From assembly GCA_950054395.1 (NCBI GenBank), contig CATLOZ010000004.1, positions 1-40,197 on the forward strand: a stretch of 40,197 bases of DNA. The letters are read 5' to 3'. The DNA comes from an uncultured Chloroflexota bacterium. GTDB taxonomy: Bacteria > Chloroflexota > Dehalococcoidia > Lucifugimonadales > GCA-002694895. A program made the position numbers and the translations under genes. Under the pieces are notes generated by a model, which saw nothing but the letters and a program-made list of their open reading frames with translations, ran no database searches and had not been told where the DNA came from. Positions 1 through 40,197 of the stretch are shown one piece after another (position 1 is the stretch's first letter; every line of letters begins with the position of its first letter).

Positions 1-2
1 GG

Positions 3-83
3 CATATGTTTGCTACTTTCTTACTTCAAAAGAATACACATGCTAAAGTTGTGCAAGAATTGCTTAGACATAGCACTCTTTGA
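3..83 (+). pseudogene. C-terminal remnant of a tyrosine recombinase / phage integrase (XerC/D-like), partial at window edge
   Basis: Frame 3 reads HMFATFLLQKNTHAKVVQELLRHSTL then TGA; resembles the integrase segment 'RHxFATxLLxxGxxxxVVQELLGHSSL', but stops before the catalytic-Tyr motif (TTQIYTHV). Confidence 0.6.
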
Positions 84-205
84 GCAGAATAATAAATAAT
101 ACTGCCCACTTGCGTATTAATAACTGTTATATGCTATTAAGTTGAGATTGGTGTATACTATAGGGAATTAAGAAATGTTATGAGATATTAAGACTACAGT
201 TTATA

Positions 206-242
206 ATTCAAAGTCCTTCCTGACACCACTACACCACCGGGC
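206..242 (-). other. possible degenerate tRNA 5'-half-like fragment
   Basis: Minus strand GCCCGGTGGTGTAGTGGTGTCAGGAAGGACTTTGAAT resembles a tRNA acceptor/D-arm start and anticodon-loop-like text; no 3' half follows. Confidence 0.25.
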
Positions 243-737
243 ATTGTTCTCTTCAGTATATCAATATTTAATTAAAGATTTGATATTGTCTTTGTCCAAT
301 ATTTTGTTTAAATAAACTTATTTAATTGATTGTTGCGTTAGTAGGTTAGTTAGTTGTTCGGCAGTTGTAATAGTAATAGATAGAAGGAGTTAGTAGATAG
401 GGGCAAGGCTTAGGATTTATTGATGATAGGTTAAACATGTGCATGACAGATTTAAAAAACAAAAAAAGGTTTGTTTTGTAAGTGTCCCATTACACACTTT
501 ATATAACTATAAAAAAGATGCACAAGTTGCACATAGTAAAAAAAAGAAGTGGCACAAATGTCACATATAAAAAAGAAAATATAAAAATTAAAGAAGAAAA
601 TTAAAATGACAAATATTAAAAAAATTATAAGAAAATATAAATATAAGATACGAATTAAATTATCAGATAGAAAAGATAGTAAAAGAATTGAAATATTATT
701 TAAAAAATAATATTAATAAAGAGTAAAGGTTGCAGAT

Positions 738-2096
738 CTAAGAATTTATCTTTGATTTAAAGGGGGTATGTTTTAGAGTTTCTGTGTTTGGATTTTTACA
801 TATTATCATTCTTCTTATTGCTTCTACATTCATAACTACAGCAACAAATATCAATATAAATTTAACCTGATTTAATAAAGCACCCAATAGCATAACAAAT
901 ATACGCATATCTCTTCCAATACGTATGTTTCTTGTGTTTATATAAATTTTCATTAAATTATCATATTTATCTGCTGTATAACTAAGCATAAAAGAACCTG
1001 TAATTGCAAAAAAGCCTATTATTAAATATAAATTTCCACCATCATTAGAATATAGATGCCACGTCAAACCAAACAATAAGAAAGCATCTGCGTAACGATC
1101 CAAAACAGCATCAAACCAACCACCATAACTACTTTCTTGATATTTTAAACGTGCCACTTCTCCGTCACAACCATCGATAATAGATGAAATTTGAGCTAAT
1201 ATTCCTCCTATAATTAATGGGATATATGAGCCCATAGAAAATAAAAGTGAAGCAATGCATGCAACGCTAAATGCAAATATTGAAATTTGATTTGGCGTAA
1301 TATTGGTAACAGATAATTTCTTTGAAATCCAAATAGAAATAGGTCGATTAAAATATCGTGCTATAATTCCATCATGTTGTTTATTCAGATTTTTTAATAC
1401 CTCAGATTCAGCCTTACGATATGATTCCGGATCATTGACATCAGCCCAAAACTTATCATCAATCTTAAAAATGTTAACTTTACTTTTGTCTGCTAGATAT
1501 TGTATTGCATCTGTTAAAAACCCCATGTCTTTTTTTATACATATTTCCAAGGCTTTGAAAATTGAAGGTTTGCAATAAAATATTCCTGTATCAAAGCCAT
1601 CGTATTCTTTTAAATTTTTTCCTATTTTAGTTATTTTATTATTATCAACCTTAACTTTGGTAACACAATTTAGGGCAATCATTGGATTTTTAATTTTTGT
1701 ATCTATTGCCAAAACAACATCAGATTTATTTGATTGTGAAAATAAATTTCTGACTATAGATGGATCAAACAGATGATCTGACATTAATAATAAAAAAGGT
1801 TCCTTTATTTTATCCTTAACACTGAGTACAGAAAAACCATTTGCCCCATTTTCCCATTCAGAATTATAGATAGTATGTATTACTAAACCTGTGTCTTCAC
1901 TTAATTTTTTTAAAATAGCTTCTAAAGGATCTTTTTCATGCCCGGTTACCACAAAAAATTCATTCGCACCAGCCTTTTTAGCTGTACGAATAGTACGTTC
2001 TATTAATGGTAATCCAAGAAAATTAACAAGCGGTTTGCTAGTTCCTTTTTCTTGTAATCTTTCTCCCTTTCCAGCTGCAATTATTACACATTTCAT
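738..2096 (-). CDS. bifunctional sugar/inositol-phosphate nucleotidyltransferase + CDP-alcohol phosphatidyltransferase (IPCT-DIPPS-like fusion)
   Basis: N-term MKCVIIAAGKGERL...KPL nucleotidyltransferase signature; C-term DGEVARLKYQESSYGGWFDAVLD fits the CDP-alcohol phosphotransferase motif DGxxARx8Gx3Dx3D; multiple TM segments. Confidence 0.82.
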   Translation of the reverse strand: MKCVIIAAGKGERLQEKGTSKPLVNFLGLPLIERTIRTAKKAGANEFFVVTGHEKDPLEAILKKLSEDTGLVIHTIYNSEWENGANGFSVLSVKDKIKEPFLLLMSDHLFDPSIVRNLFSQSNKSDVVLAIDTKIKNPMIALNCVTKVKVDNNKITKIGKNLKEYDGFDTGIFYCKPSIFKALEICIKKDMGFLTDAIQYLADKSKVNIFKIDDKFWADVNDPESYRKAESEVLKNLNKQHDGIIARYFNRPISIWISKKLSVTNITPNQISIFAFSVACIASLLFSMGSYIPLIIGGILAQISSIIDGCDGEVARLKYQESSYGGWFDAVLDRYADAFLLFGLTWHLYSNDGGNLYLIIGFFAITGSFMLSYTADKYDNLMKIYINTRNIRIGRDMRIFVMLLGALLNQVKFILIFVAVVMNVEAIRRMIICKNPNTETLKHTPFKSKINS

Positions 2097-2374
2097 AATA
2101 TTCTTTATATCTTATAAAAAAGTTACTCAAAGCAAAATTACAAACAAGTTACCTTTTGTTTCTTAAAATCGTTGACTATGCCACTGTCTGTGATCATAAC
2201 AAATGTAAAAACCAATAATATTCAGTAATATTAGTTAAAAATAACAGATAGATAATTGACTAACTTTGCGTTGGGTTGAAATTAATTAAATTATATTATC
2301 GAGGATTATTAATGATAAATTTAAATAACTAATACCTATATCCTGATTCTATTATATTCCATGCATTCCTGCAA

Positions 2375-2430
2375 GTTTCTTAAAATCTGTTGGTCTTAGG
2401 GTGGTGCGAGTTCAAGCCTTGCCCACTAAG
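2375..2430 (+). other. orphan tRNA-Leu(UAA)-like 3' half (possible integration scar)
   Basis: CTTAAAATCTGTTGGTCTTAGGGTGGTGCGAGTTCAAGCCTTGCCCACTAAG: anticodon-loop text, class II variable-arm-like segment, T-arm GCGAG-TTCAAGC-CTTGC (one G-U pair). No matching 5' half/acceptor strand upstream. Confidence 0.55.
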
Positions 2431-2532
2431 TAATTGATCTTATAAACTATTTTAATTTTGTTAGTGATTTTAATAATTATTTCTTTATTGCTATATCTTT
2501 ATTTAGAAAAATAAATAATATGATAGAATTTT

Positions 2533-3774
2533 ATGATGAAATTTTTACCTGAAGCATTAAGATCTAGACATTTTAAAATTTATTTTATAGGAAATATTTT
2601 TTCCTATCATGCTGTTCAGATCTTTATTTTTGCAGAATCTTGGATTGTACATGAGTTGAATAAAACACCTGAAGCATTAGGTATGTTAGGTTTATACGCT
2701 TCATTGCCAACAATCATTTTCAATGTATTTGGAGGAGCGGTAGCAGATAGATTTAATAAAAAATTGCTTGTTTCAATGTCTCAGATATTTCAGGCAATAA
2801 TATTTATTATTTTTGCTTATTCTTATGCGAATGGGCATCTTGAATATTGGCATGTTTATATTATTGCTGCAATAATAAGTTTTTCAACTGCTTTTGAATT
2901 ACCTGCAAAAATGTCATATTTCCCATCATTACTTGATAGAACAAATTTATCTAGTGGTGTAGTAGTGGATTTATTTGCATGGCAGGGAACCAGAGTTATT
3001 GCTCCATTGATAGCAGGTTTTATTTTTGCAGTGTATGGTGGAAGCTTTGCTTTACTTTGCTCATCTTTACTTATTTTAATTTTTATTATTTTGTTTAATA
3101 CAACTAAACCTTTATATAATCCTAAAAAACCTATTGATGGAAATCCAATTTCTGATGCATTTGATGGATTGAAATATATATATCAAAACAAACCTATGCT
3201 AGTTTTACTTAGCCTTTCATTTTTAGTTTATTTATCAGGTTATGCTTATTTGAACATGCTGCCATATATTGGAGTACAAATTTTTAAAGTTGGATCAAAA
3301 GGGACAGGTTTATTAATGACTGCAGCTGGTATTGGTTCAGTTTTACCAACAATCATTTTTGCAAAATCAGGAATTCCAAATAAAAGACTAGGAGTTTGTT
3401 TAAGTATGCTATTTTCAGGATTCTTTTTAATTCTTTTTGCCGGATCTTCTATTTTGTATCAATATATACCATTGGCAGCTATTATTATTTTAATTATTGG
3501 TTTTGCAAATTCTTTGTACGCAACCTCAGTGATGAGTGCAATACAGATTCATGTTTCTGAAGAATTCAGAGGTAGAGTTGTAGGTATTTTTATTATGTCT
3601 TTTAGTTTTATGTCTCTTGGGAGTTTATGGGTTGGAACATTGGGAGGATTTTTAGACAAAGTTCTGTTAACTGAACATTTTGGAGTATTAATTTCTTTAA
3701 TGTTTGGAGGTGTTATTTTACTTTTTGCAGGAATAATAATGTATTTATTTAATACTTCTCTTAAAAAAATATAA
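2533..3774 (+). CDS. MFS transporter (EntS-like exporter family)
   Basis: 413 aa, about 12 hydrophobic segments, motif GGAVADRFNKK between TM2 and TM3. Confidence 0.85.
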   Translation: MMKFLPEALRSRHFKIYFIGNIFSYHAVQIFIFAESWIVHELNKTPEALGMLGLYASLPTIIFNVFGGAVADRFNKKLLVSMSQIFQAIIFIIFAYSYANGHLEYWHVYIIAAIISFSTAFELPAKMSYFPSLLDRTNLSSGVVVDLFAWQGTRVIAPLIAGFIFAVYGGSFALLCSSLLILIFIILFNTTKPLYNPKKPIDGNPISDAFDGLKYIYQNKPMLVLLSLSFLVYLSGYAYLNMLPYIGVQIFKVGSKGTGLLMTAAGIGSVLPTIIFAKSGIPNKRLGVCLSMLFSGFFLILFAGSSILYQYIPLAAIIILIIGFANSLYATSVMSAIQIHVSEEFRGRVVGIFIMSFSFMSLGSLWVGTLGGFLDKVLLTEHFGVLISLMFGGVILLFAGIIMYLFNTSLKKI

Positions 3775-3828
3775 ATAAAATACAAATTTTATAAATATAA
3801 TTTTAATAAATCACCTTAACTTTAATTA

Positions 3829-5169
3829 TTAAATGGTACCTTGATTTCTTGCTTCAATAAATGCATTCTCCATAGCTTCGACAGTTATATTAACATCATC
3901 TTCACTATGTTCTGCCATCATTATAAATCTTGATGCTGACCAAGTGTCTATTCCTTGATTAATTAAAGATAATCCTAATTGATTATGTATTGCACTATCA
4001 TAAGATTTTGATTCATCTTCTTTAGACAAATTGATAATATCTTCTACAGAATTTGCTTCAATTCCTAATCTGAAATGAACTAATGAATCATTTCCGTATG
4101 CCAATCCTGGAATTTCTAATTTTGATAATACTCCATTTAATCCGGATATTAATTGTTGACCTCTTTTTGCAGCAATTTCATTAACATTAGTAGTTCTTAC
4201 TATGGCTAGAGCTTTTGCCCCTGCCGCAGCAGATAATGGATTAGCATTAAATGTACCAGGGTGATATATTGCTTTTCCTCCAGGTTTTTTTTCTAGAATT
4301 TCCATAAATCTAGCTTTTCCAGTAACACAACCCCCTGGTAATCCTCCTCCAAGTATTTTAGCCCATGAGCTTATATCAGGTGTTATCCCAAGCAGTTCTT
4401 CTGCTCCTCCTTTGGCAACTCTAAATCCTGTTACAACCTCATCAAACATAAGAACAATTTTCTTATCAGTACATAATTGTCTGAGCTCTTTTAGAAAAGA
4501 AGGTTTTATTGGGTATTGCCCCATATGAGCACCAGTTGGTTCTAACATTACGCCTGCAATATCATCATCTTTATCTAATAATGATTCAAGAATAGAAATA
4601 TCATTTGGAGGTATAACAATCATTGTATTTAAAATTTGGGCTGGAATACCAAATTCCCAATTGTCATCAGCTCCACCTGTGGCTGATGCTCCGTCACTCC
4701 AGCCATGAAAATGATCTTCAAATTTAATAATTCTATTTTTGCCTGTATAAGCTCTCATTATTCGCATTCCCAGCATATCAGCTTCTGTTCCGGAACTTGT
4801 AAATCTTATTGTTTCCGCTGATGGTATTAAATTTTTTATAGCTTTTCCCCAAGCAATTTCAAGTTCAGTAGATGCTCCAGGTAAACTACCTTTTGCTATT
4901 GTTTCCCTAACAACTTTAACTATTTCAGGGTGAGCATGGCCTAATAACATTGCCCCATGACCTGATTTGTAATCAATGTATTCATTTCCATCAATGTCCC
5001 ATTTTTTAGATCCTTGAGCATTTGTGATGTAATAAGGAAAAGGTTTTGTCATCCTAGCATCGTGTGTAACTCCGTTTGGAAATAAATTCATTGCTTCTTT
5101 AAATTTCTGCTCTGATTTAGAGTGTTTTTCTTTATATATTTTTTCTATTGGAGTTGTCATATTTGTCAC
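3829..5169 (-). CDS. class III PLP aminotransferase (glutamate-1-semialdehyde aminomutase-like)
   Basis: FPNGVTHDARMTKPFP, SSGTEADMLGMRIMRAYTGK, FDEVVTGFR, SSWAKILGGGLPGG motifs. Confidence 0.85.
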   Translation of the reverse strand: MTNMTTPIEKIYKEKHSKSEQKFKEAMNLFPNGVTHDARMTKPFPYYITNAQGSKKWDIDGNEYIDYKSGHGAMLLGHAHPEIVKVVRETIAKGSLPGASTELEIAWGKAIKNLIPSAETIRFTSSGTEADMLGMRIMRAYTGKNRIIKFEDHFHGWSDGASATGGADDNWEFGIPAQILNTMIVIPPNDISILESLLDKDDDIAGVMLEPTGAHMGQYPIKPSFLKELRQLCTDKKIVLMFDEVVTGFRVAKGGAEELLGITPDISSWAKILGGGLPGGCVTGKARFMEILEKKPGGKAIYHPGTFNANPLSAAAGAKALAIVRTTNVNEIAAKRGQQLISGLNGVLSKLEIPGLAYGNDSLVHFRLGIEANSVEDIINLSKEDESKSYDSAIHNQLGLSLINQGIDTWSASRFIMMAEHSEDDVNITVEAMENAFIEARNQGTI

Positions 5170-5312
5170 GGATTATATTGTCTTATTAATTAATAATAAA
5201 AATTATATAAGACTTTTAATTATTTTGTAACTATATTGTTTTAAATGGTAAATATTTATATTAAATATATTCTATAATCTTTTTGTATTAAAATATTTGC
5301 AGGTTAATTTTT

Positions 5313-6485
5313 ATGAGAAGTTTTGTCGTTAATCTTGAATGTACTTACCCGGGTTGTGGAGAAGAATATTCTATAGATGAATTAAATAAATTATGTATTA
5401 AATGTGGCAGAGTATTGTATGCACGATATGATATTAATGCAGTAAAAAAATCATTATCAAAAGAAGATCTTATTCATAGGGATCCTAACATGTGGAGATA
5501 TTTTGAGATGATGCCTGTAAAAGATCCTAAAAATGTTATTACGTTAGGTGAAGGATTTACTCCAATATTTCACGCAGAAAATTTAGGACAGATTGAAGGC
5601 TATTCAAATCTTTACATAAAAGATGAAGGACTTAATCCTACTGGCTCTTTTAAAGCGAGAGGTTTATCTGCAGCTTTATCAAAAGCAAAAGAACTTGGAG
5701 TTAAAAAAGTAACAATGCCTTCAGCAGGGAATGCTGCTGGAGCAATGGCAGCATATGCAGCAGCAGGGAATTTAGAAGCCCATGTATTTATGCCCAAAGA
5801 TGCTCCTATTATGAATCAGAAAGAAACAGAACTTGCCGGGGCTTCTTTGAATTTAATAGATGGTTTAATTAATGATGCAGGCAGAATTTCAAATGAATTT
5901 GCTGATAAAGAAAATTTATTTGATGTATCAACTTTAAAAGAACCATATCGACAAGAAGGTAAGAAAACAATGGGTTATGAAATTGCAGAGCAGTTTAAAT
6001 GGAATTTGCCTGATACTATCGTTTATCCAACTGGAGGTGGGACTGGAATTGTAGGAATGTGGAAAGCATTTAATGAAATGGAAGAACTGGGCTGGATTGG
6101 TTCTAAAAGGCCAAAGATGTTTTCTGTTCAGGCAGTAGGATGTGCTCCTATAGTAAAAGCTTTTAGAGAAAATAAAATGCATGCAGAATTATGGGAAAAT
6201 GCTTCTACAAAAGCAGCAGGGATGAGAGTGCCTGTTGCAGTGGGAGATTATTTGATATTAGAAGCTTTAAGAGAAAGTGGTGGTGGTGTAGCGGCGATAG
6301 AAGATGAGGATATGATTCATACTATGAGATTAATTGCAAGTAAGCAAGGCATCCTCCCGGCACCGGAAGGAGCTGCAACTTATGTTGGTTTAAACCAACT
6401 AGTAAGCGAAGGAAAAGTAGATAAAGATGAAAAAATTTTATTAATGAATACAGGTTCAGCATTTAAATACTTTGAATTAATGTAA
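5313..6485 (+). CDS. thrC: threonine synthase with N-terminal zinc-ribbon
   Basis: CTYPGCGEEYS...CIKCG zinc ribbon; PLP motif NPTGSFKARGLSAALSKA; PTGGGTGIVGMWKAF. Confidence 0.85.
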   Translation: MRSFVVNLECTYPGCGEEYSIDELNKLCIKCGRVLYARYDINAVKKSLSKEDLIHRDPNMWRYFEMMPVKDPKNVITLGEGFTPIFHAENLGQIEGYSNLYIKDEGLNPTGSFKARGLSAALSKAKELGVKKVTMPSAGNAAGAMAAYAAAGNLEAHVFMPKDAPIMNQKETELAGASLNLIDGLINDAGRISNEFADKENLFDVSTLKEPYRQEGKKTMGYEIAEQFKWNLPDTIVYPTGGGTGIVGMWKAFNEMEELGWIGSKRPKMFSVQAVGCAPIVKAFRENKMHAELWENASTKAAGMRVPVAVGDYLILEALRESGGGVAAIEDEDMIHTMRLIASKQGILPAPEGAATYVGLNQLVSEGKVDKDEKILLMNTGSAFKYFELM

Positions 6486-6502
6486 AAAATCCTTATACTT
6501 TA

Positions 6503-6532
6503 TTGACAGTGGATATTTAGCTGTGTGATACT
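6503..6532 (+). promoter_or_regulatory. putative sigma-70-type promoter for the ACIII operon
   Basis: TTGACA at 6503-6508, 18-bp spacer, extended -10 TGT-GATACT (hexamer 6527-6532), about 30 nt before the first CDS. Confidence 0.45.
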
Positions 6533-6561
6533 TTTCACTAGAGTTTTTATGTGAGGTAAAA

Positions 6562-6852
6562 TTGGATCCGATTCCATTAACACAACAAGATTGGAAAGAA
6601 CTACATCTTATTGTAAATAACATTTGGTTAATGTTGGTTTGTGCCTTGTCATTCTCAGGGAATATGTTATTGGCTCATGCTATTATACCTTCTCTGGTTG
6701 AATCAGGATCAGTTAGCAAATATTGGAAAATTTTGAGAATTTTATTTTATATGGGGGGTTTTGGATCAGCGGCACTATACATTGGTTTGGCTGTATGGGC
6801 AATTATAGCGGGAGATGTATTAAATAAATTCTGGCCAAACTTTTGGATTTAA
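6562..6852 (+). CDS. small membrane protein, first gene of the ACIII operon, function unknown
   Basis: 96 aa, TTG start, hydrophobic segments; 18 nt upstream of the pentaheme ActA ORF, same strand. Confidence 0.65.
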   Translation: MDPIPLTQQDWKELHLIVNNIWLMLVCALSFSGNMLLAHAIIPSLVESGSVSKYWKILRILFYMGGFGSAALYIGLAVWAIIAGDVLNKFWPNFWI

Positions 6853-6870
6853 TTATATGAAGGGGAAAAA

Positions 6871-7467
6871 TTGATACCTGGTGATTTTAGAGTTCCAAAA
6901 ATAAGTCCAAAGATCTTGTTGATTTCATGTTTGGGGACTTTAATAACTTTAGTAATATTAATAATTGCTGTTTTATTCGTTGGGTCTGCATGGTGGACTC
7001 AACCACTTTTTGGTTTTGATGAAGGTCCTGATCAACCGATAGCTTTTAAACATTCTCCCCATGTAAAGGACCTGGGTATGAAATGTACTTATTGTCATCG
7101 TTTTGGAACAGAAGGTGCAGCTGCAGCTGCTATACCACCTGTTGAATTTTGTATGTCTTGCCACAGAGTAGTTGGTGATGATAATAAAGAAATCAAAAAG
7201 ATCAGAGATGCATATAACGGAGGCAAACCGATTGATTGGGTAAGGGTACACAGACTTCCTGATCATGCTAAATTTTATCACCCGCCACATATAAAAAAAT
7301 TATCTGAGAAAAATAATATAGAAGCAAGCGAAGTTTGTTCTACTTGCCATGGAGATGTGGCATCTATGAATAAAGTAAAACAAGTTTCTCCTATGAAAAT
7401 GGGATGGTGTGTCGATTGCCATAGAGCAAATGGTGCTTCAACTGATTGTACTACTTGTCATTATTGA
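6871..7467 (+). CDS. actA: Alternative Complex III subunit ActA, pentaheme cytochrome c
   Basis: Five CxxCH motifs (CTYCH, CMSCH, CSTCH, CVDCH, CTTCH), N-terminal TM anchor, followed by actB-like genes. Confidence 0.88.
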   Translation: MIPGDFRVPKISPKILLISCLGTLITLVILIIAVLFVGSAWWTQPLFGFDEGPDQPIAFKHSPHVKDLGMKCTYCHRFGTEGAAAAAIPPVEFCMSCHRVVGDDNKEIKKIRDAYNGGKPIDWVRVHRLPDHAKFYHPPHIKKLSEKNNIEASEVCSTCHGDVASMNKVKQVSPMKMGWCVDCHRANGASTDCTTCHY

Positions 7468-7479
7468 GGAATATATAAT

Positions 7480-9708
7480 ATGGATTTAACCAGAAGAGAT
7501 TTTATAAAATTAATTGGTGGAGGAGCTACAGGAGCTATAATTTTTAGTGCTTGCGGAATTCCTGAAGAAGAATTATATTTTCAGTCTCCTAACAAACTTC
7601 CTGAAGACCAGGTTACTGGAATAGATAATTGGTACGCTACACTTGGATCTAATGGCGAAGGCCTTGCAGTCAGGATAATGGAAGGAAGAGCAAAAAAAGT
7701 AGAAGGTAATTCAGATTATCCTAGTAATACAGGTGCTCACAGTTATTCCAATGAAGCCGAATTGCAAATTTTATATCACCCTGAAAGATTAGAGTCACCT
7801 TTAGTAAGAGATGGAAATAGAGGCAGTGGTAAATGGATTGAAATAGGATGGAATGATGCTTATCAGCGAATCAATGATCAATTAAATACTTTGGGGTATG
7901 ATAAATCTCGATTTGTAACTAAACCGCTTGGAGGAAGAAGTAGTTCTGTTATTAGTGCTTTTTCAGATGAGCTTGGGAATAAATTATTAAGCTATTCTTT
8001 TTTTGAAGATACTAATTTAATTAATGCTTTAAATATAATTACTGGTTCAGGTAATATACCAAAATTGGATATTGGTAATTCAGATATGGTGCTCAATTTT
8101 GGAATGGATTTTTTGAATTCCTCTTATTCACAGGCAATGTTTGGAAGAGAGTATGGAAAATTCAGAACTTCACCAAGAGGTAATTTATATCATATCGAGC
8201 CTAGATTGTCCTTAACAGCTACCAATTCTGATGAATGGATATTTTGTGAATTAGGAACTGAAGGTATGATTGCTTCTGCAATAGCATATGTTTTGATTTC
8301 TGAAAAATTAGTAAATACAGATTTTGCCAAGAAGATTAATTCAAATGATCTTTCAGATTTTATGCCTGAGAAAATTTCTAAAATAACTGGTGTAAAACCA
8401 GATAAAATAGTTGACTTGGCTCATAAATTGGCTAAATCAAAACATCCTTTAATTATCGGAGGTGATACTGCTTCCGCCAATACAAATGGCTCATCTAATA
8501 TGATAGCTATATATGCATTAAATTTGCTTTTGGGGAATATTAATAAAGAGGGTGGATTGGTATTAAATCCCGATTCACCTTTAGCAGATTTGCATTCTTC
8601 AAGGACAACTAGTTCTTATCAGGAAATTTTATCTCTTATTGGAGATATAGATTCAGGCACTACTAATTCATTATTTATTAATCAGGTAGATTTGAATTAT
8701 TCAGTGTCTGGTAATATAAATCTTAAATCATCTTTGAGTAAATTAGGATTTATAGTTTCAATGAATTCATTTATTGATGATACTTCTCAATATGCAGATA
8801 TTATTCTCCCTTTAAATACTCAGTTTGAATCATGGGGAAATGATGTTCCTGTAATTGGTCCGGGATACGAAGTTGTAGGATTTCAGCAGCCAATAGTAAA
8901 AAGTCGATTTTCTAATAAGGGAAGACAATCGGGGGCTAAAAGTGCAGAAGAGATTATTATGGAATTATCTAAAATTATGGATTTTAAGAATAAATATTCA
9001 GGCAAAACTATGAAAGATGTTTTGATGGATGATGCAAAAAATATTATGAATTTAAACAGAGGTTCTATAAGAGCAAATGATCTGAAAACTTTTTGGAATG
9101 GTTTATTATCTAGAGGTGGATGGTGGGATGTAAAATCAAAAGTCTCCAAATTGGAAAAAACAAAATTGAAACAATGGCCAAAAATTAACAGTCCTGAATT
9201 TTCAAGTTCCAAATCTTCTTATCATTTAATCCCTTTTAAAACCACAGTTTCTGATGGAAGCTTAGCTAATTTACCTTGGTTGCAAGGATTAACTGATCCT
9301 ATGACAACTATTGCATGGGAAACATGGGTTGAAATTAATGAGCAGGAAGCAGATAAATTAAAAATCAAAGAAGGTGATGTTTTAGAGATTGATAATGGTA
9401 ATGGACGTAAAATTAAAGCAGTAGCTTATCCTACTCCTGCTACTCCTCCAAATGTTTTGTCAGTGCCAGTAGGAAGAGGACAGAAGACAGGTAGATATAC
9501 ATCAGGATTTGGTACAAATATTTATTCTATTATGAATACATCGTATGATCCTAATACTGGTGCTCATGCGTGGGCTTCAAATAAAGTCAATATAAAGAAA
9601 ACCAAGAGCAATATTAAAATACCTAAATTTGAGGGTAGATTTGAGGAAACAAAACGGGATCCTCATAATCATATTATTAAAATAAAATCATCAGATTCTG
9701 ATCATTAA
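7480..9708 (+). CDS. actB1: Alternative Complex III ActB1, molybdopterin-oxidoreductase-like subunit
   Basis: Tat-like N-term TRRDFIKLIGGGATGAIIFSAC with lipobox-like FSAC; molybdopterin-oxidoreductase-like body; operon context. Confidence 0.85.
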   Translation: MDLTRRDFIKLIGGGATGAIIFSACGIPEEELYFQSPNKLPEDQVTGIDNWYATLGSNGEGLAVRIMEGRAKKVEGNSDYPSNTGAHSYSNEAELQILYHPERLESPLVRDGNRGSGKWIEIGWNDAYQRINDQLNTLGYDKSRFVTKPLGGRSSSVISAFSDELGNKLLSYSFFEDTNLINALNIITGSGNIPKLDIGNSDMVLNFGMDFLNSSYSQAMFGREYGKFRTSPRGNLYHIEPRLSLTATNSDEWIFCELGTEGMIASAIAYVLISEKLVNTDFAKKINSNDLSDFMPEKISKITGVKPDKIVDLAHKLAKSKHPLIIGGDTASANTNGSSNMIAIYALNLLLGNINKEGGLVLNPDSPLADLHSSRTTSSYQEILSLIGDIDSGTTNSLFINQVDLNYSVSGNINLKSSLSKLGFIVSMNSFIDDTSQYADIILPLNTQFESWGNDVPVIGPGYEVVGFQQPIVKSRFSNKGRQSGAKSAEEIIMELSKIMDFKNKYSGKTMKDVLMDDAKNIMNLNRGSIRANDLKTFWNGLLSRGGWWDVKSKVSKLEKTKLKQWPKINSPEFSSSKSSYHLIPFKTTVSDGSLANLPWLQGLTDPMTTIAWETWVEINEQEADKLKIKEGDVLEIDNGNGRKIKAVAYPTPATPPNVLSVPVGRGQKTGRYTSGFGTNIYSIMNTSYDPNTGAHAWASNKVNIKKTKSNIKIPKFEGRFEETKRDPHNHIIKIKSSDSDH

Positions 9709-9723
9709 ATAGAGAGGTCATAA

Positions 9724-10455
9724 ATGAAACAATCAAAATGGGGAATGGTAGTAGATTTAGATAAATGCACAGGCTGTCAGGGATGTGTCGTGGCATGTCA
9801 AGCTGAGAATAATATACCATCAAATGAAAAATCAGATTATGATGAAGACAGGGTAATACAATGGATTAGGGTAGAGAGATATTGGGAGGGAACTTTTCCT
9901 GATGTTAAAGCAAGATTCATCCCTATTATGTGTCAGCATTGTGATGAAGCTCCTTGTGAACCAGTATGTCCAGTATATGCTACGTACCACAATAGCGAAG
10001 GCTTAAATGTACAAGTTTATAATAGATGTATTGGTACCAGATTTTGTGCTAACAATTGCCCTTATCAGGTTAGATTTTTTAATTTTTGGGAGGCTGAATG
10101 GCCTGATTCTTTGAAAAATCAACTTAATCCTGATGTGACAGTTAGATCAAGAGGTATTATGGAAAAATGTACTTTTTGTATTCAGAGAATTAGAAGAACA
10201 AAGAGAGATGCTAATGTAAATGGGTTTGAAATAGATGATGGCTCTAGAGCAATTAATCCGGCATGTGTAAATGCTTGTCCAACAGAAGCTTTAGTGTTTG
10301 GAGACATGAATGATTCTAATAGTAAAGTTTCTAAAATAAAAGAAAAAGAAAGTAAAAAAAGTGGCAGAGGATATCACTTGATGGAACATTATGGCACGTC
10401 ACCTAATGTTATATATTTAAAGAAAATAGAAAAAAATAAATCACATTCAAATTAA
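9724..10455 (+). CDS. actB2: Alternative Complex III ActB2, polyferredoxin iron-sulfur subunit
   Basis: Cys motifs CTGCQGCVVAC, CQHCDEAPCEPVCP, CIGTRFCANNCP, CTFC...CVNACP. Confidence 0.88.
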   Translation: MKQSKWGMVVDLDKCTGCQGCVVACQAENNIPSNEKSDYDEDRVIQWIRVERYWEGTFPDVKARFIPIMCQHCDEAPCEPVCPVYATYHNSEGLNVQVYNRCIGTRFCANNCPYQVRFFNFWEAEWPDSLKNQLNPDVTVRSRGIMEKCTFCIQRIRRTKRDANVNGFEIDDGSRAINPACVNACPTEALVFGDMNDSNSKVSKIKEKESKKSGRGYHLMEHYGTSPNVIYLKKIEKNKSHSN

Positions 10456-10461
10456 ATAAAT

Positions 10462-11889
10462 ATGAAATTAGAATACGATAGCAAAACTAGAAAAGGGAAA
10501 TTAATATATCCTGAGAAAGTTATCGAAAGATCTCTTGGAAAGGTCCCTCCTTCAAAAGACCTGATAGATAAACATTTGCATAAAAGAGGGGGCATGTTTA
10601 GGATTTCTTTGATGCTTACTGCAATTTTTTCAGTCATAGGTATATTAGGAACTATCCTTAAAGTTATTAATGGTTTTGATAATTTAAGTGACTGGTCAGT
10701 ATATGTTACTGCTTGTGTTTTTATATTCACTACTTTTATGGGAGCACCTATGTTATCTATGGCTACAAAAGTTGCAAGAGGTAACTGGAGCCGTCCTGTA
10801 TCTAGATTGTCCGAAATATTCTGTATTTCAGGTATAGCCGGACTCTTAATGTTTTTACCAATCTTATGGGTATTGCCAAGCCTTGAAGATGGAAGAAATA
10901 CATTATGGTTTTATGATCCAGGTAAAGTTCCTGCTTATTCCCCGCATATCTGGACTACCATTGTAATGATTGCATTTATACTAACTGCCTTAGCACTTTT
11001 ATGGATAAATGCCCGTCCTGACTTTGCGATTTTAAGAGACAATTCAAAAGGAAAAAATAAAATATATTCATTTTTGTCTTGGGGCTGGGTAGGTTCAACT
11101 AAACAGTGGAATTCGTTGAGGCAAAGAGTAAGTATTTTGGGTATTTTTTATTTTATGCTTTTAATAACTGTTCATTTTTGTTTGGCTTCAGATTTTTTGA
11201 TGACATTACTTCCAGGCTGGATTGACTCATTATATCCTGTAACTCAAGCTCATAATGCAATTCAAGGTGGTGTGGCTGTATTAATTATTGCTGTATTTAT
11301 TGCTTGGAAGTGGGGTGGGTATAAGCAATATATAGGTTTAGATCAATTTTGGGGATTAGGTAAATTATTATTTGGCATTTCATTATTGTGGGTTTGGTTT
11401 TTTATATCTAGCTTGATGGTTTTATGGTATGGTAAAAAACCTAATGAACGAGATGTTTTACAAATTTTAATGTTTGGCAAATATCTTCCTGTATTTTTGG
11501 GTACAATATTTTTTGTTTTTATAATTCCTTTTACATTATTAATATTGAATAATGTAAGAAAATCCTTTTATGGTCCGCCTATTATTGCTATCAGCGTTTT
11601 AATTGGGAACTTTTTAGATAGATTCAGACATTATTCTTCGGCTTATTCTTTAGATAGAACAATAGATGAAAATACACATAGATTTGCCAATTTACCCGAA
11701 ATCTATGTTCCAAGTATTGTGGATATAATGGTTCTTTTAGGAGCAATTTCATTACCAATATTTTTAATTTTAATTATATCTAAGTATGTTCCTATTATAA
11801 GCTTATGGGAAAATAGGGAATATATTCTTTACGGGAGTCATGAAAAATACCATCATACTGAAGTTTTGGTAGAGGGTAAGCCTTATTAA
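10462..11889 (+). CDS. NrfD-like membrane subunit of ACIII (ActF-like candidate)
   Basis: 475 aa polytopic protein between actB2 and the actC-like gene; NrfD-type organisation. Confidence 0.75.
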   Translation: MKLEYDSKTRKGKLIYPEKVIERSLGKVPPSKDLIDKHLHKRGGMFRISLMLTAIFSVIGILGTILKVINGFDNLSDWSVYVTACVFIFTTFMGAPMLSMATKVARGNWSRPVSRLSEIFCISGIAGLLMFLPILWVLPSLEDGRNTLWFYDPGKVPAYSPHIWTTIVMIAFILTALALLWINARPDFAILRDNSKGKNKIYSFLSWGWVGSTKQWNSLRQRVSILGIFYFMLLITVHFCLASDFLMTLLPGWIDSLYPVTQAHNAIQGGVAVLIIAVFIAWKWGGYKQYIGLDQFWGLGKLLFGISLLWVWFFISSLMVLWYGKKPNERDVLQILMFGKYLPVFLGTIFFVFIIPFTLLILNNVRKSFYGPPIIAISVLIGNFLDRFRHYSSAYSLDRTIDENTHRFANLPEIYVPSIVDIMVLLGAISLPIFLILIISKYVPIISLWENREYILYGSHEKYHHTEVLVEGKPY

Positions 11890-11906
11890 ATATGGAAATT
11901 ATATAA

Positions 11907-13301
11907 ATGCAAGAACATACACAGTTATCGGATAAGGAAATAACGGATGATTTATTATCTCCAGTTATAAGATCACCAAAATGGTTTTGGATGACAATAG
12001 GTTCCCTTGGTTTGATTATGTTATTAGGTTTATCTGGATATGTATGGGAATTATATAGTGGTTTAGGTGTCACTAATGTAAAAAGACCAGTATATTGGGG
12101 TGCATATATTACTAATTTTGTTTTTTGGATTGGTATTAGTCATGCAGGAATTATGGTTTCAGCTATATTAAGATTAACTCAGGCAGAATGGAGAAGATCT
12201 ATAACTAGAGCAGCTGAAGTTTTAACTTTATTTTCTTTGATTGCTGCTCTTAGTAATATTTTATTTCATGTTGGTAGACCCTGGAGAATATATTGGATAA
12301 CACCTTTGCCGCCAGTAGTAATAGGATATGATTTTGCGAGAGGAATTTGGCCTAATATTAGATCTCCTTTTGTATGGGATCCTGTAGCAGTTGGAACTTA
12401 CCTTTTAAGCACTATTTTGTTTATTTATACTTGTCTACTCCCTGATATAGCATTAGTTCGAGATAAAGTTAAATCTAAAATTCCAAAAATTATATATAGT
12501 GTCCTTGCCTTAGGATTTAGAGGAACACCAAGACAGTGGAAAATTCAAGCCACAGCTCCAATTTTATTATCTGCACTAGTACTACCTATTTTCGTTTCTG
12601 TACATAGTATAGTTTCATGGGACTTTGCAGTTTCCATTGCAGTTGAAGGCTGGCATTCCACGATTTTTGCTCCTTACTTTATTATTGGAGCTATTCATTC
12701 AGGTGTTTCAGCTGTTGCTTGTTTAATGGCAGGATTGCTATGGCTATATAAATTGGACAAATATATTAAACCTGATCACTTTGATGCTATAGGGAGATTA
12801 TTGGTAATTGTAGCAACCATATGGCTTTTCACATTATTTTTAGAATGGATTTTTGCTTTGTATCCTTTGGAAGATCCTGAAATAGCATTGAGAAATATGC
12901 AGGTTTTCCAATCTCCATGGAATTACTTATTTATTTTGTTTTTATTCACAGCTTATATAATACCGGTAAGTGCATGGTTATTTAAAAATATAAGAAGAAG
13001 TGCTAAGTGGATGTTCTTTACAACGATATTAGTTAATGTAGGTATGTGGTTAGAACGTTTTTTGATTATTATACCCGGATTATCCAGAAGAACAGAATTA
13101 AGCTTTAATTGGGGATCTTATTCACCTAGTCTTGTTGAGATGGGCTTGGTTGCATTTACATTTGCATTTGTTATTTGCGGTATATTGGTTTTTGCAAGAA
13201 TCTTTCCTATAATCCCTCCTTTTGATGTCAAAGAAGGAATGAGGTTCAGGCATATAATAAAAATAGGTAAAAGAAATATTTCAGCAGTAGTAAGGGAGTA
13301 A
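11907..13301 (+). CDS. actC: Alternative Complex III ActC, NrfD family quinol-interacting subunit
   Basis: VYWGAYITNFVFWIGISHAGIMVSAILRLTQAEWRRSITRAAE...HVGRPWR is ActC-like; operon position before actD. Confidence 0.87.
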   Translation: MQEHTQLSDKEITDDLLSPVIRSPKWFWMTIGSLGLIMLLGLSGYVWELYSGLGVTNVKRPVYWGAYITNFVFWIGISHAGIMVSAILRLTQAEWRRSITRAAEVLTLFSLIAALSNILFHVGRPWRIYWITPLPPVVIGYDFARGIWPNIRSPFVWDPVAVGTYLLSTILFIYTCLLPDIALVRDKVKSKIPKIIYSVLALGFRGTPRQWKIQATAPILLSALVLPIFVSVHSIVSWDFAVSIAVEGWHSTIFAPYFIIGAIHSGVSAVACLMAGLLWLYKLDKYIKPDHFDAIGRLLVIVATIWLFTLFLEWIFALYPLEDPEIALRNMQVFQSPWNYLFILFLFTAYIIPVSAWLFKNIRRSAKWMFFTTILVNVGMWLERFLIIIPGLSRRTELSFNWGSYSPSLVEMGLVAFTFAFVICGILVFARIFPIIPPFDVKEGMRFRHIIKIGKRNISAVVRE

Positions 13302-13304
13302 ATT

Positions 13305-13820
13305 ATGGCTAATAAAAGTGTTTTAGGATTGTTTGTAGATGAGAATGTAGTAGGAGATACATTATCTTCTCTTCGTAAATCAGGTTATAAAGATAACGAA
13401 TTAGAGGTTATGACCGGATCACCATATCCTGAAGGTACATTTGGCGAGGCAGAACCACATCATAAATTATTTAGATATCCAATATTTGGAGCTGTAATAG
13501 GATTTACAGTAGCATTGATAATTACTGTTGGAACACAATTAGCATATCCTTTGGTAACAGGGGGAAAACCAATTTTATCTATTCCTCCAATGCTTGTTAT
13601 CTTTTATGAAATGACATTGTTATTTTCAGTTATTGTAACTATCCTAGGTGCATTATTTGAATCAAGATTACCAAGGATATTTATGGGAGCTTATGATGAA
13701 CGTATTATGACTGAAGGGTATATTGGTTTAGTAGTGACTGTTAGTGAATCGAGAATTAAAAAAGCTGAAGATACTTTAAAAAAATTTGGAGCGGAATCTA
13801 CTAAAAGAGGATGGGAATGA
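13305..13820 (+). CDS. actD: Alternative Complex III ActD (DUF3341-like)
   Basis: ActD-like GSPYPEGTFGEAEPHHKLFRYPIFGAVIGF; two TM segments; operon context. Confidence 0.85.
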   Translation: MANKSVLGLFVDENVVGDTLSSLRKSGYKDNELEVMTGSPYPEGTFGEAEPHHKLFRYPIFGAVIGFTVALIITVGTQLAYPLVTGGKPILSIPPMLVIFYEMTLLFSVIVTILGALFESRLPRIFMGAYDERIMTEGYIGLVVTVSESRIKKAEDTLKKFGAESTKRGWE

Positions 13821-14485
13821 CAAATTATTTAGGTAAGAGATATACATTTCTTTTATTCTTATTTTCAATATTACTTTTAACAGCTTGTGCTGCGAATATC
13901 AAAACAGGTGAACTTAACATTTTAGGAGAGACTGCGACTTTAGATATGCCTGCAGTTCCTAGATCAGGAAGTCATGCAATAGTGATATTTAGTGAAATGC
14001 ATTATCAGCCATCTTATAAGAGTCAGGAGATTCCAAGGATTATGCCAAATCCTGAAGCAGTTCCTATGAATGGGAAAGAAATAAATCGAACTCCTGAAGA
14101 ATATAAATCTTTAACTATCCCTTCTGAGTATGATGATGACGAATTATCCAGTCAAGGAGCTTTGTTATATGCTGAGAATTGTGTGTATTGCCATGGAGAA
14201 CAATTAGATGGCAATGGAAAATATAGGAATTATGTAAATAAAAAATTAGATGATGGTAAAGTCATTAATAAAGGTGCGTATCCTGCAAATTTATTATCTG
14301 ATAAAACAGTACAATCTACTAGTGGTGAGATTTTTGCATTTATATCTAAGGGATCTAGAACAGGTTTGGCTCAATATTCTAATGATTTACCTATTGCATC
14401 AGGTATGCTTCCCTATGATTCAATTTTAACAGAGGAAGAAAGATGGGCTTTAGTTTCATATATTCGTAGAATTCAAGGGAGGTAA
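13811..14485 (+). CDS. actE: Alternative Complex III ActE, monoheme cytochrome c lipoprotein
   Basis: Lipobox LLLTAC; single CVYCHG heme motif; C-terminal cytochrome c-like GMLPYDSILTEEERWALVSYIRRIQ. Confidence 0.85.
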   Translation: MGMTNYLGKRYTFLLFLFSILLLTACAANIKTGELNILGETATLDMPAVPRSGSHAIVIFSEMHYQPSYKSQEIPRIMPNPEAVPMNGKEINRTPEEYKSLTIPSEYDDDELSSQGALLYAENCVYCHGEQLDGNGKYRNYVNKKLDDGKVINKGAYPANLLSDKTVQSTSGEIFAFISKGSRTGLAQYSNDLPIASGMLPYDSILTEEERWALVSYIRRIQGR

Positions 14486-14486
14486 T

Positions 14487-14558
14487 ATGTCAGAAAAAAA
14501 ATGTGTCAACCCAAATTGCAAATGCGTAGATTGCGCTTGCGATCCCTGCAATTGTTAA
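14487..14558 (+). CDS. 23-aa Cys-rich metallothionein-like small protein (not in supplied ORF track)
   Basis: ATG...TAA encodes MSEKKCVNPNCKCVDCACDPCNC (7 Cys); AGGGAGG Shine-Dalgarno at the actE stop; CACDPCNC resembles CACEPCLC of cyanobacterial SmtA. Confidence 0.8.
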   Translation: MSEKKCVNPNCKCVDCACDPCNC

Positions 14559-14629
14559 ATAACTAGCATAAAACTTATTTTATTTTATTTAAATTTTATA
14601 TATTTTACTTAAAAATTCTATAAGATATT

Positions 14630-15777
14630 ATGCCTGCAATTAATCAGAGGTTTCATGGTTTAGATGCTCTAAGAGGTTTTGCCATGCTGCTTGGAATTAT
14701 TTTACATGCAGCATTACCATACATGGGTTTTGGTGAAAGTATGATTTGGCCTTCTGATAATGATGATTCGAGATTAATTGCTATCATTTTTCAATTTATA
14801 CATTTGTGGCGTATGCCTGTTTTTTTTATACTTTCAGGATTTTTTGCTAGCTTATTTGTCAGTAGATATGGTTGGACCTATTGGTGGAAAAACAGATTTC
14901 TACGCATAGTGTTACCTTTAATTATTTTTACTTTTATAATGAGTGCAACTATCCCATGGATATTTAAATATGGATATACGGAAAAATTATCTTTATTTTA
15001 TTCTAATGACATCAACCCCATCATTTATGGTTTTTGTGGCATTTAATTATAATCACTCTATTTATTATATTTTATAAGTTTTATTCTCTGATTTTTTTAA
15101 AATTATTGAATATATTGAAATTTTCAAAATTAATAATTTTTTTTAATTTTATAAAATCATTAATCGCAAAAAATTTATTTGATTTCCAAATCCCAATCAC
15201 TTTAATAATAATTTTAACTATATGTAGTCTCAATGATATGGGGACAGAATTAGCTGGTAATCCGATTTCCACTGGTATTTATTTTGCCTATGGATACAGT
15301 TTGTATAAAAATACAAAATTATTTCATAATATTATTCATAATTGGAAATATTATTTTTTATCAGCCATATTATTTTTCTTGATTCACACTTTGATTGAAG
15401 AGGAATACATTTCAATTGATTTTGAGCAATTCCCTGTTTTTTGGATTCCTTTTATATTTATAAAAATTTCTAATTCAATATTATTTTCCTTTTCATTTAT
15501 TGGCTTGGCCGAAAATAAATTTGGATCTTATAATTCAATTTTAAGATTTTGTTCAGATGGAACATATTGGATGTATTTAATTCATTTACCAATTGTTACA
15601 TTTATTACATTTTTCATGTTTCAATTTGAGCTTTTTGCAGAATTTAAATTTCTTTTGGCAATTATTTTAACAACATTTATATGCCTGATAACATATAAAT
15701 TCTTTGTTAGATCAACCTGTATAGGAATATTGTTAAATGGAAGAAAATATCAATTTAAATGGAATAATTTTAATTAA
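14630..15777 (+). pseudogene. acyltransferase-3 family membrane protein (OafA/OpgC-like), split by a frameshift into ORFs 14630-15046 and 15034-15777
   Basis: N-part RFHGLDALRGFAMLLGIILHAALPYM...FFILSGFFASL; continuation WHLIIITLF in another frame across TTTTT at 15031-15035; combined about 380 aa. Confidence 0.8.
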
Positions 15778-15778
15778 T

Positions 15779-16513
15779 TTAAATGTTTTTCACCCATATA
15801 GTTTTCGCAATATTTAATCCGAGATCTACAGTACTTTTATTTATTTTAATAGTAATAATCCCTCTTGTAACAGACAGTTCTTTTATTGAAATTTTATTAC
15901 CTGGAAGAACTTTGTTTTTGTTAAGGAATTCTACAAATTCTGGATTTTCTGGAGGAATTTTAGAAATAATATATAATTCATTTGTAATTGATTTAGTAAG
16001 AGGGAAATTTTGTTCATTTCCATTGAAATTCACACCGGGTATAGTTTGTCCAAAAGGATCTTTGTTAGGATAATTAAGTAATTTATCAATAGAATTTTCT
16101 ACTTCCTGTGACATTGCATGTTCTAATCTATGAGCTTCCTGAAAGACATCTTTAAGTTCAATTTTTAATATTTCATGCAAAAATTTACTTGCAAGTCTAA
16201 ATCTTTTAGTTTGTTCTTTAGCTGAAATTTTGCCGTATTCAGTTAAGAATATTTCATTATTTTTATCTTTTGTTATTAAGTGATCTCTTGTCATTCTCTT
16301 AAGCATTCCAGTAACAGTTGGCAGGCTTGTACCTAAATTTTCGGAAGAAGGTAATTGTTTAATGTATTCTAATAAAGTACTTGCTGTGATTTTTTCGTTT
16401 TTTTCATTTAGTAAATACATTGCATATAAATAGTTTTCGGTATTGTGAGATAATTTTCTATGTACAGGGCAATTTATATTTTCCCATTTTCTAATTTGTT
16501 TTTGTTGATTCAT
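15779..16513 (-). CDS. DtxR/MntR-family metal-dependent transcriptional regulator with FeoA-like C-terminus
   Basis: Winged-helix SLPTVTGMLKRMTRDHLI, metal-site region EAHRLEHAMSQEVE, DPFGQTIPG, C-term SH3/FeoA-like segment. Confidence 0.82.
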   Translation of the reverse strand: MNQQKQIRKWENINCPVHRKLSHNTENYLYAMYLLNEKNEKITASTLLEYIKQLPSSENLGTSLPTVTGMLKRMTRDHLITKDKNNEIFLTEYGKISAKEQTKRFRLASKFLHEILKIELKDVFQEAHRLEHAMSQEVENSIDKLLNYPNKDPFGQTIPGVNFNGNEQNFPLTKSITNELYIISKIPPENPEFVEFLNKNKVLPGNKISIKELSVTRGIITIKINKSTVDLGLNIAKTIWVKNI

Positions 16514-16593
16514 TTGTTAACTTTTATTATTTTAATAATATAATATATATATAATTGTTTATCTCAGTATAATTTATTTTTTATTTTTCTAAA

Positions 16594-17511
16594 ATGTCAT
16601 TAATACGAAATATACTTTTGTGGTCTTCTAAAAATTATTGGATTTCACATAAATTACCCAAATATAAATTTGTTCAGAAATCTGTTTTAAGATTTATGCC
16701 AGGAGAAACATTGGATCATGCTTTGAGCAAATGCTCAGAACTTGAAGATATTGGTTATGGAACAATTATTACTTATTTAGGTGAAAATTCCTTAACTAAA
16801 ACTCAAACATTAAATACTGTTAAACAATACAAAGATGCTTTAGGAAGTATAGATTCTCGTTCACTTAAATCAGTTATTTCAGTTAAATTAACACAGCTTG
16901 GATTAGATATTGATGAAGAATTATGCGTTGATAATTTGAAACAATTATTAAATATGGCAGATTTAAAAAATACTTTTGTTTGGATTGATATGGAAGAATA
17001 TATATATTTGGAATTAACATTGAAAATTTATAAAAAATTAATTCAAAAACATAACAATATTGGTATTACTTTACAATCATACTTATATCGCTCTGAAGAT
17101 GATCTTGAATCATTGTTAGATATTGCTCCTTATATCAGATTAGTTAAAGGTGCTTATGCTGAAGATTCAAGTGTATCAATGCATAACAGGAATGAAATAT
17201 ATGATAATTATATTAAATTAGCTAATATTATGCTTGAAAAAAATATACTTAAAAATGGTTTGATACCCTCTTTTGCAACTCATGATCACCAAATTATTTA
17301 TTCCTTAATCAATAAGATAAATGCAGATAAAATTGATAAATCCCATTATGAATTTAGTATGCTTTATGGAATTAGAAGGGATTTGCAGGATGAAATTTTA
17401 AATTCTGATCAGAATTTAAAAATTTTAATTAGTTATGGTGAAGAATGGTTTCCTTGGTACGTGCGAAGGCTTGCAGAAAATCCAAAGAATTTAATTTTAC
17501 TTATTAAATAA
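16594..17511 (+). CDS. proline dehydrogenase
   Basis: PRODH-like RLVKGAYAEDSSV, FATHDHQII, EFSMLYGIRRDLQ, YVRRLAENPKN. Confidence 0.87.
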   Translation: MSLIRNILLWSSKNYWISHKLPKYKFVQKSVLRFMPGETLDHALSKCSELEDIGYGTIITYLGENSLTKTQTLNTVKQYKDALGSIDSRSLKSVISVKLTQLGLDIDEELCVDNLKQLLNMADLKNTFVWIDMEEYIYLELTLKIYKKLIQKHNNIGITLQSYLYRSEDDLESLLDIAPYIRLVKGAYAEDSSVSMHNRNEIYDNYIKLANIMLEKNILKNGLIPSFATHDHQIIYSLINKINADKIDKSHYEFSMLYGIRRDLQDEILNSDQNLKILISYGEEWFPWYVRRLAENPKNLILLIK

Positions 17512-17513
17512 AT

Positions 17514-17831
17514 TTATCCTCTTTCTTCGATTTTATCTTCTGTTGCAATTTCGAAAAATTCTATATCGTAGGATTGAATTAATTCCATAAGTTTAGGTGC
17601 ATTTTCTTTTACAGCTGAAGGTACATTTGGCATTCTGTTTGCAGCAATTGTTTCTTGAGTCCATTCAGCACAAACTGTAATTTCTGCAGCTGGTGTTCCC
17701 GCACCACCTATGTAAATTGTTGCTTTATCTCTACCGTTTTCTTCATAAGCATTGCATATTTTGGTCAGTAGATTAGCTACTTTCCAAGCATTTACTCTTT
17801 CTGTACGACATACCCTTCTTACTAAAAACAT
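17514..17831 (-). CDS. hypothetical protein (small alpha/beta protein)
   Basis: 105 aa ORF, co-directional with the RidA gene, 27 nt apart, filling the interval before convergent PRODH. Confidence 0.6.
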   Translation of the reverse strand: MFLVRRVCRTERVNAWKVANLLTKICNAYEENGRDKATIYIGGAGTPAAEITVCAEWTQETIAANRMPNVPSAVKENAPKLMELIQSYDIEFFEIATEDKIEERG

Positions 17832-17858
17832 GTTTTCCTTTAGAAATATTATTAATAA

Positions 17859-18314
17859 TTAATCTTCTATTTCTACAATCATTTCTATTTCAACAGGAAT
17901 ATTACCTGGAAGTGATCCCATGCCAACAGCAGATCTTGCATGTTTCCCCTTATCACCAAATACTTCCACCATAAGGTCAGAGCAACCATTTGCCACTGTT
18001 GGTTGATCGACAAAATCAGGTGTGCAATTTACCATGGTTAATAATTTTACTATTCTTTTAACTTTATCAAGATCGCCTACTTGGCCTTTTAACCTTGCAA
18101 TACATCCAATTCCTGTAGATTTTGCAGCTTCATAGCCTTCATCTTTTGTTAAATCTTTACCGACTTTACCTAGCATACTTGGATCGCTTGGACCTAATCC
18201 TGAAAGGTATAATAAATTCCCTGTTCGAACTCCTGGTACATAGTTGGCTATAGGTTGTGGTTCTACAGGTAATTCAATTCCCATTTTATTAAGTTTATCT
18301 TCAATTTTTCCCAT
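17859..18314 (-). CDS. RidA/YjgF/Rid family protein
   Basis: GNLLYLSGLGP, VVKLLTMVNCTPDF-like core, HARSAVGMGSLPGNIPVEIEMIVEI. Confidence 0.87.
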   Translation of the reverse strand: MGKIEDKLNKMGIELPVEPQPIANYVPGVRTGNLLYLSGLGPSDPSMLGKVGKDLTKDEGYEAAKSTGIGCIARLKGQVGDLDKVKRIVKLLTMVNCTPDFVDQPTVANGCSDLMVEVFGDKGKHARSAVGMGSLPGNIPVEIEMIVEIED

Positions 18315-18433
18315 TTTATTCTCCGTTAATGCAGTTTCTTTTATACATTATAATACTTTTTATAATTAATTGTTAAGAGATTAATTTAGTGTCATAATAC
18401 CTATATAATATTTTACTTATTTGGAGGTAATAG

Positions 18434-19369
18434 ATGCTAAGTTATATTTCAAAAATTGATTGGTATAAAGTTCCAGATGAAATTGTATGGGATGAAGTTG
18501 CAGGAATATCGATAGATCATGAAAATAGACTAATTGTATTTGTAAGAGGAGAAATTCCTGTAATTATTTTAAGCACTAATGGTGAATATATAGGCAGTTT
18601 TGGCAAAGGTGAATTTACAAAACGAGCTCATTCAGTAAGAGTTGATTCTGAAAATTTTTATTGGTTTGTAGATGATGGAAATCATACAGTCAGCAAATAT
18701 AATTCCAAAGGAGAAAGATTACTTACTATAGGCATTCCTGACAAACCATCTAAACTTCATTCAGGAATTCCATTTAATCGCTGTACTGATATAGCAGTTG
18801 ATTACAGAAATGGAGCTCTATTTATAAGTGATGGTTACGGAAATTCATCTGTACATAAATATAATTTAGATGGCGAGCTTATTACTTCTTGGGGAGCTCC
18901 TGGAACTGATCCTGGGCATTTTAATATTGTACATAATATAACTATGGATGATTCAGGGCTGCTTTATGTTGCTGATAGAGAAAATCATAGAGTACAAATT
19001 TTCAATCAGGACGGTAAATTTATTAATCAAATTGTTAATATGCATAGACCTTGCACTGTAACAATTTTTGATAGCAAATTATATGTTGGGGAATTGGGTT
19101 ATGGATTACCTGTTAGTAAAGATGTTCCCAATATAGGGCCAAGAATTAGTTTGTATTCTTTAAATGGAGAATTAATAGATAGATGGGGAGAAGGATTTGG
19201 ATACGGTGAAAAGCAATTAATGGCTCCTCATGGACTTACAGTTGATAGTGATTATAATATTTATCTTGCCGAAGTCTGTGTCGCAGTTTTGGGTAGCTTA
19301 GGGCTAGAAGTTCCGCATTATAACGGAACAGTTTATAATGGCCTAAGAAAATTGGAGAAAGTTAATTAG
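18434..19369 (+). CDS. NHL-repeat 6-bladed beta-propeller protein (peptidyl-alpha-hydroxyglycine lyase-like)
   Basis: Repeated NHL-type segments, e.g. DDSGLLYVADRENHRVQIFNQDGKFI, GALFISDGYGNSSVHKYNLDGEL; GGAGGT SD before ATG. Confidence 0.82.
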   Translation: MLSYISKIDWYKVPDEIVWDEVAGISIDHENRLIVFVRGEIPVIILSTNGEYIGSFGKGEFTKRAHSVRVDSENFYWFVDDGNHTVSKYNSKGERLLTIGIPDKPSKLHSGIPFNRCTDIAVDYRNGALFISDGYGNSSVHKYNLDGELITSWGAPGTDPGHFNIVHNITMDDSGLLYVADRENHRVQIFNQDGKFINQIVNMHRPCTVTIFDSKLYVGELGYGLPVSKDVPNIGPRISLYSLNGELIDRWGEGFGYGEKQLMAPHGLTVDSDYNIYLAEVCVAVLGSLGLEVPHYNGTVYNGLRKLEKVN

Positions 19370-19371
19370 GA

Positions 19372-20295
19372 TTATTCTTGTAAAATAAAATCTTTTTCTC
19401 TTAATAATATTTCTCGTGCTTTTGAAATGGAAATATAATAAATTATTGGTATATTTCCATTTTTAACAGCAACTCTTTTTTCATCTAATTGTTTTAATCT
19501 TAGTCGTGTTATCCTTGATGGTGAATTGGGTTTTGGAACTAAAGTAATTAGTGCATCAGACTGATTGAAATCTATATCTTTTGATTCTGAATCATTTAAA
19601 AACCCATCAGCTAAAAGTAATTGTGTAGTATTTGCAAACCTTGCAATTTTATATGAATCAATATCTATATTATCCTGATTGTTCAATTGCCATCCTTTTT
19701 CAGTTAAATTTAATTCAAATTGTTCACTTGGATAGGAAAATCTGATGGCAGCTAATTCATCTGCTGGGAAATTTGAGATAATAGGATTTCTCCACATATC
19801 TGGATTTGTTGCAAATATATCTGGGTATGGGCAGGTAAATCCAAAAACTTCATCAAGGTTAATTTTTTTAATAAAACATGTTTTTGTTTCCGGTTCCCAT
19901 TTTCCAACTATGAATTCTTCTTGTAGTGTTGATTGTAAAAAGAATTGAACTAAAGTACTTTCATTTTCATTAAGACCTATTCTATTAAAATTTTTGGGGT
20001 TTACTGATATCAATTCTGATTTTTGAATATTGTTTACTGCTTTCCAGAACAATGAAAGCTTTGGTTTAAATACTTCTTGTTTGCCAATTCGCCATGAATT
20101 ATTTACCTTATATAGTTGTGAAGACTGAGATTTGTTACTGATTGTGACCCTGTCAATTATTTTTTGATCAATGAAAATGATGCCTGAATCATCGTAAAGA
20201 TTATTTGTATTTGATACTAATATTTTTACACCAGCAATTGCTATACTTAGTATGATAAATATAGAGAATAATATAAATGTGGGTTTATTTTTCAT
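19372..20295 (-). CDS. DUF4340-like protein, Gld-like ABC module 1
   Basis: N-terminal TM, repeated LYKVNNSWRIG / FELNLTEKGWQLNN style; position 3' of the GldG-like gene mirrors module 2. Confidence 0.7.
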   Translation of the reverse strand: MKNKPTFILFSIFIILSIAIAGVKILVSNTNNLYDDSGIIFIDQKIIDRVTISNKSQSSQLYKVNNSWRIGKQEVFKPKLSLFWKAVNNIQKSELISVNPKNFNRIGLNENESTLVQFFLQSTLQEEFIVGKWEPETKTCFIKKINLDEVFGFTCPYPDIFATNPDMWRNPIISNFPADELAAIRFSYPSEQFELNLTEKGWQLNNQDNIDIDSYKIARFANTTQLLLADGFLNDSESKDIDFNQSDALITLVPKPNSPSRITRLRLKQLDEKRVAVKNGNIPIIYYISISKAREILLREKDFILQE

Positions 20296-22519
20296 CGCTA
20301 AAAGTTTTCTTTTGAATTGATTTTCTTTTTAAATATCTATAAAAACCAATGATAATAAATATAATTGGTGTTAGTACATAATTTAGATTTTTTGTAAGTG
20401 TTTGATGGCTGAAAAATTCACCTTTTGAACTCCAGTCAAGTTTCCTTTCTCTAATTACTTTTGATCTTATATCTGCTAATTTATTTTCTTGTGCTAACCA
20501 ATCTACCATGTTCATACCTAAAGCAAAATTTGATTGATTTGAACTTGCAATAAAATCTGAAAGCCAATCTGAGTCGGCTATTAGAATTGCTCTGATAGGA
20601 ATGTTACTTGATTTGTCATTATTTTGTATTTTGACTCCAATTACCTGAACACCTGTATTATCTCGACTTGCTTCAAAATTTGCCCCCGGACTTAAATCTT
20701 GATAGTCATATTGTATTGAAGCTGTAGGAGATGTAGTGATTAATGGTTCTACAATAATATTATTAATTAATGGTTTGATTAATTCTATTGAACTAGTCCA
20801 AGGAAATAAAATAGAATTTACCTTCCCTGTAGATTTAGAATCCAATGGAGGTGTTCGTAACCAATAAGGATAAGGTAATAATACTTCTCCTGACTGCGTG
20901 CTAAATGGCAATGTTTCATAAGAATTCATATCAAATAAAATATTGTTTTTTACAATTATTCCATAATTTTCCCAATATTTAGATCCACTAAATTCGTTTT
21001 GATAAGCAATCATTCTGTTGGTATCAATATTTACAGTATCAATCAGTATTAAGAAACTAGTTCCTTGATTAATATAGTTTTGAATTGTTTGGATAGAATC
21101 AATCTTCATATTTTCATAACTACCTCCAGGCAAAATAAAAACATCTGGTAGATTTTGAATTCCTTGCAGTTCATCAGGGGAAACTATATTTATGTTATAT
21201 TGTTGAGATAATAAAGATATAAATGAACTCATACCATATTGATCATTTTTAGATGAAGGGAGATTGATAAAAGTTATGGTTTTTTTTGTGTCATTTAACA
21301 TCTTAAATGTTAAAGATGTAATTTTATATTCTAATCCATCAAGTGATTCTATAAATGGAATAACTTCTTTGTTATTTGCATAGGCAATGGTCATACCTAA
21401 ATATCCTGTTTTAATCTGAAATTCCCCTTGCCTTCGGATATTAAACTGTACAGGAGGTATGCCTAATATTTCAGATTCTTCAGCATCTTTTTCATTAGCG
21501 TCTGGATATCTATGCTTAATTCTTACAAATTTAGATCTTGCATTTAAATCAGATAAGAAGTCATTAACATCCCTGGCTGTTAGAGCAGTATTAATGGGAT
21601 GATCTTTTGATTCAAATAAAGTAATTGTTACATAATCATCTAAATTATCAAATATATTTTTCGTTGAAGGAGCTAAAGAATATATTTTATCTTCAGTGAA
21701 ATCTACTCTCCCTTGTATAGAGTTCCCAAACCAAGCAAATACTAAACTTAATATAACTAAACTTCCCACACCGATACGTAAATTTCTGTATTGCATTGAG
21801 TTAGTATTTAAACTTTTCCCTCTTATACTAAGGTAAGTAAGACTTAGAAATGCGATATCAATGGAAATAAAATAAAGTACATCCCTAAGGTCTATTAACC
21901 CCCTGGTTATAGAAGAAAAATGTGTGATCGGACTAAGATCTTGTAATAGTATTGATAATTCAGATGGTAAAGTTATATTTATAAACTCTAAACCAATAAT
22001 AATTAATAATATGCTTATACTTAACGCAATCATAAAAGCTACAATTTGATTTTTTGTAAGACTTGAACTAAATATTCCTATGCTTACTAATGATGAGGAT
22101 AAAAATATAGCACCTAAGTACTGAGCAAGTAATGCTCCAAAATCTAAATTCCCAGCAAATACAAGGCTAAAAGGAATTATCAAAGTTCCCAAAATTCCTA
22201 TAACTACAAATATTAAGCCAGCAAAAAATTTAGATAAGATTACTATTACACCTCGTACTGGTTGAGTAAACAATATTTCTAAAGTTCCGTCTCTTTGTTC
22301 TTCAGAAAATAATCTCATTGTTGCTGCTGGTATATATATAGACAGAATCCATGGGAGCATAGAAAACATTGGTCTTAAAGAAGCTTCATTTGTAGTTTCT
22401 ATGGTTCTAAAAAACATAAATGAAATAGTAACTACAAATATTATATTTAATATATATCCTGTAGGTTGATCAAAATATGACTTTAGGTCTTTATTTAATA
22501 TTGTTAATAATGATCGCAT
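20285..22519 (-). CDS. fused ABC-2 permease (GldF-like) + GldG-like periplasmic domain, module 1
   Basis: N-term MRLFSEEQRDGTLEILFTQPVRGVIV permease signature; C-term FTEDKIYSLAPSTKNIFDNLDDYVTITLFES and a C-terminal TM, as in GldG-like proteins. Confidence 0.82.
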   Translation of the reverse strand: MRSLLTILNKDLKSYFDQPTGYILNIIFVVTISFMFFRTIETTNEASLRPMFSMLPWILSIYIPAATMRLFSEEQRDGTLEILFTQPVRGVIVILSKFFAGLIFVVIGILGTLIIPFSLVFAGNLDFGALLAQYLGAIFLSSSLVSIGIFSSSLTKNQIVAFMIALSISILLIIIGLEFINITLPSELSILLQDLSPITHFSSITRGLIDLRDVLYFISIDIAFLSLTYLSIRGKSLNTNSMQYRNLRIGVGSLVILSLVFAWFGNSIQGRVDFTEDKIYSLAPSTKNIFDNLDDYVTITLFESKDHPINTALTARDVNDFLSDLNARSKFVRIKHRYPDANEKDAEESEILGIPPVQFNIRRQGEFQIKTGYLGMTIAYANNKEVIPFIESLDGLEYKITSLTFKMLNDTKKTITFINLPSSKNDQYGMSSFISLLSQQYNINIVSPDELQGIQNLPDVFILPGGSYENMKIDSIQTIQNYINQGTSFLILIDTVNIDTNRMIAYQNEFSGSKYWENYGIIVKNNILFDMNSYETLPFSTQSGEVLLPYPYWLRTPPLDSKSTGKVNSILFPWTSSIELIKPLINNIIVEPLITTSPTASIQYDYQDLSPGANFEASRDNTGVQVIGVKIQNNDKSSNIPIRAILIADSDWLSDFIASSNQSNFALGMNMVDWLAQENKLADIRSKVIRERKLDWSSKGEFFSHQTLTKNLNYVLTPIIFIIIGFYRYLKRKSIQKKTFSDEK

Positions 22520-22521
22520 TA

Positions 22522-23505
22522 TTATTTTTCTTCTTCTCCAATTGTTAAAAATTTAAATACATCTTCAAGTTTTGGGCTAGTTTTGCTCATTGTAAGTAAA
22601 GTCCAATTTTCTTGTACTGCTTTTTTAAATATATCTTTTCTTGGGTCGGAATTTTCTTCTATTGATATAATAAATTTTTTAATTGTTTCTTCATTTTCTA
22701 TTATTTCTATATCTTCAATACCATTAATTGAATTTAGTTTTGTATGAATATCTTTTCCTATAATTTCTAATTGAATTGTTTGATTTTTATTCTGACTATT
22801 TAAAATTTCTTCAACAGTACCTTCAGTAATGATTTTGCCTTTATTGATTAGAATTATTCTAGAACATGTTGATTCTACTTCTTGTAATACATGAGTTGAT
22901 AACATAATAGTACGTTGTTTCCCTAAAGATTTAATAAGATTCCTCATACTTACCCTTTGATTGGGATCTAACCCTTCAGTTGGTTCATCTAAAATCAGTA
23001 TTTCAGGTTGATGTAATATTGCCTGAGCTAATCCTACTCTTTGTCTATAGCCTTTGGATAATTGATTAATTGGGCTATAGTAATATTCGTGAATGCCTGT
23101 TTCATCTACAGTATCTGTTAAATTGGTTTTATAATCTTTTGGTGACAAATTTCGCAAATCACTAATTAATTTCAGATAATCTTTAACAATCATTTCGCCG
23201 TATAAAGGATTATTTTCAGGAAGGTAACCTATTTTTTTTCTTGTTTCAATATCAGAGTCTTTTGTGTTTATTGAATCAATAAAAATCTCCCCTGAGTTTT
23301 GTGTGTAATAAGAGGTTAAAAGTCTCATCGTTGTACTTTTCCCAGCTCCATTTGGCCCTAAGAACCCAACAACTTCCCCTTTGTTTATAGAAAAATTTAT
23401 TGAATTTACAGCGACTCTGTCACCAAATGTTTTTGTGACATTTTCTACTACAATTTTGGCGTTATTATTTTCCATGATATGCTTTATTATATAAAAGTTA
23501 ATCAT
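22522..23505 (-). CDS. ABC transporter ATP-binding protein (GldA-like), module 1
   Basis: Walker A GPNGAGKST, signature LSKGYRQRVGLAQAI, Walker B ILILDEPTEGLDP. Confidence 0.92.
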   Translation of the reverse strand: MINFYIIKHIMENNNAKIVVENVTKTFGDRVAVNSINFSINKGEVVGFLGPNGAGKSTTMRLLTSYYTQNSGEIFIDSINTKDSDIETRKKIGYLPENNPLYGEMIVKDYLKLISDLRNLSPKDYKTNLTDTVDETGIHEYYYSPINQLSKGYRQRVGLAQAILHQPEILILDEPTEGLDPNQRVSMRNLIKSLGKQRTIMLSTHVLQEVESTCSRIILINKGKIITEGTVEEILNSQNKNQTIQLEIIGKDIHTKLNSINGIEDIEIIENEETIKKFIISIEENSDPRKDIFKKAVQENWTLLTMSKTSPKLEDVFKFLTIGEEEK

Positions 23506-23641
23506 ATTTTATCAGAAATTCTGTAAACCTATAATTTTTTTATATATATCAAATAATTAATTCACGAGTAGATATTTGTAGATAAGGAATTTATAATTAC
23601 ATATCAATAAATATAAATGATCATTTTTTAGGAAAGAACAA

Positions 23642-24523
23642 ATGACTAATAAAACCCAAACATTATATAAAAGTTATATAATTGAAGAATATTTTGCTAC
23701 AAAAAAACCTTACTATGTTTCAATTTCTGATGAAATAGAATTATTTGAAGCGGCTTATAAACAAAAACTTCCAGTTCTTTTTAAAGGACCAACTGGTTGC
23801 GGAAAAACAAGATTTATTGAATATATGGCATATAAGATTGGACAGGAAATGAAAAAGTCCAAAAAAAATAACAACTCTCAAATAAATATTCCATTAGTAA
23901 CCATTGCATGCCATGAAGATTTAACTGCCAGTGATTTGGTTGGCCGTTATTTATTGGAAGGAGATTCAACTGTTTGGCTGGATGGGCCATTGACAAGAGC
24001 TGTGAAAGCTGGGGGTATTTGTTATTTGGATGAAGTAGTAGAGGCTAGAAAAGATACAACAGTAATAATTCATCCTCTAACAGATCATAGAAGAATTTTG
24101 CCTGTTGAAAAGAAAGGTGAATTATTAGAAGCAGCTGATGGATTTTTATTAGTTTTATCTTATAATCCGGGTTATCAGAGCGCTCTTAAGGATTTAAAAC
24201 ATAGTACTCGTCAACGGTTTATAGCCATAGAATTTGATTATCCTTCTGTGGAAAAAGAAACAGAAATTATTGCTCACGAATCTGGCCTTGATGATGGTAC
24301 TTCAAATAAACTTGCTATACTTGGAGAAAAAATCAGGAACTTAAAGGAACATGGACTACCAGAAGGAGCAAGTACTAGACTTTTAATTTATGCCGCAAAA
24401 ATGATTTCTCAGGGTATTAAACCCGTTAGAGCTTGTCAGGTTGCTGTGAATTGGGCAGTAACTGATGATTCCCTGTTACATCAGGGTATACAGGAAGTAA
24501 TTACATCAATATTTCCTGAGTAA
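23642..24523 (+). CDS. MoxR-type AAA+ ATPase (CbbQ/NirQ/NorQ-like)
   Basis: Walker [18 protein letters not shown], Walker [38 protein letters not shown] sensor region. Confidence 0.9.
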
Positions 24524-24532
24524 CTTAAATTA

Positions 24533-25099
24533 ATGGATTTAAATTTAGTTATTGATAGGTTTAAAACTGACAGAGATACATTGGAGATTAATGATATTCA
24601 GTATATTTCTTCAGCAGTATTATTACCTTTAGTAATTGATTCAAATCAATTATGTGTCCTGTTACAAATTAGAAGTGAAAACCTGAACCATCATCCAGGT
24701 GAAATTGGTTTTCCTGGTGGTGCTAAAGAAAATTTTGATTCAGATTTTGTAGAGACGGTTTACAGAGAAACAAAAGAAGAAATTGGCTTGAATCAAAATG
24801 AGATAGAAATCATTGGTAAATTAGATGATGTTATAACTTCAACCAGATTTTTGATAAAACCTTATGTAGGAATAGTTAAAGACCCAGGGGATTACAAATT
24901 ATCTTCTGAGGTCAAAATGGTTATAAATGTTCCTGTTTCAGATTTAAACAATCCAATTAATTGGAGAAATGATTATATTATTCATGAAAAATGTCTTATA
25001 AAATTAAAAACGTTTTACTATGATGGTAATATTATTTTTGGAGCGACTGCTAAAATTCTAAATAATTTTTTTAATATCATTGATTCATATAAAAAGTAG
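24533..25099 (+). CDS. NUDIX hydrolase (CoA pyrophosphatase-like)
   Basis: HHPGEIGFPGGAKENFDSDFVETVYRETKEEIGL Nudix box. Confidence 0.9.
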   Translation: MDLNLVIDRFKTDRDTLEINDIQYISSAVLLPLVIDSNQLCVLLQIRSENLNHHPGEIGFPGGAKENFDSDFVETVYRETKEEIGLNQNEIEIIGKLDDVITSTRFLIKPYVGIVKDPGDYKLSSEVKMVINVPVSDLNNPINWRNDYIIHEKCLIKLKTFYYDGNIIFGATAKILNNFFNIIDSYKK

Positions 25100-25107
25100 T
25101 ATTAATA

Positions 25108-28100
25108 ATGAGTAATATTTTTGAAAAGTATCCTGAGAATTTAAATATTGAATTTGATAATTCATTTAAAGTATTAAAAGATAACTTTTCTGATGAACAA
25201 AGAAATGAATGGGAAGATTTAATTAAAAGTATAACTGATTCAGGAGTACGTTCATGGGAAATTACTACTGCATTATTAAAAAAATCTGTGGATTTATCTA
25301 AGATATTAAAAGGAGCTGAATTAATACAATGGGCTAAGATGATAAGCAATTTAGTTAATTTATCACATGTTTTAGCATCTTCATATATTCAAAACTCTGA
25401 CAAATTCCTTAGTATTACTAAGGGCAGACATATAGATTCTATGAGTGTTATGGCGGAAAATATATATGATGGAAGTTGGAAATCCGGGAATTTTGCTTCC
25501 AAAGTTTTTGATCATTCACCAAAATTTTTAAAAGTTTTAACTTTTGCTGAATTTGAAAAAATAATGTATTTCCTAAATGAAATTACAACTCAGTCATATG
25601 ATATGGCTGTAGAATGCTTAGATTATAGCTATAACTTTTTAACAAAATTTCATTCCAAACATACAGGAATAGAATTTTTGAGTAATTTAAAAAGTAAGTC
25701 TAGTAGAGATTTAAAGAATATATTAGAAACATCCCCGAAATTTTTAGTCAAATTTGATGAAAATCAAAGAGTAACTTTGATGGAATTGATATTATCGATT
25801 ATTGATGCTGGTGGTTATTCTTCAAGTACTATAATGGATGATGTTGCCACTCCTTTTACATTGATTCATAGAAATAGTTATGATGAAATTTTAGAATTAT
25901 GTAAAGAACTGGGGCAAGTACAGCCACAGGTGATAATTGGTTTTCTTACAAAAGTTCCGGAAATTTTGAATAAAATTGATATTAACCAAATGAAAGAATG
26001 GTTTGATGAAGGAATTAAGCTACTTAATCTAAATAGAGATGCCGGAGTGGCATATTTTAAACTTGAATCATTGACTAGTGAAACATCACTAAGTCGTATA
26101 AGTTCATCTGTTGAATATGATTCTGTTAAAGATATATTACAATTATATTGTTCAGCTTTGGCTGGTGTTGATCTTGAAATACTTCCATCTTCTGAATTAG
26201 TAGATAAAAATATAGGTTGGTCTTCAACTATGAATCCTACTACTGAAGGAAAATCTATCTATGTCCCTGAAATAATAAATAGATATGATAGTAAAATTAT
26301 AAATTATAAATGGTTTAAAGTTATTTCAAGTCATCAGGTTGGCAGACTTGAATTTGGTAGCTTTAAATTTCACTTTGATTCTGAGAGTATTTATTTTAAT
26401 AATATGAGAGAGGATTTATATAATGATTTTTCAAAAAAAATAAAAACACAAGAGCAAATTCATTTTCCTCTAGAAGATGAAAATTCAGAAAATAAAATTG
26501 ATCCTGTTATAACTAAGAAAACTGACTTTAATAAATTTTTCGAATTATTTCAAAGCAGAAAATTGGTATCAGATATTTTTGCTATTATTGAAGACACTCG
26601 TGTGGAAAATCGTATTAAAAATAAATATTCTGGTTTAATAAAAGATTTTGATGATGTTAAATTACAAGCTTTAGAAAAAAGACCTAATATTAATACTCTT
26701 AATGCACAGGATGCAATGGTAGAATTTTTAGTGCAAATTAGTTTGGGAAAATCAGATAAAACCAAAGTACCAAAAAAATATTTAGATAAGTTTAAAAATA
26801 TGTTTATTATCTTAAATAAAATCGTGAATAATGATTCAGATGTTCATGATTCTTCTGAGGCTACAATAAGAATTTATAAATTAATACACTCTACTGAGAA
26901 TGAGAATACAGAGAATGAAGAAACTGAAGATCTTGATTTAGATCAAAATCAGGATCAAGATTATTATGAAGATGATAATATTTTGCAAGAAATAATGCAA
27001 TTTATGATGAATCAGGATTCTATGGATATACACAGTGAGTCTGACGATTATCAGTCTCCTGAACAGGTAGATTACAGAGGTGATTTCAAACCTGAATTAG
27101 TTCAGTTATTAGAGAATATGCGAACTATGGATAGCGAAGATTCTGAATTTTCACAAGAAAATATTACACCAGAAATGCTTAAGGAATTATTAGATCAAAT
27201 GGAAGATTTAGATATTGAAGCTACTGAACGTCCGATTGATTCTTCTACAGATATGATAGCTGAAAATATATTAAAAGAAATAAGTGCAGAATTAAGTGAA
27301 AATTCTAAACACAATCCTGGTGATACAGATAATTCTGAAGATTTTGAAGAACTTGAAACTGATGATCCTGAATCTTATATATATGATGAATGGGATTTTC
27401 GTTCAAACGATTATAAACCAAGATGGTGTATTGTTAAAGAACGAATAATGGGAGAAGGAGATAAATCGTATTATGATGAAACATTATTAGACTATAGTAC
27501 TATTGTTAATAATTTAAGAAGACAATTTGAAATGATTTCTCCTGAAATGTTAAAAAAAGTAAATAGATTAGAGGATGGGGAGGATTTTAATATTGATGAT
27601 GTTATAGAAGCATTTGTTGATATTAAAACAGGAGTGAGTCCTAGTGAAAAGCTGTACTGGAGAAGAAATAAAATACAAAGAGACGTTGCCTGTGTTTTTC
27701 TATTAGATGTGAGTGCTTCTACTGCAGAATCAATAGAAGATTCTAATACAAGCAATGATTGGGATGTTCCGGACGATCCTGTTGATTATATGAAATGGAT
27801 AAAATCAAGAAGGAAATCAGGAATTGTAAGAACCTACAAAAGAATTATAGATGTTGAAAAAGAAGCATCAGTATTATTAATTGATGCTCTTGAAAATTTA
27901 GGTGATCAGTATGGTATTTATTGTTTTTCCGGATACGGAAGAGAGAATGTAGAGTTTTATACTGTTAAAGATTTAGATGAAAATATGAATGATAATATCA
28001 AAGCTAGAATAGATAAAATGTCTCCATTACATGCAACTAGGATGGGGCCAGCAATTAGGCATGCTACTTCTAAACTTGAAAAAGTACAGTCAAGAACTAA

Positions 28101-28365
28101 ATTATTATTTTTAATCAGTGATGGCCGACCTCAGGACAGAGGATATAGCAGAGAGGGAGTGGAAAAAGAGTATGCAGTTCATGACACGAAAATGGCATTA
28201 ACCGAGGCAAAAAATAAAGATATTATACCTTTTTGTTTAACCGTAGATAAAAATGGACATGATTATCTTAAAACAATGACTCAGGATATGGGCTATGAAG
28301 TTTTAGATGATGTTACAGATTTGCCAGAAAGATTATTGGATTTGTATAGAACTTTAACAATGTGA
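25108..28365 (+). CDS. 1085-aa VWA-domain protein (CbbO/NorD-like) partner of the MoxR ATPase
   Basis: C-terminal MIDAS FLLDVSASTAES, LFLISDGRPQDRGY; acidic central linker; 3' of the CbbQ-like ATPase. Confidence 0.85.
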   Translation: MSNIFEKYPENLNIEFDNSFKVLKDNFSDEQRNEWEDLIKSITDSGVRSWEITTALLKKSVDLSKILKGAELIQWAKMISNLVNLSHVLASSYIQNSDKFLSITKGRHIDSMSVMAENIYDGSWKSGNFASKVFDHSPKFLKVLTFAEFEKIMYFLNEITTQSYDMAVECLDYSYNFLTKFHSKHTGIEFLSNLKSKSSRDLKNILETSPKFLVKFDENQRVTLMELILSIIDAGGYSSSTIMDDVATPFTLIHRNSYDEILELCKELGQVQPQVIIGFLTKVPEILNKIDINQMKEWFDEGIKLLNLNRDAGVAYFKLESLTSETSLSRISSSVEYDSVKDILQLYCSALAGVDLEILPSSELVDKNIGWSSTMNPTTEGKSIYVPEIINRYDSKIINYKWFKVISSHQVGRLEFGSFKFHFDSESIYFNNMREDLYNDFSKKIKTQEQIHFPLEDENSENKIDPVITKKTDFNKFFELFQSRKLVSDIFAIIEDTRVENRIKNKYSGLIKDFDDVKLQALEKRPNINTLNAQDAMVEFLVQISLGKSDKTKVPKKYLDKFKNMFIILNKIVNNDSDVHDSSEATIRIYKLIHSTENENTENEETEDLDLDQNQDQDYYEDDNILQEIMQFMMNQDSMDIHSESDDYQSPEQVDYRGDFKPELVQLLENMRTMDSEDSEFSQENITPEMLKELLDQMEDLDIEATERPIDSSTDMIAENILKEISAELSENSKHNPGDTDNSEDFEELETDDPESYIYDEWDFRSNDYKPRWCIVKERIMGEGDKSYYDETLLDYSTIVNNLRRQFEMISPEMLKKVNRLEDGEDFNIDDVIEAFVDIKTGVSPSEKLYWRRNKIQRDVACVFLLDVSASTAESIEDSNTSNDWDVPDDPVDYMKWIKSRRKSGIVRTYKRIIDVEKEASVLLIDALENLGDQYGIYCFSGYGRENVEFYTVKDLDENMNDNIKARIDKMSPLHATRMGPAIRHATSKLEKVQSRTKLLFLISDGRPQDRGYSREGVEKEYAVHDTKMALTEAKNKDIIPFCLTVDKNGHDYLKTMTQDMGYEVLDDVTDLPERLLDLYRTLTM

Positions 28366-29448
28366 TTATTTTTTTATTGGTGGATTATCATATAATCCAA
28401 TAATTGCATCAACCCATTTTGCATCAATCGCTAGAACAGGTTTAATATATTCATTGTTTTCTGAATACGCATAATAGCTTTTGCCATCTTCAGTTTTATC
28501 ACCTATCTTAAATAAGATGCCATCAATAAATTCAGTTCCTTTAGCTGAAAAAGAATTAAATCTTAATTCAATTGCATCACTTGTTTTGTTTATTCCGTAT
28601 TTTATGTAATCTTCTGCTTCACTGGCATCTGATTTAACAACAGTGATACTATTTGGCCCAGGTAATAAATGAGTGGATTGAGCCCATAATTCTTTATTAA
28701 GTGAAATTTTCTCACCTACTTTCAGGAAAGCAGCATAGCCCATTCCAGGTTCTTTATTTAGTGAATTAGATGTTTTTTCATCATTTGGATCAGTCAAATC
28801 CATAAAATACCAGTCTTTATTGTTTTTAGTTTCAAACTTTTTAGCAGGAGTAGCTTGGGATTGAATATCCCCTTTATATATTGCAAGCCCTACTATAGTT
28901 TCAGGGTTTCTTTTGACATACCATTTTGGAATTGGAGGGTCATCAATCAATCTTCCAAGTACATCATTCCATGATGAGGCAATGATGAATAATTCCTCAA
29001 AATCATTTATTTGACAATAATAATGTTTGAAATCTGAAGTAGCATCACCTAGTTTTAAACTTAAGTGTCTTCCTCCAATTAAATCAAAATTAATTATTAA
29101 TCTAGGGTCATCCAATCCATATTCTGCAGGATTATCAATTTTGTCTGCAACGAGCAGTCTTTCAGTTTTAGGACCACTTAATAATAAGGTTACACCACCC
29201 CATCTTGTATAACTAGGAGGTATTCCTTTAGGATCTACAAATGACCATCTATTAACTTCGTTTTTGTAAAATGATAATGATTTGTCTTTTTTTGTGAGTC
29301 CAATATAATTTATATCATCCATAGATACTTGGTAAAACCAGGGAGGATCTATTTCTACATCTTCACTTTTATAATTAGTAGTGTAATAAAAGAAAGCTCC
29401 TATACTTATTGCTATTATTGATAAAATAATTGTTATTTTAAAATTCAA
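28366..29448 (-). CDS. DUF4340-like protein, Gld-like ABC module 2
   Basis: N-term TM; YIGLTKKDKSLSFYKNEVNRWSFVDP; co-directional with the GldG-like gene. Confidence 0.72.
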   Translation of the reverse strand: MNFKITIILSIIAISIGAFFYYTTNYKSEDVEIDPPWFYQVSMDDINYIGLTKKDKSLSFYKNEVNRWSFVDPKGIPPSYTRWGGVTLLLSGPKTERLLVADKIDNPAEYGLDDPRLIINFDLIGGRHLSLKLGDATSDFKHYYCQINDFEELFIIASSWNDVLGRLIDDPPIPKWYVKRNPETIVGLAIYKGDIQSQATPAKKFETKNNKDWYFMDLTDPNDEKTSNSLNKEPGMGYAAFLKVGEKISLNKELWAQSTHLLPGPNSITVVKSDASEAEDYIKYGINKTSDAIELRFNSFSAKGTEFIDGILFKIGDKTEDGKSYYAYSENNEYIKPVLAIDAKWVDAIIGLYDNPPIKK

Positions 29449-29479
29449 AGTTTATTCCTTAGTTTTAATATAGGTTTAT

Positions 29480-31183
29480 TTACCTTCTTCTCCACCATAC
29501 AACTATACTAGTTGCAAACATTAAAATAAATGGTAACCCACTACTCCATTTTAAAAATTCTCTTTCTCTTCTGTTAACAACTAAAGATCTAAAAGGGACA
29601 ATTTTTGGACGTATTGATATAATTTCATAATCTTCAGCAAGCCATGCAAGGGAATTTAAAATTATGTCACTGTTTTGATTGCTATAGAACCATTTATTAG
29701 TAACAAAATCAGAATCAGCAAAGATCATCATTTTACTTAGATCAAAAACTGGAATATTTGAGTTTACTGGGCCTTTAGATTCTATGATAGTTATCAAAGA
29801 GAAAGGGCCTCTAATGTCTGTGTCTGGATCAAATTTTGGGTTTTCTATATCGGATTCAAGCCAGCTAATACCTGTAGAAACTGCAATTTGAATATTTTTA
29901 ACATGCGGAGGTCTGTCAGCTGGAGCTATTGTTTCTAAAATAGCTCCTGAGCCTGGGAAAAATACAGCGTTGATTTGATCAGTGATAGATTGGATTCTTT
30001 TAGTTTCTGATTTGTCGTTTCCTGTAAATTCTAGCAAGTTTATTTCAGGTACAAATTGGTTATTTGATTTTTGTATTAATGGTGTTAAAAAATTACTCCC
30101 AGCCAAGGAGCTTAATGGATCGGCTACAGGTTGTTGGGATACAATAATTCCCCAATTATTTATTAAATCATTCCAAGATATGTGAGGATTTGGATCAAGT
30201 AAAAACGCAACTCTCCCTCCTGTTGCGATATAGTCTACTAATATTTGTGCATGTTTTTTTGGCAATGCTGATGTTGGTCCAATAATTATAAGTGCAGCTG
30301 CGTTTACTGGTATTTTTTCAATTTGGTCAAAATTTATAGATTTGACATTATAATTATCTCTTTTCAATCCATCAACAAAATAGTCTATCCCAGAATCACT
30401 AATTTCGTTTGTAGTTGTGTCTCTAGATAAACTTTTTTCTTTATGTCCTGTGGAATAATAAATAACTTTTTGTTTGTCCCCCATTGATATTAACATTGCA
30501 GTTACAAAATCTTGTTCACTAAATGGATTAAAGCCTTTTTCATAAACGGGTTGTAATTTTCCTGTAGATAGATCCTCAAATATAATTGCAGGATATTGCA
30601 TAACTCCATATTTGATTGCAAGAGTTTTATTTAATTGTGGATCTGTAAATCTATAACTAAATTTATTTGAATTTTTTGCAAATTCACCTAATAAATCTTC
30701 AGCATTGGTTTTTAATTTTTCTTGTTCAGGGTCATTAGGTACAAAAAATGCATTTGCCCTTACAGGAGTTTCAAGGTTGGATATTATTTTTTTTGTTTGT
30801 TTAGATAATGAGAATACTCTGGTTGCTGTAGTATCTAATCTGTATGAATTAAGTATAAAGAAGCTATTTGTTAATATAACAATTGAAATAAAAGCTATTA
30901 ACATTATTAATGTATTAGTTCCATATCTACCTCTTCTTCCTTTAAATATTAATGTAGTAGATTTTGGTGATATTAAAATTCCAAGAAGTGACAAAGTAGC
31001 ACCAGCTATAATGACAGATAGTGCAAAATCTTTGATTTCAATAATTAAAAAATAACTTACAGATCCAAATATTATAGATAATGCTCCGGATATTAAAAGA
31101 AGGATACTCCAATAATTTAAATTTGTAACGAATGGCTTTACATCAGCGCTTATATTTTTAATATTATCAAGATATTTATTCAA
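29480..31183 (-). CDS. GldG-like ABC-associated membrane/periplasmic protein, module 2
   Basis: RLDTTATRVFSLSKQTKKIISNLETPVRANAFF; ATGGRVAFLLDPNPH; C-term TM plus basic tail. Confidence 0.8.
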   Translation of the reverse strand: MNKYLDNIKNISADVKPFVTNLNYWSILLLISGALSIIFGSVSYFLIIEIKDFALSVIIAGATLSLLGILISPKSTTLIFKGRRGRYGTNTLIMLIAFISIVILTNSFFILNSYRLDTTATRVFSLSKQTKKIISNLETPVRANAFFVPNDPEQEKLKTNAEDLLGEFAKNSNKFSYRFTDPQLNKTLAIKYGVMQYPAIIFEDLSTGKLQPVYEKGFNPFSEQDFVTAMLISMGDKQKVIYYSTGHKEKSLSRDTTTNEISDSGIDYFVDGLKRDNYNVKSINFDQIEKIPVNAAALIIIGPTSALPKKHAQILVDYIATGGRVAFLLDPNPHISWNDLINNWGIIVSQQPVADPLSSLAGSNFLTPLIQKSNNQFVPEINLLEFTGNDKSETKRIQSITDQINAVFFPGSGAILETIAPADRPPHVKNIQIAVSTGISWLESDIENPKFDPDTDIRGPFSLITIIESKGPVNSNIPVFDLSKMMIFADSDFVTNKWFYSNQNSDIILNSLAWLAEDYEIISIRPKIVPFRSLVVNRREREFLKWSSGLPFILMFATSIVVWWRRR

Positions 31184-31186
31184 TAC

Positions 31187-31912
31187 TTATCTCCATCTCC
31201 GCATTTGTAATATTACAATTGTAAAAAAGAGAAATACTGAAGCTGTTGAAAGATAATAAACTATATTTCTAATGTCAATCACTCCTTTAGTAAAATCTCC
31301 ATAATGATAATTGAGTGCTATTTCATTAAATATAGTGGATGGTATTCCGTCTATCATTGCTCCTAAAGAATCTAGGAATGAAAGTAATAATAATATAACA
31401 ATCCCAACTACTGCAGATACAATTTGATTACTACTAAGTGAAGATGCAAATACCCCTACACCAAGAGTAGCAATACCATAAAGAATTATTCCTAAATATG
31501 CACTAAGTAATGGACCGAAATCCGGTGTACTGTATATAGAAATCAATATAACGTAGAAAAAAGTGCACAGTAAAGTTGAAATGAGAATTACAGTCGAAGC
31601 AAGATATTTACCCATGACTATTTCCCAATCTTTAACAGGGGAAGTAAGTAGTAATTCTAAGGTACCTAATTTTTCTTCTTCCGAAAATAAACGCATTGTG
31701 ATTAGAGGGGAAAATATAATAAATAACAAAGTTGTGGGTTCCAGATATCCCCTGACATTAGATTCTGTAATTGGATTTGACTCACCTGGTACTATGCTTG
31801 TATTAAAAAACAACCATGTTAATCCCAAAAACATACCTCCAACTATATATGCCATTGGACTAGCAAAGTATGTTTTAATTTCTTTAGAAGTTATTAATAT
31901 AATGTTTCTCAA
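31187..31912 (-). CDS. ABC-2 permease (GldF-like), module 2
   Basis: TMRLFSEEEKLGTLELLLTSPVKDWEIVMGKYLAS; about six TM. Confidence 0.85.
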   Translation of the reverse strand: MRNIILITSKEIKTYFASPMAYIVGGMFLGLTWLFFNTSIVPGESNPITESNVRGYLEPTTLLFIIFSPLITMRLFSEEEKLGTLELLLTSPVKDWEIVMGKYLASTVILISTLLCTFFYVILISIYSTPDFGPLLSAYLGIILYGIATLGVGVFASSLSSNQIVSAVVGIVILLLLSFLDSLGAMIDGIPSTIFNEIALNYHYGDFTKGVIDIRNIVYYLSTASVFLFFTIVILQMRRWR

Positions 31913-31924
31913 ATTAATTTCCCT

Positions 31925-32863
31925 TTATTCGGAAGTTGTTATTTGCAAGAAAATATCTTCTAATGACATTCCTATGGATTGTAAACGGATTAATCCCCAT
32001 CCATTATTTATTATAATTTTTGAAATTTCAGATCTAATATCACTATTAACTTCAGTTTCTATTGTAAAGGTAGAGAATTCGCTGGAAGATTTATTAATAG
32101 AAAATTCTACTGATTTTATATCATTGATTTTTTCTAATTCAGTTACTATTGATTGTGGGGATCCAATAATATCTGCTTCGATTTTGTTTTTTCCTGACAT
32201 AAGTGAACTTAGATTTTTAATAGTATCGGAAGCTGCTATTTCACCTTCGTGAATAATTAAAACTCTTTCACAAATTGAACTAACTTCAGGGAGTATATGA
32301 CTACTTAATAATAGTGTGTGTTCACCAGAAAGATTTTTTATTAGTTGTCTTGTTTCAACCACTTGATTGGGATCAATCCCGATTGTTGGTTCATCTAGAA
32401 TTAGTACTTCAGGGTCATGAATTATTGCCTGAGATATACCCACTCTTTGTCTAAATCCTTTAGAAAGTTTTGAGATTAAACTGTTTCTATAATCTTCTAA
32501 TTTACAAATTTCTATAACATTATCTACTTTAGATTTAATATTTTTCTTATTAAGTCCTCGGAGTAATCCCATGTATTCAATATATGAGTACACAGTCATG
32601 TCCGTATATAAAGGAACAGTTTCTGGTAAATATCCGATTTTTCTACGTGCTTCTATAGACTGGGTTACAATATCATAACCACCAACAGAGAGTTCCCCGT
32701 TAGTTGGTGGCATAAACCCCGTTATCATTTTCATGATTGTAGATTTCCCAGCACCGTTTGGTCCTAATAATCCTACTATTTCTCCCTTTTCAATTTTGAA
32801 AGATATATTGGTTACAGCCGGGAAATCACCGTAATATTTAGTTATATTTTTTAATTCAATCAA
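31925..32863 (-). CDS. ABC transporter ATP-binding protein (GldA-like), module 2
   Basis: Walker A GPNGAGKST, LSKGFRQRVGISQAI, VLILDEPTIGIDP. Confidence 0.92.
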   Translation of the reverse strand: MIELKNITKYYGDFPAVTNISFKIEKGEIVGLLGPNGAGKSTIMKMITGFMPPTNGELSVGGYDIVTQSIEARRKIGYLPETVPLYTDMTVYSYIEYMGLLRGLNKKNIKSKVDNVIEICKLEDYRNSLISKLSKGFRQRVGISQAIIHDPEVLILDEPTIGIDPNQVVETRQLIKNLSGEHTLLLSSHILPEVSSICERVLIIHEGEIAASDTIKNLSSLMSGKNKIEADIIGSPQSIVTELEKINDIKSVEFSINKSSSEFSTFTIETEVNSDIRSEISKIIINNGWGLIRLQSIGMSLEDIFLQITTSE

Positions 32864-32937
32864 ATATTGTACCTATAGTAATGGAATTACCATTCACGAA
32901 ATGAAATGATAGTATATTCTATACGTTGTAACCATGT

Positions 32938-32982
32938 ATAACAATATTATTAACTATATATATTGTTATTTTTTTAACAATA
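32938..32982 (+). promoter_or_regulatory. alternative-hairpin leader upstream of def
   Basis: ATAACAATAT (32938-32947), ATATTGTTAT (32960-32969), TAACAATA (32975-32982): the middle element can pair with either flank. Confidence 0.4.
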
Positions 32983-33003
32983 GAAAAAGATATAAGGAAA
33001 TAT

Positions 33004-33528
33004 ATGGCATTATTAAATATATTACATTATCCAAATCCATTACTTAGAAAAAAGTGTAATAAAGTGACTGAAATTACTAAAGATATCATTGGATTGGCAG
33101 ATAATATGTGTGAAACTTTAGCTTATCATAAAGGATTAGGCCTGGCTGGCAATCAAGTTGGGCATTTAAAAAGAATAATTGTTATTAATTTACCTGAAGA
33201 AGAAGAATTTAGAGTTTTGATTAATCCGGAAATAATTCAATCTTTTGGAATAAGAGAAGTAGAAGAAGGATGTTTAAGTGTGCCAGGGTATACTGGGATT
33301 GTAAATAGATCTATTTGGATACGAGCAAAAGGATTAGATATGAAGTGGAAGAAATGGAAAATAAAAGTAGAAGGCTTATTGGCTCAAGCCTTAGAACATG
33401 AAATTGACCATTTAAATGGAATTATGTATTTTGATCACCTGGTTGCTCACAGTGAAGGTGAATGGCATGATGGGTTGGTGAAGATTCAAAATTCAAATCC
33501 TGCAAATCACTCTTCAATAACTAATTAG
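33004..33528 (+). CDS. def: peptide deformylase
   Basis: GLGLAGNQVG, EGCLSVP, HEIDHLNG motifs. Confidence 0.93.
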   Translation: MALLNILHYPNPLLRKKCNKVTEITKDIIGLADNMCETLAYHKGLGLAGNQVGHLKRIIVINLPEEEEFRVLINPEIIQSFGIREVEEGCLSVPGYTGIVNRSIWIRAKGLDMKWKKWKIKVEGLLAQALEHEIDHLNGIMYFDHLVAHSEGEWHDGLVKIQNSNPANHSSITN

Positions 33529-33580
33529 TCAAAATATGCAAATTTAATTAATTATATTTCTATAATTTAGATAGAAAAAA

Positions 33581-34999
33581 ATGTTTAATAATAAAATTAG
33601 TAAAAATATTATAGATTTACTTAATCTAATTTCTTCTTCCAGATTTAACACTTATTTGGTAGGTGGATGTGTTAGAGATATTATTTTAGGTTACACTCCT
33701 AAAGATTTAGATATTTTGGTAGAAGATGAAATTGATGAATTTTCTATATTTTTATCTACATCATTAAATAGCAAGGTTATTAAGTTTCAAAACCATGGTT
33801 TTGAAACTTTTAGAATTATTAATACTAAAACTAAATTAAATATTGATATTACAAAATATTCTAATGGTAATGACGGACTTCTTAATGATCTTTCTATGAG
33901 AGATTTTACAATAAATTCTATGGCTATTAATTTAAATGAGGGGCAATTTGATTTTAATGATATTGTTGATCCGTTTCATGGACTCGAAGATTTAAATAAT
34001 AATTTGATTAGATATGTTTCTAAAGACTCAGTCTTATTTGATCCTCTAAGATTATTAAGGTCAGTGAGATTGTCATCTAAACTTAATTTTAATATTGAAG
34101 AAAATACTAAAAAGTATTTTATGACTAATAGTGAAAAAATAAATATTGTAAGTAATGAGAGAATTAGAGATGAAATTATTGATATATTTGCTTTAAATAA
34201 TTCATCTAAATATTTGATATTGATGGAAGAGTTGAATATTTTAAATCAAGTATTTCCTGAGATTCAAGTAACTAATGGAATAAATCAAGGTGGATTACAT
34301 GATAAAGATGTGTACATGCATTCCTTAGCCACTTTATATTTTATTGAAAATATTATTAATGAAAATTTATTTCCTGAGATAAGTTTGAATAATAGTATTT
34401 TCGCACATGAAAATACTATTATTCCTTACATCAAATTAGCTGCTTTTTTACATGATATTGGGAAACCTGATACTAAAAGTTTTATTCAATCTCGTACTAG
34501 ATTTTTTTCTCATGATGAATATGGTTCAAAAATTTCGGAAAAAATTACAACACGATTAAAATTTAGTTTGAAAGTCAAAAAATACATATCCTGCTTGATT
34601 AAAAACCACTTGAGATTAGGACATTTAATTTCATTACCAGATTTGCCATCTGATAGAGCAATTAGAAAGTTATCTAGAGATTGTTATGATGTTATAAATG
34701 ATTTAATTTATTTAGATTTTGCAGATTATTTAGCTACTAGTCAAAATAATTTTGATAATTACCTTGATCATTATAATGATTTAAGAAAAATCTATTTTAG
34801 AATTATGCAATTTAGATCTGATAAAATCGAAAAATACGATAAGATTATAGATGGTAAAGAAATCATGGAAATTTTTGGATTGAATGAAGGTCCAGAAGTT
34901 GGTAGGGTTCTAGATGCTATTCAAGATGATATTATTAATAATGGTAATATCAAAAAAAGCGAAGCTATTAAATTGGCAAAAAAAATATTAAATAATTAA
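33581..34999 (+). CDS. cca: CCA tRNA nucleotidyltransferase / poly(A) polymerase family with HD domain
   Basis: LVGGCVRDIILGYTPKDLDILV; RDFTINSMAIN; DPLRLLRSVRLSSKL; AAFLHDIGKP. Confidence 0.88.
   Translation: MFNNKISKNIIDLLNLISSSRFNTYLVGGCVRDIILGYTPKDLDILVEDEIDEFSIFLSTSLNSKVIKFQNHGFETFRIINTKTKLNIDITKYSNGNDGLLNDLSMRDFTINSMAINLNEGQFDFNDIVDPFHGLEDLNNNLIRYVSKDSVLFDPLRLLRSVRLSSKLNFNIEENTKKYFMTNSEKINIVSNERIRDEIIDIFALNNSSKYLILMEELNILNQVFPEIQVTNGINQGGLHDKDVYMHSLATLYFIENIINENLFPEISLNNSIFAHENTIIPYIKLAAFLHDIGKPDTKSFIQSRTRFFSHDEYGSKISEKITTRLKFSLKVKKYISCLIKNHLRLGHLISLPDLPSDRAIRKLSRDCYDVINDLIYLDFADYLATSQNNFDNYLDHYNDLRKIYFRIMQFRSDKIEKYDKIIDGKEIMEIFGLNEGPEVGRVLDAIQDDIINNGNIKKSEAIKLAKKILNN
33782..33809. repeat. 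28-bp perfect palindrome inside cca
   Basis: AAGTTTCAAAACCATGGTTTTGAAACTT equals its own reverse complement. Confidence 0.9.
34387..34424. repeat. 16-bp perfect inverted repeat, 6-nt loop, inside cca
   Basis: GAATAATAGTATTTTC-gcacat-GAAAATACTATTATTC. Confidence 0.9.
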
Positions 35000-35017
35000 T
35001 TTCTTGGAGTCTGGTAA

Positions 35018-36760
35018 ATGAGAAGGTATTGGAAATCATCTTTATTTTCATCTCTCATGATTTTAATTGCGGTCTTTGTTGTCTTTAATCAAAAATTTAG
35101 TTTGGGAGGTATTGAAATAGGATCTGATGCTGTTTTAGGATTGAAGTTGGGATTAGATTTACAAGGAGGTAGTCATCTTGTCTATCAGTCAGATTTAAAG
35201 AATGAAATTGGAGAATCTATTCCTCCTACCAAAACACAAATGCAGGCATTGATTAAGACTATTGAGAGGAGGGTAAACTCTTCAGGTCTTGGCGAACCAA
35301 TAATACAATTATTAGGTGATGATCGCCTATTAATACAATTACCCGGTATTGTTGATCCTGAAAGAGCTAAGAAGTTGATTGGGGAAACAGCCAGATTGGA
35401 ATTTAAACATCGTTTTACAGATGCGAGTGATCCCGTTGATGCAGTAATTAATGAGGGAGTATTAAACTCTTATATAGGTTTATATCCAACTTCAACTTCT
35501 GAAGTTGATGCTAGGAATAATTCTACTGATAAGAAAGATAATGGCACTGATCCAGTAGCACCTCCTTTAGGGGTGTTTGTAAAATTTTCTGAAAATTCGT
35601 ATTCAGTTTTTAAACAACTTCATGAAAATATAGTACAAAGTTTAGAATCTCCTGGATATGATCGTTTGCAAGTAGAAGTTTCTGGGAATGATGATGCAAG
35701 AAGATTTGAATTATTGGGGACATTTATTACTGAAACTTCAGAAAAAAGTGAATTTGTATTTATGATTCCATCGAATTACTATAAAACAGTTGAAGAAGCA
35801 AAAAATGCATTAGGAGAATCACCAAAATTTGAGTTATTAAGTATTTTGTTGGGTCAAAGAGATGAAGTTATTGGATTGACCGGAGAAGATCTTAAAAGAG
35901 CGTATCCTGGGCAACATCAGACAACAAACAAGCCAATAATTAATATAGAGTTTAATGAAGGTGGAACTAGAAAATTTGCTGAATTAACAACTGATATTGC
36001 AGGAACAAATGATAGAATTGCTATTTTCTTAGATCAGAATGAGTTAATTAGCCCTGTTGTAAATCAACCTATTTTAGGAGGTGCGGCATTCATTGATGGG
36101 CCTACCTTTACAATTGATAGGGTGAATGATTTAGCTCTGATGCTTGAATCAGGGAGACTACCTGTGCCAATAAAATTATTACAAGAAAGAGATGTGGATG
36201 CAGTATTGGGGGCAGATAGTTTATCTAAAAGTTATTATGCCGCTGGCGTCGGATTGCTTTTAGTTGTAGTGTTTATGATTCTTTATTACAGAATTCCAGG
36301 CCTTTTTGCTTCTATAGCATTATTCTTTTATTGTTTATTGGTTATAGCGGTTTTCAAATTATTATCTGTAACATTAACACTTAGTGGGATAGCTGCAGCA
36401 ATTTTATCTGTAGGTATGGCTGTAGATGCGAATATTCTTATTTTTGAAAGATTGAAAGAAGAATTAAGACTTGGAAGAACGTTATCAATGGCTGTAAATA
36501 TGGGATTCTCACGGGCATGGCCTGCTATTAGAGATAGTAATGTATCAACCCTTATTACTTGTTTAATTTTATTTTGGTTTGCAGATCAATTAGGAGCTAC
36601 AATCGTGAAGGGATTTGCAGTAACTTTATCTATTGGAGTTATTTTAAGTATGATATCAGCACTAATGATAACCCAAACAATACTAAAAGTAGCATCAAAT
36701 TCTTTTTTATCTAAGTTTTTATATTTATATGTTCCTGCTGGGCGTAAAGATATTGGTTAA
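35018..36760 (+). CDS. secD: protein translocase subunit SecD
   Basis: LGLKLGLDLQGGSHLVYQ, GLTGEDLKRAYPG, AVDANILIFERLKEELR. Confidence 0.93.
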   Translation: MRRYWKSSLFSSLMILIAVFVVFNQKFSLGGIEIGSDAVLGLKLGLDLQGGSHLVYQSDLKNEIGESIPPTKTQMQALIKTIERRVNSSGLGEPIIQLLGDDRLLIQLPGIVDPERAKKLIGETARLEFKHRFTDASDPVDAVINEGVLNSYIGLYPTSTSEVDARNNSTDKKDNGTDPVAPPLGVFVKFSENSYSVFKQLHENIVQSLESPGYDRLQVEVSGNDDARRFELLGTFITETSEKSEFVFMIPSNYYKTVEEAKNALGESPKFELLSILLGQRDEVIGLTGEDLKRAYPGQHQTTNKPIINIEFNEGGTRKFAELTTDIAGTNDRIAIFLDQNELISPVVNQPILGGAAFIDGPTFTIDRVNDLALMLESGRLPVPIKLLQERDVDAVLGADSLSKSYYAAGVGLLLVVVFMILYYRIPGLFASIALFFYCLLVIAVFKLLSVTLTLSGIAAAILSVGMAVDANILIFERLKEELRLGRTLSMAVNMGFSRAWPAIRDSNVSTLITCLILFWFADQLGATIVKGFAVTLSIGVILSMISALMITQTILKVASNSFLSKFLYLYVPAGRKDIG

Positions 36761-36771
36761 AGGGAAAATAT

Positions 36772-37647
36772 ATGCAACTTTCAAAATATAGATTATCTTT
36801 TTTTAGTATATCTGGGCTTGTAATAATTATAGGTTTTATTTTTATTATTTTAGGGGGGCTTAATCCGGGGATAGACTTTACTGGTGGTTCAACTTTAACT
36901 TTAAAAATTCCAAATGTTGATTCTTCGTCTGAAGTTAGAAATTCATTATCAAATACCCAATATGATAATTCCATAATACAAAATTTTGGAAATAATACAT
37001 TTTTTATTAGAACTGTTATGATCGACGATGATCAAAAAAAGAATATATTACAGAATTTAGATACCATAACTCCAGATAAGGATGTAGAAGTATTGTCTTT
37101 TGATCTAATATCTCCACTCATAGCTAATGAAACTGTTGTTAATGCAATATGGGCTGTTTTAGCAGCTACTATAGGTATATTTATATATATATGGTGGGCA
37201 TTTAGAAATGTTCCAAACCCTGTAAGATACAGTGTGGTTGCAATTATTGCATTATTGCATGATACATTAATTGTTGTTGGGATCTTTGCTCTACTTGGTT
37301 TTTTCTTGGATTATGAGATAAATACAATGTTTATTATTGCGTTCTTGACTGTTTTAGGTTACAGCGTAAATGATTCAATCGTTGTTTTGGATAGATTGAG
37401 GAGTAATATAATTGATTTTGGGGGTATGAGATTGAGCCAGATGGTAGATTTAAGTATTTCTCAAACATTTGGAAGATCGTTAAATACAAGTATTACTTTA
37501 TTAGTTACTTTATTGGCAATGTATATATTTGGTGGAGATACTCTGAAACCATTTATTTTAGTATTAATGGTTGGAGTGATTTCAGGGACTTATAGTTCTA
37601 TCGCAATTGCAACACAAATCTTAGTTATTTGGGATGAAAGGAATTAA
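36772..37647 (+). CDS. secF: protein translocase subunit SecF
   Basis: GLNPGIDFTGGSTLTLKI; GYSVNDSIVVLDRLRSNI; directly after secD. Confidence 0.93.
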   Translation: MQLSKYRLSFFSISGLVIIIGFIFIILGGLNPGIDFTGGSTLTLKIPNVDSSSEVRNSLSNTQYDNSIIQNFGNNTFFIRTVMIDDDQKKNILQNLDTITPDKDVEVLSFDLISPLIANETVVNAIWAVLAATIGIFIYIWWAFRNVPNPVRYSVVAIIALLHDTLIVVGIFALLGFFLDYEINTMFIIAFLTVLGYSVNDSIVVLDRLRSNIIDFGGMRLSQMVDLSISQTFGRSLNTSITLLVTLLAMYIFGGDTLKPFILVLMVGVISGTYSSIAIATQILVIWDERN

Positions 37648-37658
37648 TTAAGGTCAGA

Positions 37659-38522
37659 TTATTTTGAATTAATATTTAATTCATTCATAAGATTTGACAG
37701 ATCTTTAATTTCTTTGTTTTCTATTAAAGATACTAAACTGTAGATATATGCTGAATTATCGAACGATCCGGAGTTTAGGCTTTGTGATACATACGTACTA
37801 GCTATTTCTTGCATTTCTGCTATCCATCTCCCTGATTTTAATGGAAGTTTAGGGAGTTGATTTTTCATTTTTATCAAGGTATCTTTCTGGCTATAATCTA
37901 ATTCCTCGATTAATTCATCAAATATGTTTAATTTCTTTGATAGGAGTAACAAAGATATCCATAATGCACTGGTTCCTTTTGTAAGAGATGCATAACACAT
38001 TTTAATACTTGATGCTGCTTCTAGTTTATCTCCTAAATTTATTATTTGAAATGCTTTTGATTTTAAGAATTCAATTTTATTTGCATATTTTCCTGATATA
38101 TATAATTTTGGTTTATATGTATCAGTTGGCGCAGTTCCAATTATAGATCCATCAATATATTTGCTATTTTTAAAAGCTGTAGCAATAAATGATTTTTCAA
38201 TAAATTTAGTTGTATCTGGAGAAATAGCATTACATTCCACATATGTAATAGGTTTTAGAGTTAATTGTGATAATTTACTTAAATTATTTGCCACTTCTAC
38301 CGAAGAGCTAGGAGGGATAATAGAGAGAATGATATCACTTCTATTTATTAAATTAGATAGAGTTACGTTTGTAATATTATTAGTATTAGTATTCTTGATT
38401 GTTGTTTGACTTCGTCCATCAAGATTTGTAAGAACTTCAATTCCAGAGTTTAATAAAGCTATACCTACTGAAAGCCCCATATTCCCCATACCGATTAATC
38501 CAATTGTATTAATTTGATTCAA
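37659..38522 (-). CDS. NAD(P)-binding 6-phosphogluconate/beta-hydroxyacid dehydrogenase-like protein (DUF1932-like C-terminus)
   Basis: N-term [20 protein letters not shown] Rossmann motif; [13 protein letters not shown]-term [18 protein letters not shown] start overlaps the upstream bL36 stop. Confidence 0.8.
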
Positions 38523-38656
38523 CCTTGCCTGACTTTCATCCTAGGATTTTTTTTGTTTATAATATATAAACGTCCTTTACGTCTTACAACCCTATTATTT
38601 CTGTCTCTTCCTTTTACAGATTTTAAAGAATTGAATATTTTCAATTTTTCACCCAT
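38519..38656 (-). CDS. rpmJ: ribosomal protein bL36, cysteine-free (C-minus, YkgO-like) form; not in supplied ORF track
   Basis: Minus-strand [48 protein letters not shown] resembles YkgO [41 protein letters not shown]; a TTG start at 38644 is also possible. Confidence 0.87.
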
Positions 38657-38713
38657 TAATTTATATCGAAAGAATATTATAAATATAAAGCTTTAATTAA
38701 TCTATGTGTTTAC

Positions 38714-38762
38714 TATTTATTTAATACTGATTTTTTTTACATAAATCAGTATTAAATAAATA
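38714..38762. repeat. 20-bp perfect inverted repeat overlapping the 3' end of the lipoprotein CDS
   Basis: TATTTATTTAATACTGATTT ... AAATCAGTATTAAATAAATA with a short T-rich loop. Confidence 0.85.
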
Positions 38763-39470
38763 TTCTTTATTAGCTTGATAAAAATAATAATCCACATTAT
38801 CGGTATCTTTAAGTGATTTTTGTCCAGTTATTTTTTTTGCAAGATCTTTCATGTGGTGAAGAAGTATTGGTTGGGTCATATCATCTGAGTAATGACGTAA
38901 TGTTGAGCCCGTAGGACCAACATTAGCATTTCTAAGATAACCGTACCTGGTTATTGCGTAGTGTAATTTTCCAGATATAGATTCTTGTGAGTCATTTTCA
39001 TTAACCATTAAGATTTCACTTTCCCATTGATATGTTGGGGTTTCAGTTGTATATTCGCTATTTTTGAATTTTGTTGCAACAAAGCTAGTAAAATCTATTA
39101 ATGTAACAATATATTCAAGTATTGCTTTATTTAAGTCTGGATCGGTTGATTTATATGTATTTTTATATTCAGATTCAAGGTGCATTAAATCATTTGCAAT
39201 TGTTTCTTCTAAAAAAATACCTGCCCACTGTGAGACGCAAGATTTAATTTTTAACCCCTCACCATCTACAGGCATATTTTGTTTACTTAGCTCAAAAATC
39301 CTAATTGGTGCCCAGATTTTTGAATTATTATATGCCATTGTTAGATCAAATTTAATGAGTTGAGTTGATGCTATAGGATTTTTTTCGTATTGAGGGTATA
39401 TGTAAGTATTGCAATTAAGGATTAATAGTGAAACAGGAAGCATACATAACATTAATATTTTTTTATTCAT
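38721..39470 (-). CDS. hypothetical lipoprotein
   Basis: 249 aa; signal MNKKILMLCMLPVSLLILNC with lipobox LILNC. Confidence 0.7.
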   Translation of the reverse strand: MNKKILMLCMLPVSLLILNCNTYIYPQYEKNPIASTQLIKFDLTMAYNNSKIWAPIRIFELSKQNMPVDGEGLKIKSCVSQWAGIFLEETIANDLMHLESEYKNTYKSTDPDLNKAILEYIVTLIDFTSFVATKFKNSEYTTETPTYQWESEILMVNENDSQESISGKLHYAITRYGYLRNANVGPTGSTLRHYSDDMTQPILLHHMKDLAKKITGQKSLKDTDNVDYYFYQANKEYLFNTDLCKKNQY

Positions 39471-39705
39471 GATTATTGAGTATAAGTTTGATATTTTTGA
39501 TGGTTTTACTAAAGATTAAATGAATATAATTCAATTTGTGTTAAGTCAATAATATAATAGTAACATTAATATTTACTTTATTTAAATTAAATTATATTAA
39601 AGTTTATATATGAATTTTATAGTTGGAGATGAAAAAGATTTATTTGATTCATATTGAAATGAAATTAATTTTTAATTTGTTTTCTATTAATATAGACCTT
39701 ATACA

Positions 39706-39755
39706 TAATTTAAATCATTAATATAAAATGTCATTAATATTGGTGATTTAAATTA
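39706..39755 (+). repeat. intergenic hairpin, about 19-bp stem including two G-U pairs in + orientation
   Basis: TAATTTAAATCATTAATAT ... ATATTGGTGATTTAAATTA. Confidence 0.55.
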
Positions 39756-39814
39756 AATGAACTTAAAATTTTCTTGATATTAATAAGTTATTCTTTTATT
39801 TATTTTATAAAAAA

Positions 39815-40197
39815 TTAACCAAATAAAATTGATGTGAACAATAATAAACAAAGTATTAAAATTATTAATTCTAAATCGGAATATTTTTTTACTAAATTAA
39901 AAATCTTATTTTTTGTTTTGTAAAGCTGGTTAATTATCAGGTAAACACCATAAACAGCCGGGGCAACGCCAACTATTAATAAGATTGGTAGAAATAGTAA
40001 GCTGGGAACAATAGTCATATTGGTAGTAAAACTAATTATTAAGCTTACAGGATAGAGCCAGAAAAATATTTTAAATATTCTATCAAATATTTTGTTGATA
40101 AATACATAAATAAAATGCATTATTCCTATACCCATATACAGCCAAAAAACAGATACTAATCTCAGATAATATATGGGGGTTTCATTGGGATAGAAAT
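39815..40197 (-). CDS. hypothetical integral membrane protein, 5' end beyond window
   Basis: The frame stays open upstream of the listed Met (FYPNETPIYYLRLVSVFWLYMGIGIMHF...), so the gene probably continues off the right edge. Confidence 0.6.
   Translation of the reverse strand, partial: FYPNETPIYYLRLVSVFWLYMGIGIMHFIYVFINKIFDRIFKIFFWLYPVSLIISFTTNMTIVPSLLFLPILLIVGVAPAVYGVYLIINQLYKTKNKIFNLVKKYSDLELIILILCLLLFTSILFG

What the first reader, a model, noticed from the sequence alone, without database searches (positions are those of the whole stretch)
14487..14558. 23-aa metallothionein-like Cys-rich micro-ORF coupled to the end of the Alternative Complex III operon
Seen directly: the actE stop is followed one base later by an ATG, with AGGGAGG as Shine-Dalgarno. 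The ORF MSEKKCVNPNCKCVDCACDPCNC has 7 Cys in 23 residues, spaced CxxxxCxCxxCxCxxCxC. CACDPCNC resembles the CACEPCLC block of SmtA-type bacterial metallothioneins, but the rest of that fold is absent. Inference: a minimal metal-binding peptide translated with a heme/Fe-S respiratory complex, perhaps for Cu/Zn buffering or cofactor delivery. It falls below normal gene-calling length.
Basis: partly seen in the sequence, partly recalled or inferred. Interest (0 to 1): 0.72.

Follow-up and report, generated by a model that had tools for sequence, protein, structure and literature searches.

The report
Tiny cysteine-rich metal-binding peptide gene
A 23-amino-acid, cysteine-packed peptide encoded right behind a respiratory-complex operon in an uncultured, probably marine bacterium is a real conserved gene, and it belongs to an apparently unnamed family of miniature metallothionein-like peptides found in other bacteria, archaea and many phages, sometimes fused to a heavy-metal (copper-chaperone-like) domain.

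Summary
ATG 14487 to TAA 14558 encodes MSEKKCVNPNCKCVDCACDPCNC, one base after the actE stop of a genuine Alternative Complex III operon in a SAR202-type Chloroflexota genome. It is not chance: no comparable ORF arose in 300 simulated windows. The ORF sits 1-2 nt after actE in all four genus genomes where ActD was found. Changes concentrate at third codon positions, and all seven Cys are kept with only TGT/TGC swaps.

The ACIII-specific interpretation is weak. Elsewhere in the order the same 7-Cys peptide lies at unrelated sites, 35 other act loci lack it, and the gene downstream is decayed in two species while the ORF stays intact. The peptide belongs to a family (CxNxxCxCxxCxC[D/E]PCxC) with no confident Pfam, NCBIfam, PHROG or PDB match. 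Standalone members occur in several bacterial and archaeal records and in at least 119 viral contigs (mostly 9-Cys forms, often beside NifU/IscA-type Fe-S genes or Hsp20); others are C-terminal tails of HMA (heavy-metal) proteins near a P-type ATPase or Cus-type efflux genes.

Best reading: a minimal Cu(I)/Zn(II) thiolate buffer, co-translated here with a haem/Fe-S complex; a new variant of metallothionein. Metal binding is inferred, not shown.

The parts
14487..14558 (+). Micro-ORF MSEKKCVNPNCKCVDCACDPCNC, metallothionein-like, 7 Cys, no His, no aromatic residue
   Evidence: orthologues
14476..14482 (+). AGGGAGG, Shine-Dalgarno-like, inside the end of actE
   Evidence: Read directly
13811..14485 (+). 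actE, monohaem cytochrome c subunit of ACIII; its stop is 1 nt before the micro-ORF ATG
   Evidence: PF00034 E=1.9e-9, PF13442 E=6.5e-8
13305..13820 (+). actD
   Evidence: PF11821 E=2.7e-27
11907..13301 (+). NrfD-type membrane subunit (ActC/ActF)
   Evidence: PF03916 E=4.3e-25
10462..11889 (+). 475-aa probable second membrane subunit; assigned by position only
   Evidence: No Pfam hit
9724..10455 (+). Fe4S4 part of ActB (separate ORF)
   Evidence: PF13247, PF12838
7480..9708 (+). molybdopterin-like part of ActB (separate ORF)
   Evidence: PF00384 E=4e-24
6871..7467 (+). actA, multihaem cytochrome c
   Evidence: PF14522 E=3e-10; QrcA-like NF041781 below its cut-off
14630..15777 (+). acyltransferase-3 family gene, frameshifted in this genome (ORFs 14630-15046 and 15034-15777)
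   Evidence: PF01757 on the first part; tblastn with the intact relative shows a frame change at residue ~126-131
15779..16513 (-). DtxR/MntR-type metal-dependent repressor with FeoA domain, convergent, conserved next door in the genus
   Evidence: PF02742 E=1.9e-18, PF04023, PF01325; same order in L046-L048

Best explanation
The ORF is a real gene for a minimal metallothionein-like peptide. Shown: it is conserved under protein-level constraint, is placed for translational coupling to actE, and belongs to a wider family with the core CxNxxCxCxxCxC[D/E]PCxC. Inferred: the seven thiolates wrap around soft metal ions, most likely Cu(I) as a small polynuclear cluster and possibly one or two Zn(II), and so buffer free cytosolic metal. 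In this genus expression is tied to that of a haem/Fe-S respiratory complex, probably because Fe-S and haem assembly are targets of copper mismetallation and because demand tracks respiratory growth. It is not a dedicated ACIII subunit or cofactor donor.
For: Conservation at the same place, 1-2 nt after actE, in four species, with third-position-biased change and only synonymous change at Cys codons. If the six Cys codons that vary changed independently and without selection, all-synonymous change has p about 1e-4 to 2e-6 for ts/tv 4 to 1. The gene downstream is frameshifted in G000 and G001 while this ORF is intact. The family recurs in other SAR202 families (16 of 250 genomes counting G004, which carries Ns), other phyla and at least 119 viral contigs. 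The same module is the C-terminal tail of PF00403 HMA proteins; one such gene lies near CusB/TolC-type efflux genes (L102) and another near an HMA P-type ATPase (L081), which points to copper or similar soft metals. Viral members lie beside NifU-like (30 contigs) and IscA-like (14 contigs) Fe-S genes. Fungal metallothioneins with seven Cys bind about six Cu(I) (PMC13107397). The genus encodes HMA-domain proteins and CuA oxidase COX2.
Against: No metal-binding, expression or phenotype data. The HMA fusions are in other phyla, and homology over about 18 residues of Cys-rich sequence could be convergence. Several SAR202 copies have no metal gene next to them. All sequences of the genus are fragmentary genomes.
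Confidence: 0.68

Rival explanations
1. A dedicated ACIII accessory peptide: it delivers or protects Fe-S/haem/Cu cofactors of this complex, or is a small subunit of it.
For: Strict actE linkage in four species of the genus and tight spacing.
Against: Absent after actE in 35 other act loci of the order; relatives in families f15, f23 and f28 carry it away from act; the family is common in viruses. ACIII is present without it in most of the order, judging by ActD in 90 of 98 genomes.
Confidence: 0.12
2. A Cys-rich leader peptide whose translation senses cysteine or metal supply and regulates the next gene, in the manner of small regulatory upstream ORFs.
For: Short, Cys-dense, and about 9 nt upstream of the acyltransferase gene in two species.
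Against: The acyltransferase is frameshifted in two of four species while the ORF is intact; no terminator-like hairpin found; the family recurs with unrelated downstream genes and as a tail of HMA proteins, so the peptide itself matters.
Confidence: 0.07
3. A general thiol-redox or zinc buffer rather than a copper one.
For: Composition suits any d10 metal; some SAR202 copies lie beside an FecCD-type uptake system and the actE copy lies near a DtxR-type repressor.
Against: Seven Cys and no His is too few for the Zn4Cys9His2 cluster of SmtA; fusions are to HMA domains, with neighbouring Cus-type efflux and P-type ATPase genes.
Confidence: 0.12
4. A chance ORF without function.
For: Very short, below gene-calling limits.
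Against: 0 in 300 simulations; conservation and codon pattern.
Confidence: 0.01

Closest known systems
Bacterial metallothionein SmtA/BmtA/PmtA (Pfam PF02069 Metallothio_Pro)
   Same: Cys-rich, CxC[D/E]PCxC block, presumed cytosolic metal-thiolate binding
   Different: 23 aa instead of about 50-60, no His, no zinc-finger-like second half; no PF02069 match
Small fungal metallothioneins with 7 Cys (Neurospora crassa, Agaricus bisporus; fungi-I)
   Same: Seven Cys in a small peptide; these bind about six Cu(I) (PMC13107397)
   Different: Different Cys spacing (from memory) and no traceable homology; taxonomically remote
HMA-domain copper chaperones (CopZ type, PF00403)
   Same: The same Cys-rich module is the C-terminal tail of HMA proteins in L102 and L106 (PF00403) and in L081 (HMA read by eye)
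   Different: The SAR202 and viral versions are the tail alone, with no HMA domain
Unannotated viral peptides MCNNEECKCENCTCDPCECTxxNPCGC (IMG/VR contigs)
   Same: Same core CxNxxCxCxxCxC[D/E]PCxC
   Different: Typically 9 Cys with an extra C-terminal pair (64 of 71 distinct peptides have 9 Cys); next to phage genes

Membership tests
PF02069 bacterial metallothionein (SmtA type) | Match to the Pfam model | tested here: not met
   No hit for the peptide or relatives at E up to 10 or 1
PF02069 bacterial metallothionein (SmtA type) | 9 Cys plus His ligands for a Zn4Cys9His2 cluster | tested here: not met
   7 Cys, 0 His
Metallothionein in the broad sense | Small, very Cys-rich, CxC/CxxC motifs, few aromatics | tested here: met
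   7 of 23 residues Cys, three CxC, no aromatic residue
Metallothionein in the broad sense | Binds several d10 metal ions as thiolate clusters | not testable with these tools
   Needs peptide chemistry
ACIII operon component | Conserved with act genes across ACIII-bearing lineages | tested here: not met
   Only in one genus; absent after actE in 35 other act loci and elsewhere in the genome in other families
Family CxNxxCxCxxCxC[D/E]PCxC (described here) | Core motif in a short standalone ORF | tested here: met
Regulatory leader peptide | Controls an intact downstream gene, often through an attenuator | tested here: not met
   Downstream gene decayed in two species, no terminator-like site
HMA copper chaperone | PF00403 domain | tested here: not met
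   No HMA domain in the window peptide; only distant relatives are fused to it

The most novel reading that the evidence does not exclude
An undescribed family of roughly 21-50-residue micro-metallothioneins is widespread among bacteria, archaea and especially phages. It guards Fe-S cluster and haem assembly against copper during respiratory growth or infection, and phages carry it as an auxiliary gene together with NifU/IscA and Hsp20.
Probability: 0.35. Interest if true: 0.8.

Novelty: new variant of a known kind. Interest (0 to 1): 0.58.

Why it matters
Peptides this short are missed by gene callers and by family libraries, so a common metal-handling gene may have gone unnoticed. The family gives a simple test case: a 21-23-residue peptide that can be synthesised. 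Its recurrence in phages next to Fe-S assembly genes would make metal control during infection directly testable. For SAR202 bacteria it suggests how a small genome without SmtA-type metallothioneins may buffer soft metals.

Tried and rejected
Chance ORF: rejected by simulation and conservation. First viral pattern hit (L045): chance, inside a longer unrelated ORF. Several genome pattern hits were alternative frames of low-complexity or Cys-repeat proteins, or long Bacteroidales tails, and were not counted as standalone members. tblastn of a viral peptide against cultured phages found nothing, but the low-complexity filter may mask Cys-rich queries. Neighbour-guided searches reached C48C1, Melnitz, P-HM2 and S-RIM50; no member was seen in the regions examined, nor in the whole C48C1 record. 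Profile search of the PDB gave no match. A scan of 399 genomes drawn from the phylum found only the window's genome. Literature searches for phage or SAR202 metallothioneins returned no paper; that library holds open-licence papers only.

Full report
What is there. Bases 6871-14485 hold an Alternative Complex III operon. One base after the actE stop an ATG opens a 23-codon ORF ending in TAA at 14558. The Shine-Dalgarno-like AGGGAGG (14476-14482) lies inside the end of actE, so translation of the two is probably coupled (inference).

Is it real. No ORF of this composition appeared in 300 Markov simulations of the window. A search of relatives found the ORF after actE in three more genomes of the genus (ActD positions; regions), with 1-2 nt between the actE stop and the ATG each time. 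The fifth genome, 65% complete, lacks a detected ActD as well. In the aligned core the window and its relatives differ mostly at third positions, and the seven Cys change only between TGT and TGC. At six of seven Cys codons a synonymous change is seen and no non-synonymous one; under independent neutral change this has probability of about 1e-4 to 2e-6 depending on ts/tv bias. That is a rough test, since four related sequences are not independent events.

What follows the ORF. In G003 and G004 an acyltransferase-3 gene starts about 9 nt later; in the window it is 71 nt away and frameshifted, and in G001 it is broken at two places. The micro-ORF has stayed intact while this neighbour decays, which argues against a leader-peptide role. 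No terminator-like site was found. Convergent to it lies a DtxR/MntR-type metal-dependent repressor with a FeoA domain, conserved at this place in the genus.

The family. Outside the genus, a profile of 13 members found the peptide in 15 of 250 genomes of the order at E<=0.01; G004 is a sixteenth, weakened by Ns. These are 7-Cys peptides such as MSSEKPKCDNPNCTCDPCECDPCEC, beside a phosphotriesterase-family gene and an FecCD-type uptake system in family f23, and at several unrelated sites in family f28. Thirty-five other act loci of the order have no such ORF after actE. The actE linkage is therefore a trait of one genus.

Some of these MAG contigs could be misbinned or viral. In L081, L102 and L106 the module ends proteins with an HMA-type domain (PF00403 confirmed for L102 and L106; L081 read by eye). 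L102 lies next to CusB-like and outer-membrane efflux genes; L081 lies near an HMA P-type ATPase.

Of 71 distinct viral peptides, 64 have 9 Cys, and 66 have a further Cys a short way behind the core. Because the pattern demands the Cys codons, their conservation in this set is circular; the mixed use of TGT and TGC is not. Neighbouring genes are NifU-like (30 contigs), Hsp20 (28), M15 endolysin (26), SNase nuclease (25) and IscA-like (14), with phage structural genes; counts include near-identical contigs. One SAR202-binned contig (G074:C40, L050) carries a peptide identical to viral ones beside two IscA-like genes and a NifU-like gene and is probably a phage.

No family library recognises these peptides with confidence: Pfam gave nothing, PHROGs gave one weak match (one of 18 members, phrog_21897, E=0.0092), NCBIfam gave only a chance ComC hit at E=0.2, and the PDB none. 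Literature searches found no description, within an open-licence library only.

How it probably works. Three CxC motifs, no His and no aromatic residue make a thiolate ligand for soft metals. Seven-Cys fungal metallothioneins bind about six Cu(I) (PMC13107397). With the HMA fusions and the copper-efflux-type neighbours, Cu(I) is the likeliest cargo, with Zn(II) possible. Fe-S and haem assembly are known copper targets (general knowledge), and both the actE-linked and the NifU-linked copies lie with such genes. The genus encodes HMA proteins and COX2, and no SmtA-type metallothionein was found among 60 relatives. Metal binding, expression and the protective role are inferred, not shown.

Verdict. 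It is a new variant of metallothionein, with a large viral branch that deserves attention.

Noticed in passing
window 15779-16513: DtxR/MntR-type metal-dependent repressor with FeoA domain two genes from the micro-ORF, convergent, conserved in the genus.
   Followed up: partly
window 14630-15777: Acyltransferase-3 gene is frameshifted here and broken at two places in G001, but intact in G003 and G004.
   Followed up: yes
window 7480-10455: ActB appears as two separate ORFs (742 and 243 aa), a molybdopterin-like part and an Fe-S part; the same split is seen in G001 and G004.
   Followed up: partly
L050 (G074:C40:1-19900): Contig binned with a SAR202 genome carries two IscA-like genes, a NifU-like gene and a viral-type 9-Cys peptide; probably a phage contig.
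   Followed up: partly
window 17514-17831: 105-aa conserved protein without Pfam match; a homologue also lies beside the unlinked micro-ORF in G138 (L297).
   Followed up: no
L067, L070, L079, L117, L139: Bacteroidales/Prevotella long proteins with repeated CKCxxCKCDPCxC C-terminal tails, a similar module in another setting.
   Followed up: no
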